Shown here one piece after another: positions 1 through 64,000 of a stretch of 64,000 nt of DNA. The stretch comes from Jaminaea rosea. Lineage: Eukaryota; Basidiomycota; Exobasidiomycetes; Microstromatales. The DNA lies in assembly GCF_003144245.1 (NCBI RefSeq), contig NW_020289985.1, forward strand, positions 434,001 to 498,000, given 5' to 3'. Every line of letters starts with the position of its first letter. The stretch's first letter is position 1. The notes under the pieces are model-generated. The model was given only the letters and a program-made list of their open reading frames with translations, did not search any database and was not told the origin of the DNA. A program made the translations under genes and the position numbers.

Positions 1-2066
1 TTCTTCGTACGAGCCGTCGAATGGGTCTGGGGAGCACCGAAGCGCACCCGTCAGCTGCGTCAACGCAAAGAGGAGCAGGAGAGGCGCAACTCGACAATTA
101 CTATGCCTGGCCTCGAGTGGGAGAAGCGCAGGTCCTACGGCGGAGGTGACCGACTCGGCCCTATTGCCACGGGCTTGAGCGGCCTCACCGCAGTCGTTGT
201 TGCCCCAGTCAGCCACGTCAACATGGATCGTGATGAGAGCGAGCAAGATCAGTACCGCCACATCGCCGGGGTCGAGCTCGAAGTGGCCAGGCAGCAAGGT
301 GATCCCTTCATGGCCACCTTCGACTCGCACAAGGGTTACCCTCGCTCGGACGTGAGCGCTTTCCTCCATCCGTCACCTCATGCGCATCTCCACCACCTTC
401 ATCATCATCACCGCAGCACCAGCGGGAGCCGTGTGCGATCCTCATCTGCGCCGAGGAGCTCCTCGAGAAGGCGACCAGCCTCTGCGGGCAGGGATCGACT
501 CGGTACGGCAGGTAGCGACGCTCAGCGATCAGAGAGGCGAGGTAGGTCCGGCAGGCCGGGGTCAAGCCGTCCAGGTACTGCTCCTCAGGACGGACCCGTG
601 CCGCCGCCACTGCTCCGCAACGCAGTCACCTTTGACGAGGGGTTTAGCTTCGGACGACGCCAAGGTCCAGGGCAGCTTTCAGACGGTGATCCCATGGCAC
701 GAGACGTTGCGCCGGAAGTAGCTCCGGATATTGCACCAGACGCGGGCCCATCTTCCCCTCCCCCCGCTGCCCTCATTGCACCTCGAGTTGCCTTCATGCC
801 TCGACCCCTCGAGGCAGAGGATAGGGACGGTATCGAAGTCCTGCAGGACAACACCGCCGTGAACACCCGCCGCAACTCGCCCGACCTCGCCATTCCACCC
901 ACTGCCATCTTGACAAATAAGTCAGACGCCTCAGGCATGACCCTTAGCTCCAACGAGAAGGCCGGGCAGACCTCCACCGGAGAGCAGGTACTGCCTGCAG
1001 CTGCCAGTAAGAAAGTCAACGATGCCGATCAAGGTGCAAGCGACGACAATGATGAAGACGATGAAGACGAAGATGACGACGCCTCGTCCTCCTCCTCAAC
1101 GTATGGCCCTGACGCTATCGAGCGCCTCGCCGACTGGATTGGCGACCTCATCACCCCAACGGCGTACTTCATTCTCTTCATCGTTGGTCTACCACTCTGG
1201 TTCCTCTACGACTTTGCCCTCGCGCTGCACTTGGCCATCAACATCCTGACCTTTTGGCTCGCCATCACGGTCGTGCCGGCGAAGATTCGTCGTTATGCGC
1301 ATCCCATCCTCACGACGGCTATTGCAACTGGTGAGTAGCAGCCTGCTGCACTATCCGGCGGACACAGACTGACATCACATTCTTGACGCTCGCAGTCCTC
1401 CTCATCTGGGCCTTTGGCGAGATGCGAGGTCAATCCCTCAAGCAGACTCTCACTTACTACGACCGTGACGCCAAATTTGACGAGCTGTGGCGTCCCTCAC
1501 CCCGCTACACCGGTCCTGTCCCTGGAGCAGCCGATGTCCTCTCCTCCCTCCTCGACGCCGGTATCGTGGCCCTCTTCGTGCCGCTGTACCGCTATCGCAA
1601 GGACCTCAAGGAGTGTGGCACGCGCATGTTCGTCGCACTCCTTCCCTGCGTGGGGCTCTCCCTCTTCTTCTGGCCCACAATTGCCGCCCTCATTGGACTG
1701 GACCAGAGTCGGGCTCTGGCGTTTGCAGCTCGCTTCCTCTCTACGCCTCTGGCTATTGAGTTGATCGAGACGCTCCGCGGTGACGAAAGCATGACGGTCA
1801 TTCTCGTCGTCATCACAGGTATCGTGGCTGCTGTGCTCAAGGAGCCCTTTTTCAAGCTGATGCGAGTAGACATGGACGAGGACTACCTCATTGTGGGAGT
1901 GACTTTCGGCGCTACATCGGGCGCCATTGGAGCTAGCAGTCTCATTGCTAGGCCGAGGGTCATGGCTGTGGCCAGCTTGGCCTTCGTCATGTTCGGCGCC
2001 ATGTGCCTCATCGCCGTGGCTATCCCACCCATCGTTGAGGCTGTGAGGACCCTGGCTAGTCTATAA
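1..2066 (+). CDS. LrgB-family membrane protein (5' partial)
   Basis: The frame is open from base 1, so the 5' end lies outside the window. One intron at 1331-1395 (gtgagt...cgcag) joins ATG to VLLIW; about 666 residues are visible. After a Ser/His-rich and then acidic disordered region (bases ~300-1120) come several hydrophobic segments. The last third reads like LrgB: a SxPLAIELIE-type segment, then VVITGIVAAV, then GVTFGATSGAIGAS before a final membrane span. Bacterial LrgB and plant plastid PLGG1 (glycolate/glycerate transport) share this fold. Fungal members exist, but I know of no settled function, so a carboxylate or metabolite transport role is only inferred from homology. The unseen N-terminus probably holds further membrane spans. 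Confidence 0.75.
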
Positions 2067-2693
2067 AGAGACAATCGTAGCTTGGCCGACTTGTACATAG
2101 ATAATGACCGATCACGATCGCCGCGAACATGCATTTAATTGTAGCCCCATTCATCATGATCCGCCAGAGCTTGCTGACCGAATGAAGAAGCTGGCGACTC
2201 AATCCCGTTCCTGATGTGGCGCAGCGAGGCAGAGGCGCGTGAGAGCACGAGAAGAGGTACCGAAGAGCTCATCATGATGGACGGCTATGATTGGTCTGTC
2301 CCTCGCTCGCTCAGCATGCTCAGCCATCGACAAACTCCCCAAATTTAGTCTTGAGCCACCGGCAAACGTCAACCTCGGTCACCAGATCTCGCCGTCTGAC
2401 TCGAAATCCTCCGAGCCGGGTGGAGCCAGCCGAATTTTGGCTGCCTGCAGGCCAGGAACCTGATGCATAGAGTAGCGTTGAAAGTGAAAGTGGTGGTGTG
2501 ACCTTGCGCTGGGATAAAGACGAGAAGAGCTCGCTATCAAGACGAGCAGCCTTGACTTCTCCTCACGCCATCTTCGGACCATCAGACTACCTCGTGCTCC
2601 GTCTGACGATTGGAGAGCAGACGATAGGAGCGCATCGCGCCATCCGCGTACCCCATTTACTCACCAACCTCACAACAGCATTCAACGGCAACA
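2067..2693. other. Intergenic: 3' end of LrgB gene, 5' region of acyl-CoA synthetase
   Basis: No RNA gene or convincing ORF. The synthetase start is preceded by a purine/CA-rich leader (caacaATG). Two ATTGG motifs (inverted CCAAT) lie at 2290-2294 and 2609-2613; without further data they are only candidate CCAAT-factor sites. Confidence 0.5.
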
Positions 2694-4913
2694 ATGATCA
2701 TCCATCACTCGCCCTACCCTGACCTTGCCATTCCCGCCGTTACTCTACCCACCTTCATCTTCCGCCCCCTCGACAATAGTCAAGATGAGCAAGTCCCAGG
2801 CAGCCAGTCTCGCCTCGACTCTCCGCTGTTAATGGCGGTCCCCCAAGATGAAAAGTACAATCCAAAACCCACAAGACCTAGAGCCTCCGCAGAGGGCGGT
2901 GCGCTCAGCTTGCGTCAAGCAAAAGAGAGAGCTGAGATGTGGGCGCTTGGGCTCAGGCAAGAGCTGGGATGGGGAGGTGGTGACGATGAGCAGGGACGAG
3001 GAAAGAGGAGAGAGGCGGCTGAGGAGGGAGAGGCGGAGAGGGTGTTGAGCGTTGTGAGCGAGAACCAGGTGAGCATGCATGCCGGGCTAGTAAGCAGGAA
3101 ACTCCAAGCTGACGACCTACACTTGCTCGTGCAGCATGACTACGCCTGTGCAGTGCTAGGTGCCAACCTAGTTGGGGCGTGTGCTGCGTTGCACAATCCC
3201 TCTTACACTCCCTCGGAGCTGGCTCATCAGCTACGCCTTGTCAGCTCTTCTGCCATTCTGTGCTCGACGAAGGCGTACGAAAAGTGTCGTCAGGCAGCAG
3301 AGGAAGCGTCAAGTGAAGCAGGCGAGGGACTTGAAGCCTTGCCGTCAACACCGAAGATTTGGGTGTTCGAAGAGCCGCAGGATGAAGATGGAAGTGCGGC
3401 AGCCCCGTCGACGTCTAGTCGCCCCGCCTCCTGGTTCGAAGCAGGCTCTTTGGCCCTTTCGTCATCTACGTCTCCAAGCTCTCTGCTCTCCGGTCTGTGG
3501 ACTTGGCACACTGCCCACGTCAGGCCAGGGGACGACGCCGTGTACTGCTTCTCATCGGGCACGTCTGGTAGGCCGAAAGCTGTGCGACTGTCTCATGGCA
3601 ACCTGGTGGCCAACACAATCCAGGCGACTTGCTTAATGAGAGACAGGACGGAGAGCCCGCTCTTTGACAGGTGGCACAAGGGGGATAAGGAGGGTTGGTA
3701 CAGCGGTCTACCTAGGGCCGCCAAGAAGCAGCAAGCAAGCAAGAGTACGACTGCTGGTAGCGGTGGATTACTCCGCAAGCTCAAATCGAAGCTCAATTTG
3801 AGCCGGTCCTCACCAGATAAGGGCACCTCCTCCCCCTCCACCACCTCTGGCTCCTCTGGTGGCATCTCCATCCCCAAACCCTCTCAAGAAATACACATCG
3901 ACCTCCTCCCCCAGTTCCACTGCTACGGCCTCCTAGTCTCCCTCGTAGCCCTGCACACAGCCACTCCGCGGTACGTCTTGGGACGATTCTCCCTCCCAAC
4001 CTTCCTGCACCTCGTCCAAGATCACAAGGTCACATTCGCCTTTGTTGTCCCACCCGTCCTCTTGGCGCTGGCAAGGTCGAAGGAGGTTGACGAGTACGAC
4101 TTGTCGAGCCTGCGTAGGCTGGCATCGGGGGCAGCTTCTCTACCTGAGGGGCTGAGGCGGGAAGTCTGGGAGAAGCGCAAAGTGATGGTAACAGACGGAT
4201 TTGGGATGAGTGAGATGAGCCCTATCGTCTGTTTGCAGACACTGGCCGACGTCTGTGAAGACATCCAAGGGGAGTCAGAGGAGGAGAAGACGCAGAGGCT
4301 CAACGGTGTAGGCAGGCTGGCACCTAGCACTCAAGCCCGGGTCATCGACGAAGAAGGCAATGACGTACCGGCCGGTAGCGGCAAGACGGGAGAGCTCCTC
4401 CTTCGTGGCCCTCAACGCATGACGGGCTACTTGCGCAACCCAGAGGCCAACGAATCCGCCTTCCATCGTGACGGCAGCGATGGTGGTCTGTGGTTAAAGA
4501 CGGGCGACGTAGTTTCCCTCTCCCCGGCACCACACAGTTACCTCCGCATAACCGACAGGCAGAAAGACGTCATAAAGGTGAAAGGGTTCCAAGTCTCCCC
4601 CGCCGAACTCGAGGATCGCATCCTCTCCGACTCAACGGTGCACGACGTGGCCGTCGTTGGGCTCACAAAGCCCGGTGGGGATGGAGAAGAAGTCCCCTGG
4701 GCCTTTTGCGTGCCTGCCGAGGGGCAGAGCAAGGAAAAGGGCCAAGATGCGAAAGAGGTGGCTCAACGGGTGAACGAAAGTGGGAAATTGGCCAAGTACA
4801 AGTACCTCGGTGGAGCTACGTGGGTCAAGGACCTGCCAAAGAGCGATGCTGGAAAAGTGTTGAAGAGGCAGCTGAGAGATTGGGCTAAAGAGGAGGGGAT
4901 CGATGGGCGGTGA
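2694..4913 (+). CDS. AMP-dependent acyl-CoA synthetase / 4-coumarate-CoA ligase-like enzyme
   Basis: ANL-superfamily ligase: it activates a carboxylic acid with ATP to an acyl-adenylate and then transfers it to CoA. Visible motifs are the P-loop SSGTSGRPK (~bases 3550), the GMSEMSP region, KTGDVV (A7), ITDRQKDVIKVKG (A8 hinge) and a C-terminal catalytic-lysine region KSDAGKVLKRQL. An intron at 3069-3134 (gtgagc...gtgcag) is 66 bp, a multiple of three with no in-frame stop. Removing it joins SENQ directly to HDYACAVLGANL, as in related enzymes, giving about 717 residues. A Ser/Lys-rich insert of about 50-60 residues (~bases 3690-3890) separates the P-loop from the substrate-binding half. No C-terminal peroxisomal SKL-type signal (it ends GIDGR). 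Substrate is unknown: medium-chain fatty acid and phenylpropanoid are both possible. Confidence 0.88.
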   Translation: MIIHHSPYPDLAIPAVTLPTFIFRPLDNSQDEQVPGSQSRLDSPLLMAVPQDEKYNPKPTRPRASAEGGALSLRQAKERAEMWALGLRQELGWGGGDDEQGRGKRREAAEEGEAERVLSVVSENQVSMHAGLVSRKLQADDLHLLVQHDYACAVLGANLVGACAALHNPSYTPSELAHQLRLVSSSAILCSTKAYEKCRQAAEEASSEAGEGLEALPSTPKIWVFEEPQDEDGSAAAPSTSSRPASWFEAGSLALSSSTSPSSLLSGLWTWHTAHVRPGDDAVYCFSSGTSGRPKAVRLSHGNLVANTIQATCLMRDRTESPLFDRWHKGDKEGWYSGLPRAAKKQQASKSTTAGSGGLLRKLKSKLNLSRSSPDKGTSSPSTTSGSSGGISIPKPSQEIHIDLLPQFHCYGLLVSLVALHTATPRYVLGRFSLPTFLHLVQDHKVTFAFVVPPVLLALARSKEVDEYDLSSLRRLASGAASLPEGLRREVWEKRKVMVTDGFGMSEMSPIVCLQTLADVCEDIQGESEEEKTQRLNGVGRLAPSTQARVIDEEGNDVPAGSGKTGELLLRGPQRMTGYLRNPEANESAFHRDGSDGGLWLKTGDVVSLSPAPHSYLRITDRQKDVIKVKGFQVSPAELEDRILSDSTVHDVAVVGLTKPGGDGEEVPWAFCVPAEGQSKEKGQDAKEVAQRVNESGKLAKYKYLGGATWVKDLPKSDAGKVLKRQLRDWAKEEGIDGR

Positions 4914-5135
4914 TGCTGAGAAGAAGTACTGCTGAGCGTTGAGTAATGGAGCCAAGATAATACAATACCAGAGTTCAAACGAGCACAGCGATTGGGAGCT
5001 TGCGCGGGAACGTGTGATTAGATTGAGCTGTCGATGATTCGTCGAGAAATCGAAAGGCTCTCGTAGCCTGACCTCCCTAAAGTCACAGTCGACGCAGGAA
5101 AGACTACACCGCGCTGCGACTCCGTAGAACGTTGC

Positions 5136-7630
5136 TTACCCGCTCTTGGGCATGGGCAGCCTGATCTGCCACTCCGGCTCAGCATCGCTCGTGACCGGAT
5201 CAGCATCAACAAAGTGCGCCAGTAGAACAATGGACTGCCCACCGGCTCCCGCAGCAATCTGGTCGATCAGGCGCTGTCTCATCGGTGCCTCGTCCGCCCC
5301 TCCTTCTCCAGCAGCCCGAGGCACTCCTTCCATTACCTCATCGACCCACCTGCACCCTCGAGCCAGCGCAGCACGCTGAGCAGCCGGCAGGGCAAGGCCT
5401 CCTCCCTCGCTTGCATCGTCATCCGATGAGATCCCTGCAACAACTTGCACCTCAATCCCGTTGCCGGCGGTAGCTGCCACTCCCAGCTTAGCGACGCGCA
5501 GCATAGCCGTATCGAGCGTGAGGAGGTCGATTCGACTGAAGAGACCATTGGCCGGTGCGCCCACGTAGACGCGGATTGTGGCAGTGGGGCTTGACTGCTG
5601 CAGCCGCGAGATGACCGCACTTGACTTGTTCAGCGTGACGATCCTCGTGCGGAGAGCTTCCGCTGAGGTCCCTTCATTACCAGCCTTGGCCATGGGCGCA
5701 TCAGAGGCTCTAGCCACGGCTTGAGCAGGGTTGAAGCTGGCGCCGTCCTCCGCACCACGAGGTGTCGCGGTGCCCTCTGCAATCGTTTGATGCGTAGCCC
5801 CAACTTCCATCTGAAAGGTCCGCACCGGCGCATCCTCCACCTGGCGACGCGCCGTAGACGGACGGGAAGACCCAGCTTGGGTAGCGGGCGGCGTGGCGGC
5901 GGTAGCATGAGCCGCAGCGACCGATGCGGCTTGAGCGAGGAAACCACCGTTGCCTCCCATGTGGGCCGCAGATATCTGCTGGGAGACCGGCGTGCGTGCA
6001 GAGAACTCCACATCCCCATCATAGGGCGAGGCGGTCCCTTCGTCACTGACATCATCGTCCGTGGTCGCAGCATCGTCGTCTGTGCTTTTTGCGCTGACCG
6101 AGCCAGTCTGGACCGAATGCGGGCTCCTCGGAGCAAGCGAGTCGTCCTCTGACATGAACCCGACTGCCCCGCCATCTCCATCCTCATCATCCGCGTCTCC
6201 TAGGTAATCGGAGTCTTGTCTGCTCATCCATGTAGGACCAATTGCGCCCCGCGCGCCAGCGACGGCGATTGGTGTTGTCATGGCTGATGAGGGATTTGGG
6301 TGCCGGGGCGGTGGGGGCAGGGAGTCAAGACGGAGCGAGGGATGCGGGCGAGAGTTGATAGTGGTCGATAGCTGGCCGAGAGTGAGCGAAGGGGCGCGTG
6401 CGTCGAGCGTTGAGCGAAATCCTACTTCCTCATTGTCGTCTTCTCCTGCAGCTTCGTCATCCCCGCCGTACATGCTTAGGTCGGTGGAGGAAGAGGAGGA
6501 GAGGGCGGCCGATGCTTGAGCTAATGTATGGGGGACACCACTGCTGCCTGGAGCTGAAGGATTGCCTCTGCGTGTACTGGTTGTTGAGGATGGCGGTAGT
6601 ACGGCGTGAGGGGCAGCAAAGGACGCAGAGGAAGAGGACGGCCCGCCTACCGAGGGCGAGGAGAGAGACTCTGTGTTGGCTGCAGCCGATGAGCCTGATG
6701 AAGCCTTGCGCATTTGTCCTGCCTGCTGATGGGAGCCTTGTGTCTGGTAGGCATGCCCTCTTGAGTCCATCAGCACTCGATCCCTCGCCGTAGTGGGAAG
6801 CGTATTCATGACCTGTCCTGAGACATCCTGCGGCTTGCCTACTGCTGAGGAAGAGGAGCAGGACGAGGCCGACGAGGGCGAGGCGGAGAGGACAGTGTGT
6901 AGCGACGATGTGTGACTTGCACTAGGAAGCGATCGATTCTGCTGCTGGCGCTGATGGTGCATTGACGAGGCAGAGTCGCTGTGCTCGGAGAAGTTGTCGT
7001 TGTCCTCCTGCACGGGTGAGCCAAGTCAGCCATGCCAGCCTCAATACGCCCACATATTCTGCTCACCTCGCTGGCATCTCTTGAGCTGCCGCCGCCAAGG
7101 GCCATAGCCTCCTCATACTGATCCTGAAGCTGGCGCAACGGCCCTCCACCTTGGGCCTGGATAGTCCTACGAGGCTTGCTTCGATGGTGGTGATGATGAT
7201 GGTGATGGCCATGATGCGAGGACGACGAAGCTGACTGAGCATAGTGATGACCACCGCCAATCTGGTGCTCACGAGGACGTGAGAGGGCCATGCTGACGAA
7301 TGGATATCGAGGTGATGGAAACAAGGGTGGGAAAATGTCGAGCGACTGGATGCATTGCCAATTGAGCGGAGCAGCAGCAGCAGCAGCCCGCCCTCGACCC
7401 TCGAGACGAGACGCGCACGGACTCCGACTCTTGACCTCGACGATGGCTTGCTCCCCTTCGAGCACTGCCATGGCTGAGCGAATGACGAGGAGGCAAGGAG
7501 CAGGTATAGAGAATGAGTCCTTCTGAGGACGCATCAGACATAGCTGGAGATTCACAGCGGGCACAGGGTCATGAAGGTGCCACAGCAGACTAGGCAGCAG
7601 GGCGTTGACGGCCTGAGCACGCCAGGCCAT
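5136..7630 (-). CDS. Uncharacterised Ser-rich, His-tract protein, conserved-looking ends
   Basis: Two exons, 7630-7067 and 7007-5136, with a 59-bp intron at 7008-7066, encode about 811 residues. The ATG at 7630 is the first one in frame. The first ~130 residues (MAWRAQAVNALLPSLLWHL, then LCLMRPQKDSFSIPAPCLLV) look folded and beta-rich. A poly-His run (~bases 7165-7205) and a long Ser/Pro/acidic disordered middle follow. The last ~170 residues again look structured (TIRVYVGAPANGLFSRIDLL, then a hydrophobic IVLLAHFVD). No membrane span, signal peptide or catalytic motif was recognised. It converges with the acyl-CoA synthetase, about 220 bp away. I do not recognise the family. Coding status is supported by length, the clean splice and the folded ends. 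Confidence 0.6.
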
Positions 7631-8029
7631 GGTGATCAGCCATGCGCATTCCAAGAGGCCGCTGAGTAGGGACGTTCACGAGGCATGACGAGGGGCGAGG
7701 AACGTTCAGAGGCGTCATCGAAGAGAGCAGCAGCGGCAGCGACACGAGAATAAGAGGATGAGAACGTTCGGTGTCTCGAAGCTCGCTCTTGATGTGATTT
7801 GGGGGAACAGGCTACTGGTCACCAGCAGCAGAGGGAACAATCCCAGTCAAGCAGCCTTTCACAGATGCAGCAATGAGTGCTCGAGGAGACGACATGGTCG
7901 CAATACCGTGTCATTGATGTCCTAATGCTGTCGATGTCGTCGATTCGAAGCACTTCCTCTTAGTCTTTCTTCCTTCATTTCCCTGTCGCTCAGTTTTCCC
8001 TTGCCAATGCGACATCTCACGCCGAGCAT
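7631..8029. other. Intergenic: upstream of the Ser-rich protein, 3' flank of IF1
   Basis: Both flanking genes are on the minus strand. The stretch should hold the promoter and leader of the 811-residue protein and the 3' UTR of IF1. I see no RNA gene or repeat. Confidence 0.4.
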
Positions 8030-8417
8030 TTACTGCTTCTGGTTGCCACTGTTACCACCAAGGTCGTTGATGGCAGCCTCAACGTCGTCGAGGTGGGAGC
8101 GCTGCTTGGCGAGGGTCTCGCGGACTACGGATGTGCGTCCGAACAGGATGGATGGATGGTAAGACGTCAGTCAACTGGCTCGCTCCATCGAAAGCTGTCT
8201 CGTCTCTTTGCAACTCACGCTTCTTGAGCTTCTCAGCCTCTGCCTCACGAATGTACTTTTGCTCCTCACCCTGCTCGCGCTGCTTGAAGCCCTTGCTGTT
8301 GGCCGTGGCTCCAGTGCCAGAGGACTCGGGACCAGTGGCGTAGCTGCGCATAGCAAGGGTAGGTGCGGAGCGGAGCGAGTTGCCGGTGCGGAGGGCAGTG
8401 TTGCGAAGGAGGGACAT
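8030..8417 (-). CDS. INH1: Mitochondrial ATPase inhibitor IF1
   Basis: Exons 8417-8219 and 8124-8030 with a 94-bp intron (8125-8218) give a 97-residue protein. The N-terminus is a presequence (MSLLRNTALRTGNSLRSAP, then MRSYATG). The mature part carries the IF1 inhibitory segment (KGFKQREQGEEQKYIRE) followed by a charged coiled coil ending LDDVEAAINDLG. IF1 binds F1 when the matrix acidifies and blocks ATP hydrolysis by reversed ATP synthase. Length and layout match yeast Inh1/Stf1 and mammalian ATPIF1. It sits head-to-head with the gene for ATP synthase subunit h, with 331 bp between start codons. Confidence 0.92.
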
Positions 8418-8748
8418 CTTGCTGATGAGTGCGATGGTAGTGAGTGAAAGGAGGTCAAAGAGGTCAGATTAACTGGGCTGCGAGATGCGCTCACTTCAGA
8501 CAGCCTCAGCCTCAGGGTCAACTCCACCCAAGCACGGATCAAGCCGTCTCTCTGGCGGAGTGCGCGGCTCTCGAGATGCACTCGATTGGCTGGACGTCGC
8601 CATTGGGGGTGCCACGCGGCATCGGCTTGGCTCGGGGCGACGGATCGACGGCTGGCCTGGCCGGCCTCATGCCACGAGGAGGAGGAGGAGAGAACAGCAC
8701 TTCCTTCTCGTCCTCACCACCACCACTCCTACCCGTACTCAATACACA
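8418..8748. promoter_or_regulatory. Bidirectional promoter shared by IF1 and ATP synthase subunit h
   Basis: 331 bp separate the two start codons and must hold both promoters and leaders. Two ATTGG motifs (inverted CCAAT) lie near the middle, at 8585-8589 and 8602-8606. The first reads AGCCAATCG on the minus strand, close to the HAP/NF-Y consensus. HAP2/3/5 is known to control respiratory genes in fungi, so joint control of this pair is a reasonable inference. The subunit h side ends in a CT/CA-rich leader (aatacacaATG). Confidence 0.55.
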
Positions 8749-9389
8749 ATGGTCGCCTCTCTTGTCGCCAGGAGCTTCGTGAGTATAAAGAGCGTTGGTG
8801 CGCCGTCTACAGGAGCAGGAGCAAGCATCGAAGAGGACAGAGTCGCTCTGCACCTTCGACAGTGACGGACAATTTCGTTCTCAATCCCCTCATCGCTCCT
8901 CAACCAATCCAACTGACTCTTTTCACGCACCCAGACCCGCTCCGCAACCATGACCGCCTCTCGCGGCTTCGCTACCTCCGCCGTCGCTGGTCGCGACCTC
9001 GTCCAGGAGGCCTACCTGCGCGAGCTCAAGGCTTACAAGCCCCCTGCCAAGGTAGGTTCCCCAATCCACCGCCAGGCTCTGTCTCTCCTCTCCACTACAA
9101 ATCACTGACACTTTCCCTCTCCTGCTTTCTCTCAACCGCTCAACAGTCCGCCGACGCTCACAAGGGCCAAGTTCGTGACTTCCACGCCCCCTCTCCCCCC
9201 AAGGCTCCCGAGGCCCCTTCTTCCTCTTCCCTCTCTTCCCAGCTCGAGGCTTACGCCTCCAGCGAGCCGGACCACGCTGATGCTCCCGCTGCCTCCTCGT
9301 CTTCGGAGAGCAGCAGCGCTGCCGCGGGTGGATCGGCCTTCCTTGAGGAGGCGAGGGCGGACTACCCTAAAGAGGAGGCGCACCACTAA
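8749..9389 (+). CDS. ATP14: Mitochondrial F1Fo ATP synthase subunit h
   Basis: Three exons, 8749-8778, 8935-9051 and 9147-9389 (introns of 156 and 95 bp), give 129 residues. The first exon codes only MVASLVARSF, the start of the presequence; exon 2 continues TRSATMTASRGFATSAVA. The mature protein has the fungal subunit h signature DLVQEAYLRELKAYK and GQVRDFHAP, then a Ser/Ala/acidic C-terminus, as in yeast Atp14. Subunit h belongs to the peripheral stalk of the ATP synthase in the inner membrane. All exon junctions keep frame. Divergent from IF1, an inhibitor of the same enzyme. Confidence 0.9.
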
Positions 9390-9701
9390 GCGTTGGCGTT
9401 GGATGGGAAAGGTAGACTTGGGGAGGAAGAGATGGTGGAAGAGCTGTCGCTCTGGTACGGCGGGATATGTAGAAGCGCGAAGGAGCGCGCAACACCCAGA
9501 GAATCACCAGATACGATTCAGCACCTTCATGCCGATGGGCGCCTTCCGCAACCCACACAGCGTGAGCGAACCGCGGGCGAGCACAGACGTCGAATGGGTG
9601 ACACTCGATGAGTATTGATGAATGTAGAAAGAGTACAATGCTCGCCGCACCTTTCTCCTTTCCCCGCCTCGGTCCTTCCCGTCCATATGCCTGTCCTGCC
9701 C
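9390..9701. other. Convergent 3' ends of ATP14 and RPC2
   Basis: About 310 bp between two stop codons facing each other. It should hold both 3' UTRs. No RNA gene seen. Confidence 0.4.
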
Positions 9702-12700
9702 TCACACCGCATCCTCCAGTACCAACCTCGGGCATATGTCCATAGCCAGCAGCTCCTGAAAGAGCAACTTCGTAGCGTATGGCAGCTGAATCTTTCTGAT
9801 CCCCCTCGTCGACTTGCACGTAGGGCAGTACCCATTATACCCTAGCAAGCCGCATTTCTCGCACACATTGACATCAAAGGCATCTGAGCTGATCATCAAC
9901 CTCTCGAGGAGAAGTTGCGTGGCTCCATAGCCAATGAGACAGTCACGCTCCATCTCTCCCAGTCGCAACCCACCGTCTCTTGAGCGACCCTCTGTAGGTT
10001 GACGAGTGAGCACGGCGCGAGGCCCACGGGCACGGGCGTGCATCTTGTCCAGGACCATGTGCTTCAACTTCTGGTAATAGATCGGCCCCGTGTAGACGTA
10101 GCACTCGAGCGGCTCCCCCGTAATGCCGCTAGTCAAGAAATCCTTCCCACCATAGCTGTACCCCGCTTCGATGAGGAGTCGGCTCATGTCCTCCACCTTG
10201 CTGCCACCGAAGGCAGTCCCATACTGCAGTGAGCCGGAGATGACACCAGCTTTTCCCGCGAGGAGCTCAATCATCTTTCCTACCGTCATACGGGAGGGGA
10301 ATCCGTGCGGGTTCATGATGATGTCAGGGTTGATCCCCTGATCGGTAAATGGCATGTCCTCCTGCTGAGCGATCAATCCGCACACACCCTTTTGCCCGTG
10401 ACGTGACGAGAACTTATCTCCCAGCTCAGGACGACGCGTCTGGCGAAGGAGGGTCTTGATGATCGTCTGGTCCGAATCAGTGTCGGCAAGGAGGATCTGA
10501 TCGATGTACGAGGGGACTGGCAGCTTGTACTTGGAGGGAGCGTTCTTGTATGCATTCGCTGACGAGAGTCCCCCGGCTGAAGAAGAGGACTGGCCGGCCA
10601 TGGCGCTGTTGTCGAGGGCATTGAGGGGGGTCTGCTTGTTCACGTAGACGTCGCCATTGTCCACTCGCTCCCCCACTGCGGCGATCCCGTCTCGCTCGAG
10701 GACGTCGTATCCTCTCAGGCGGCCACCGCCATTCGGGTCCTCTGGCGCATCAGCGAGACGATCGAATGTGCCGTTGGGATATTTGCGCAGCTGCACGGTG
10801 CTCTTCTTCATGACCTGACATCTACCGAACCCTCTGTCCAGCGACGCCTTGTTGAGGACGAGAGCGTCCTCGATATCGTATCCACTGTAGGACATGACGG
10901 CTACCATTGCATTCTGCCCCGCAGGGAGCTGCTCGTATCCCACAAGTTCGATGGTCTTGGTCTTGACCATGGGACGTTGCGGGTAGACCATGAGATAGAG
11001 CAACGTGTCGATTCGATTGAGCTGATTGTACGCAATGGCGCCGATAGCTTGCTTGCCCATGGCGCATTGATACGTGTTGCGGGGGGATTGATTGTGGTGC
11101 GGGTACGGGATGAGCCCCGCAACGGCGCCCAGCAGGGTAAATGGCTCGATCTCGAGATGCGTCGTAGCAGCGCTGATGTCCCGCTCGTAGAGGGCGATAT
11201 GGGAGTCATTCTCCTCATTGACGTCGAGATACTCGATGATTCCCTCGGTGAGGAAGTCGTCGAAGCTCTTCTTCCCCGCCTTGAGGTCATTGATGTGCGC
11301 GGTGGTCACCTTGGGCTCTCCGTCCTCTACGATGATCATTGGGCGACAAATGCGCCCTCCGTCCGAGGCAATGTGAACGTGCTGATGGTGAGTATTGGTA
11401 TAAATGGAGACGAACTCTGAGATGCGGCCGTGCCTACGGAGCTTGCGGAAAGATGTGACGAAGCGAACAGGGAAGCGGGTGAGGCCAAGCACGCTACCGT
11501 TTAGCATGACGATGTACGAGTCTGGGCGGTAGAGCTCCGCGCCCGTAATGAGGTTGATGTCCTCCACTCCCAGCATGAAAGCCGCACGGCGGATAGCGTC
11601 TTCGCCGATGTCGGTGGTGATGTGCGTCATGAGGGCCAAATTCTTGACGAGACCGCAAGCTTCTCCCTCGGGCGTGTCGGAGGGGCAAAGCATTCCCCAC
11701 TGGGAAGGCTGGAGCGCTCGAGGGCCAGAGACTTTGCGCGTCTTTTCGAATTGGGAGCTGATACGCGTCATCATGCCCAAGGCGGCGATGAAAGACAGAC
11801 GACTGAGGACGTGGGTGATACCGGCACGCTCCATCTTGAAGCGCTTGAGTGACCAGTTGCCGGTCGAGATGGCGCGCGTGAAGCCCGAGGTGATGTGGTC
11901 GCCGTGCATCGAGATTGAGTTGTATGCGTCGAACTCGGTGGTGCGATTGGGCTTCTTCAAGATCTTGTCGATGCTCATTTTCAGGTCCGAGTTGAACTTC
12001 TTGAACAAGTCCTCAAAGAGGAGAGAGAGGAGCTGCCCCGCGAGCTCGAGTCGCTTATTCCCCACGTAGTCTCGGTCATCGACCATGCTCTCGTCTTGCA
12101 TGCACATGAGCACACGCCTGACCATTACGGCTACGTAGATTGCCTTGGGGCGGAAATTGAGGTCTTTAACTTCGACGTGGGCCATTACGAGGTTGGCAAG
12201 GGCCTCAATAGCTTCCTCTGCAACTGGGCGTCTCGCCTGCATCGGCCTCCTCATGACCTTGACGCGCTGCCCGACATAGTTGAGGGCCTGCTGGCGAGTG
12301 AAGATGTTGAGGCGGGCGGCTTCTTCAAGATTGATGGCGAAGAGTTCCTTGTGCGCTTCGTCGTTGCCGGCGACGAGTTGCAGGATCTCACGATCTGACT
12401 GGATGCCCATAGCCTTGAAGGCAACGGCGATGGGAATGTCCTCGTGGAAGGAGTTGTGCTTTAGATAGATCTTCGAATGCTTTGTGAGAACGTACGACTT
12501 GGACTTTCGCTCGTGCGTGGACGACGTGACCGAGGCTTGGACGACGTTCTTCTTGCTATCTGCCTCGACGATGATACGATTCTTGCTGAGCTGTTCCTGG
12601 ACGAGGATGACCTTCTCCGTTCCCTTGACGACGAAGTAGCCTCCCGGGTCCAGCGGACACTCATTCATCTTTGCTAGGCCGGCATGACTCTGGTTGCTGA

Positions 12701-13445
12701 GATGACACTTGTTGGACCTGAGCATGATTGGCATCTTGCCGATGCAGACGTTTCTTCTTCGCACGAGCTTCTGGCCGCGAACGTACTCGATGTTGACGAA
12801 GATGCCAGCCGAGTAGGTGAGATCTCGTAGTCTGCACTCGTGAGGGTAGATGGTATTGTTGGTAGCCTCGGTATCGTCTCTCTCTGGAAGACCGACGCGA
12901 ATGTCTGTGTACTTGAGGAAGAAGCGCGGGTCGATGTCTGATGTGACCTTTTCATTGGCCTTGATGATGTTCTTGAGGTCGACGTCGACGAAGTAGTTGA
13001 ATGAGTCAATATGCTGCTTGACCAAGCCTTTTACTTTGAGAAAGGCTGGTAGTAATTCCCATTTGTCTTGCACGGTGTGTACTGGCGCTGAGAGGCTCTT
13101 TCCCGTGAGCTGAGCTGCTTGGACGATGCGTAGGATCTCATCGTTGGTCTCGTGGCCCGTCGTCTTTGCTCCTGCTTTGGCGGCGAGATCGTGGAGCGAT
13201 GTGGGTGCGTGTCCTCGTCCGTTGTCATCATCGTCATCGTCACCATCTTCATCGCTCGGGGTCATTGTTCGGCTGCTGCTGCCCTTTGTGGGAACGGGCA
13301 CGTCTTCCCATCCCTCTCCTGGCTCGTAGTCGGCGAGCATGGCGTCGTAGGGGATTGAAGATGGCCCAGCGTGTGGCGGCTCTTGCGAGTCAGCTCTACG
13401 CCTGACATTGCCTCTGCTTGCCATTGTGCCATTCGGTCCAGCCAT
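9702..13445 (-). CDS. RPC2: RNA polymerase III second-largest subunit (C128)
   Basis: An uninterrupted frame of about 1,247 residues, starting at the ATG at 13445 ([12 protein letters not shown]). The upstream open frame is CT-repeat leader and was not included. The N-terminus is acidic and disordered. The Pol III-type sequence begins [19 protein letters not shown] and continues with [20 protein letters not shown]. Later come the fork and hybrid-binding regions ([20 protein letters not shown]), [12 protein letters not shown], the lysine-rich [13 protein letters not shown] and a C-terminal zinc ribbon with CEKC and CPTC at about residues 1195-1210. It forms the catalytic core with Rpc1 and makes tRNA, 5S and U6 RNA. 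No intron is needed. Head-to-head with an otubain gene. Confidence 0.95.
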
Positions 13446-13762
13446 GGCGGCGAGAGGGTAGAGGAGGAGGAGGAGGAGGAGGTGAAAGAGTGGCGGGAAG
13501 AGATTGGTGAAGTTAGTCGACGAGAGTAGCACTTCAAAATCGCCGCTTCGCACACGAGACGACGGATGGGCGGACAGAGACGACGACGACCCACGGACTC
13601 GACTGCCGCGCGGCTCAAGTTCAAGTCGCATCGAGGCGGCGGGCAGCCAGGCGGGCGGGCAGGCGTGCGGGCGGGCCAGCCATGAGATGAGAGCAACTTG
13701 CGATCCTCTCGACCCATCAAACCTCCACGGAACATACGACATCAACCAGCTCATCGCTCACC
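13446..13762. promoter_or_regulatory. Divergent promoter region of RPC2 and otubain
   Basis: 317 bp between start codons. The RPC2 side has a CTC/CCT-repeat leader (13455-13485). One ATTGG motif (inverted CCAAT) sits at 13503-13507. A short G-rich run of GGCGGGC/AGGC units lies around 13635-13680. Confidence 0.45.
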
Positions 13763-15172
13763 ATGTCGCAGTCTGTGGGCCCGGACACCGAGTGCGTGGC
13801 GCCAGATTCGACGTGTAAAGCAGCTGCTACGATGATCATGACTGACACATCCTCGCTCGCCCCTCACTCACGCAGCCTCAAGACATTGACCGACCATCAA
13901 AAGATGGAGCTGGCTCAGAAGGTCAAGGACGATGCGCTTGCTAATCAGCCCCTCATCGGATCACTTGAGCCCATTGACGTCCTCGAGAAGGAGTACGCGG
14001 GGGGACAGGGGGTCGACGGCTTCGTTGCCAAAGCAAAGTGGCTGAGGGATGTCGGCGGCTTCTCAGGTGAGCGACGAGCGACGAGCGACGAGCGACAGGG
14101 GGGACTCGACGATGTATGCGACCTGCTCACCCCCTCCTCTCGCCGTATGTCCCCAGGCCTCCGACGTACTCGTGGTGATGGAGACTGCTTCTATCGATCC
14201 TTCGCCTTTGCCTTTATTCAGCGATTGCTCCACTTCAACGACCGTGAGCGCAATGCAACCTCGCTTTGACGTCGCAATGGCAAGCTGACCTCATGTCCAC
14301 CATCGCCACGCACCAGGTCCCATGCACCACTTCATCATGAAGCACATTGAGGACACCAAGAGCCTCCTCAAGCAGGCCGGCTTCGATGAGACCGTATAGT
14401 GAGCCTTGAGTCCCCTCCGATCATATCACATTTCCGCCACTCACATCGAGCTGCTCCTCCTCCTCCTCGCCCTCACAGCCTCGACTTCTACGGCCCCTTC
14501 CATGACCTCCTCGTGCGCATGCACACCACAGATCCGCACGTATCAGAGCTCAACGACGCCGACCTTCAGCGGGCATTCAATGACCCAGAGACCTCCAACT
14601 CTATTGTCGTCTATTTGCGTCTCCTCACCTCCGCCTTCCTCAAGCTCAATGAGGATGACTTCCTCCCCTTCCTCTTCACCCTCGAGGACGACTCGGCTGC
14701 CGTATTCGAGGGCAAGCCGCCCAACATGGCCACCTTCTGCGCGAATCACGTTGAAGCGATTGGAAAGGAGGCGGACCACGTTCAGATTGCAGCCCTCAGC
14801 CGCTGCCTCAAAGTGTCGTTGGACGTGGCTTACCTCTCACAGAATGGCGCTCCACCAGAGACGCCCCTGGCAGAAGAGTTTGAGGAGTTGCACAGCGCCG
14901 AGGGAGCGGCAGCATCAAATAGCGGCTCAGCCTCTATCTCAGCCTCGGGTGGCCTCGAGGTGCCAGGCAGCGAAGCGGCCCAGATGAGGAGAGCGAGGGA
15001 CGACCCGTCCAAGTGCGATATTGTCCACTTTGAGATTCCGGGGGCCGTCGCTCACATTGATATTGGGACGCTACTGTTCAGGCCGGGACACTACGATGTG
15101 CTGGTCAGTGCTCCTCCGCCAGCGAGCCCGGAGGTGGTCATTCCCAGGGCGGGGCAGCAGGGGAAGCAATGA
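13763..15172 (+). CDS. Otubain-type ubiquitin thioesterase (OTUB1 family)
   Basis: Exons 13763-14066, 14157-14243, 14317-14398 and 14479-15172 give up to 388 residues. Otubains cleave Lys48-linked ubiquitin chains. The catalytic Asp-Cys pair lies in RRTRGDGDCFYRSFAF (Asp109/Cys112 in this numbering) and the catalytic His in FRPGHYDVL near the C-terminus. VVYLRLLTSAF and EADHVQIAALSRCL match the family. A further 84-bp intron is possible at 13792-13875 (gtgcgt...cgcag, with CTGAC upstream of the acceptor). It is 3n with no stop, so both forms stay in frame; removing it would shorten the N-terminus to a more usual length. A Ser-rich loop of about 45 residues precedes the His segment. Confidence 0.9.
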
Positions 15173-15541
15173 GGCGCGGGTGGCGAGGCGCGTGGGACGA
15201 GGGGTCGACGCGTCGAAGGTTTGAGGTATGGAAAGCAGTCATAGGCGTGCGGCTACCCAAGGAGCAGGTGCTCGCGCGTCCAGGGAGGGGTGAGGGCCAG
15301 CAATGGCGGGAGCAGAGGGGCAGCTCTGAGAGCACGGCAGTCACGTTGTCAAGCGGCGGAGAGCCGCAGTGCGCCCACCTCTAGTACCCTCCTTCAGCTA
15401 GACACGACCCCTCTTGAATACGACTACTGAATTCGCGAGCTGTGAATGCAGGGCAAGTGTGAGCGCATGGTGAAGCGCCGGGCTTGCGGTCGCAAAATGC
15501 AAGCTGTTTATGTAATAACAGTTTGATTCCATTGCCAGATT
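15173..15541. other. Intergenic: 3' flank of otubain, 5' flank of tRNA
   Basis: No coding signal. The stretch becomes AT-richer just before the tRNA (around 15495-15540), as is common upstream of Pol III genes. Confidence 0.4.
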
Positions 15542-15628
15542 GCACCTATGGCTCAGTGGTTAGCGCGTGGAGCTGTTATTTCTAGGCAGATCACTCCAAG
15601 GTCCCTGGTTCGAAACCAGGTAGGTGCG
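15542..15628 (+). tRNA. tRNA-Asn (GTT) with a 14-nt intron
   Basis: The acceptor arms GCACCTA (15542-15548) and TAGGTGC (15621-15627) pair fully, with discriminator G15628. The T arm is CCTGG-TTCGAAA-CCAGG. The anticodon stem TGGAG/CTCCA (15568-15572 / 15594-15598) encloses CTGTTA, an insert and A, so the anticodon is GTT (15575-15577). The insert at 15579-15592 sits directly after position 37, the canonical site of nuclear tRNA introns; the mature length is 73 nt. The D arm GCTC...GCGC has one T-C mismatch. The internal A box (TGGCTCAGTGG) and B box (GGTTCGAAACC) are intact. Confidence 0.93.
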
Positions 15629-15631
15629 CTC

Positions 15632-15636
15632 TTTTT
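15632..15636 (+). terminator. Pol III oligo-T terminator of tRNA-Asn
   Basis: A run of five T begins three bases after the discriminator base, as expected for RNA polymerase III termination. Confidence 0.75.
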
Positions 15637-16018
15637 GCCCGCACTCACGTTGGCCGGTCGATCATCGTCGGCTGTTCTTTTGCGGCAAACCGACAGCGAA
15701 TCATGAAGAGCCTGCGGTGGTGCGGCAGATTTGAGAACATCAATGGCATGGCAACGGGAGCGGCGGTTGCGAATGGCCCACGCAGGGCTGGCAGAGCGCT
15801 CTGGCATGTCTGGGCCCGTCTGGCGGCGGACGACGTCTCGGGCTACTGAGCGGGAAGGAGATGGCAATTTCGATAATAGAGGGAGGTGCTTTGGCAGAGG
15901 AATCGCTATGAGTAGGCAGCGCTTGTGTAGACGTGGACTAGCAGTACAGAGTGTAGATGAGTGGGCGAGATGGCGCAGTCTTGCTGCTTCTCATTTAGGC
16001 TGTGTCCACCTCTCCCTC
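15637..16018. other. Intergenic: tRNA to 3' end of nucleotidyltransferase
   Basis: No convincing gene. It probably contains the 3' UTR of the minus-strand polymerase gene. Confidence 0.4.
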
Positions 16019-19000
16019 CTATTCTTCCTCATCGTCGTCCTCTTTCTCATCGTCGCCGCGACGAGCCGCTTTACCATTCAGGTGCGGCCGTGATTGAACG
16101 ATCGTGTCATCGCCCTCTTCATTATCTCCCTCATCCCCGTTCGCACGCGCGGTCACCTCCCTCTCGCGCTGCTCCTGTCTAAATTGCTTCTGAGCCCACT
16201 CAGCCGTATACTCGGCCACGGGCGGCTCCTCTTGCTCATCGGCTGTGTCGCCTTCTGGCCGCTGCTGACTGGCTTGCTTGCCCTGCGCCAGCGCATCGCC
16301 CTCGTCTTCGTCGACCTCGGCGATGGAGGAACCAGAAGCCCCACTGACGCTTCGATAGTCATCGATGCTCGCGCTGGCTAGGCTCTCCGTCGGGATCCCC
16401 TCATCGTCGTCGTCATCTACATCGCGCAAAGCAGGCGCGGGCGTCGGCCCCAGAGTACGTCGCGGTGGAAGAGACTTGGAGCGATTCGCCCCGTCAGAGA
16501 AGGAGCGTGAGGCTCGCTTTTGAGCTGCCGTGGCTGATGGGCTCGTGGCGGAGGGTGAGGTGGGGCTGAGTGCACTTGGAGCTGTAGGTTGAGGAGAGAC
16601 GCGCTGTGGAGCGTCAATCGTAGCATTGCGAGGCGTCTGTTGCTGTGCAATCCCCGACGTCTCCGCCTTGGCCGGACTGCTCTGCTGCCCTGCAGATGTT
16701 TGCCTGCGATGCCCATGATGATGCGGGTGGGGATGAAGCCGGAAGCGCTCGCTTCCGAAGACGATCTCGGATCCAAAGGCCCACGCTTCCCCAACGTCGT
16801 CGTTAGCCCGTTCCTCGCCGTCCCCGTCCTCGCTACCCGGCACGACGGAGCGCGGTGGGACCGTGGGATGGAGATTGGGGGATGTGCGGGCCGAGGCGTG
16901 TTGAGGCAGGGGTTGGCCGTGCGGTGGATTCCCAGCGGTACGCCTCTTGGAGGGCGAGGAGGAACGACGCTTGTGTTGAGGGGCGGGAGGTGAGAGAGGA
17001 GGCTGCGTGGTCGTCTGCGGCGAAACTCGGCGAGCTGCCTCTTCTTTGCCGGAGGACGAGCTCTTCTTGCTTGCAGCCTTTTCCGCCTCGCCACCAGCTC
17101 GTTGCGTAGGCTGCTGAGCCTCGATGCCCGCGCCAGTCGCTGTTGTGCCCGTACTCGTGCTTGACTCGCCATCGTCGCTGCCACCCACAGAGCCAGACGA
17201 AGGCACAGTGGACCCTCGTCTTGATGCGCCTGCAGAGCTGCCGCTCGCCTGACGTGTCTGGCCGCCTTTCACCGAACCTTGCTCCTCACCTTCCTCTTCA
17301 GCCTCACTGGATGCAGACCCCAAGCTCTGCTGGTGTCGCAGCGAGGAAGCACCCTTTGTGGATGAGGCTGAGTTCGGCACCGCCCCGCCAGCGGCTAGTG
17401 CTTGCATCGCCGCCGTAGCATCCTGACCTTTGTGAATGGGCTTCGGGCTCAGACCACCCTGTTGTGACAGTGGCGCAAGCATGGCCTGACTCGGGTAAGC
17501 CATCTGGCTTCTCTGTCGGCCCAAACCCCTCGCCATCTCCTCAAACGCGAAGCTGCCCCCATGACCACTGGGCTGCACATGATGACTTGTCCGCCTAGGT
17601 GGCAAGGAATCATAGTAGAGCTCACGCATCGTCCTCGCGTCGACGTAGTAGGGCGGGTGATTGCCGTTGGGCATGTATCGATGGCGCGTGGGCGGGGTGT
17701 CGGGTGCGCGCGCTACCACGTCTTCACGCTCCTCGCAGAGTTCGGCCAATTGCGTGGAAACTCGTTGGCCGCGATTTTGCAGAATGCGAGTCGCACGCAT
17801 GAACTCGCCGCGGATCGTGTAGAGGCCATCCTTTGTGACTGTACGAGAGACGTTGTAGCCTAGTTGGAAGGGGTCTTCGATGCAGAGCTACGAGCGCGAA
17901 GCGGGAAGGGGGGAGACATCCAGTCAGCGCTCGGCGCGCTGCTACTTATCCCCTTGTATTCTCGGCGCCTGCTACATACCTCTGCGCTCCACACGCCTCC
18001 ATCCTTCGGGATGAGCCCACCCTCCGTCCTCAAACTGATCACATCGCGCGAGTACACGAATTCCTTGGCAAAGTATCTGAAGAAGTCGATGAGCAGCTCC
18101 GCCACATTCTCGTTGCTCTGACTCTGCCACTCCTTCCTCAGCGTAGCCATATCGTCGTAGAAGTAGATGTTGTGGCCGTTGAGTTCCACCTCCTCCGTGC
18201 TGAGCGGCTTAGTGGGCGGAATGCGCTGCAGATTCGGTAGAATGGCTGGCCTTTTGACGTGGCACAGGAAGAAAAGGACAAGGAGCGTGTATCCGTACGA
18301 GGAAAGGGTGCCCATGAAGGGGGTGTTGAGCTTGCGACGCTTAGTCCAGACCTTGAGGAAGAGGACGAGCGTGCGCAATCGCGGCGGATCGACCATGGCG
18401 TAGCTGAGGAGTAGGCGCGTATTCTCCAGCGCGAGCCGGTTCTCAAAGCCAATGTCGCACGAAATCTCGTAGGGGAACTCACTGCTTGAGGCGCGAGAGA
18501 GCTTGATGATGGGGATGCGGGCTTTGGGGAGGGGCAAGACCTTGTAGTCTGTCTCTGAGCGTATGACTTCGGCAAGGCGTTCCACGAGCTCAGAAGCTGA
18601 CAACGCTTGTCGTGCTTCTTGAGCGGCCTCGCTGGAATCTTTGCCCGCGATGAGGCAGCACAAATCCATGTCTGCGGGGGCGCGTGGGAGTTAGTCAATG
18701 ACCTGGCCCTCGATGTTTCATGCACGCTCGCTGCTCACCTGAATTCCGCAGCGCGAAGCCATTCGCCATGCTCCCGAATGCGAGTAGCTTCGCCCCTGGG
18801 CTGACCTTCCCTGTCAATCTCTCCAGTTGCCGTCTCGTTGCTTCCTTCATACGATACTCCTCCTCGGTGGGTAGCATCGGGCTCAAAAAGGCGATGATGC
18901 AGTTGGTGAGCTCGGCCGTGTAGCGCTCGTATGAGATGGCAGGCTGCTGTTGCTGCTGCTGTTGGTGATGGCCATGCTGATGATGCTGCGCTTGGTTATG

Positions 19001-20011
19001 GTGGGAGAGCATCGAGGGTGGCAAGGTGCCATTGGCAACCTGCTGAGCAATTTGAGCGCGCAGCTGCGGATTGTCCCTCAGTCTCGTAGATGAGGATGAA
19101 GCGCCGCTGTTGCCATACCCTTGAGTTCCACCTTCTCTACCAGTCGCGCCCGCACCGGTCGTCGAGGACGCAGGCATGGCCGACCTCGATCTCCCAGACT
19201 GAGCGTAGTGAATACTACCAGGCAGTGAAGCTGCCCGACCAGGATATGGAGCCGAGAGGACCGGGACACCACTGCCGCCGCTGCCGTTGCCGCTGGCACC
19301 GCCGCCTGTTGCTCCCTCGTCGACATGGGTCCGCCCGTCAATCGGCCCCGGTTGAGTCCATTCGCCGCCCGTCGTCGTGAGATTGGTAGTGGTGTTGGAG
19401 GAGTTGCCATTGAATGCGGCAGGAGAGTAAGGCATAGCATTAGGCGACGGAACGAAGCTCTGAGTGGGTGAAGTACTGGATGAAGGGACGCCCAGCGTGG
19501 TGGCGGCAGCCTGAAGCTGAGCAGCGGCAGCAGCAGCGGCTGCGGCGGCCGTATGCTGGTGGTGATGAGGTTGGTATGCATATATGCTAGAGTCGTAGGT
19601 GCTGTGGTCGTGCATCGGACGAGCGGCCACGAATGCTGGTTGTGATGGGGGCGAGGTCGCGATGCTGCCACCCATTGTGGATCGGCGGGATGAAGAAGAT
19701 GAAGATGAGGCGGCTGCTTGTCCTGCCCCTCTCTCGTCAAAGGACTCTCTGCGCGCAGGCGAAGCCCTTGATACGTTTGGGCCAGATGCCAGCGGGGTAT
19801 TGAGCATTTGACTACTCGTCAGAGCCGCGGACTGAGGTTGTGACACAACGGGCGACGCCGGGAGATGTGTTGGCGGTCGAGCAGATTGCTGTGCTGCGGG
19901 AAGGGGCGACTTCTTGGTGCTGCTGCTGGTGGCGCCGCCGCCGCCGCTGCTGCTGCTGACGCTCGAGCTCCTCTTAGACGTCGACTTGGAAGATCTCTGA
20001 TCGGTGCTCAT
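16019..20011 (-). CDS. Non-canonical poly(A)/poly(U) RNA polymerase, Cid family
   Basis: Exons 20011-18739, 18671-17980 and 17887-16019 (introns of 67 and 92 bp) give about 1,277 residues. The first ~380 residues are disordered (Ser, Ala, Gln). The nucleotidyltransferase core starts at ISYERYTAELTNCIIAFL. Its catalytic motif GSMANGFALRNSDMD is completed across intron 1, giving Asp425 and Asp427; the third carboxylate is in EISCDIGF (Asp497). The PAP-associated domain runs through FLKVWTKRRKLNTP and SSYGYTLLVLFFL to CIEDPFQLGYNVSRTV, restored across intron 2. This ending is typical of Cid1/Cid13-type enzymes that add A or U to RNA 3' ends. The ~560-residue C-terminal tail is disordered and ends in a Lys/Glu/Asp-rich stretch. 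Whether it adds A or U cannot be read from this. Confidence 0.88.
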
Positions 20012-20890
20012 GATACCTTAGAATCGCACTTCTTTTCTTTCTCGCACTCCTCAGTGGCGGCGTCTCTGCTGCGCTTTCTCTCTGTGCCTCTACGTCGGAA
20101 AGATGGCCAACCGACGGAGGATTCAGATGCAGGTAGAAAGGTCTGATGTGGTCCGGGCTATGAGGGCATGAGGAGAGGGGTAGCAAAGGAAAAGGAGGAG
20201 CGGCTGGTGGCGTTGAGCTGTCTGTGATGCTGAGATCGACGATCGTGGCCCCTCTCGTCGATTGATGAGGAGGATGGTTTAGAGTGAAGGCGGCTGGCAC
20301 ACATCTCTCGCTGTGCCCTTGCCGCCGTCCGAGCAACACTTGGACTGACTTTCTGGCCGGACGGCCGTCGACGAGATCGACGCGAGCGGGACGGAGCGAG
20401 CGGGCGGGCGGGGGCCAGGCGAATACGCGCGCCTCTTTACGGTGGGCTACCGAGTCGAGTGCGAAAGATCGAGCTGATGAGCATATCATCTTCGAGTCGA
20501 GGGTGGGCAGCGGCGATTCAAGACAGCTCAATCGAAGATCATCAGGATGCTGCGTTCGTCGCGCGTCATTACAGCGACTCGCAACCTCTGGCCCGCTTTG
20601 CGGCCATTGCTAAGCAGCGTCGAGGCGCCCGAGATGAGGATGCACGAGAAGTTTGCGCTGCAGCTCGAATATGGATTCGGCCAACATGAGACTCATCCTG
20701 ACACTCATCGACTTTGCGCTTCAGCATTACGCAGCTGGCCTGACTGCGGATTCCCTCGACGCCGCTCTACTTCGGCTCCCTTAACCGCTGGTCACGAGCA
20801 AACAGTGTCAGGTGAAGGTGTACATTGGCATCAATTCAGTTGCCAAAAGGCCATATACGAAGTATAGACAGAGCTCGCAGCTACTCCGTC
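20012..20890. other. Intergenic: 5' region of Cid polymerase, 3' flank of eL28
   Basis: About 880 bp. CT/TC-rich sequence (20030-20110) fits a leader for the minus-strand polymerase gene. I see no RNA gene or repeat in the rest. Confidence 0.4.
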
Positions 20891-21969
20891 TTAAGCCTCA
20901 ACAGCGGCAACGGGGGCAGCGGTGGCCTTCTTTCCACGGGCCTTCCTGGCGTAGGGGGCCTTGCGGGATCGCTGGCTGCGCATGATCATCGAGGCGCGGG
21001 CGACGGCAGCCTAGCGAGCACGGAGGAGAGGATTGAAAGGGTCGACAGGTCAGTACGGTATTCGTCGCTAGTGAGCAAGATTGCACAAAGCCTGTCTCCA
21101 TGTCCATCCATCTCCCTGCACGCTCTCTCCTATGTTGACCTGCCGACGAGATGTTTCCCATCACCCTTCGCCGAATAGGCTTCCATCCTTATTCGCACAG
21201 CACCGATCTGCCTTTGCAGGCAGAGAGGCGGAAGGGGGACGGGGTGACGAGAAGGCAAGCCAGACTGGCTGGACATGATCTCCTCGCCAACGTCTTTCTA
21301 GCACCGCTAATACGCCCAGCCCCTCATCGGGTGTTTAGGCCAGTCCAGGTGGGTTCTAGCGCAGTGCAATCTCCACCATTCCCAAGCAGCTCCCTTCGGT
21401 GCCTCGCTCTGCGTGTCTTGCCTCTCTAGTGTGTCCTGTGATGGCTTCCTCTTTCCTCGCCCGAGTACCTCCCCCACCTCCAAACCGCTTCGATCTCTGC
21501 GTAGGCTCTCCACGGCAACTCACCTTCCTCAGATCAGGCCTGTAGCCGTTCTTGGCGACGATGTTGGCGACCTTGCCAGCCGCGCGACGGGAGCCACCCT
21601 TCTTGACGACGTACTCGGAGCGGGTGTTGGCGACCTGGTTGGGGGCAGACTTGGTCTTGCGGGTCGAGACGACGACACCACGGCCCTTGGGGGCGGCCTC
21701 GATGCCGACGGACTTGTCGTTGACGATGCCAGAGTACTGTGTGCGACAATAAAGGAGGCAAAATGAGGTTAGGGGATGGCTGCTCATTGAGGTGTGCCTT
21801 GTTGGTGGGAGCGGGTGCTACGCACAGTGTACGAGTGAATGGCAGCAAGGTTGTTAGGCTCGCGAGAGAAGACCTTGCCGAGGCCCTTCTGCTTAACGAT
21901 GAAGGAGCTGCTCTGGCGGGTGAGGAGCCATTGAAGGTCCTGAGAGTGGGCAGAAGCGGATGCGACCAT
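20891..21969 (-). CDS. RPL28: 60S ribosomal protein eL28
   Basis: Exons 21969-21826, 21736-21524 and 21010-20891 give 158 residues. The N-terminus SQDLQWLLTRQSSSFIVK and FSREPNNLAAIHSYT continues across intron 1 as YSGIVNDKSVGIE, the eL28 signature. The tail is basic (RSQRSRKAPYARKARGKKA). Intron 1 is 89 bp; intron 2 (21011-21523) is 513 bp, the longest intron I place in this window. The symbol follows the human-style eL28 name; S. cerevisiae has no eL28, and its RPL28 is a different protein (uL15). Divergent from the GHITM gene, 356 bp away. Confidence 0.93.
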
Positions 21970-22325
21970 TTTTGATTGAGGATTTGACGAGGTTGGAGGG
22001 GATTGGGTGATGGTAGTGAAGACGCTGGGCCGAATCCTTCTCAGCGCAGCCCGCTCACCGCGCAGTCCAAGCAGGCCGCTCGCTCGATGACTTTGCTCCT
22101 CTGCTTGGCCTCGACTTGTGGGCCTGCCCGCTCGCCCGCCTCGCTCGCGTGGCTTCCAGGCCCGTGCCTAAAGTGAGCGGGCTGAGTAGAGCCGGGCGGG
22201 CTGCGTCAGTCGGGCGTGGCGTTGCCAGTCGAGGTGGAGCGGTTCAGTCGGCTCAGTCGCAGCCGCATCTTACCATCCATCTTCATCCTCATCACCGACA
22301 AAACCAATCAAGCTATCAAGCTATT
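21970..22325. promoter_or_regulatory. Divergent promoter region of eL28 and GHITM
   Basis: 356 bp between start codons. The GHITM side ends in a CA/TC-rich leader. The open frame running through this stretch upstream of GHITM looks like leader, not protein. No known binding site was recognised. Confidence 0.45.
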
Positions 22326-23414
22326 ATGACAGCTCTCCGCCCCTCCATGGCGGCACTGAGCCGCTCAATGCTGCGTAGTGGCATGAGCAAGCAAGTGCCT
22401 CGAGCATCAACCATTCTCCCCCTTCGCCCACCAGTCCTCGGCCAGCTGCGTGGCGTAAGGACAAGTCCCTTTGGACGAGGCAACAACAACAACGGTAGCA
22501 GCTCTGGTCTCGGCGCAGGAGGGTCAGGGTCTCAAGCAGTTGGCGCTCAAACAGCGCCAGTGCCTTCCTTCTCCTTCCCTCACGAGGCTCCCTCCGCCGA
22601 CGCCCCTCGCTCCTTCTCGGCGCCCGGTGGCTGGACTCGAGCTCTGACTTCGTTGGGTATCATCGGTGGTACGGCTCTCGCAGCCAATGCCTTTTTGAAC
22701 CGTGAGACGCGCGATGGGCCCATGGACGCCTTCTCTCGGGAATACCTCAACAGCACCTTTAAGTACCTCGCCGGTGGACTGACTATGACCGCCGGAGCCG
22801 CAGTGGCGCTGCATCGTATTGGCTTCTCGTACCGTCTCATGTCAGCCAACCCGTGGCTCGTCCTTGGTCTGGGTCTCGCCACCTCCATCGGCGGAATGAT
22901 CGGGGCACAGACTCTCGAGCCTGGATCTCCAGGGAAGCTGCTCAGCTGGGCTGTCTTCAACGCCTCGCAGGCCGCAGTGCTTAGCCCACTGCTCTTCTTT
23001 AGCCCCGCACTTCTCGCTCGCGCTGGTCTGTACACCGCAGGCATCGTCGGCTCAATCTGCTACGTAGGCGCAACGGCCAAGGACGGGCAGTACCTGTGGA
23101 TGGGCGGCCCCCTCCTTGCTGGTGTGACAGTCGTCGCGCTCAGCTCCCTCGCTCCCATGATCCTCCCCGCAACAGCCTTCCGCACTCTCGTCGCCACTGA
23201 GGCCATCTCCCTCTACGGTGGTCTCGCGGTGTTCAGCGGCTTTGTTTTGTGGGACACGCAGAAGATCTTGGCCCACGCAAAGGCAGCTCAGGCTGGGTAT
23301 GTCAGGGCTGACCCTCTCCGCGAGTCGATTGGCCTCGAGCTGGATGTGATCAACATCTTTGTCAGGATGGTGCAGATTTTGGCAATGCAGCAGAACGGCG
23401 GCAAGAAGAAATAG
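22326..23414 (+). CDS. Mitochondrial GHITM/TMBIM5-type Bax inhibitor-1 family protein
   Basis: A single exon of 362 residues from the ATG at 22326 (MTALRPSMAALSRSMLRSG), the start that gives a good mitochondrial presequence; an in-frame extension to 22116 reads like leader. After a Gly/Asn/Ser linker come about eight hydrophobic segments. GHITM-like features include NSTFKYLAGGLTMTAG near the first core span, TSIGGMIGAQTLEPGSPGK in the middle and LWDTQKILAHAKAAQ with the conserved acidic residue near the end. In mammals TMBIM5 is an inner-membrane protein linked to cristae structure and Ca2+/H+ exchange; the same role here is inference. Its stop lies 120 bp from that of the next, convergent gene. 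Confidence 0.88.
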   Translation: MTALRPSMAALSRSMLRSGMSKQVPRASTILPLRPPVLGQLRGVRTSPFGRGNNNNGSSSGLGAGGSGSQAVGAQTAPVPSFSFPHEAPSADAPRSFSAPGGWTRALTSLGIIGGTALAANAFLNRETRDGPMDAFSREYLNSTFKYLAGGLTMTAGAAVALHRIGFSYRLMSANPWLVLGLGLATSIGGMIGAQTLEPGSPGKLLSWAVFNASQAAVLSPLLFFSPALLARAGLYTAGIVGSICYVGATAKDGQYLWMGGPLLAGVTVVALSSLAPMILPATAFRTLVATEAISLYGGLAVFSGFVLWDTQKILAHAKAAQAGYVRADPLRESIGLELDVINIFVRMVQILAMQQNGGKKK

Positions 23415-23534
23415 GCTGGCAGTGAGCTAAGCCAAGCTGCGGTCGTCGTGCGAGTACCATGTCACATCTCTGTAATTCTGTTCAAACTATCAATGGTATC
23501 ACCACCTCTCACCGTACCCCGCCTCGCCGCCATG

Positions 23535-24642
23535 TCACTCGCCCTCTCCCCCTCTTGCGACGGTCCCGCACGCAAAGCCTGTCGCGAAGCCCACGCTGGC
23601 CTCGACGATCTGCTTGACCGCGTCAACCTCCGCCCCGTCCCTCGCAGGGTAGATCATCAAGTACGTAGGCGGCAACTTTTGCAGCCCTCTCGACCCACCA
23701 CCCCTATTCGTCAGCACAGGAGGGTATGCACGACCCCACCTCCTCGCCTGAGCTTCGCCACTGAACAAGGTTCCCACAATCGGAAGCCTAGCTAGATCGA
23801 GCAGCACTGTCGGTGGCCACCAGAAACCCTTCTTCCCAAAGCCAGCCAGCGGATGCAGCTCCCCCCAACCTGCCTTGATCACCTCGTGCGCATCAGCGGG
23901 CGAGAGGAGGCAATGCAAACTTCCCTCATCCACGCTCTCCTCTGCGTCGTGGACGTGGCAGATTTCTCTGCTGGGCAAAAGGGATAGGTAATGCGTTGCC
24001 AGCGGGGAAGGGGCGCTGTTGTTGGCTGAGGGGTGGTGGAATAGGGCGTTGAGGTGGGAAGGCGGGGAGCGCTCCAATTTTGAGGAGCCCAACGTGAGGA
24101 TCGTAGGGTGCAGATTGCTGAGATGATGTAGGTGGGTGAGAATGAGCTGTCGCGTCTCATTATTACCGCCTTCCAAACATCTATGCGGCACCACACCCTT
24201 GATTCTCGGTCTTCTCCCTCCCCTTCGTACAGGCAGCTTTCCCTCTCCTAGTAGATTCGGCTCGTGGCCCCTTCCCAGGTCAGCTGGAGGCAAGAAGCTC
24301 GTCCCAGTGGTTGCGGATCGAGGCAGGGAGATAGGCCAGAGAATGAGATTGTGTATCAGCCAGCCGAAGAAGGAATGTGGGAGGAAGCCCCCTGGCCCGA
24401 GCGAGTAGTAAAGGATATACTGCCGGCGGACGGGAAAGGTATCAGCGTGAATGAAGTGAGTACAAGGGTGATTTGCGGGAGGGCAGAAGCGGACGCACAT
24501 CCTCCCAGGCTTTGCTGAGGAGCCAGCTTGCTAAGATCGAGCCCAGGGTCGCGACACTGGCTGGTGCACGGGCGTACAGATCTCGTAGGAGGGAGAAGGC
24601 GTTGCGGCTGTTGAGGGAGTAAGAGGTGCGAGAAGCGGCCAT
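23535..24642 (-). CDS. DUF5519 ('luciferase-domain') protein
   Basis: Exons 24642-24499 and 24419-23535 with a 79-bp intron give 342 residues. Exon 1 (MAASRTSYSLNSRN..., good start context) has a hydrophobic segment ASVATLGSILASWLL, possibly a membrane or mitochondrial anchor. Across the splice the protein reads YILYYSLGPGGFLPHSFFGW, the usual opening of the fungal DUF5519 domain. The C-terminal half carries REICHVHDAEESVDEGSLHC, LSPADAHEVIKAGWGELHPL and LPPTYLMIYPARDGAEVDAV, all typical of the family. Despite the database label, no luciferase chemistry is shown for these fungal proteins. Function unknown. Confidence 0.75.
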
Positions 24643-25364
24643 TCTGAGCTTTCTGAGAGACACACGTCGATGCGCCGCTGCGATGATAGAGGATATGTTG
24701 AGCTTCTTGCGCTGTGTAGACTTTGTGAGTCTCGCTGGCCCGCGTCTTGATGTTGCGGTAGATGGGCAAGAAAGTCGCGATCGGTACGCGGCTGTCGTGC
24801 GACTTCTGGATGTGGAGCTCCTCGCGGCCCGCCCTGGGCACCGCGATGAGGCGATGCGGTCCAATGGGCTCGTGAGGGATGCCCAGGCTGAGAAGCGAGT
24901 CAGTTGGACCAGCAGTCGAGTGGAGCGACATCCTGTACTATCACGACTGTGCCTCCGGTGGGTTTGGAACACCATTGCGGTCGGCGAATGACCTACGCTA
25001 TACCACACTCATCCCGTCTTCGCGCCCTCCACGCACGCTCGCGACTTGGCAACCACTGCTGTTGATAGCTAGAGTGGTGAGCTTCAGCGTCTCGCCCGCC
25101 TCTACAGTCGCCAGCAGAGGAGAAGTTCGAGAGAAATCGTATCGTTGAGAGTCAAGAGAGCTACAAAGACAACTGAGAAAGGATAGAGGCTGAGACGACA
25201 CGGCGAGCGGAGGGGAGCGAAGGGATGTAGTAGTGACGGCGACGACGACGTGCGGCCGGGTCGAGAAGCTCAATGGGCTAGCTGGAAGGATAGTTGGTTG
25301 TTCTTGTGACTCCTCGTTGATCCGGCTGACGTTGAGGAAGGGTACGACTCTGTCGCGCTCTCCC
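24643..25364. other. Intergenic: upstream of DUF5519 gene, 3' flank of NHP6
   Basis: About 720 bp with overlapping open frames on both strands but no recognisable protein, splice logic or RNA gene. Probably the leader and promoter of the DUF5519 gene plus the NHP6 3' UTR. Confidence 0.35.
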
Positions 25365-25859
25365 TTAGTCGCTGTCAGCACCCTTCTTTCCCTTCTTGCC
25401 GCCAGTGTAGGCAGCCTTCTCGTCCTCGGCGCGCTTCTTGTCACGCTCGGCCATGTCGATGTAAGGCTTCTTCTGGGCGTCGCTCATCTCCTTCCAGGTA
25501 GCGCCGAGGATGCGGCCAATCTCGCCTGAGGAATGCGAAAGGGTGGGGCGAGGAGTAGGTGTGAGTAGGGGGGATAGAGTGGGCGCGCGTGGTAAAAGGC
25601 CTTGCTCACCGAAAGTGGCTTCCGGGTTCTCGGCCTTGGTGCGCTCACGCTGGTCCTGAGAGAAGAACATGTACGCAGACAGGGCACGCTTGGGGGCGTC
25701 CTTGTCCTGGTGCGCGGCGAGGAAAGAAAGAGAGGAGGGAGTCAGACGCCTGCAGTGGGGATCGGGCGGTGGATGACCGCAAGCGTGGATGGCTCAGCGA
25801 CTCACCTTCTTGGTCTTCTTGGTGGTAGCAGCGGCGGAGGTAGCCTTCTTGGGTGCCAT
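25365..25859 (-). CDS. NHP6: NHP6-type HMG-box chromatin protein
   Basis: Exons 25859-25806, 25706-25610 and 25525-25365 (introns of 99 and 84 bp) give 103 residues. The basic tail [18 protein letters not shown] precedes a single HMG box: [19 protein letters not shown], then [20 protein letters not shown], then [19 protein letters not shown]. Nhp6 bends DNA without sequence preference and assists FACT and transcription start. Length and architecture match yeast Nhp6A/B. Confidence 0.93.
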
Positions 25860-28656
25860 GGTGATTAGTGTACGGTGGGGTGGTGTGGTGGTCTGCGCAG
25901 GCGGAGAGGGGTGGATGTATGCAGCATGGATCGAGGAAAGGGAGGAGGCACGAGGGGCGAGGAGGAGCGGATATTGGTGGTCAGCTGGCCATTTCTCGTG
26001 CTTTCGGCGTGGTAATATGCTCTGCTGGTCGTCGAACGTCAGTCACGCCCTACACCGTGGCAGGCGACGCGATCGCTGGCCAGTGCATGCGTGCATACAC
26101 GGTGTGGATGCGTCGATGATGATGACGAGCACAGGTGCGGACGAGAGGCTGAGCCAGCTCTCGATCCACCCGGATGCTGTTCGCCCTCTTCTCGATATGC
26201 CCTGAGCAGCGCGTCGATGGTAGCGACCAAGCCAAGGCCATAACCACGACGTCGCTGAGCCAGCCTAGCAGCGCCAGGCGCAGGCGTAGGCTTGTAGGCT
26301 GCGTAGGCCTGAGACGCGTCCCAGCCTGGCCTGGCTGGCTCACGCTCAAGCGTAGGGCTCAGCGCTCAGCGTAGGCGCAGGGGAGCGGATGGGTGATTTT
26401 GGGTCGATTCGACGAGATACCGAAAAGCGCAAGTCCACGTCCCTCGAGCTCATAGAGTCGCGCAATGCTACGTGCTAAAACTCACCTTTAAGGGTCAAAT
26501 CGAGTTGAGGATACGATGATGAGGTTGGTGGTAAGAGCGTAGGCTGGCTGGCGGGCGGCGGTGTGGTGTGTTGGCGCGGCGAGCGAGAGCGGGCTCATCA
26601 GCCAGAGCCAGGCGGGCGCAAGCAAGCCAGGCGGCGGCAAGCCAGGCGCGAGGCCCAGGGCGGCCACACAGTCACTCTGAGCCTGGCGGGGCGGCGGCGC
26701 GGCCAAGCGGGCAAGCCCCAGGCAGGCAGGCGAGTAGGCGGGCGGGCGGCTTGCCAGAGCCAGCCCCTTGCCCCCCCGCCAAATCAGCGGTCTGATCGAG
26801 CTTGACTGATCTACGTGATTTAACGGCGGGCACCCCTCGTGGCTACGGTGTTGGCGAGAAGCATGGGCTTCGTAGGCGGTGGACGATGTCATGGTAATGT
26901 CATTGAAGTGGCAGCATTGCTGAGCCCTATCAGGGCATTGAGAAATGGTGCGCGGCCCGATAGTAAGCGCGGAGAAGTGATTTAGCCTCGTCACGGCCGC
27001 CCGATGGTGAGCAGCGAGTCACACGATCTCAGTGCCTTTGCACTCCAAGTCCGATCCTTGAGCTTCGTGCTGTCGTATGCCTCGCGAATCACATTCAGTG
27101 TCTGACAGTTCGAGCAGCTGCCGAAGAGTCATTACCGTATGTCTCGCGTCAAGACGCTACTCTGGCTGATGTCGCTCCAATGCTGGTCGTCGCTCGCTGC
27201 GGCCCACAGCGAGCCTGCACGCAGCCTCAATACCCCCCGCCGCTGGTAGCTCCAAGCCCTCATCGCTCGAGATCAGTCCCCAATGCCGCCCACTCGCGTC
27301 AAGGCACGCAGACGAGCACGCCATCACTTGCCGGGGGGTTGGAGAGCGCTGGCAAAGGACCCGGAGGTCTTGAGGACTATTGACGTCCTTGACCCTTCAT
27401 CGCGATCGAGTGGCGCTCTTCGCGTCACGGTCTGAGATCTGATGGCATTGTTCTGGCCCATGCTGGCTCTGCCTGCGCATGAACAGCGTCATCGGCGTGC
27501 TCGACAGCGGTCGGTACTCTCAACTCCCGCGAACGCGCTCGCCTCGAAAGCAGTGAGATACTGTGCTGAAACGGCGACTTCGCCGGTCGGATAGCTCAAT
27601 AGGCTACACCAGGGAGACACACCCTACGATGCTCGCCCGCCGCTGTCGGACCCGCATCTCAGCCGCACACTCTGCCTGTTGTCATCGAGTCAGAATTGAC
27701 GAGCAATCTGGTGCTGCAAAGTCGATTGCTTCTCACCTGACGCTCTGCTGCGGACCGGGAGAGGGAGATTAGTAGGTCGTCTGCGCAGATGACGGCAGCA
27801 TGATAGCTCCTGGCTTCTCGTTCAAGGTCACAACAGCAGCACGGCAGAGAGAGTACAACAGGCGCGTAAAGGCGTGATGTTGAACGAAGAGACGACGTGC
27901 ACCTTGGCGACACCGAGAAGGAGGCCAAGCGCAGAGCTTGACGGTGCTAGTTCAGACAGCATCCTGCTCGGCAGGGTTTCACTGCCTGCTTCGAGCAGAT
28001 CGAGTGCAAGTCAAGTGTCATAAGTGCCATCACTTCAGTGCTGCCATGTAGGCACACCATGGGCAAGGGTCACGGTTGACGGCCAAAGAGATTGGGGACA
28101 TCGGCTCAGGCGATTGAGGCGGCTACGAAGTACGCCTACTGGGGAAACCGCCTTAAAGCGACCCTGCCGGCGTGAACTTTCGAGCTTACGCCATCTCTCG
28201 ATATTGCCAGGCTACCATCTCCCTCCGCGATGACCATCATCATGTCGAGTCACGTGACTAGCACTTCGCACCTGCAGGATATTCTTTGCTCCTCATTCCC
28301 AGACATTCGCCTCGTCCGCATCTTCAGTCCCCACTTGCCATTGCAACGATCGCCCACTCGTCCTCGTCGCCCCCTCTAGCGTATCTCGAACGAGGCCATC
28401 GCCGACTCGCGCGGACCTTCACCTTGCCTTAGTCCGCGCTCCTCGCCTAGCCTCACACGCCTGTGCGTCCGTCCATCCCCCACTTCTCAGCCTTTCCCCT
28501 CAAAGCCGACATCGAACATGACTGCTGGGCAGATGTGTTGCTCCAGGTGACGCAGCTACTCTGAGCATCGCCCTCACAACATCGCATTTCAATCATCCAC
28601 TCAACCTGTCCTGCCTCTGAGCTGCCTTGAAAGCCGCATCAGGGGAGGTCGAAACG
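25860..28656. other. Gene-poor stretch between NHP6 and the phosphatase gene
   Basis: About 2.8 kb divergent interval. It holds the NHP6 upstream region, a GGC/AGGC-rich island (see separate entry), and then about 1.8 kb of ordinary-looking sequence with only short frames lacking recognisable domains. A CT/CA-rich leader (about 28280-28640) precedes the phosphatase start. No tRNA, snRNA or mobile element was recognised. Confidence 0.4.
26258..26785. repeat. GGC/AGGC-rich low-complexity island
   Basis: Two blocks (26258-26370 and 26535-26785) are built from irregular repeats of AGGC, TAGGC, GGCGGGC and CCAGGC. Examples are GCAAGCCAGGCGGCG followed by GCAAGCCAGGCGCG near 26620-26655, and GCCAGAGCCAG at about 26601 and 26752. 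The units are not strictly tandem. G is strongly in excess on the plus strand. Confidence 0.5.
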
Positions 28657-31580
28657 ATGGGGTCCACCTCACCGACTTCCACCCAGGTCTCTTTGGCAGC
28701 GCCGGCGCTGTCCTTGACGGGAGCTGACAACCATGCGTCGACCTCACAATCCGCCTTAGTCACCGCCGACGAGCTCGTGAGGATCCTGCAAAGTCAGGCT
28801 GGGTCGTCGTCAGGGGCCACTGTCAATTCTCAGTCCGCGGAGTCCGCGCGAGCTGGCGAGCAAGGCCATCACAGCGACGTGGGCGGCATCGCTAGCTGTT
28901 CAGACAGCGTCGAGGGCTCGGTCAGCTCTTCGTCATCACGGTGAGTTCCGCGCTGGGATCTGGGCTCGGAGAACGGTTCTGTGGGCAGAGATGTGGTCGG
29001 AGAATCGTCGCCGCTTCTACGCCGCGAGAACCGTGAGGATCACTCATCACGATTCTTTTCGAGCATTGATTGATGTTGGCATGGTGGCCAGACAATTCGT
29101 CGCATTACCGGTTGAGAGCAAAAAGAGCAACGGACCGAGACGGAAGGCCGACAGCGTCGTCATTACCACCTCCTCGTTGTTCCTGAGACTTGTTCCACAC
29201 TCCCGCTCCGCCCTCCACGACGCTGCGACGCTCACCTTTCACAACTTTCTCACCACCTCGACATTTTCTTTCTTCTTGCTATCGCCTGACCCCATGTCCA
29301 TCAACTGATCGTCTTGCTCTGCTCTTCTTTGCCAGGCCACCAAGCCCACTGCCGGCCTCATCTTCCTGCAGCGCCTTGGCGGGGGCGGCGGAAGCGGCGA
29401 CCGGCAGACCGGCGAGCGCAATCTTGAGGAGCTCCGGGATCGCGACGACGCGGAAGGACAAGAGGGAGGAGGGCGCTGGTAACGACGATGGAGATGACGC
29501 CGGGGCCCAGATCCAGACCCCGACCCAGACTCATGCAACGTCTCTTCCCCGGCAACCACATCAACCATCATCAATCGACCCTCATCAGCTGCTCGTCACC
29601 ACAACGATTAGCAGCAGCAGCAAGAGCAAAGAGCGGCTTGGCAGACGGGGATCTGTTAGTGACTCGCCGCAATGTCAAGGTGAAGAGGGCGAGTCTGGGC
29701 ATAGCTCAAAGCCAAAAATACCGCCGCTCTCATCGCCATTGCCACCAAGGTTCCCTGCTCGTTCTCATCCTTCTTCATCGACATCACCATCATCCACTGT
29801 GGACCAATCTTCATCCTTAGCTCCAGCCCAGACTAACGGGCCATCATCGCCCGCACCTCATCCGCCGGCGCCGATTTTGCCGCCGCAAGCACAGCCTTTG
29901 CCGCATTACCCGGCGCCTCCTTCCCCGCGCAAGCTTATCATCTTCGACCTTCGCCCGCTCGACGACTTTCTCCAACATCGCATCGTCGGGTCAATTAACC
30001 TCGCCCTGCCTAGCCTTGTGGTGAGGAGGATGAGACGATCAGCCGTCGCTACCTTGTCCAAGGCGAGCGCTGCGCCGTCACCAGCTTCTTCTTCTTCTTC
30101 TCACTACCACCTGGCCCATTTGGGAGATTATATTACCACGACGAGCGGCAAGCGAAAGTTTGAGGAAGCGCTGGACTCTCTGACGGCGGCGGGTGGGCGT
30201 GGGGAGTCGGGCAAGAGTCCACGCACCCCGGCATCGCCGCTGGACCTGTGGAAGGCGGACGTCGTGGTGGTCATGCCTCACGAGTCGATGAGCGCACCAA
30301 GCGGGAGCTCCATGGGCCCGCCAGCATCACAAGAGGCGTCGAGGACGTTAGCAGAGGCTCTGGACAGGCTAGAGAGCCCACATGGCCAGATTAGAGGGCG
30401 AAACATGCTCGTCAAGGGCGACATTTCCAGCCTGCTCTCGCGCCAGGACGCCGCAGCCTTCATCGAGCGGGGTCTAGAGACGACTGCACCCAGCCACTCG
30501 ACGACGCTTGGTAGCTTGCGCCGCCATCCGTCATCTGAGGCGGGCCCTTCGCGAATAAAATCGCCTAGAAGCCCTTCGTCTGCAGTGTCAGCACTAGCAC
30601 CTCCGCCCCAGAAGCCACCTACACCACCTTCGAGCCGTCCAATGCGCCCGGGCAGACCTTCTCTCGCCCGTCTTGATACGGGCGACAAGGTGCAGACGCT
30701 AGGCAGCCTTGCCACGAACGGGAGTAAGGCGTCCAATGTTGCAGCGTCCAATAGCGCCCCTGTTCGGGCGGGTGACAACAATTTGTCGCTCAGAGTTCCT
30801 TCAACGTCACGGACAACTCATGGCACTCCTGTCTCAGGCGCAGCGATGTCACTGCAAGGCCTGGCGCACCTGCAAGCCAAGCTCCCGCCTTCTCCCGCAA
30901 GCTTCGGAGACATGTCCTTGCCCATGTCACCGTCAGGCCACGGCGCAATCTCCGGCATCCATCCGCCACCGGTGATGCCTACTTCGAATCAGCTCGGTCG
31001 TGAGATGGCCCGACGTGGCAGTCATCAGCCCTTCCAGGCGGGTACAACGACGCTGGAAAATTCGGCCACGGAGGCGGCAAGCACTACTCCCTTTGACGTG
31101 AGCACTGTGATTCCGTCCTTTCTCTACCTCGGCCCGGACATTACCACAAAAGACGAAGTGGACCAGCTCAGATCTCTCGGCATCCGTCGCATCCTCAATT
31201 GCGCGGCTGAGGTGTCTGACAAGAGCTCGGGCGACGGCGATCTCTCTCTCCGGCCGCCGGACTTTGACGGCTACCTACACATACCTATGTACGACAATGT
31301 TGAGGCGGCCAATGTGCAAGAGGACATCACTACCGCTTGCGCATTTCTTGACCAGGCCCGGCGGGAGGGTGCACCCGTCTACGTACACTGCAGAGCTGGC
31401 AAGTCGAGGTCCGTTTCGGTGGTCATTGGATGGTTGATCCACGAGTACAAGTGGCCCCTCAAAAAGGCGTACGAGTTTGTGAGTGAGAGGAGAAAAGATG
31501 TCAGCCCGAACATTGGTTTCATCAGCTGTTTGATGGCATTCGAGGAGATGACACTCAGGGAGCAGAAGGATGAAGGATGA
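28657..31580 (+). CDS. Rhodanese-dual-specificity phosphatase (MAP kinase phosphatase-like)
   Basis: Exons 28657-28940 and 29336-31580 with a 395-bp intron give about 842 residues. The ATG at 28657 (MGSTSPTSTQ) is the first in frame. A rhodanese/Cdc25-like segment follows a disordered N-terminus: RKLIIFDLRPLDDFLQHRIV, then GSINLALPSLVVRRM. Another disordered stretch leads to the catalytic domain, starting STVIPSFLYLGPDITTKDEV. The P-loop is HCRAGKSRS (Cys at about residue 780), followed by VSVVIGWLIHEYKWPLKKAY. The rhodanese + DSP order is that of MAP kinase phosphatases, whose rhodanese-like part docks the kinase. Dephosphorylation of a fungal MAPK (compare Msg5, Pmp1) is inferred. Confidence 0.85.
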
Positions 31581-32021
31581 GGAGGAGCGGTCAGGGAACA
31601 GGAATGAGACGTTGAAGAGCGGGGAAGGGGGCCAGGCATGGAAGATCCAAATGAGCACGACCGCGGACATCTGTATTCTCTCTTCGTTTTCTCTTTTTCA
31701 TCGACAGCAAAGCTCTATACACAAATGCATTGAGCATAGCGAGCATTTGAGGAATCTCGCGATGCGGCGTTGCTTGCGACGATGGTAATGCTCTCTTCAT
31801 GATACATAGCCGCGACGTCTCGACTTCTTCTCATATTCTTTGTTCGCACAGAGAGAGGGCCTGAGCGTCGTCGTCGGTCTTGGGCGGAGGGCGGGCGAGG
31901 CGTCACACGCCCGAGTCGAGGCAGCACCGCTCACCTCCGCCCTTGGCTCTGCGCGCGGGGCATCCGGCCAGTCCAGCTGCGAGTCGTCTGCCGCCCTTGA
32001 CGGTAGAGACTTGGACTGAGT

Positions 32022-32055
<34 letters not shown>

Positions 32056-32397
32056 ACGAAGGGCAGGCGAGAGGGACCTCCAGTTTGCAGCCAGGCGCTG
32101 CTGCTTCCTTCTCGCTCACCACCACCACGACATCGAATCCGTCTCAACAACAGCTACACGCCGTCTTCGTCGCCGCCGCTGCCCTTGTATCTAACAGATC
32201 GACTTGCGCCAAAAGACAGTGCAGTGCATTGGCCGTCGTAGTCGTCGCATCGAAGAACACTTGGTCTCGAAGCGCAGCCACACATCGCCGCCAATCGCTC
32301 TTCTTCTTCTTCCTTTGCTCTCGTTCATCCTCGAGAGCTTCCAAGAGCACCTCCTCCACCCTCGAGAACACACACAAACACACACACATAACCTGCG
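31581..32397. other. Intergenic: phosphatase to DEF1
   Basis: About 820 bp. Near 32020-32058 a 9-bp unit (GAGGGCGGC) is repeated about four times. The last 100 bp hold an ACACAC-rich leader to the DEF1 start. No RNA gene seen. Confidence 0.4.
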
Positions 32398-35247
32398 ATG
32401 TCGACCACAGCAACACCGTCAGGCCCGGCTGCGGCCGCTGCCCCATCTGGCCCGCGACGTGGAGGCTACCGCGGAGGACGTGGCCGTAATCACCACAGCT
32501 CTGGCGGCGTAGCTGTAAAGGACCCCTCCCGCCCACAGGCAGACGACACAGAAGAGGTACGCAATCTTCGCAAGAAGTACGGCTCGCAGCTTGGTCTTCT
32601 CCGAGAACTATTCGGCGACTGGACCGATGAGGATCTTCTCTTTGCCCTTCAAGAGGCAGGCGGAGAGCTCGAGTTGGCTGTCGCACGCATTACCGAGGGA
32701 CATGCTGAGCAATTCTCATCCGTCAAGTCAAAGAAGCAAGTCAAGAAGGACACGCCCGCTGCGGCCCCTGCCCTGCCCCAAATCTCAGCCAGCGACTCGT
32801 CGGCTGCCGCTAATGGCTCAATGCGTGGTGCTGGCGGTGCTGCTCGCGGCGGTCGAGGTGCTGGTGTAGCCGGCCGAGGTGGAAGGGGAGGCGCTCGAGG
32901 TGGATTCAGAGGTGGAGCAAGTGGCGGACGTGGGGGCGGCATTGCCCCTCAAGCCAATGGCCACGTTCAAGACTCTTCTGCTGCGCCTACTACTACGGCG
33001 CCCACTAGTACCGGGCCTACTTGGGCACAGGCCATCGCAAAGGCGAATGGAGGCGCAAAAACGGCTCCTGCACCTGCAGCTGACTCGTGGGACGATGAGC
33101 CAACGCCGGCTGCTGCAGCGCCTGCTCAGTCAAGCAACGTCGACGACAAAGTGACGAGCTGGGATGACGAGCCTAACATGGTTCCCGTTGCTCAAGCAGA
33201 CAAAGCCGCACCGGCTGCACCAGCAGCAGCGGCAGCGGCGGCGGCAACTCCGGCTGCACCTGCTTCGAAGCCATCGCTCCCTTCAGGATCATCCGGGAAG
33301 ACTTGGGCTCAGATTGCTCGACGTCAAGACCCTCCCAAGCCTCAACCTCCTGCGTCTGCGCAAGCGCCCATCGCTCCTGCTATGACTGCTGCTCCTGAGG
33401 CTGCCATCGAGGCTACTCCCGCAGCTGCCGCAGAGGAGGCCGTACCTGTCGTTGATGCAGTGGTCGAGGAGACTATTGTCGAAGAGACCCCAGCTGGTCC
33501 CGTAGAGACTACCATCGTTGAGACGCAGACCGTCCCCGTCAGCGAAGTTGAGGCTGCTGTGGAGGAGACTCCTGCCGCGTCCGCCGCTGCCATCGAGACG
33601 GCCCCTCAAGAGCCCGCCTCTGCGCCCGCTGCTGCGCCTACCAAGCCCGCTGCCCGCTCAGCCGCTTCTCAGCGTGCCCTTGCTCGAGCCAAGCAGGATC
33701 AAGCTGTCGTCATGGCCGGCAAGAACTCGCTCGACAACCTTGGCGTGCAGTTCGGCACTCTCAACTTCCTCGGTGGAGACGACAATGATGTGCCAGAGCC
33801 CGCAGTCCCCGCCGCTGCGATTCCCACTGGACCTGCGGCACAGCAGCAGCCTGAGGCCCCCGCCGCCGCTGCACCTGCCCCGCCTAGTGCCCCCGCCGCA
33901 TCGTACGAACAGCAAGCTCAGCAGCCTCAGCAACAGCGCTACCTCGAGGCTACTCAGCAGACGCAAGAGCCCGCTGCTCCGGCTCAGAGCTACGAGCAGC
34001 CCCAACAACAGCAGCAGCAGCAGCAGACGCCGGCACAACAGCCACAGCAGAGCGCCTACGGTGGATTCCGTTCAGATGCCTTTGGCTATGGCGGCAATTA
34101 CGGCCAGCAGCAGCAACAGGCTCCCGCTCAGCAGCAACAGCACGATCAGTCCTCCCTGTACGGCAGCTACGGCTCTCACGCTGCAAACAACGCCGGCTCC
34201 ACTGCTTCCAGCCAGACGCCCGCGCAGAGCAACCAGGGCGGATACCAGGACTACTCAATGTACGGTGGTCTGGACACCAACCGCCTCGCTTCCTTCTACG
34301 GCGGCTACGACCAGGGCTTCGGTGCTTCTCGTAGCGACGATCGCCAGGGCCAACAGTCTGCAGGCCAGCAGCAGGAGAGCCAACCTGCCGCTCAACAGCA
34401 GCAGCAGCAACCTCCGCAGGCTCACCAATACGGCCAGCACTCGCAGGCCCAGCAGCCCGCCCACCATCAGCAACACCACCACCAACAGCAGCAGCAGCCC
34501 TACCCTGCTACGCCCTACTACTACCCGCACCACTACTACATGCCCTCGCACCAGTTTGGGCACTACGGCCAGCCGCAGGGGTACGGGCAGTACGCTCTGC
34601 ACGGGTACGGACAGCCTCAGCAGCAGGCTCAGGCTCAGCAGCAGGCTCAAAAGCCGAGCACGCCCGCGTCCATTGCGTCGCCGTACGCACAGCAGGCTAC
34701 TCCGGACGCAACGAGCTACGGTTCGCAGGGAGGTTACGGACAGAGCGGTCTTGGCGGCTCCTACGGGGGTCTGCAGGACACCTATGGTGCTCAGCGCGGC
34801 GGTAGCGGCATGCCTGGCGCTCAGAGTGACTACGCAAAGATCTACGGCAACTACCTGGGAGGCGGTGCCGGTGCTCCCCAGCAGCAGCAGCAGGGCCAGC
34901 AGGCTCAGCAGCAGGCTGGAAGCCAGGGAGCCCCCACTCCTCAGCAGGCTCACCAGAAGGCGCAGGGCCAGGCGACCCCTGCTCAGCAGGCTCAAGGGCA
35001 GCAGGGTCAGGAGTACGGACGCTACGATGCTTCCAAGCAGAACGGCGGTAGCGCTGCTGGCGCCAACCCCATGGCTGGTACCCCTCGTGGGCCCGCTCAA
35101 CAGCAGCAGCCTCAGCCTCCTCAACACCCGGCGGCTGCGGCGCCTTACTACCAGCAGTACTCTGGATACGGTGGTGGAGCGCAACAGCCTAGCCAGTCCG
35201 GGTACGGCGGGTACCCGTACGGCGCGAGGGGGTACTGGGGCCAGTAA
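32398..35247 (+). CDS. DEF1: RNA polymerase II degradation factor Def1
   Basis: A single exon of 949 residues. After an RGG-type basic N-terminus, residues ~50-105 form a CUE-like ubiquitin-binding domain (VRNLRKKYGSQLGLLRELF, then WTDEDLLFALQEAGGELELA). Next come RGG/FRGG repeats, an Ala/Pro/Glu-rich section and a Gln-rich C-terminal half with (Q)n, GYGG and YGQ units. The N-terminal CUE plus very long Gln-rich tail is the hallmark of Def1, which recruits the Elongin-Cullin ligase to poly-ubiquitinate stalled RNA polymerase II. In yeast, proteasome clipping of the tail drives nuclear entry; the tail here would allow that, but no cut site can be read. CAG/CAA runs make other frames look open; those are not genes. 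Confidence 0.85.
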   Translation: MSTTATPSGPAAAAAPSGPRRGGYRGGRGRNHHSSGGVAVKDPSRPQADDTEEVRNLRKKYGSQLGLLRELFGDWTDEDLLFALQEAGGELELAVARITEGHAEQFSSVKSKKQVKKDTPAAAPALPQISASDSSAAANGSMRGAGGAARGGRGAGVAGRGGRGGARGGFRGGASGGRGGGIAPQANGHVQDSSAAPTTTAPTSTGPTWAQAIAKANGGAKTAPAPAADSWDDEPTPAAAAPAQSSNVDDKVTSWDDEPNMVPVAQADKAAPAAPAAAAAAAATPAAPASKPSLPSGSSGKTWAQIARRQDPPKPQPPASAQAPIAPAMTAAPEAAIEATPAAAAEEAVPVVDAVVEETIVEETPAGPVETTIVETQTVPVSEVEAAVEETPAASAAAIETAPQEPASAPAAAPTKPAARSAASQRALARAKQDQAVVMAGKNSLDNLGVQFGTLNFLGGDDNDVPEPAVPAAAIPTGPAAQQQPEAPAAAAPAPPSAPAASYEQQAQQPQQQRYLEATQQTQEPAAPAQSYEQPQQQQQQQQTPAQQPQQSAYGGFRSDAFGYGGNYGQQQQQAPAQQQQHDQSSLYGSYGSHAANNAGSTASSQTPAQSNQGGYQDYSMYGGLDTNRLASFYGGYDQGFGASRSDDRQGQQSAGQQQESQPAAQQQQQQPPQAHQYGQHSQAQQPAHHQQHHHQQQQQPYPATPYYYPHHYYMPSHQFGHYGQPQGYGQYALHGYGQPQQQAQAQQQAQKPSTPASIASPYAQQATPDATSYGSQGGYGQSGLGGSYGGLQDTYGAQRGGSGMPGAQSDYAKIYGNYLGGGAGAPQQQQQGQQAQQQAGSQGAPTPQQAHQKAQGQATPAQQAQGQQGQEYGRYDASKQNGGSAAGANPMAGTPRGPAQQQQPQPPQHPAAAAPYYQQYSGYGGGAQQPSQSGYGGYPYGARGYWGQ

Positions 35248-36113
35248 GTGGGCGAGAAGTCGGGAAACGAGCTTGAAGGCTAGTAATCAGTGCTTCTCTC
35301 TCGTCGACTGCTCCTTCGCTTGTGGATCTTGCCCATCTCTCCCCTCCCCACCCCTGCGTCTCTCCTCCCTTCTCGTGTGCTCTTCTCTTATTGTGTTTCA
35401 CATTCTCTCGTCCTCGTCTCTCCAACCAACGAAAGCCGTCGCGATCGGTTCTGTAACACCATCTTTCCAAGAAGCACAACTCCGACACAACCCAACTTTG
35501 TCCTCAACCATGCGATTTTGCGCCAATCACCCCTCTCTCTTCTCTATGTCCTCTGTGACACAATGCGAATATAAACAAGGAAGATGATGAGGCTGTGCCT
35601 GCGTGCGAGAGAGAGACAGAGAGAGACAGCTCAGTTGGTGGTAAGGTGAAGAAGAGGATGAGGGAGGGGGGACGAGCAAGTCATTGAAGCAGGCTGTGCT
35701 GAGTTGATGCACGGAAGATCAAGAGGAGTCGTTGGTCTGAGACCGCGACTCCACCTCGCTCGACCAACTGGACGCAGACCAGATGAGGCTGCAGCGAGCT
35801 AGCAAAGGCATCTGACGCCTCTTTCATCACGGCCTCATTGTCTTCTTCCTCGTCTGTTGGTAGAGTTATCACTCCTCTGAAAGACCTCATAAAGAGGCAG
35901 ACAGCTCCATTGGGCTGTTACCATACCTTCGACCGCGGCTCAGCGTAGTTGGAGGAAAAAGTCCTCCTGGAGTTGCGCAGCTCAGCTTCGACGACGGCAA
36001 GGTCCTTCAAAACAATCAAGGCAGCTGAGCTGATCGTCACAAGTGGTATCCTCCTCTGACAGAGCAGATTACAAGAGCGTCATCTCATCCGTCACCACCT
36101 AGCATCTATCGTC
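35248..36113. other. Intergenic: DEF1 3' flank and NIPA upstream region
   Basis: About 870 bp. CT-rich sequence follows DEF1 (35290-35420) and a GAGAGA run lies at 35608-35628. A CA-rich leader precedes the NIPA start. Nothing else recognised. Confidence 0.4.
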
Positions 36114-38949
36114 ATGAGCTCCTACGCCCATCTCGAGATCCCATCTGTGGGGTCAGCCTCTTGGCCCTCGTCCTTCTTCTCATCATCATCCATCGTAAAC
36201 ACCAATGTCTCCTCACTACTGCAACAAAAAGCGCTTCTAGGCGCTCTGATCTGCATCGGAGCCAACACGCTCGTATCGCTGGCGCTCAATGTCCAGAAGA
36301 AGGCGCATCAGCAGGCTGAGCAGCAGAGCAGCGAAGAGGGTGAGGGAGGTCAGCAGGAGGAGCGGCGGCAGGGCCGAGGGGATGGTGAGGCTGAGCGACT
36401 TGCACAGCAAGAGAGGACAGACTACGGCTCAACAGGTATGCGTAGCAGCAGCGGCAATAGCAACAGCAAGAAGAAGCCATCTCGCCCTCCCATGCCAAAT
36501 GGATCCCCTATCGAGGAGGACGAAACTGGCCCCTACTCGATCGACGACTCCTCCGCCTCCGGCCCCTCTCATCAACGTACACCGTCAGGCAACGGCGGTC
36601 CGAACGCAAAGTTCCTCCGCTCTCGTCTCTGGTGGCTGGGTCTGCTCCTCATGACTTTGGGCGAAGCAGGCAACTTCATCTCCTACGGATTCGCCCCTGC
36701 CTCCCTCGTTGCGCCGCTCGGGTCTGTCGCCTTGCTCGCAAACGTCTTCATTGCGCCTGTGATGCTCAAGGAGCGCTTCGCCACTAGCGACGTGCTGGGA
36801 GTCCTTCTTGCTAGTGCGGGAGCTGCAGGGGTAGTGGCCAGTGCGGCCACTGATGGTGGGGGCGGCGGGGAGTTGGATGGGACCCCGGATGCTCTTTGGG
36901 GCGCAATGACGCAGTTGGTCTTTGAGGTCTATGCGGCAGTCATGGCTGTTCTCGGCGTCTTGCTATTGTGGATGAGCAGCACGAGCCTCGGAGACAGGTA
37001 CATTCTAGTCGACGTAGGGGCTTGTGCCGTCTTTGGCGGCTTCACCGTCCTGTCCACAAAGGGCGTCTCGAGCCTCATCTCGCACGCTGCAGGAGGTGGT
37101 GATATCGGTGAAGTGCTCCGCTCTCCTATCACGTATGGACTCCTTGTGGTACTGGTGGGGACGGCCCTCACGCAGATCGCTATGCTCAATCGGGCTCTGC
37201 AGCGATTTGATGCTCGTTCCGGTGAGTACGCAGCGAGCAATCGCAAAGTAGCAGTACAGCCAAGCTGACCTTTCTCCTTGTTCGTCTGCGCCGACAGTCA
37301 TCCCCTCGCAGTTCGTCTTCTTCACCATATCCGCCATCTCGGGCTCCGCGGTCCTCTTCCGCGACTTCGAGCGAGCGAGCGTCGGTCGCGTGCTCGGCTT
37401 CGTAGCTGGCTGCCTCACGACTTTCGGCGGCGTCTACGTGCTCACGAGGCGCAAGGACGAGGAGGGAGGTGGTGTTGATGAGAGCAGCGAAGGAAGCTCG
37501 TCAGGACGAAGCGGCAAGAAGGCGGGAAGGCAAGGAAGACATAGAGTGTCTGCTTCTGCTTCATCTGGCCTGGTGATCGTGGACGAGGAGAGACAGGCAC
37601 TCCTTCCCGTCACGCCGACCAAAAGCAAGGACCCTAGATCGCCGCCGTCTGGCCCGATCCCAGAAATGTCGTCCGGCTCGACGGCAGCAGCAACCAGATC
37701 TCACAGCCTGGCCTCCTCCAGCGCAGCGACCAGCGCAGCAACGCCTCGCCCGGTCCTGTCGAGCACGCGCAGCGGGAAGACGCCGCGCCTGTCCTTTGTG
37801 GGCGGAGGTGCTGCATTGGGCGGAGGTGGTTATCTCCTCTTAGCGTCGCCCAACTCGTCACGAGGAGCCGGGGGCGCTCTAGCGGGAGCCGGTCAGGCTC
37901 AGCTGAGGAACCGTGTCGTAACGGGTCCTACTTCATACGAGACCTCGCCTGCCGCAGCGAAGGGCAGAGCGGGAGCGGTGAGGGGAAGCAAGAGTGCTGA
38001 CACCTGGCTACCTAGGAAGTCAGACGAGCAAAGCTCAGGCCGAGATCAAGGGCAAGGTGGCCAAACAGGCGCGAGCAGCTCCACACGCCCAAGTGCACCA
38101 CGCACCATCTCCTCTTCACCAGAGCGCATTACAGATGAGGAGCAGGCGCGGAGACGCCGCGCAGAACGAGACGAGCGTGAGGTCAGCATGCCGGCCATGC
38201 CTCTCAACTTGCCGACCAACTTCGGCTCGACGAACAATAGCGCTACACCTCCCGCCGCAGGAGGGACAGAGGGCTCCTTCCGCTCGCAGCTGTCTGGCTT
38301 CAGGTGGGCGCAAGGGGCGAATGACGACTCAAGAGCAAGTGCGCAGCAGTCTTCGACAGGCGGCTCGTCTCTCCTGCCTTCTTGGATGTCCAACCGTGCC
38401 AGCAGCTCAGCCTCACCATCCTCGAATGCCGGACCACCAGGCGCCGGAGCCTCCTCCTGGCTCTCCTCTTACGTCCCGCTCCGATCCAACTCGCGACCAG
38501 ACAGCGAAGAGGCTCTTCTCTCCCTCTCTCACTGGGAGAGACTTCTTTCCTTCCTAGCCTGCCTCGCTGGATCAGGAGTGTGCTTCCTCTTCTCCTTCCT
38601 CTTCCTCCTCAGCCCTCTGCCCAAGTTGCGCAAATTCGCCCTCAGCTTCAGCCTGGGTAGCATGCTATTCATGGTCGGCTTCGCGGTGCTGGTTGGGCCG
38701 CTCAATCATCTCCGGCATATGTGCTCCGAGGAGAGATTGCCGTTCAGTGTGGCGTATGTGGGGAGCTTGGCATTGACTTTGTATTTTGCGCTGGGACCGA
38801 GGGTCACGCTACCCACATTGGGAGCGGGCATTGTGCAGGTAGGGGCACTGCTGGCTTACTTGGCCGCGTACTTCCCGGGCGGGACTACGACGCTGCGCTA
38901 CGCGGGACAATGGGCTGCGAGAGGAGCGGCGGGGTGGTTGCCATTGTGA
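36114..38949 (+). CDS. NIPA-type Mg2+ transporter fused in frame to an Sft2 domain
   Basis: Exons 36114-37221 and 37298-38949 (76-bp intron) form one open frame of 919 residues. Residues ~40-425 are a NIPA/DUF803 transporter with about nine spans. TM1 (ALLGALICIGANTLVSLALN) is followed by an unusually long ~110-residue disordered loop, then GEAGNFISYGFAPASLVAPL and LANVFIAPVMLKERF; the splice restores ARS-VIPSQFVFFTIS. A ~240-residue disordered linker leads to a full Sft2 domain: FRSQLSGFRWAQ (~696), then HWERLLSFLACL, four spans, EERLPFSVAYVGSLALTLYF and YFPGGTTTLRYAGQW. Sft2 is a Golgi/endosome membrane protein and NIPA a Mg2+ transporter. No stop separates them. An internal in-frame ATG at 38188 (A at -3) could start a separate SFT2 transcript, so fusion versus two genes is open. 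Confidence 0.75.
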
Positions 38950-39289
38950 GTCCGGTGTGATTCAGTGTGTCCGATCCAATGTCTATAGGAAATGCCATGG
39001 ACTTCGCTCTCAGCCAGTCTCCACGAGCCCCACTCTCGTTGTCGTACAATCAAACGGTCGTCCTTTTGCGCATCACAAGGTTCACATTGCTAGTTCGCGT
39101 CACAAAATGGTGAAGCTGATCAAGAGTCTGCCGCATCGTCGAACGTCGTAAAGAGAATCATTGACTAGTGGTACAATAGAGGTGAAGAGAAGAAGGTACG
39201 GTTCGCGTTCGTGTGTATGCGATGCTACTTCTGCTTTCGGAGACTCGCCGTGTCGAGCCCTGGTTTCTGAGCTCTGGGCTCCCGTTCCT
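38950..39289. other. Convergent 3' ends of NIPA-Sft2 and the zinc-finger gene
   Basis: About 340 bp between facing stop codons, presumably both 3' UTRs. No RNA gene seen. Confidence 0.4.
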
Positions 39290-41938
39290 TTACATGGTGG
39301 CCTGGTAGGGAGACGTCGTCATGCCCGAAGGTCCCGAAGTCGTAAAGGCATTGGAGGGCGAAGCATTGGCGCTAGCACTCTGCGTCAGGACGGGCCGGCC
39401 GCCCTGTTGCTGATAGTCGTGGTGCCCTTGAAAGGGACTGCCGCCGAGTTGCTGGTGCTGCTGAGGGCTTGAGAAGTGGCCATGCTGGTGCTGATGATAA
39501 GCCTCGCTACCGTTGTGGCTGTGCCCGCCTTGCTTGGTGAGGGAGATAGGCCCACCGAGGACATCCTCATCAACTCCCACGCCTCCGGCAGGAATGGAGA
39601 TTGTCGAGCTGCGCCTCTTCCCGTTGCCCGCAGCAGCCGCAGCCTTCATGGCCGCTGCTGCCGCATGAGCTGCAGCTGCGTGCGGGTCATGCCTAAGGTC
39701 GATGGGTTGACCGCCCTCGCCTTGCCCGCCAAAGTGCTGCTGGTGGTGCTGCTGGCTGGATGTAAGTGCCATGAGGTGCTCAGAGGCCCTCGCGAGGCCA
39801 TTGACGCGGAAGTGGGTCTTCAAGTGCTGAGCCAAATTGTCTGTACGGCCAAAGTACTTGCCGCATCCCTCCATCGGACACTTGTGGGGTCGCTCCTGCG
39901 TATGCGTGCGGTTGTGCCTCTTGAGGTGCTCCATACGCTTGAATCGCTTACCACAGTGGCAGACGTGCACCTTGTCCGCCGAGCTGACGACGAGCGGCGG
40001 GGGAGCTCCAGACGATGAACGACCACCGGACTTCTTTGGCGTGTTGCCCAGGTAGCCCGCAGTGCCTCCCGGCGTAACAGAGCCGGCCTTCTTGAGGGAC
40101 TTGGGAGGCGCGCCGAGTGGAGAGTTGAGGTAGTCATAGCTGCTCGCAGAGGCGTCGGACCCCGAATGACGATGGCGCGATGGGGTCTGGAGGGGCGTGC
40201 CGTCGTGCAGGGTCAACGGGGCGATGCTAGGCGGGGACATCATGTTGTTGAGGGCGCCAGCGCTCCTCGACTGTGCCATGCTTGTTGACGAGTAGAACGA
40301 GTCACCTCCAGGGCTGTGGAAACCCGGAGCCGTCACGTCTCCCGGGGTGGAGGGAATGCTCGACACCCAAGAGACGGCAGAGTCTGGCGGGCAGTCGGAG
40401 GGGGTGCTGGGCATCGAGGCTTCCCCATTGCGATGCTGGTGCTGGTTGGCGCTGTTGACCGAGATGGGCGTGAGGGAGGGTGCCGATTGCATGCGCGTCA
40501 TGCCCGGATGTTGGACTCGGCGGTGGAAGAGGCTCAGGTTGCCTCCGTCGTAGTCGGTGCCAGGCATACCGGACTTGTCGGGCGAGGAACCATCCTTCTT
40601 GGACCACATACGGTCGAGGGGCTCGCCGAAGGACGCCGCGTGACCGTCGCTGCCAGTCAGTTCGCCACCTCCCAAGCTACCAGAACGCGTCGAGGCAGGG
40701 GTAAACGGCGAGGTATTACTGCCGTTGGCGCTGATCTGACGCCTCATCGACGAGGTACCATCGTCTGGTGTCGTCGATCCGCTCGAGAAGGAAGAGCTGG
40801 GCGTGGAGAGTTGCTGCTGATGACGAGGGGTGAAGGGCGTGGCAGGGCTGATGTTCGGTCGAGGGCCGCTGAAAGTGCTTGACGATGATGCCAAGGGCGT
40901 AGGCTCCTCACTGGCATCTACGATGCGCTGCTGCGGGCTGGTACGCCTCTTGTTGCTGTCGTTGGCCGTACTGTCGAACATGCCGCGCTTGGCAAGGTTC
41001 ATGGCCGGGTTGCTGCGTTGAGTTGATGACGGGGGTCCCATGTCGCCAGAGCCACGGTGGCCAGCGCCAGCCCTGAGAGCTCCCTCTTGCGAGAGAGAAA
41101 GGAGCGTGGCGTGGTTGTTGGCGTCAAAGGGTGACAGAGTGAGGCCGGCCAAAGGACGCGACGGTGTGTCCGGGCTGCCCGCCTGGGCGAAGGACAGGTG
41201 CGTGGCGGGAGAATGACGCGTCGACTTGGGAGACTGACCGAGGCTGAAGTCGTGTCGTGATGGATGCTGCGTGCCGGCGTGGTAGGACTCGCCGCTGATG
41301 CTGCCGTTTCTGAATGCCAGTCCGGGGTTACCGTGGCTGTCGAAGTGGTGCATCGAGTCGCCAAGAGCACCGAAGCTGGACATGGCGAATGGCTGGTGTT
41401 GCTGCTGCTGCTGCTGCTTGCGTGGCGCCGTAGCGTTCCAGTCGCCGCCGGTTGGGTTGCTGTTGCTGTTGTGTCGGTCGAGCTCGCCCGATGCTGATTG
41501 CGAGTGCGTCATCGACGGCGCCGAGGGTGCTTGCGGCGACAGATTGAGGAAGTTGTCGTCGAGGAGGCCCAGCGAGTTGCGTCCAAAGAGGTAAGACTGC
41601 TGGAGCTCAGATGATATGGAGCCGTTCCTGCCTCCCTGCGGTGAGGTGAAGAAGCTGAAATCGGCATCGAGTCCATCTCCAAAGCTGGGCAGACGGAGGT
41701 GTGCACCAGTCTGTGACGGCTGTGTTGGTGAGCGTGCACGAGGTTTACGCTCCCTGGTCTCGACGGGTGACGAGGGCTTGCTGCTGGTGCTAGTGCTGGT
41801 GCTGGCGGTATTACTGCCATCATGCCACGAAGCCTCTAATCTGCTCAGAGTGCCTGGCGACAGGGGCTCATTCTTGCCGCTGCCATTGCGACTCGATCCG
41901 TCCTCGAAGTTGAACGGAGCGTCGAGAAAGTTGTCCAT
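39290..41938 (-). CDS. C2H2 zinc-finger transcription factor
   Basis: A single exon of 882 residues starting MDNFLDAPFNFEDGSS. Two C2H2 fingers lie at about residues 655-710: CHCGKRFKRMEHLKRHNRTH, a TQERP linker, then CPMEGCGKYFGRTDNLAQHLKTH. The pattern (RMEHLKRH / RTDNLAQH) resembles the stress-type Msn2/Com2 finger pair of fungi, predicted to bind an AGGGG-like site, though orthology cannot be claimed. The rest is disordered and rich in Ser, Pro, Gln and His, with Gln, Ala and His tracts, as in activation domains. The upstream gap is long, which fits a regulated gene. Confidence 0.85.
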   Translation of the reverse strand: MDNFLDAPFNFEDGSSRNGSGKNEPLSPGTLSRLEASWHDGSNTASTSTSTSSKPSSPVETRERKPRARSPTQPSQTGAHLRLPSFGDGLDADFSFFTSPQGGRNGSISSELQQSYLFGRNSLGLLDDNFLNLSPQAPSAPSMTHSQSASGELDRHNSNSNPTGGDWNATAPRKQQQQQQHQPFAMSSFGALGDSMHHFDSHGNPGLAFRNGSISGESYHAGTQHPSRHDFSLGQSPKSTRHSPATHLSFAQAGSPDTPSRPLAGLTLSPFDANNHATLLSLSQEGALRAGAGHRGSGDMGPPSSTQRSNPAMNLAKRGMFDSTANDSNKRRTSPQQRIVDASEEPTPLASSSSTFSGPRPNISPATPFTPRHQQQLSTPSSSFSSGSTTPDDGTSSMRRQISANGSNTSPFTPASTRSGSLGGGELTGSDGHAASFGEPLDRMWSKKDGSSPDKSGMPGTDYDGGNLSLFHRRVQHPGMTRMQSAPSLTPISVNSANQHQHRNGEASMPSTPSDCPPDSAVSWVSSIPSTPGDVTAPGFHSPGGDSFYSSTSMAQSRSAGALNNMMSPPSIAPLTLHDGTPLQTPSRHRHSGSDASASSYDYLNSPLGAPPKSLKKAGSVTPGGTAGYLGNTPKKSGGRSSSGAPPPLVVSSADKVHVCHCGKRFKRMEHLKRHNRTHTQERPHKCPMEGCGKYFGRTDNLAQHLKTHFRVNGLARASEHLMALTSSQQHHQQHFGGQGEGGQPIDLRHDPHAAAAHAAAAAMKAAAAAGNGKRRSSTISIPAGGVGVDEDVLGGPISLTKQGGHSHNGSEAYHQHQHGHFSSPQQHQQLGGSPFQGHHDYQQQGGRPVLTQSASANASPSNAFTTSGPSGMTTSPYQATM

Positions 41939-43698
41939 CCCGAACGTTTGATCGAGGTGGTGGTGATATGGAAGAGGGGGTAGGGGAAAGGGGATGCGAG
42001 GAGCTAGCTACCAAACAATGCAAAAAGGGGGGAACACGGAGGGGAGGAGTGTCGATCGCCTCGAGGGTCGTCCAAGCTTTAAAGGCCTGGGTGACGAGTT
42101 GGCACGACGGCGGCGTATGGGCGAGCGGGTGGTCCGTGGGGGGGAGAGGGAGGGAAGGAGGGGTTGATCGACCCAAGGCAAGGGAGTGTTTGTCGTCCTT
42201 GGCTAGCGGGTCGTCGGATGTTGGTTGAATGCGTAACTCTGTTCGCTCTCTGCAGCTGTGACCGATTCTCGGGTCCCAAGAGCAAGAGGAAGAGATATCG
42301 GGATAGCAACTTCGTACGGAGCTTATTCTGGCGGAGGGGATGGGAGACAAAGAAGGGGGTACCAAAATGCGCAGGCAGTGTCAGCGTCACAGCGTATGAT
42401 CACAGGCAGCAGTGTCAGCTAATGAGCTCCGCCTGTGGGCAGGTCGGTGGGAATGATGCAGCATTTCCCTCAACCAACGTACCTGAGAGTGGGCTCGGCT
42501 TCGTCGAGGCGAGAGCAAGGAGGTCGCGGCGGCAGAGGGCAGGTGCTACGCTGTAGTAGCCTACCGGTTGCAATGGGCGACTGTGGCCGACGACGGAGGG
42601 GACCGTGTGACGACGATGATGGAACGGTAAGGCGGGCGAGCTGCGTGCGCCAACGAACTTCGGCGAATTAGCGCAGAGGGTCCTTACTCCTCGGCGCAGT
42701 TAGGTGGTGCGTGGTGGGAAACCAGATGAGATGGTGGGGATCTCACCGAAGCAGCGCCGTTTCGTTCGACGAGTCGATAAGGGCAAGTTGGAGGACGCGA
42801 GATGCGGCGGCACGGGCGGTGGTCAAGCCGGCAGCGTATACGGCAGCAGCGGATCGTCAAGTACGATTCTGCCTGATTTCCCGTGTTGAAAGGGGGGTCG
42901 AGGTGATGAGAAGGAGCTGCTGCTTCTCGGTTGGAGGTTGGTGGACGAGATGAGGAGCAAGACGAGGAGGAGGACGGGACGCGTTGGCTGGGCGTCGTCT
43001 CCTTCGATGTAAGGGATCTGCGGCGGGGCGAGCTCGCGTGGATTGACGCACAGCAAGGCTTCAAGTCGTGGACGAGGGCGGCGCCAGAGGACGGCGGGGT
43101 TTGCCAGATCGCACAGGTGAGGATGTTGGCGAGGTGGGCAAAGGGGTTTTGGTGTAATTGGAGCGTGAGGTGATGTCCGAGTGCGTCCTCTGACAGACCA
43201 GTAGTCTAATTGGGAGCGACACGCAAGGGGGACTTTGGAATGTCGAGCTGCGACGACGACTGACGAAAGCGATGCGAGGCAAAGGGATGGGAAGACGGCC
43301 AAGATGCGAGCTCACAGGTGCAGGAAGAGTCGAAAATGAAGCTGGTTAAGCCAGGCCCGGTCATGCCTGGTCCGCGGCTCTCGTCCCAGTTTCCCCTCGT
43401 CTCGTCTCGTCTCGTCTCATCCGGTCAGTAGGGTTTGACGGCGTGCGAGAGTGCGTCTGCGAGTGTGCGAAACCTTGGTCTAAGCGTCGTCGAGCGTCCG
43501 TCAAAGGCTTTTGCTCCGTCGGCGCTGCTCGCGGCGGCCGTGAATATGCTTCCTGCTGCGTTAGATACGACGTCCCTTGGGAGCGCCCGGCGAGCTACAA
43601 CCGGTTCGCAGAGCAACAAGACACGGGATCGCTTGATCCTGACCGAATGGCAACCCGAAGTCAATCTCTTCTCTGGTTGCCCTCTCGAGCCCGACCCA
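41939..43698. other. Long upstream region of the zinc-finger gene
   Basis: About 1.76 kb with no recognisable gene. A CGTCT unit is repeated about four times at 43395-43418. Several overlapping frames are open on both strands, a by-product of GC-rich sequence. Promoter elements are not identifiable by eye. Confidence 0.35.
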
Positions 43699-44220
43699 AT
43701 GATGCGGTCGCTTCTTCATCCCAGCTCACTGCGCTCAGTGATCGCCATGATGCTTTTGCTCTCGCATTCGCTATTGCTCGCCGGCATCGTCCCTGTTTCA
43801 GCCCTTTCCCTTTTGTCTGATCGAGCGGCCGACGACGAGCGGACACTCGGGAAGACTGCGAGGACTGTCGAGCGTGGGGAGGCGGCGCTCCGACCATTGC
43901 TCCTCGCCACGTCGGTTGCGGGCACGGCGCCTCAAGCCGCGTCTTTGGAAACGAAACGCGTCGTCCGTCGTGGGCTGGGCTATGACCCGCATCCTTCGCA
44001 ACCAACACTGCCGTTTGAGCCGGCCAGCAGGGTCAGCGGGGCTGGGTTAGGCAGAGCGTCGGTGAGCAAATCGCGCAGCTCGTACAGCCACGCACGAAGC
44101 GCAAAAGCAGCATTTGGCCTTTCCCCGCTCCCTTGCGAGAAAAAACCCATCGCATCATCGAGTCGGCCAGCGCCTTCAGGGCCCGTGGGAGCACCACTCG
44201 AACGTCGCTCGCCCCGGTAA
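43699..44220 (+). CDS. Candidate small secreted protein (weak)
   Basis: An open frame of 173 residues whose start gives a convincing signal peptide: a basic start (MMRSLLHPSSLR), a hydrophobic core (SVIAMMLLLSHSLLLAGIV) and a likely cut after SALS. Downstream are dibasic pairs, KR and RR, in ETKRVVRRGLGYD, the type cut by Kex2, then a basic Ser-rich tail. There is no homology I recognise. The start context is poor (C at -3), codon use is less biased than in neighbours, and other frames are also open. It could be a lineage-specific secreted peptide or chance. Confidence 0.25.
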   Translation: MMRSLLHPSSLRSVIAMMLLLSHSLLLAGIVPVSALSLLSDRAADDERTLGKTARTVERGEAALRPLLLATSVAGTAPQAASLETKRVVRRGLGYDPHPSQPTLPFEPASRVSGAGLGRASVSKSRSSYSHARSAKAAFGLSPLPCEKKPIASSSRPAPSGPVGAPLERRSPR

Positions 44221-46369
44221 TTACGGAGTGGCACGGGGCAAGCATCAGCATCAGCTTCAGCACCAGCCAGCGTCCGCTGCGCCGAGAGTGTGAGCGGGGT
44301 TCGGGACGCTGGCGCCTCTTGAACCATGGGAGAGAGCAGCGCGGCGCTGCGATTGGCGATGCAGCAACACCTTCCCAACAGAGAAGGTGTCGCGGCGCCT
44401 TCGAAAAAGGGGAGCCATCGCAATAGCACTTCACCACCCGTATTCATCCGCGACACAATGACCCTGGAAAAAGGCAGCAGGCGTACGAAGCCGAACCACA
44501 GACACCCCATCGAGGCGTCGGTCACTGGTTGCCATCGATCTGCGCCAAGGCCAAGCCAGCTACGTATTCGTCGTCTGCACCAAGGCGCGCTCGTGCGGAG
44601 CAGCGGGCGCTAAAGGCTAGCTGTGGGCCTGCTTGAAGCTTCAACATGACCAGCGCACTCAACACTCTGCGATGGGTGCAATTTAGCCTAAGTCGGCATG
44701 GAGACCCGGGAACCATCGATATCATCGTGCGGCTTCGAGTGTAGTCCCACGCTGTCGCATGCTTTTGGCCGACGTTGCGGACGCGGGAACGACATCGATG
44801 GACCAGAGTGACCGGCCGAGAGAGCGCGTCAGTCTGAGTGGTCGTCGGGCCTTCGTTCATTCTTAGCTCGATCGCCTTGGCCGCGGCCGCTCGAGGCTCG
44901 CTCGATCAATGGGATGCTGTAATTGCTTGCCAGGCTGCCGTAAGGGCACCTCGAACTTAGTCGGGAGCTAGCTAGCTAGCTTTGCTAAGGACTCTATCTG
45001 TAAGACCAGACTATTGACCCACCTTGAGCTTGCCGGAGGCCCAACTAGAGCTACCTCTAGCATGGCACGTTCAATAGCAACCACTGTCGCACGCACATCG
45101 GGCTACACGACTAATCACGTCAAAGATCGGTCGGTTCAAACCGTGACTTGCGATTGAGAGTGGCAAAATGCCGTAGGTGGTAGCAGCAGCCAGTAGATCC
45201 GGCTGCTTCGACGAGAGAGAGCAGAGCTCGCCCTTTCGCCTGACCCGACTTGACCTCAATGACCCCATGGTCATTCTCTTCGATCGTTAATCATCGATCA
45301 GACTCATCTTGGAATAAGGTTTCGCCTCTCTCTTTTGTAAAAGCGAGCGACGTGCAGCAGGGACGACCGGGTCAATGATGCATCTATACGACCGGGATGT
45401 GGCGTGGGGCCACGCGATGCGAAGAAGTGCAAGTCCGTTTACACCCCTCGCCCGGAGAGAGAGAGGTGTAGGACCGCCGGCGTCTGAGCGTGCGTGAGCG
45501 TGCAGCTGGCTGATGCGAGTAGGGACCACACACTTAAGATATCACATCCACGAGACCAAGGCAGAAGCCCGTCTCGGTCTCCGGTAAGCCGCGGACGTGG
45601 GACACACCGAGGTAGATGAGTCGATTTCCAAGTTCGGGTCTTGATCCTCGCGGGTTGCGCAAAGAAAAGGACCCTGATTGGGGTTGGAATCTGATGTGGG
45701 CAGTAGGAACCCATGCTCCGTGACTTGTTCAGACAACGCCCTGCCTGGTGCACCGATGCTCGCGTGGTTGCTCTTGCCATCCCTCAAGGCAGTCGAGAGC
45801 ATAATTGGGCCGGCTCATGAGCTTGCCCTGCCTCGACTGGACGGTGGCCGACTGACTAGATCGATCGACCGCACCTGCACGCCTTCCTGCTTCGTCCTCA
45901 CGGCATCATCAATCCTTCTTTGACATCTTCTTCTCACCCTCCTTGCGTCTCTTAGCTCGCTCATGAACAAACAAATAGAAGACGCCGTCACGAACGCCGA
46001 ACGACGTTCAAGTCATTGCTACCCCTTAGAGACTATCGCTGACCCGGCCGATCCTTGTCAGTGGTAGCAGCGTCTCCCGTCAGGCGGCTGCTTGCTAGCG
46101 CACAAACAACGAGAAACGACGTTGGTTTGCTACGTCGACGCCTCTCAAGGTGGGGCTTGTCATGTGACGTCCAGCTCCCGACTTTGGTCACTCGCTGGCC
46201 GTTCAGTCCGACCCAGGGGGCGGTTGGGTAGCTCTAGATGATCATCAAGCATTGATGTCCAAAGACCGATTGTCGCACTCAGCTATCAAACGTCTCCCCT
46301 CTGACGCCAGCTCTTGATCGAGCCGTCTTCGTCTGCCCCTCTCCCCTCTCCCACAGCCTCACCGCGTCC
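44221..46369. other. Gene-poor stretch upstream of the UBP6 3' end
   Basis: About 2.1 kb. Codon-like signal is absent: frames are short and stop codons frequent. A self-complementary GAGCTAGCTAGCTAGC run lies near 44970. No tRNA or snRNA was recognised. Confidence 0.35.
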
Positions 46370-48381
46370 CTACAGCCTCTTCGCCCTGTACAGCAAGAGA
46401 TAAGCAGTCGAATCCTCCCCTCCACCATCAAGCATCGTGATCTTGTCCCTCCCTACGACGCTCACCTTCTCATCGTCGAACTTGTACCACTCCTCCCCAA
46501 ACGGCTGGTCAACAAGCTTCGCCGCCTTCCCCTTGCCACCATCCGCACCTTCAATCGCCGCCGCCGCGGGGTCGGCTCCACTGTCGTCTTCTTTCACCAC
46601 CCAAGAGATGTAGTGCCCTCCATCAGCATTGGCGCCCTTGTGCGTGACGATGCCCACTAGTTCGTAGAGGGCTGAAGGGTTGCACCCTACATCGGCTTTC
46701 AGGTCAGGATGGAGGCAGGCATCGAGCTCTGCGCTTTCCTTTTCACGGAGAACCAACTCCTCCTCTGGACTCACAACGGCCCCTGCTGCGCCTATCGCTG
46801 CGGACGACGATCCAGCCACGGCCGTACTGGCGCCTGAGGCGGTGGCGAAGGCAGTGGAGTCGTCCGTCTTGACCTTCTCCTCCGTCGTGTCTACTGCCAT
46901 TGCGTCTGCGGGCTTAGGCGCTTCAGCCCCCGCAGACGTGACATTGCCCAACTCGTCCGGTTGAGTAGAGGCAGCCGCGTCCGACTTGGTTGCCTCCTCT
47001 CTTCTCGCCTTGGCCTTCCTGCGTACCTTTGCCCGCTCCTCGCGCTCCTTGCCCACCTCGTGCACCTTCTCGCGGTACTTGAGCGTCTTCTCCTTCAAGC
47101 CCTCGGAGAGAAAGTCGGTGACGTCCAACTCGAAAGGGAAGCGGACCTTGCGCATGATCTTTGTCTTCTTGCCAATTTCTCTCCGCCAGTAGAAGCGGAC
47201 GAAATGCGTGGTGAGGTAGGCGGGCAAGCGATCGATACTGCGTTGTTCGTCGTACACGGCAGTGCGGCCGAGAGTCTCGGAAGTCTTTTCGAGCTGCTGG
47301 GTCAGGGAGTCCTTGATGCCAGAGGACATGTCATTTGTGCTGGAGGAGATGTTGCATTGCAGGACTTTGAAGCTGTCCGATGTGTAGGTTGGCTCTTCTT
47401 GTGGAGCCTCGGGGCAGGAGCGTTTGACGAGCATGGAGCCGGTCATATATTGCTCGATGAAGCGGCGTGACTGCGCTTCTTGAGCTGCTGAGGCATCGCC
47501 GGTAGCAGCGAGGCCGGACAGAGAGGACTGGAGAGCCTGAATGATCCGAACCCAAGCCTCCTCTGCGTCCTGTTGCGCAAAGCCACCTCCTTGTTGCTGC
47601 TGCTCGGCGAATTGCGGTGCCACGCTGCGCAGGATAGAGAGGAAGGCTAGCGGCGGGAATGCTTCAGTCGTCTCGTTGAGGGACTTGTAGAGGTCTCGCA
47701 GCGAGGCAGTCAGATTGCGCTCGCCGTCTGCGCCGCCCATGTTGCCTGCGAAGGAATTGAGGGCTACCTGGAGCTCAGGGATTACGCGAAGGACTTGGAG
47801 GGTCGAGTTGAGATAGCAGGTGTTGCCCAGGTTGACGAGGCCGACCTGCGGGTGAGCAGTAGTGAGCATAGAGGCGGAGGACTGCCCGAATGTCGCGCGA
47901 GGCTCACCTTCTGCTTCGTCGCCGACGCCAGCTGCGAGTCGGTCATGTCCTCAAGGAAGTTGATGGGGCCCAGAGGTCCCTTCGGCAGCTCTCCCGCTGT
48001 ACCAATGACCATGAGCATCTGTCCCTCCTTGAGATTGAGCTTGGACAAGTCTGTGTCGTCCTTTAGCAATCCGCCTGGCGAGCGAGTGAGCGCATGGGGG
48101 TCAGTCGTAAGCTCAAGGCATAGGCATACAATCGTACGAGAGCTGCGAATTCACCCTTGACCATGACCTTCTGACGCTCCGGAGGCACGCCCGTCTTCTG
48201 ATGAATGGCAGCCTTGAACGCCGTAGCTGGCTGAGAAGGGTCGACCGACACTTGGTGCTGGCGAAGGGGCGAGCGAGCAAGGAAGCGGTCAGCAACTCAT
48301 CTGAATCTCTCATCGAGCGTCTATACTCACGACGTTGCGATCATGCTTGATCTTGATGGTAATCGACGGCATCTTGGGCAT
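46370..48381 (-). CDS. UBP6: Ubiquitin-specific protease Ubp6/USP14
   Basis: Exons 48381-48331, 48257-48155, 48074-47908 and 47845-46370 (introns of 73, 80 and 62 bp) give about 598 residues. The N-terminal ubiquitin-like domain runs MPSITIKIKHDRNV, then VSVDPSQPATAFKAAIHQKT, then LLKDDTDLSKLNLKEGQML; it tethers the enzyme to proteasome subunit Rpn1. The USP domain begins VGLVNLGNTCYLNSTLQVL with the catalytic Cys at residue 117. The His box is NADGGHYISWV, and the end reads STAYLLLYRAKRL. It removes ubiquitin chains from substrates docked on the 26S proteasome. An Ala/Asp/Lys-rich insert of ~130 residues lies between the Cys and His halves. A second in-frame ATG at 48372 is equally usable. 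Head-to-head with NOC2, 243 bp between starts. Confidence 0.93.
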
Positions 48382-48624
48382 CGATTCTGAGAACCCAGGC
48401 GTTGATGAGGAGGACGAGGAAGTGAGAAGCTCAGCAACAACACATTGGCGCCGTCGAGGTGGAGAGAGCCACGCGTCTCGCAAGAGGCGGGAGCCGGGCC
48501 GCGGCTGAATTGAAATTTGGTCTCGACGACGCGGGAGGCGGACCAGGCGGCGGCGCCTCGAGGGCTCGACATTGGCTGCAAATCGCTCGCTGCTACCATC
48601 CACTCACTACCCAACGTCGTCGAG
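48382..48624. promoter_or_regulatory. Divergent promoter region of UBP6 and NOC2
   Basis: 243 bp must serve both genes. It is GC-rich with no TATA or CCAAT box that I can identify. Confidence 0.4.
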
Positions 48625-50873
48625 ATGGCAAAGGCAACAAAGCAGACGAAGAAGTTTCAGAAGAACCATGTGAGTGTGTCAAGAGGGCTTCAAAAGCCTC
48701 GCTGAGCCGCCATCTGACCCTTGCTCCCTGCTCGTCACAGCTCAAACGCGCCATCGACGACCGCAAGAACTTTCAAAAGAAGAAGGCCGGAATCGAGAGA
48801 GCAAAGAAGGCAAAGGATGCCAGATCAAAACGTTCCAAGGGGGACAGACATGCCGCAGTAGGGGATGACGAGGAAGACGAAGATGATGAAGCAGACGAGG
48901 CAGGAGCAGGCAGCGACGAGGATGAGATGGACGCGGAAGCAGGCCCAAGCCGTTTCCAAGGAATGAGCGTCGAGGAATTCCTTGGCGGAGGATTCAAAGC
49001 TGGCATGGATGACGAAGAGGAAGACGGCAACGATGATGAAGAGGCCGACATGAGCGAGATGGACGACATCTCAGACGGAGAGATGCACGCCCAAGACCTC
49101 GAGAAGCTCAAAGAGAAGGATCCCGACTTTTACCGCTATCTTCAGGAGAATGATGAGGAGCTGCTCAAATTCGCCGGAGAGGATGCCAGCGATGATGACG
49201 ACGAGGATGAAGAACCACAGAAGGCTTCAAGCTCGGCCAAGGGCAAGGGCAAGGCGACTCAAGCCGACTCGGACGACGAAGAAGACGAGGAGGAAGCCCA
49301 GCACGTCGTCACAATGAAGACGCTGCGGGGTTGGCAGCGAGCTATGATCCAACATCGATCTCTCAAGGCCCTCCGCAAGCTTCTCCTTGCCTTTCGTTCT
49401 GCAGCGCACATGGACGATCCAGAGGACGAGCGACCGGAACAGAGCTTTGTAGTTGAAGAGGCAGCCGTATTCAACAAGCTGCTCCTCACCGTCTTCAAGT
49501 ACACGCCCGTTGTGCTGCAACATCACATCCCTGCAAAAGAGACGCAGCAGGGACGTTTCAAGCTGCCAACGAACAGCAAGAAGTTCTCCATCCTGCAGAG
49601 GCCGATTCAGACGTACTTCTCGAATCTGCACCACCTGCTCAAATCCCTGCCGGAGCAGGAGATGGTCTACGTGGCTGTGACGGAGAGTGCGAGGATGGTA
49701 CCGTTCTTGATGAACAACAGGAGGATGGCGAGGGAATACGTCAAGACTATGCTGGACTTGTGGGCTACGGCGTCGGATCGCGTGAGGATTGCGGCTTTCC
49801 TCTCGGTGAGGAAGGTGGCCAAGGCGGGAGATGAGGCGATGCTTGATCTCTGCTTGCGCGGAGCGTACCTCTCTTTCATCAGGAGCACGAAGTGAGTGCG
49901 CAGCGGGACGCTACGAAAGAAATCGCTGAGCTGATCATCCTTCGTTGCCCTTCTCACGCTTGCCAGACTCACAACAATCCACACCCTCCCCTCGATCAAC
50001 CTGATGAAGAATTCAGCCTCAGAGCTCTACGCTCTTAACTCCAGCGCCTCCTACCAACAAGCCTTCTCCTTCATCCGCCAGCTGGCCATCCACCTCCGCA
50101 ACGCCCTCAAAACGCGCAGCGCCGAGAGCTTCAAGAGCGTCTACAACTGGCAGTATGTGCACTGCATCGACTTCTGGAGCATCGTCCTTGCAGCAGCGTG
50201 CGATCGTCAACGTGGAGTAGAGAGCGAGATGCAGCAGCTCGTCTACCCGCTTGTGCAGGTGGCAAGTGGGGCCATCAGGCTCATCCCGACATCGCGCTAC
50301 TTCCCGCTGCGATGCCATCTGCTGAGGGCTATGTTGCGTCTCATGCAGCGCACAGGGGTGTACATCCCTCTTGGATCGAGCCTGTTGGAGATGCTCTCTG
50401 CTCCGGAATTCCTGCGAAAGGCCAAGGGCTCGACGCTGAAGCCACTTGACTTCACTACAACTCTGCGAGCGCCGGCCTCGTACGTGCGCACCCGCGTCTA
50501 CGCCGACCAACTGGCAGAGGAAGTTCCCTACCTCCTTGCCGAGTTTCTCGCCACGCAGTCACGCTCCATCGGTCTGCCGGAGCTCGTAGTCCCGCTCGTC
50601 TTCCAAGTGAAGCGAACGCTCAAGCACTCGACGAGCCCGAAGCTCAGCTCGGCTTGCAAGCAATTGCTGGCCAAGGTAGAGGCGAATGTGCGATTCGTCG
50701 AGCAGAAGAGGCAGAACGTCGAGTTTGCTCCTAGCAACTTGAAGGGATTGGAGGGCTTCCTGAGCGAGATGGGGGAGGGAGAGGAGACGCCCCTTGAGGC
50801 GTGGGTGAGGTTGGCGCGCAAGGTTAGGCAGCAGAAGAGGCGGGTGGTGGAGGAGATGGAGCAGCAGGTGTAG
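48625..50873 (+). CDS. NOC2: Nucleolar complex protein 2
   Basis: Exons 48625-48669, 48741-49891 and 49967-50873 (introns of 71 and 75 bp) give 700 residues. A basic start (MAKATKQTKKFQKNH) is followed by a Lys-rich and then strongly acidic region. The HEAT-like Noc2 body includes DPDFYRYLQENDEELLKF, NRRMAREYVKTMLDLWATAS and, across intron 2, LSFIRSTKLTTIHTLPSINL. VYNWQYVHCIDFWSIVLAAA and PLGSSLLEMLSAPEF are also typical. Noc2 pairs with Noc1 and Noc3 in maturation and export of pre-60S ribosomes. Confidence 0.93.
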
Positions 50874-51183
50874 GGGGGATTCGACAGTTTCTTTCATTGT
50901 TGTCTCATGCGATACACTCACTCGCGACATTTGATCTGACGTTGCGGCTTCTTGGTTACCGCCGGGCCTAGCCTAAGGCCCGATGGTCCGCTGGTCTCCT
51001 CGTCCCGTCTCCACTCCGCTCGCTCGGATCTCGTTGCAGTCCGCCTCCCTTTGAGAGTTCCACGTAGGCTTAATCTCCGGATCATTGCGGCTCCCCTCGA
51101 TTCACTCCTTCCTTCCCAACCTTGCTCTCTCTTTTCGCACCCCATTGCAGCAGACGTTGATTCTGCTCACAGTCTACAACAGC
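50874..51183. other. Intergenic: NOC2 to ERO1
   Basis: About 310 bp: NOC2 3' flank and ERO1 leader (CT-rich, with in-frame open sequence just upstream of the chosen ATG). Nothing else recognised. Confidence 0.4.
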
Positions 51184-53227
51184 ATGGGCGCGACAGTTGC
51201 GCATCATGATGGTAGGAGAAGGTGGCGCAGCAACAGCAGGCCTGCCGCTGCTATGATCATCGCAGCCCTCACGACGCTTCTCTTCGTCACAAGCATCGCC
51301 ACCTTCATCGCCCGTCTCCCTACAACATCAGCAGCAGCAGCACAGCAACAACGTCCACCACCACGCTTCCCACTTGGCCCGTCTGCACCCAATATACGCT
51401 CCTCTCTGCTCGAGGAAGTTCTCACCCCACCAGCATCACTAGGCGACGACATCTGCCGTCCCACAGGCCAGATTGAGGACGCATGCTGTGATTACGAGAC
51501 GGTGGAGAAGAGCCTCAATACGCCCAAGTTCTTTGCCACGCTCGAGAATCTGGTCAAGACGAACTATTTCAGGTTCTACAAGGTGGATTTGTACAGGGAC
51601 TGCCCCTTTTGGGTCGAGAATGGGTTATGCATGAATAGAGTGAGTAATAGGCGCAGGCAGAGAAGCCAGACTGTATAGGGCTGACTCAAAGCTATACCAC
51701 GAATAGGCCTGCACTGTAGAAAAGGCCTCCGAGTCAGAGATCCCAGAAGAGTACAGGAGCACCCGCCTCTCTTCTGTACACCCAGCGCACAAGGACGAAG
51801 TCGTCTTCCCTTCGTCGGAGGAAGTTGCCTCCTCGTCTCCTTCTGGCACGGACACTTGCCAGGATACAGACTTCTGTTACTGGGCAGGAGAGGACCTCAG
51901 CTCCGAATCGGTATGGGTGGACCTCATCAAGAATCCAGAGCGTTTCACCGGGTATGCAGGACCAGGGGCGAATAGGGTTTGGAAAGCCATTTACGAGGAG
52001 AATTGTTTTGGTAGCGTGCCAAAGGGAAGCTTCCTCGAGCCTGCGAGGGCAAAGGGGAGTGGGGGAGGTAGTGGGTTCGTTGGGAGGGAAGAGCTGCTCG
52101 GGGGAAGTAGCCCGGCTATGGGCGGCTTTGGAGGTGGGTTGGGAGGACTCATCCCCAGTCTGGCAGCCCCCGTTGATCCCGCTGCCGAGGAGCAGTGCTT
52201 GGAGAAGAGGTGAGGGAAAGCGCACGCTGCAGTCGAAATCGTCTCATATCGCTGACATCGTTGCCACCTTGCCTATAGGGTCTTCTACCGCGTCATCTCC
52301 GGCCTGCACGCCTCCATCTCCACGCACATCTGCCACGAGTACCTCAACCAAACTACAGGCACGTGGTCACCGAATCTAGAATGCTTCATCACCCGCATAG
52401 CCCAGCATCCCGAACGCCTCCAAAACGTCTACTTCAACTACGTCCTCCTCGTCCGCGCCCTTGCGCGCGCAGGGGACTACTTGACGACGTTCAACCTCAA
52501 GCCCGGTCACGGGATTCCCGCCTCGGAGAAGGGTACCATAGATCTCCTGCAGAGCTTGGTAGGGCAGGCAAGCTCCTGTCCGCCGACATTCGACGAGGCC
52601 TCTCTATTCAAGCCGTCCAACCCCGAAGCTCCTCAGCTCAAGCGCGAGTTCCGTGATCACTTTAGGAACGTCTCCCTCATCATGGACTGCGTAGGTTGTG
52701 ACAAGTGCCGGCTGTGGGGCAAGATGCAGGTCAATGGGCTCGGGACGGCCATGAAGATCCTGTTCAGTTTTGATGAGGAGGACTTTGATCCCAGGAAGAA
52801 TCCGGCGCTGCTGGAGAGGAGCGAGCTAGTGGCGCTGATCAATACGCTGCATCGCTTTGCGGAGAGTCTGAAGGCTGTGGAGACTTTCAGAGGGATGTAT
52901 CAGCAGGGACTGCGAGACAAGGGGGAGGAGAAGAAGAGTGAGAAGGGGAAGCCCAAGGTCAAGCAGCCCTCGTTACCGCGGGCGGGCAGCGCATCGTCCA
53001 AGGCGGGGGGTGGGCCATCGAGCCGACCAGAATCGGCTAAGGCTGGCCCGCCGCTCCTCTCTCTTGAGGCGGTAATGGCTGCGGCGAGAGGCTACATCTC
53101 GGGCGCTGCCGAGGCTTGCAAAACGTCGGCGACGACTTGCCTTTCCTGGGCCAGGGGTAGGCTGGAGGGATGGCGTCGTCACGGCTTGTCAGGCGCGGCA
53201 GGCGCATCGCAAGGCACGGAGCTCTGA
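51184..53227 (+). CDS. ERO1: Endoplasmic reticulum oxidoreductin
   Basis: Exons 51184-51639, 51707-52209 and 52279-53227 (introns of 67 and 69 bp) give 635 residues. A basic N-terminus followed by AAAMIIAALTTLLFVTSIAT is a signal or anchor into the ER. The luminal part has ICRPTGQIEDACCDYETVEK, KVDLYRDCPFWVENGLC and FAD-contact regions (ERFTGYAGPGANRVW, YRVISGLHASISTHICHEYL). The active site is CVGCDKCRLWGK, Cys457/Cys460/Cys463. Ero1 oxidises protein disulfide isomerase and passes electrons to O2. The C-terminal ~110 residues are Lys/Ser/Ala-rich and lack conserved motifs. The ATG at 51184 gives a normal signal sequence; upstream frame is not needed. Confidence 0.93.
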
Positions 53228-53596
53228 GCATTCACACAAATCATCTAGGATGCGACTGGACTGCTTCGTCGCTCTTCATTTGTAATACTACACCACTGGT
53301 CATGAATCTTGCTGGCTGATGATCAAGGGCTGTGAATTGAGTGGCGATGGGGTCGCGGCGCGGGAAGGCTGAGCGGAGCGACCTCGTGGCGTCTCTGGAC
53401 TGGGTGGCCTGAGCACCGACGACAGTGGCTTGCCCCCTCTTCTCCCCGCTCCTCTTCGTCACATCCTTTCTAGCCTTTGCCTTCATCCTCCCCAGTAGGC
53501 AAGCAAGCCAACTACTGGCTGTCTCTCAACCTATATCGCCTCGCTCTGCGAGCCGTTTCGCACCCATCCCTCGCTCATCGCCCATCGTCGCCCAAG
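53228..53596. other. Intergenic: ERO1 to VPS35
   Basis: About 370 bp of 3' flank and CT-rich leader (53430-53590). No feature recognised. Confidence 0.4.
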
Positions 53597-56500
53597 ATGG
53601 ACGAACAAGACAAAGCCCTGACCGAGTCGCTGAACACGGTCAAGGTTCAGATGGCCCAAATGAAACGAATGCTTGACAGCGACTCGCTCATGGAGGCACT
53701 CAAGTCTGCCTCAACCATGCTATCCGAGCTACGGACCTCGTCTTTGAGTCCAAAAAACTACTATCGCCTGTACATGGCAGTCTTCGATTCTTTGAGGCAC
53801 CTGAGCGCGTATCTCTTCGATGCGCATACGGGCGGGCGTCACCACCTCGCAGATCTGTACGAGTTGGTACAGTATTGCGGGAACATTGTGCCCAGGGTGA
53901 GAAGAGACGAAGCGGGAGAGGAGATCAGGGCTGCTCGTATCTGACGTTCGCTCTCGCTGCCGCACAGCTCTACCTCATGATCACGGTTGGCTCAGTCTAC
54001 ATGTCCATCCCTGACGCACCCATCAAGGAGATCATGTGCGTGCTGACTGCCACGCCCACTAATTTGCATCGTACATGCTGACAATCGCCTCGCCTCTGTC
54101 ACAACCACCTCGCAGGAAGGACATCATGGAAATGTCTCGTGGCGTGCAACACCCGACTCGTGGCCTCTTCCTTCGTCATTACCTTTCGGGAGCCACGCGC
54201 GACTACCTCCCCATCGGCAGCTCAACAGGCCCTTCCGGCAACTTACAAGACAGCATCGGCTTTGTCCTCACCAACTTCATCGAGATGAACAAGCTTTGGG
54301 TCCGACTCCAGCACCAGGGCCACTCGCGCGAAAGAGAGAAGCGAGAGGCAGAGCGTAGGGAGCTGCGCATCCTCGTGGGCACCAATCTCGTCAGGCTGAG
54401 CCAGTTAGAAGGAGTCGGGCTGGAGATGTACAAGCGAGTCATCCTGCCAAGTATCCTCGAGCAGGTCGTAAACTGCAAAGACGTAATAGCCCAAGAGTAC
54501 CTGATGGAGGTGGTCATCCAGGTCTTCCCTGACGATTTCCACCTGCGCACTTTGGGTCTCTTCCTGAGCGCATGTGCTCAACTACATCCCAAGGTCAATA
54601 TCAAGGGCATCGTCATTGCCCTCATTGATCGGCTGGCGAGCTATGCGGCGAGGGAAGCAGAGAATGATAGCCCCGAGGAGGTTAGGCGACAGGAGGAGGA
54701 AGCGGGTAGGAGGTTGAAGGAGAAGATGGGTAGAATGAGGGGGCAGAAGGGCGCGGGTGCTGCTAGCGCTGAGGAGCAAGAGAAGAGGGCATCGCTCAAT
54801 GGCGGTGAGCATGCAGACTTCAAGCCGACGGAACGCAGTGCCCCCGGCATGCCAAACGTAGCGACGCATAGCTCTGCAGAACCGGAACGCGGGTTTGCGG
54901 GCATGCCAGAGGGGATGGAGGATGATGCGTGGGGTGCAAGTGGCAGCGCAGCCAAGCCCGCAGATGACGGGAGAGAGATGAAGAGCGGTGCTGCCGACGT
55001 CGCAGGATCTGGTGAGGAGGCAACGAGGGAAATGAGGAGCGGCGGCTTTCCCTCAGCAGCGCCGCAGGGTACGGCAGAGGATAATCCGGCCGGCGCACCG
55101 CCAGCCACGACTGCGCCTGAAGAAGAGGACGCCAGCAAGGACTCGAAAGAGGCCGCTACCACCAGCACCGATTCTGCCGCCGCAAAGCCAACCTCTCCGC
55201 CTGCGATTCGTAAATTCCGCGGCATTCCAGAGGACGTCCGCCTCTTCGAAGTCTTCTGGGAGCAGATCGTGCGCCTCATCCGCGCTCGTCCCGATCTCTC
55301 ACTGCAAGATGTCACCGCCCTCCTCGTCTCCCTGGCGAACCTGTCGCTCAGCTGTTACCCGGATAGATTGGAGTACGTCGACCAGGTGCTGGGCTTTGCC
55401 AGCTCGATCGTACAGGAGCAGGAGGCGAGCATCGCTGCTGCGCAGGGTGGCAGCAACAACGCAGGCTCAATGGCGAGTGAAAGGGGCCCCATACCAAGTC
55501 AAGCCGCTTTACAAGCTGCGGCGTACGACCTGCACTCACCTGCCACATCGAATAATATTGCCTCGCTCCTCCTCGCACCCATCAATTCCTACACATCGGC
55601 ACTCACCCTACTCGCACTCCCCTCTTACGGCCTGCTCCTGGCAACGCAAAGCTACACGACGAGGAAGACGGTCGCGCAGGCCGTTGTTGGCAGCGTGCTC
55701 AAGAATGAGACGATCCTCTCCACGCCGGAGGATGTGGACGGAGTGCTGGACCTGTGCAGCACGCTCGTCAAGGATCAGCGCGACTCCCTTGGGGCCGGGA
55801 GCAGTATGGGACATCTCTATGGCGGTCAAGGAGGTGCAGGCGGGGTTTCGTACTACGATGGGCGTGGTGGCCCGAGAGGACAAGGCCGGATGGGGCCTGG
55901 CGGGATGGCTGGTCCCTCTCGCCACGATCTGGAGGAGATTGCAGAGGAGCAGGGTTGGTTGGCTAGGATGATTCATCTCTTCCAGGCTCAGCCGACTCGG
56001 CCTGACACGAGAGAGACTGATGCGAAGAAAGCAACTAGCTCGTCGAGCGAGGACGAAGCGCTCACGCTGCAGCTGCAACTCCTGCAAGTGGCCAAACGCC
56101 ACTTCATCACCGGAGGGCCGATGCGTATACGTCACACTCTCCCACCGCTGGTGATCTCCGCCCTCAAGCTCGCCCGACGTTACAAGGTCCAACAAGCGTT
56201 GCGCGGCGAGTCGGCCACGAAGGAGGTGAACGACTCGTGGTCATCACAGGTGCACACTCTCTTCACCTATATCCACCAAACGATCTGCCACCTCTACACC
56301 TCTCTCGACTCATCCTCCGAAATCTCGTTGCGCCTCTTCCTCCTCGCGGCCCAGTCCGCGGATGAGGCGGGCTTCGAAGAGCTGAGCTACGACTTTTACG
56401 TGCAGGCATTTACAATCTACGAGGAAAGCATCGTGGAGAGCAGGGCGCAGCTGGGAGCAGTGGGAATGATCGTGCGCGGTCTGTACGGGGCTAGGGTATT

Positions 56501-57341
56501 TGGATCGGAGAACTTCGAGCGCTTGACCACCAAGGCCACGCTCTGTGGGGCAAGGCTGCTGAAGAAGCCGCATCAGGCTGCGGCGGTGCTTATGGCTAGC
56601 CACTTGTGGTGGCAGCAGGGCGAGCCAAGCACGTCCAGTGCCAGTACTTCCGGCGAGCCGCCAAAAGAGTCATCCATCGCGGCCGTAACAGCCCAATCGG
56701 AGGACCTGGTCAGCTCAGCACTTTCCTCACCACCTTCGCGCGCCTACCCCGTCCGTGAGGGTAAGCGAGTAATGGAGTGTCTGAGCAAGACGGTCCGCAT
56801 AGCCAACTCGTCCATCGACGAGCGTCAGAGTGTCGAGATCCTCATTTCGGCACTGGATGCGTACATCTACTATTTTGATCAGGGAGTCGTTGAGCTCACC
56901 CCCAAGCACCTCAATGGGGTGGTAGACGCTGTGGCTAGCAAGTTGGAGACGCTGGTGGCCAACACGCCGGGATTGAAGGGTGGAAAGGGAGATGGAGAGC
57001 AAGGCCAGAGGGAGGTCCTCGCGCCCAGCAGCTATGCCACTTCTTCGCTCCTCTTCGAGACTAGCCCCGCAATGCTTAGCGGTATGGGCCATCATCATCA
57101 TCATCATCATCAGCAACAGCAGCAGGGCCTCTCCCCTGCTTCGTTGGTGGAGTCGGCCCTCAGGCATTTCAGGACGCAATTGGCCGCGATGCGACAACGG
57201 AGGGAAATTGCTGCTAGGAGGGCCGAGTTGAGGGCCGAGAGGGGGGAACAGGAGGGTAGCAAGAAGGAAGCGGGAAAAGTTGAGCCTGACTGGGGAGCCG
57301 TACAGATAGCTGATGCGGCGCGCAAAGTGGGAGCCGTGTAG
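53597..57341 (+). CDS. VPS35: Retromer subunit Vps35
   Basis: Exons 53597-53896, 53968-54035 and 54116-57341 (introns of 71 and 80 bp) give about 1,197 residues, longer than the ~800-950 usual in the family. The first splice restores the Vps26-contact motif [14 protein letters not shown]; the second joins KEIM to [20 protein letters not shown]. The alpha-solenoid continues through [33 protein letters not shown] and [15 protein letters not shown]-like helices. The added length comes mostly from a ~170-residue acidic, Ala/Ser-rich insert (bases ~54660-55200), plus smaller Gly-rich loops and a His7-Gln run near 57090. Vps35 is the scaffold for cargo recycling from endosomes to Golgi or plasma membrane. 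Confidence 0.93.
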
Positions 57342-57423
57342 TCTCGCACATCAGCTCCACTATCTCGCTTCGACCAGGAATATGACCAAAGACGAATGTG
57401 ACGTATTGCATTATCAAGCCCCT

Positions 57424-57462
57424 TGCTACTGCTACTGCTACTGCTACTGCTGCTGCTGCTTG
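57424..57462. repeat. CTG/CTA microsatellite at a gene's 3' coding end
   Basis: Runs of CTACTG and then CTGCTG on the plus strand. On the minus strand most of it lies just past the stop codon of the COQ8-OXLD1-like gene, and its inner end codes the final Gln run. Confidence 0.7.
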
Positions 57463-60400
57463 GCCTTCTGCTCTCGCTCCTTCCTCTTCATGCCCCGCTC
57501 CATCTCAAGGAAAGCACGCATAGTCGGATCCTCCACATTCGCAATGATTGCGTCTTCCCTCTGCCTGTCTTCTTCCTCCTTCCGCTGAGCCTCACGCTGC
57601 TTATCCTCCTCACTCGGTCCTGCTCCTGCTCCTCCTCCCCCCCGTTTTGCAGCGAGACGCTTTTGTGCCTCTTCCCTTGAGGAGCCGAGCAGTTCGTCGT
57701 TCCATTCCACCTCTGTAGGCGGGAGGGAGAGCAACGTCTCGCGTAGCCCGTCCAAGTTGTCCTGCCAGTCAGTCAAGGCATCCCGGTAGAGATCGTACAC
57801 GCAGACTGCACAGCCTGACATGCAGCAATCTTCGGGTCCTGGTGGGTCCGGTTTCGTTGGTACGAGATGGCCAGCTATCCGTACTTGGGCTGGCGGTGAG
57901 GGCTTGAGCTTGGGCTTGGGCTCGGGCTCGGCCTTGTTCTCGGAAGGATCATCCGCAGCCGTTCGCGGATCTTCAGCTGGACTGGAACGCCCCGCTGGAG
58001 GGATGGGTACGTTCTCCCTTACGTTGCTAGAGTCAGAGGGAGAGGGGGCGGCTGTTGGGTCGAGGAAGCTTGTGCCCGCTGGCTTAGCGGCGAGGGTGTC
58101 CATACGCTCAACGTCGTCGTCACTGTCTGGGGCGAGGGAAGCGGTGCTAGACGGGAGGAGAGAGCGAGGATAGCGATCTGAGAGGTTGACGCCGTAGCCT
58201 AGGAAGGAGCAAGATAGGCAACGTGAGCATGAATCCTCGCATTGAGGATGACATGCTGAGAGGCATGCACGCACTTGGACTGATCACTCACGCTCCCACT
58301 TTCGAGGACCCCGCGGTCTGTCCGCTACGGCGATGTAGCTTGAGGGGCCGCTTTTGTCGCTGCCCGACTTGCCCCTACTGAGTCTTGCCGATGTATGCAA
58401 TCCCCTGCTGCCGCTCGGCGACGACGTCGATCCACTCGCTCCTCCTGAGACTGCGTCCTTCACGACCTGCCATGTCCACCCACCCGCGCCATCCTCCCTT
58501 GCCCTCAGCACACCGCCATCCTCAAATCTATACCCTTCCACCACGTCCCTCAACACCTGTGCGCAATCGACCTTGGCCCTCAACTTGCTACAAAGCAGGA
58601 ATGTACCGCTCAACTTGCGATTCAAGCTGTAAGTCTCCTTTGGCGGTGGAGTTTTCCTCTCCCGCAGCATGAGCGGAATCTCCGCTTTGATGGCATCCGT
58701 AAGAGTTGAGTGAGTGGTGAAATCGTAGCGGGCATCGACGGCCGTGGAGGTTTTCGAACGGAATGGGGAACCGAGCAAGATCATGCTCCGAACGTGGGCA
58801 GCGACCATCGCGTCACTCTCCAAGCACTCTCCGCTCTCCTTGTCCCTCAGGAGGTACCCCACCTCCAGACTCCAGTGTCTACACTCCTCCTCTTCGCCTC
58901 CCACAGCCGCCAACAGCAATCGCAGCCACTTGTCCATAAAGTCTCGCCCATACTCCCTCGTTGCTCCAAAGTCGATCAGCTGAAGGGACCGGGTGCGCGG
59001 CTCGTAGAGGAAATTCGAGAAGTTGGGATCCGTCTGCATCAATCGGTGGGTGAAGAGCTCGGAGAGGCAGAGGTGCAGGAGTTGAGAGGCGAGCGCATCG
59101 CGACGTGGTTGGGAGAGGTGGGAGACCATCGAAAGCGGACGTCCTTTCATCATTTGAGTGGTGAGGACGCGCGACGTGCAGAGAGAGGGGATGATGCGGG
59201 GGACTTCGAAACGTGTGCCCGCTTTCGAAGATGATGAGGTGGACTTTGTGTCCTGGCCGGGAGTGTTGAAGATCTGGCCAAATCTCCTCCCCATCTCTGC
59301 CTCCCTCTCGTAGTCGCACTCGTCATTGAGCTCCATCCTCATTTGCTGGATGGTCTTGTCCAGGAACAAGCCACGAGGCAGCAATGCTGAGGCTGCCAGG
59401 AGCCAGCGAAGGTAGCCCAAGTCGCTCTCAATCGACTCTTTGATACCCGGAAACTGCACTTTCACGGCCACTTCCATCCCTGGTACCTCAGGATGTGTCT
59501 CAGAGAGCATCGCATAGTGTACCTGCCCAATACTCGCCGCGGCAAAGGGCTTGACGTCGAATCGCGAGAAGTGATTTCTCCACTCCGCGCCCAGCTCGGC
59601 CCGCATAACGCCTTCGAGCTGGTACTCGGGCATGTAGTTTGCGCTACTCTGTACCTGGCGTAGCACTTCTTCTATCTCCTTGGGAAGGAGGTCCGCGTCC
59701 TGTATCGAGAGGAATTGACCTAGCTTGAGCGCCGCTCCTCGCATGCGGGAGAGCTTATCTACGAGGCGACGGACGTTCGAAGGGGACATGCCCATTGATG
59801 CTGCCGCGGGCGGAGGCGTGGCCCCGGGGCTGGCTTCGCCCGTGGGAGGAGGTGTTGGCTTGGCGGAGGGGGAGAGGAAAGAGCCTGCCGCTCCCCACGC
59901 TAGACCAGCGCCCAGGGATCCGTAGTGCATTAGGCGTGCTATGCGAGAGGAGGGAACGCGAGAGGCACGCATGGGCGTGGATGAGGTGGCGTTGGTGGCG
60001 TCGTAGGCGGCAAGGAGATCGTCCTCATCCTCTTCAGGTTGCTGGGCGCGAGGAGTTGGTGGCGGTGGTGGCGGTGATGGCGGTGATGGCGGTGATGATG
60101 TTGAGGCTGTGGCGCTGGGTAGACCTTCGACAGATGACGAAGAAGCAGGCTCTGATTTTCTTGCCTCCTGCGAGAGAACATCAGCCGCAAAAGGAGTAGC
60201 AACGGTTTCCTTTGACGCACCCGGTGGTGGCGGGGGCGACTCAGTCGACTCTGGTATCGGCGGCTCCTTCCTTATCTCCTTCGCAACCTCCTCTGGCGGC
60301 TCCCCGAAGTAGGCTGCAAGGCTGTCATCGAGGCTGCGGGTGTTTGGAGAATTAGATGAGCTCGACTCGGCTTGGACAGTAGCTGCTGCACGACGCAAGT

Positions 60401-60758
60401 CCCCCTTCGATGGGTGAGCCTGCGCGTTGACGTGCTTCATCTCAGTGAAGGTCCCATCAGGGGCTTGCGGCGGCAAAGACGTCTTGTCCGCGACATCGCC
60501 CTGCATCTGTTGTTCCTGCTGCTGTTGCTGAAATGACGGCATTGGCGCTGTTGCTCGAGGCCTTGGCCTCAGCGCTCTTCCCTGCTGAGTAGGCCACGGT
60601 CTGGACGTCGACGATGAAGACGAAGCAGAAGCAGTAGAAGAGGCAGCACCAGCGGCCTGAGCGTATGCAGCCCTATGCGCTATCTGCGCAAGGACGGATA
60701 GGATAGTGGCCGCATCCTGTATCAGTGATGATGGTGGTCGTCCTGGCGTAGGAGGCAT
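57444..60758 (-). CDS. COQ8: COQ8 (ADCK-type) kinase-like protein spliced to an OXLD1-like domain
   Basis: Exons 60758-58292 and 58198-57444 with a 93-bp intron give about 1,073 residues. The COQ8 part has the KxGQ motif (ALKLGQFLSIQD), the Ala-rich loop AAASIGQVH, the VAVKVQFPGI lysine, MQTDPNFSNF and LIDFGATREYG. It supports coenzyme Q synthesis in the mitochondrial matrix. Without splicing it stops at KWERE inside the intron (gtgagTGA). Spliced, GPRKWER continues as YGVNLSDRYPRS into an acidic linker and an Oxidored-like motif, PGPEDCCMSGCAVCVYDLY (Cys947, 948, 952, 955). The downstream part has no ATG of its own before the acidic linker. GLHTSARLSR (~786-795) looks like an old internal presequence. 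The start used is 60758 (MPPTPGRPP); an in-frame ATG at 60971 gives an alternative longer N-terminus. Confidence 0.78.
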
Positions 60759-60988
60759 ATATGCTGCTGACGTAGGATGCAAAGGGAAGAAATGGCTTGG
60801 ATTGAATTGCAAAGCTGCACTTTCCTCTCGACTTTGCGCCTGGCCTGAGCGTCGTCCTTCTCCGCCTCTGGTTGCCGCTCGCGTGGCTTCGTGTCGAGCT
60901 TGCGCGGCCTGACTTGGTCTGGTCGACAGTCCGCGAGTCGGCGCCTCTCCACCTCGCACCTTCCTAACCATCAATCACCACCAACACA
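60759..60988. promoter_or_regulatory. Divergent promoter region of COQ8 and RPN9
   Basis: 230 bp separate the preferred starts. If COQ8 begins at its upstream ATG (60969-60971), only 17 bp remain, and most of this region would code the COQ8 presequence. The RPN9 side has a typical CT/CA-rich leader (caccaacacaATG). Confidence 0.45.
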
Positions 60989-62285
60989 ATGGCATCGTCC
61001 TCTTCATCAGGCGGGCCCTCGGCTTACCTCCAACAGGCGGGCGGCTCAGCTGCGTCGTCACTACGACCCATCTACGAAACGCTTGCCGACCAATACGACC
61101 GCAAGCTCTATTACCAGCTCCTCGAGACGACGCAATCCTTCTTCCATCACCCCGACTCCACCAGCGGCACGCAGCGATACGACCTTTATCAATCCTTTGT
61201 AGTCCACTGGAAGAGCAAGGTCTCTGATCTCTCCGTCGCCGAATTGGCCATCGCTGCGGCTAAGCAGCTGCAGCCCGATTCGCAGAAGGCGCACGATTTC
61301 CTCGTTGGGGAGAGGGATCAGGTGGAGAAGGATACGCCTGCTCACCTTTTGCTCAGCATCGAGGCGACCTGCTACAAGCTGCTCCTCGGTCAGCTCGAGC
61401 AGGTCAAGAAGGATGTCGATGCAGGGCAGAAGATTCTCAACTCGTACGACGCGGTAGAGACCGTCGTCTCGGCAGCGTATTACAGGGTGGCAGCAGAGTA
61501 CTATAAGGCAAAGGCAATGTACCAGCAGTACTACACGACATCGCTCCTCTACCTCGCCTGCCTCCCGCACAATGGCACGGAGGACGATCTGACAAACGAG
61601 GAGAAGGTGGAGCGAGCGCATGATCTGGCCATTGCAGCTATTCTAGGGCAGGGCATTTGGAACTTCGGAGAGCTCGTAAGTAGTTGCGTCCGCATGGACG
61701 CCAGTGTATGTCCCCACTGACACCGAGTGCCTCTCCCCGTCCTGATTGCAGCTCCTACACCCGCTTCTCCCTATCCTCTCACCCACCCCGCACTCCTACC
61801 TCCTCCCGCTCCTCTCCTCCTTCTCCTCCGGCTCACTCCCCCTCTTCGACTCGCTCCTCCCTTCCATCCAATCGCACCCGCTCCTCACAACAAGCATGCC
61901 TTTCCTCCGCCAAAAGATCTGCCTCATGGCACTCGTCGAGAGCGTCTCGAAACGAGAATCGGCGCAGAGGGCTGCCTTACCCTTTGAGGTCGTGGCGAGG
62001 GAGACGGGCCTACCGGAGGATGAGGTAGAGCATCTGGTCATGAAGGCATTGAGTTTGGGACTGATCAAAGGCAGTCTGGACCAGGCGAGGGCGAGGGTAT
62101 GCGTGGAGTGGGTCCAGCCTAGGGTTTTGGAGATGGAGCAATTGAAGGCGTTGCGGGGTAAGTTGGGAGCGTGGCTCGAGAGGGTCAAGGATACGAGCCG
62201 ATTTGTGCAGGGACAGCAGGAAGGCGTCGGGGCTGGTGTTGGTGCCAATGGCGCGGCGAGGGGGCAGGAGGCAATCGTCGTGTGA
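60989..62285 (+). CDS. RPN9: 26S proteasome lid subunit Rpn9 (PSMD13)
   Basis: Exons 60989-61675 and 61752-62285 (76-bp intron, gtaagt...ttgcag) give 406 residues, close to yeast Rpn9. The N-terminal helical repeats include SLRPIYETLADQYDRKLYYQ, AAEYYKAKAMYQQYYTTSLL and HDLAIAAILGQGIWNFGEL. After the splice comes LLHPLLPILSPTPHSYLLPL and the PCI winged-helix region (RQKICLMALVESVSKRES, then LPFEVVARETGLPEDEVEHL). It is a scaffold subunit of the regulatory particle lid. The C-terminus is a short Gly/Ala tail. Confidence 0.94.
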
Positions 62286-62375
62286 GCGGCGCGAAGAGAG
62301 CGCGAGAAAACAACAAGATGTCATGACGATTAGAAGATGTTTGCATTGCGTGTGTCTAGGGTATGCCGGGGTGGT

Positions 62376-64000
62376 CTACTCTACGGCGTGCCACACAAAG
62401 GCAGCCTGCCAGCGTTGCAATGGCGCTGAGCTCTGGCCACTCGCTCGTCCCGTGGTCCACAATCCTAAAGTCGGCACGATCGAAGTCGTAGCTGTCCCCT
62501 GACCCTCACCCAGCATCGATGCCAAAAGGCCTTGCGCCATGCTCTGCACCTCCTCAACCGGCGTCGCTGAGGCATCGACGAAAAGCCTAACACTGAGCGT
62601 GGCAGGATTGCGCAATCGCTCGTGCAGCTCGTTGATGAGAGCGGAATGCTGTTCGCCCGTGCTCGCCCGGCCTTTGTCCTGTTCGAAGCGCAAAGCCACA
62701 ATGCCGAAGTGGCTCGCTCCATCCCGCGAGTTGATGCTACGTGACTGCACCGTAATGGTGTTGCTTCCCGAGCCTGCGCCGAGAAGAAGCTCAGAAGGCA
62801 CTCCTTCTACCTCGTCGACCGTAATGGTCGGGCGTCGCGCTTCTCCGTCTCCACCGTCATCATCGTCGTCGCCTACGACAGCGCTCCGTCGCCCATCGTG
62901 CGCAGTCAACTGCCACTCAACAGCAGCGGCGCGAGGCAGGTCTCCAGGGCGAAGCTTGGCGTAAAGGAGGGGAAGATCGTGCGGCTGGGCTGAGATCGTC
63001 GATGCGCCTGATCGTACGACTTGTACTCCCTCTGTACCAAGGAGCCAAGCGGAGCAGGCGTCCTCCTCTTGGTCATCATCAAAATCTTCGTGGACTGCTT
63101 GCGCTCCCCATGCTTCCCTCGCGGCGTCGAGCACCCCATCCTGATCATCCCCACTGATCCAAACAACACCACCCTCCACCCATCCCTTTCCCTCGCTCCT
63201 ACATCTTTCCTCACCCAGAGCAGCAAGGATCCTCCTTGCATGCTGCAAGCTCAAAGCGACCTGCTGCACCACCCCAACTTCGGTGTCGGGTAGGGTGAGA
63301 TCAACAGGCCTCAGCCCAATCTGCCCCGCGACGCTGATCCGGCTGGCAACGGAGACGGCCTGCGAGTAAGGACCGATGTTTGCCGCAGACCAGTAGGAGA
63401 GGGATTGGACGTGCAGGCATTGGCGCGATGCTGTTGAGCTGGAGTTGGCTTGCGGGTGGTACGCGACGCCGTCTAGACTGATGACTGGGCCCTCGTGCGA
63501 AGAGGAGGGCGCAGAGGAGAGGGAAGGCAAGGCCACAGTCGCTCGGCTTGGCGGTTCGAGAGCGGAGAAGGTGGTCTTGTAGAGCTTGTTCACCTCGAGG
63601 AAGTGGGATTGTGATAAGAGGCCGAGGTTGATGTGTTGCACAGTGCCCGCGAGAGGTACGTTTTCCGAGGCCAGGAGGGAGGTAAGGGCGGAGAAGGCTT
63701 GCGAAGCGGGTGAGGGAGGGACGCTGAAGGAGAGCCAAGGCCCACGGCGTTTGATGCGGGATTGCAATGATGAGACGCCAGAGGAGGACGGAGGTATTGA
63801 AGGCCACTGGTTTGAGCCGTCGAGACCTGAGCTCTCTCTCGCAGCCTTCATCCCACGTTGCGCCGCTCTGAGCGTCCTCTGGCCCATTCCATCTAGGATT
63901 GGCGGTACGGCCACACCCTCAAGCCCCTTCTCTTCTCCCTCTCCCTTGTCCTCCAACACAGCCCTCTTGACCCTCAGATAAGCCACCTCCCCACTCTCAT
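62376..64000 (-). CDS. DPH6: Diphthine-ammonia ligase, C-terminal part (5' partial)
   Basis: The frame is open to the last base of the window (...GEVAYLRVKRAVLEDK), so the N-terminal ATP-binding ligase domain lies outside; about 541 residues are visible. What remains are two RidA-like domains of the fungal Dph6 type. One contains FSALTSLLASENVPLAGTVQ and LEVNKLYKTTFSALEPPSRA. The other contains SLSYWSAANIGPYSQAVSV, ISVAGQIGLRP and a divergent end. Yeast Dph6 (YLR143W) and relatives in other fungi have the same ligase-RidA-RidA order. The enzyme amidates diphthine on elongation factor 2. Its stop lies 90 bp from that of RPN9. Confidence 0.85.
   Translation of the reverse strand, partial: ESGEVAYLRVKRAVLEDKGEGEEKGLEGVAVPPILDGMGQRTLRAAQRGMKAARESSGLDGSNQWPSIPPSSSGVSSLQSRIKRRGPWLSFSVPPSPASQAFSALTSLLASENVPLAGTVQHINLGLLSQSHFLEVNKLYKTTFSALEPPSRATVALPSLSSAPSSSHEGPVISLDGVAYHPQANSSSTASRQCLHVQSLSYWSAANIGPYSQAVSVASRISVAGQIGLRPVDLTLPDTEVGVVQQVALSLQHARRILAALGEERCRSEGKGWVEGGVVWISGDDQDGVLDAAREAWGAQAVHEDFDDDQEEDACSAWLLGTEGVQVVRSGASTISAQPHDLPLLYAKLRPGDLPRAAAVEWQLTAHDGRRSAVVGDDDDDGGDGEARRPTITVDEVEGVPSELLLGAGSGSNTITVQSRSINSRDGASHFGIVALRFEQDKGRASTGEQHSALINELHERLRNPATLSVRLFVDASATPVEEVQSMAQGLLASMLGEGQGTATTSIVPTLGLWTTGRASGQSSAPLQRWQAAFVWHAVE

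Follow-up and report, generated by a model that had tools for sequence, protein, structure and literature searches.

The window, i.e., the whole stretch of 64,000 nucleotides that was analysed, carries on its minus strand a COQ8::OXLD1-like locus (57444-60974), which consists of two stop-to-stop frames, one spanning 58284-60974 and the other 57444-58283. The surrounding genes are GC-rich (59.5%), and some of them, e.g., ERO1 and PSMD13, bear introns, which points to a eukaryote, presumably a basidiomycete-like fungus. By our own count, ∼230 bp separate the COQ8 ATG from the start of the divergent PSMD13 gene upstream, and the convergent Vps35 gene, which adjoins the locus, ends ∼100 bp past the stop of the putative fusion gene; hence, the locus is compact. 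The only room for a promoter private to the downstream part would have to be inside COQ8 or inside the intron. Elsewhere in the window, the only Rfam match at gathering score is a single tRNA-Asn (GTT) of 88 bases on the plus strand (15542-15629), a length that perhaps includes a short intron.

The features of the locus, together with the intron candidates of neighbouring genes, are collected in Table 1. The ATG at 60758 was used as the start codon of COQ8, since it is only the stop-to-stop frame that reaches up to position 60974. Exon 1 comprises 822 complete codons and the first base of an Arg codon; exon 2 supplies the last two bases of this codon, followed by 250 amino acids and a stop codon at 57444-57446. 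The initial annotation had described a COQ8 frame ending in GPRKWER, a GTGAGT donor and an in-frame junction across a 93-bp intron with a TTCCTAG acceptor, and each of these was found, with the donor at 58291 and the Arg codon split 1+2. The sole in-frame stop between the two domains, a TGA at 58284-58286, indeed lies inside the intron. Removal of the 93 bp yields a protein of 1073 amino acids with no internal stop.

Table 1. Features of the COQ8::OXLD1-like locus and intron candidates in neighbouring genes
Feature	Coordinates	Strand	Basis or signal	Intron length
Exon 1, COQ8 (ABC1/ADCK atypical kinase family)	58292..60758	(-)	PF03109 match; PDB COQ8B/COQ8A matches	
Additional tail at the C-terminus of COQ8	58292..58529	(-)	outside the COQ8B alignment, which stops at residue 743; RGLHTSARLSR from residue 785	
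Intron, phase 1	58199..58291	(-)	GTGAGT...CTCAC...TTCCTAG; non-coding score	93 bp
Exon 2, OXLD1-like part	57444..58198	(-)	PF09791 match; high coding score from the first codons on	
Oxidored-like domain, CC-x3-C-x2-C	57747..57878 (from protein match)	(-)	PF09791, residues 930-973	
NIPA intron candidate			GTGAGT	76 bp
PSMD13 intron candidate			GTAAGT	76 bp
Noc2 intron candidate			GTGAGT	75 bp
ERO1 intron candidate, first junction			GTGAGT; less sure, downstream frame without family match	80 bp
MTPAP intron candidate			GTGAGC	67 bp

When the spliced protein was searched for domains, both PF03109 and PF09791 were matched in one frame, each with a score well above its cut-off. The ABC1 match (PF03109; 199.8 bits, E 5.2e-59) covers residues 369-627 counted from the ATG at 60758. 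The best PDB match of the COQ8 part is COQ8B (9tvk_A, E 1.6e-97), followed by COQ8A chains. Proteins of the ABC1/ADCK family share the KxGQ motif, an A-rich loop, a catalytic Lys, and the DPN and DFG motifs; in the COQ8 part KLGQ, AAASIGQ, VAVKVQ, QTDPN and IDFGA were found, aligned to COQ8A/B. Three NCBIfam matches were obtained with this part, the best being UbiB, and every one fell under its cut-off. From these similarities, exon 1 is probably a COQ8 gene, coding for the mitochondrial ubiquinone-synthesis kinase. It resembles the COQ8/ADCK3/ABC1 family (PF03109) in its domain and its best structural matches, but its N-terminal region is long, and the spliced model adds a second domain at the C-terminus.

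In exon 2, the expected CC-x3-C-x2-C motif is present as CCMSGCAVC, with all four cysteines, and PF09791 was matched with 66.2 bits (E 2e-18) in the spliced protein and 67 bits in the ORF alone, against a cut-off of 24. The putative OXLD1 label is taken from this domain alone. Chain o of PDB entries 7zm7, 7zmb and 7zmg, named 'Oxidoreductase-like domain-containing protein', was matched with E 1.5e-6 by a 145-amino acid piece and with E 0.0088 by the whole exon-2 ORF. Hence exon 2 is like the OXLD1-type proteins of PF09791 in having the domain above cut-off, the cysteine motif and the match to 7zm7_o; unlike here, where the domain is joined to COQ8, the PDB chain is a separate molecule of 380 amino acids. 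These three entries are probably C. thermophilum complex I, the structure of which was reportedly presented in a 2022 paper by Laube. The papers that contain the codes include two on complex I, one of which discusses C. thermophilum complex I in its main text, where 7zmg does not occur. The term 'oxidoreductase-like' occurs neither in PMC12487887 nor in PMC8790184. Folding of a 100-amino acid Oxidored-like region without an alignment gave a model with mean pLDDT 66.9 and pTM 0.32, with which Foldseek returned four PDB matches, none with E ≤ 0.001 and none to 7zm7, an uninformative outcome. NCBIfam gave no family for exon 2.

Relatives were also sought outside the window. Among viral contigs none was found for the COQ8 part (98 pattern matches) or for exon 2 (5 matches), nor did the degenerate CCxSGCxxCVxDxY DNA pattern occur in them. 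With the 67-amino acid domain region, 132 pattern stretches in non-eukaryotic genome contigs led to a single reported locus (L001). It was rejected as a chance match, located around QDNLDGLR in a coiled-coil-looking cyanobacterial frame. PF09791 was found in 0 of 1 genomes, that of L001, but the controls were found in 0 of 14, so that by its own controls this search is uninformative.

The splice signals at the junction are strong. The donor, GTGAGT, agrees with the usual consensus at every base, and CTCAC starts 29 nt before the 3′ end of the intron. Similar signals mark the top intron candidates in conserved genes nearby (Table 1), which have CTNAY sites and lengths of 67-80 bp, compared to which 93 bp is slightly longer. 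The splice-signal search gave no good candidate at the second ERO1 junction, and therefore the signal rule misses some introns here. The NIPA candidate (37222-37297) belongs to a second apparent fusion, NIPA::SFT2, at 36060-38946 on the plus strand, where a NIPA-type Mg transporter (PF05653) continues, past this intron, in one stop-free frame into a Got1/Sft2 domain (PF04178); the in-frame coding score was positive in 12 of its 16 sliding windows, and no GTRAGT donor was found in 37298-38946.

How often such signals arise at the end of an ORF was estimated with a strict rule, in which an intron within 30 nt of the ORF end must reopen at least 100 codons. Among the ORFs of at least 60 codons on both strands, window ends excluded, the rule was satisfied at 5 of 551 ends (3/271 on the plus and 2/280 on the minus strand). 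The five hits are the COQ8 junction, LrgB and Noc2, both of which seem genuine by eye, an HMG-box gene with a doubtful boundary, and a false case at 8440; from this composition the chance rate is roughly 1 or 2 in 550. The HMG-box gene, NHP6-like by eye, occupies 25300-26042 on the minus strand, and its intron lies near 25707-25805, with doubtful exact boundaries. Between 45 and 400 nt from the COQ8 acceptor, three donors reach a score of 3 of 4 or more, and the one at 58291 is the best. A weaker donor at 58483 would define a 285-bp intron that is also in frame and removes the basic tail. This alternative, like the second ERO1 junction, counts against the fusion as modelled here; with either intron both domains are found in one protein. 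Judged from its signals, the 93-bp intron looks real.

The same evidence bears on the reading that two tightly packed or overlapping genes lie here, COQ8 ending at the TGA at 58284-58286 and the OXLD1-like gene being separate, with its start either at an ATG at 58103 or in a 5′ exon inside COQ8, so that the splice signals would have arisen by chance. The stop of the COQ8 frame right behind the donor fits this reading, and so does the open frame, which by itself is not rare. In a sampling of the minus strand every 7 nt, with coding regions kept in, stretches without a stop made up 21% at a length of 249 nt and 49% at 93 nt. Stop-free stretches being this common, an open frame by itself is insufficient, and it was rejected as proof of a fusion. 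The rarity of such splice signals at ORF ends points the other way. As had been noted, the downstream part has no ATG of its own before the acidic linker: the first in-frame one, at 58103, stands directly after the acidic DSDDDVER, 31 codons past the acceptor. It opens 219 codons, in favour of two genes, but the product would start with an acid- and Pro-rich stretch and, by eye, no basic presequence. For a 5′ exon, all ATG-to-donor exons found for this acceptor were in the COQ8 frame, and no donor scoring 3 of 4 or more would join an out-of-frame ATG exon to it. Overlapping the intron and exon 2 there is an out-of-frame ORF of 39 residues (58147-58266, minus strand; MPLSMSSSMRGF...), which is basic, acid-free and presequence-like in look. 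Against its use as a leader for a separate gene, the frame from its ATG at 58266 ends in a stop and its GT dinucleotides look poor by eye.

Coding signal was measured with a codon model, for which 11 long ORFs from the window served as training set, and referred to 2000 wrong-frame and 2000 true-frame samples. The 32 codons that begin at the acceptor and end with the first in-frame ATG scored 9.6, a value reached by 0.35% of the wrong-frame samples, and the intron scored -14.3, below all 2000 true-frame windows sampled. From these two scores coding seems to begin at the acceptor rather than at the ATG at 58103. A signal that extends upstream of this ATG and ends at the acceptor argues against two separate genes, an arrangement that we regard as quite improbable. 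Within exon 2 the linker scored 15.0 and the C-terminal part 21.7; the Oxidored-like domain was weak (-3.6, a score that 33% of wrong-frame samples reach). The COQ8 tail was also weak, its score over 58294-58520 being 0.6, which 13% of wrong-frame samples reach and which lies at the 6th percentile of true-frame samples; at ∼58355-58480 another frame outscores that of COQ8. These two weak scores and the better competing frame count against a single fusion gene.

The tail is basic and almost acid-free, and an 83-amino acid region at the junction matched no PDB sequence at E values of up to 10. Basic, acid-poor windows of 40 amino acids number 80 of 1033 in the spliced protein, at five separate places. 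The initial annotation had pointed to GLHTSARLSR as an apparent relict mitochondrial presequence. The motif is present in the COQ8 tail, and RGLHTSARLS fits the full R-10/octapeptide (Oct1-type) pattern as it is generally known; its interpretation as a presequence is conjectural. With the pattern loosened to allow [FILV] at the third place, R-10-type matches number 6 in the spliced protein and 3.4 on average in 500 shuffles, which is not clearly above chance, and the coding signal around the motif is weak. The R-10 motif was thus rejected as proof of a presequence, and its chance-like frequency is a point against the fusion reading. By eye, the linker is long, basic and of low complexity, and would suit a processing site or a flexible tether.

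Taken together, the domain matches, the splice signals and the coding signal after the acceptor bear out the earlier interpretation in part, namely that of one gene running from COQ8 to the Oxidored-like domain. We consider it likely that a single mRNA is made here, from one fusion gene in which a mitochondrial COQ8 precedes an OXLD1-like protein, either as a stable protein or as a precursor that is cut. A splicing switch would overlap with this reading: the retained intron would give COQ8 alone and the spliced one the fusion, the ratio being set by splicing. It is conceivable because retention brings an immediate stop that ends COQ8 at once, and polycistronic read-through is widespread in mushroom-forming basidiomycetes, involving up to 8% of transcribed genes according to PMC4503453. 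In that study, however, the ORF pairs are separated by stops in all frames, unlike here, and the strong consensus signals argue for efficient removal of the intron; such a switch is rather unlikely.

COQ8 and OXLD1-like families are mitochondrial in other organisms. Most likely, the two genes would once have lain in tandem; the stop codon of COQ8 and the DNA between the genes would then have been lost or made into an intron, which would leave one promoter for both. Import of the precursor would rely on the N-terminal region of COQ8, which is presequence-like. Once inside the matrix, the precursor may stay a two-domain protein, or a processing peptidase may cut near RGLHTSARLSR, releasing COQ8 and a free OXLD1-like protein. 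As an uncut, stable protein, which is an allowed form of the favoured single-gene explanation, it would bring the OXLD1-like domain to the site of COQ8 at the inner membrane. No cleavage motif in the linker is clearly above chance, in keeping with this form, and nothing direct opposes it, although the linker could equally be a processing site; we rate it as a serious possibility, somewhat short of an even chance.

No described COQ8-OXLD1 fusion, as had been claimed, and no COQ8 fusion of any sort was found in titles and abstract starts of the open-access literature in one library. Hardly any function seems to have been published for OXLD1-type proteins, and none was seen in the titles and abstract starts of the open-access papers that name OXLD1. 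Gene fusions often unite proteins of one pathway. The COQ8::OXLD1-like gene, if true, would suggest that the cysteine-motif protein takes part in ubiquinone synthesis or in maintaining complex I. A single gene for both hints that they may work together. If 7zm7 is indeed complex I, a ubiquinone-synthesis factor would be tied to a protein found with a ubiquinone-reducing enzyme. More doubtful is the stronger proposal that a conserved, lineage-specific fusion marks the poorly studied OXLD1-like protein as a COQ8 partner and ties ubiquinone synthesis physically or stoichiometrically to a protein that in another fungus is probably a chain of a solved complex I.

By analogy, the fusion gene most likely codes for a mitochondrial tandem precursor like Arg5,6, Etp1 and Rsm22-Cox11. 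Internal cleavage by MPP is reportedly the subject of a 2020 paper by Friedl. According to the review PMC8847149, yeast Arg5,6 is split into two enzymes by internal MPP cleavage, and an in silico search detected MPP sites and internal sequences resembling targeting signals in composite precursors such as Atp25, Etp1 and Rsm22-Cox11; it also describes the -10 Arg rule with its exceptions. The present case differs from these in its protein pair and in being known from its sequence, with putative localization and cleavage. As in yeast Arg5,6, S. pombe Etp1 and Rsm22-Cox11, and fungal Atp25, two proteins are found in one frame, and the COQ8::OXLD1-like gene, if true, would be one more pair among the mitochondrial tandem precursors.
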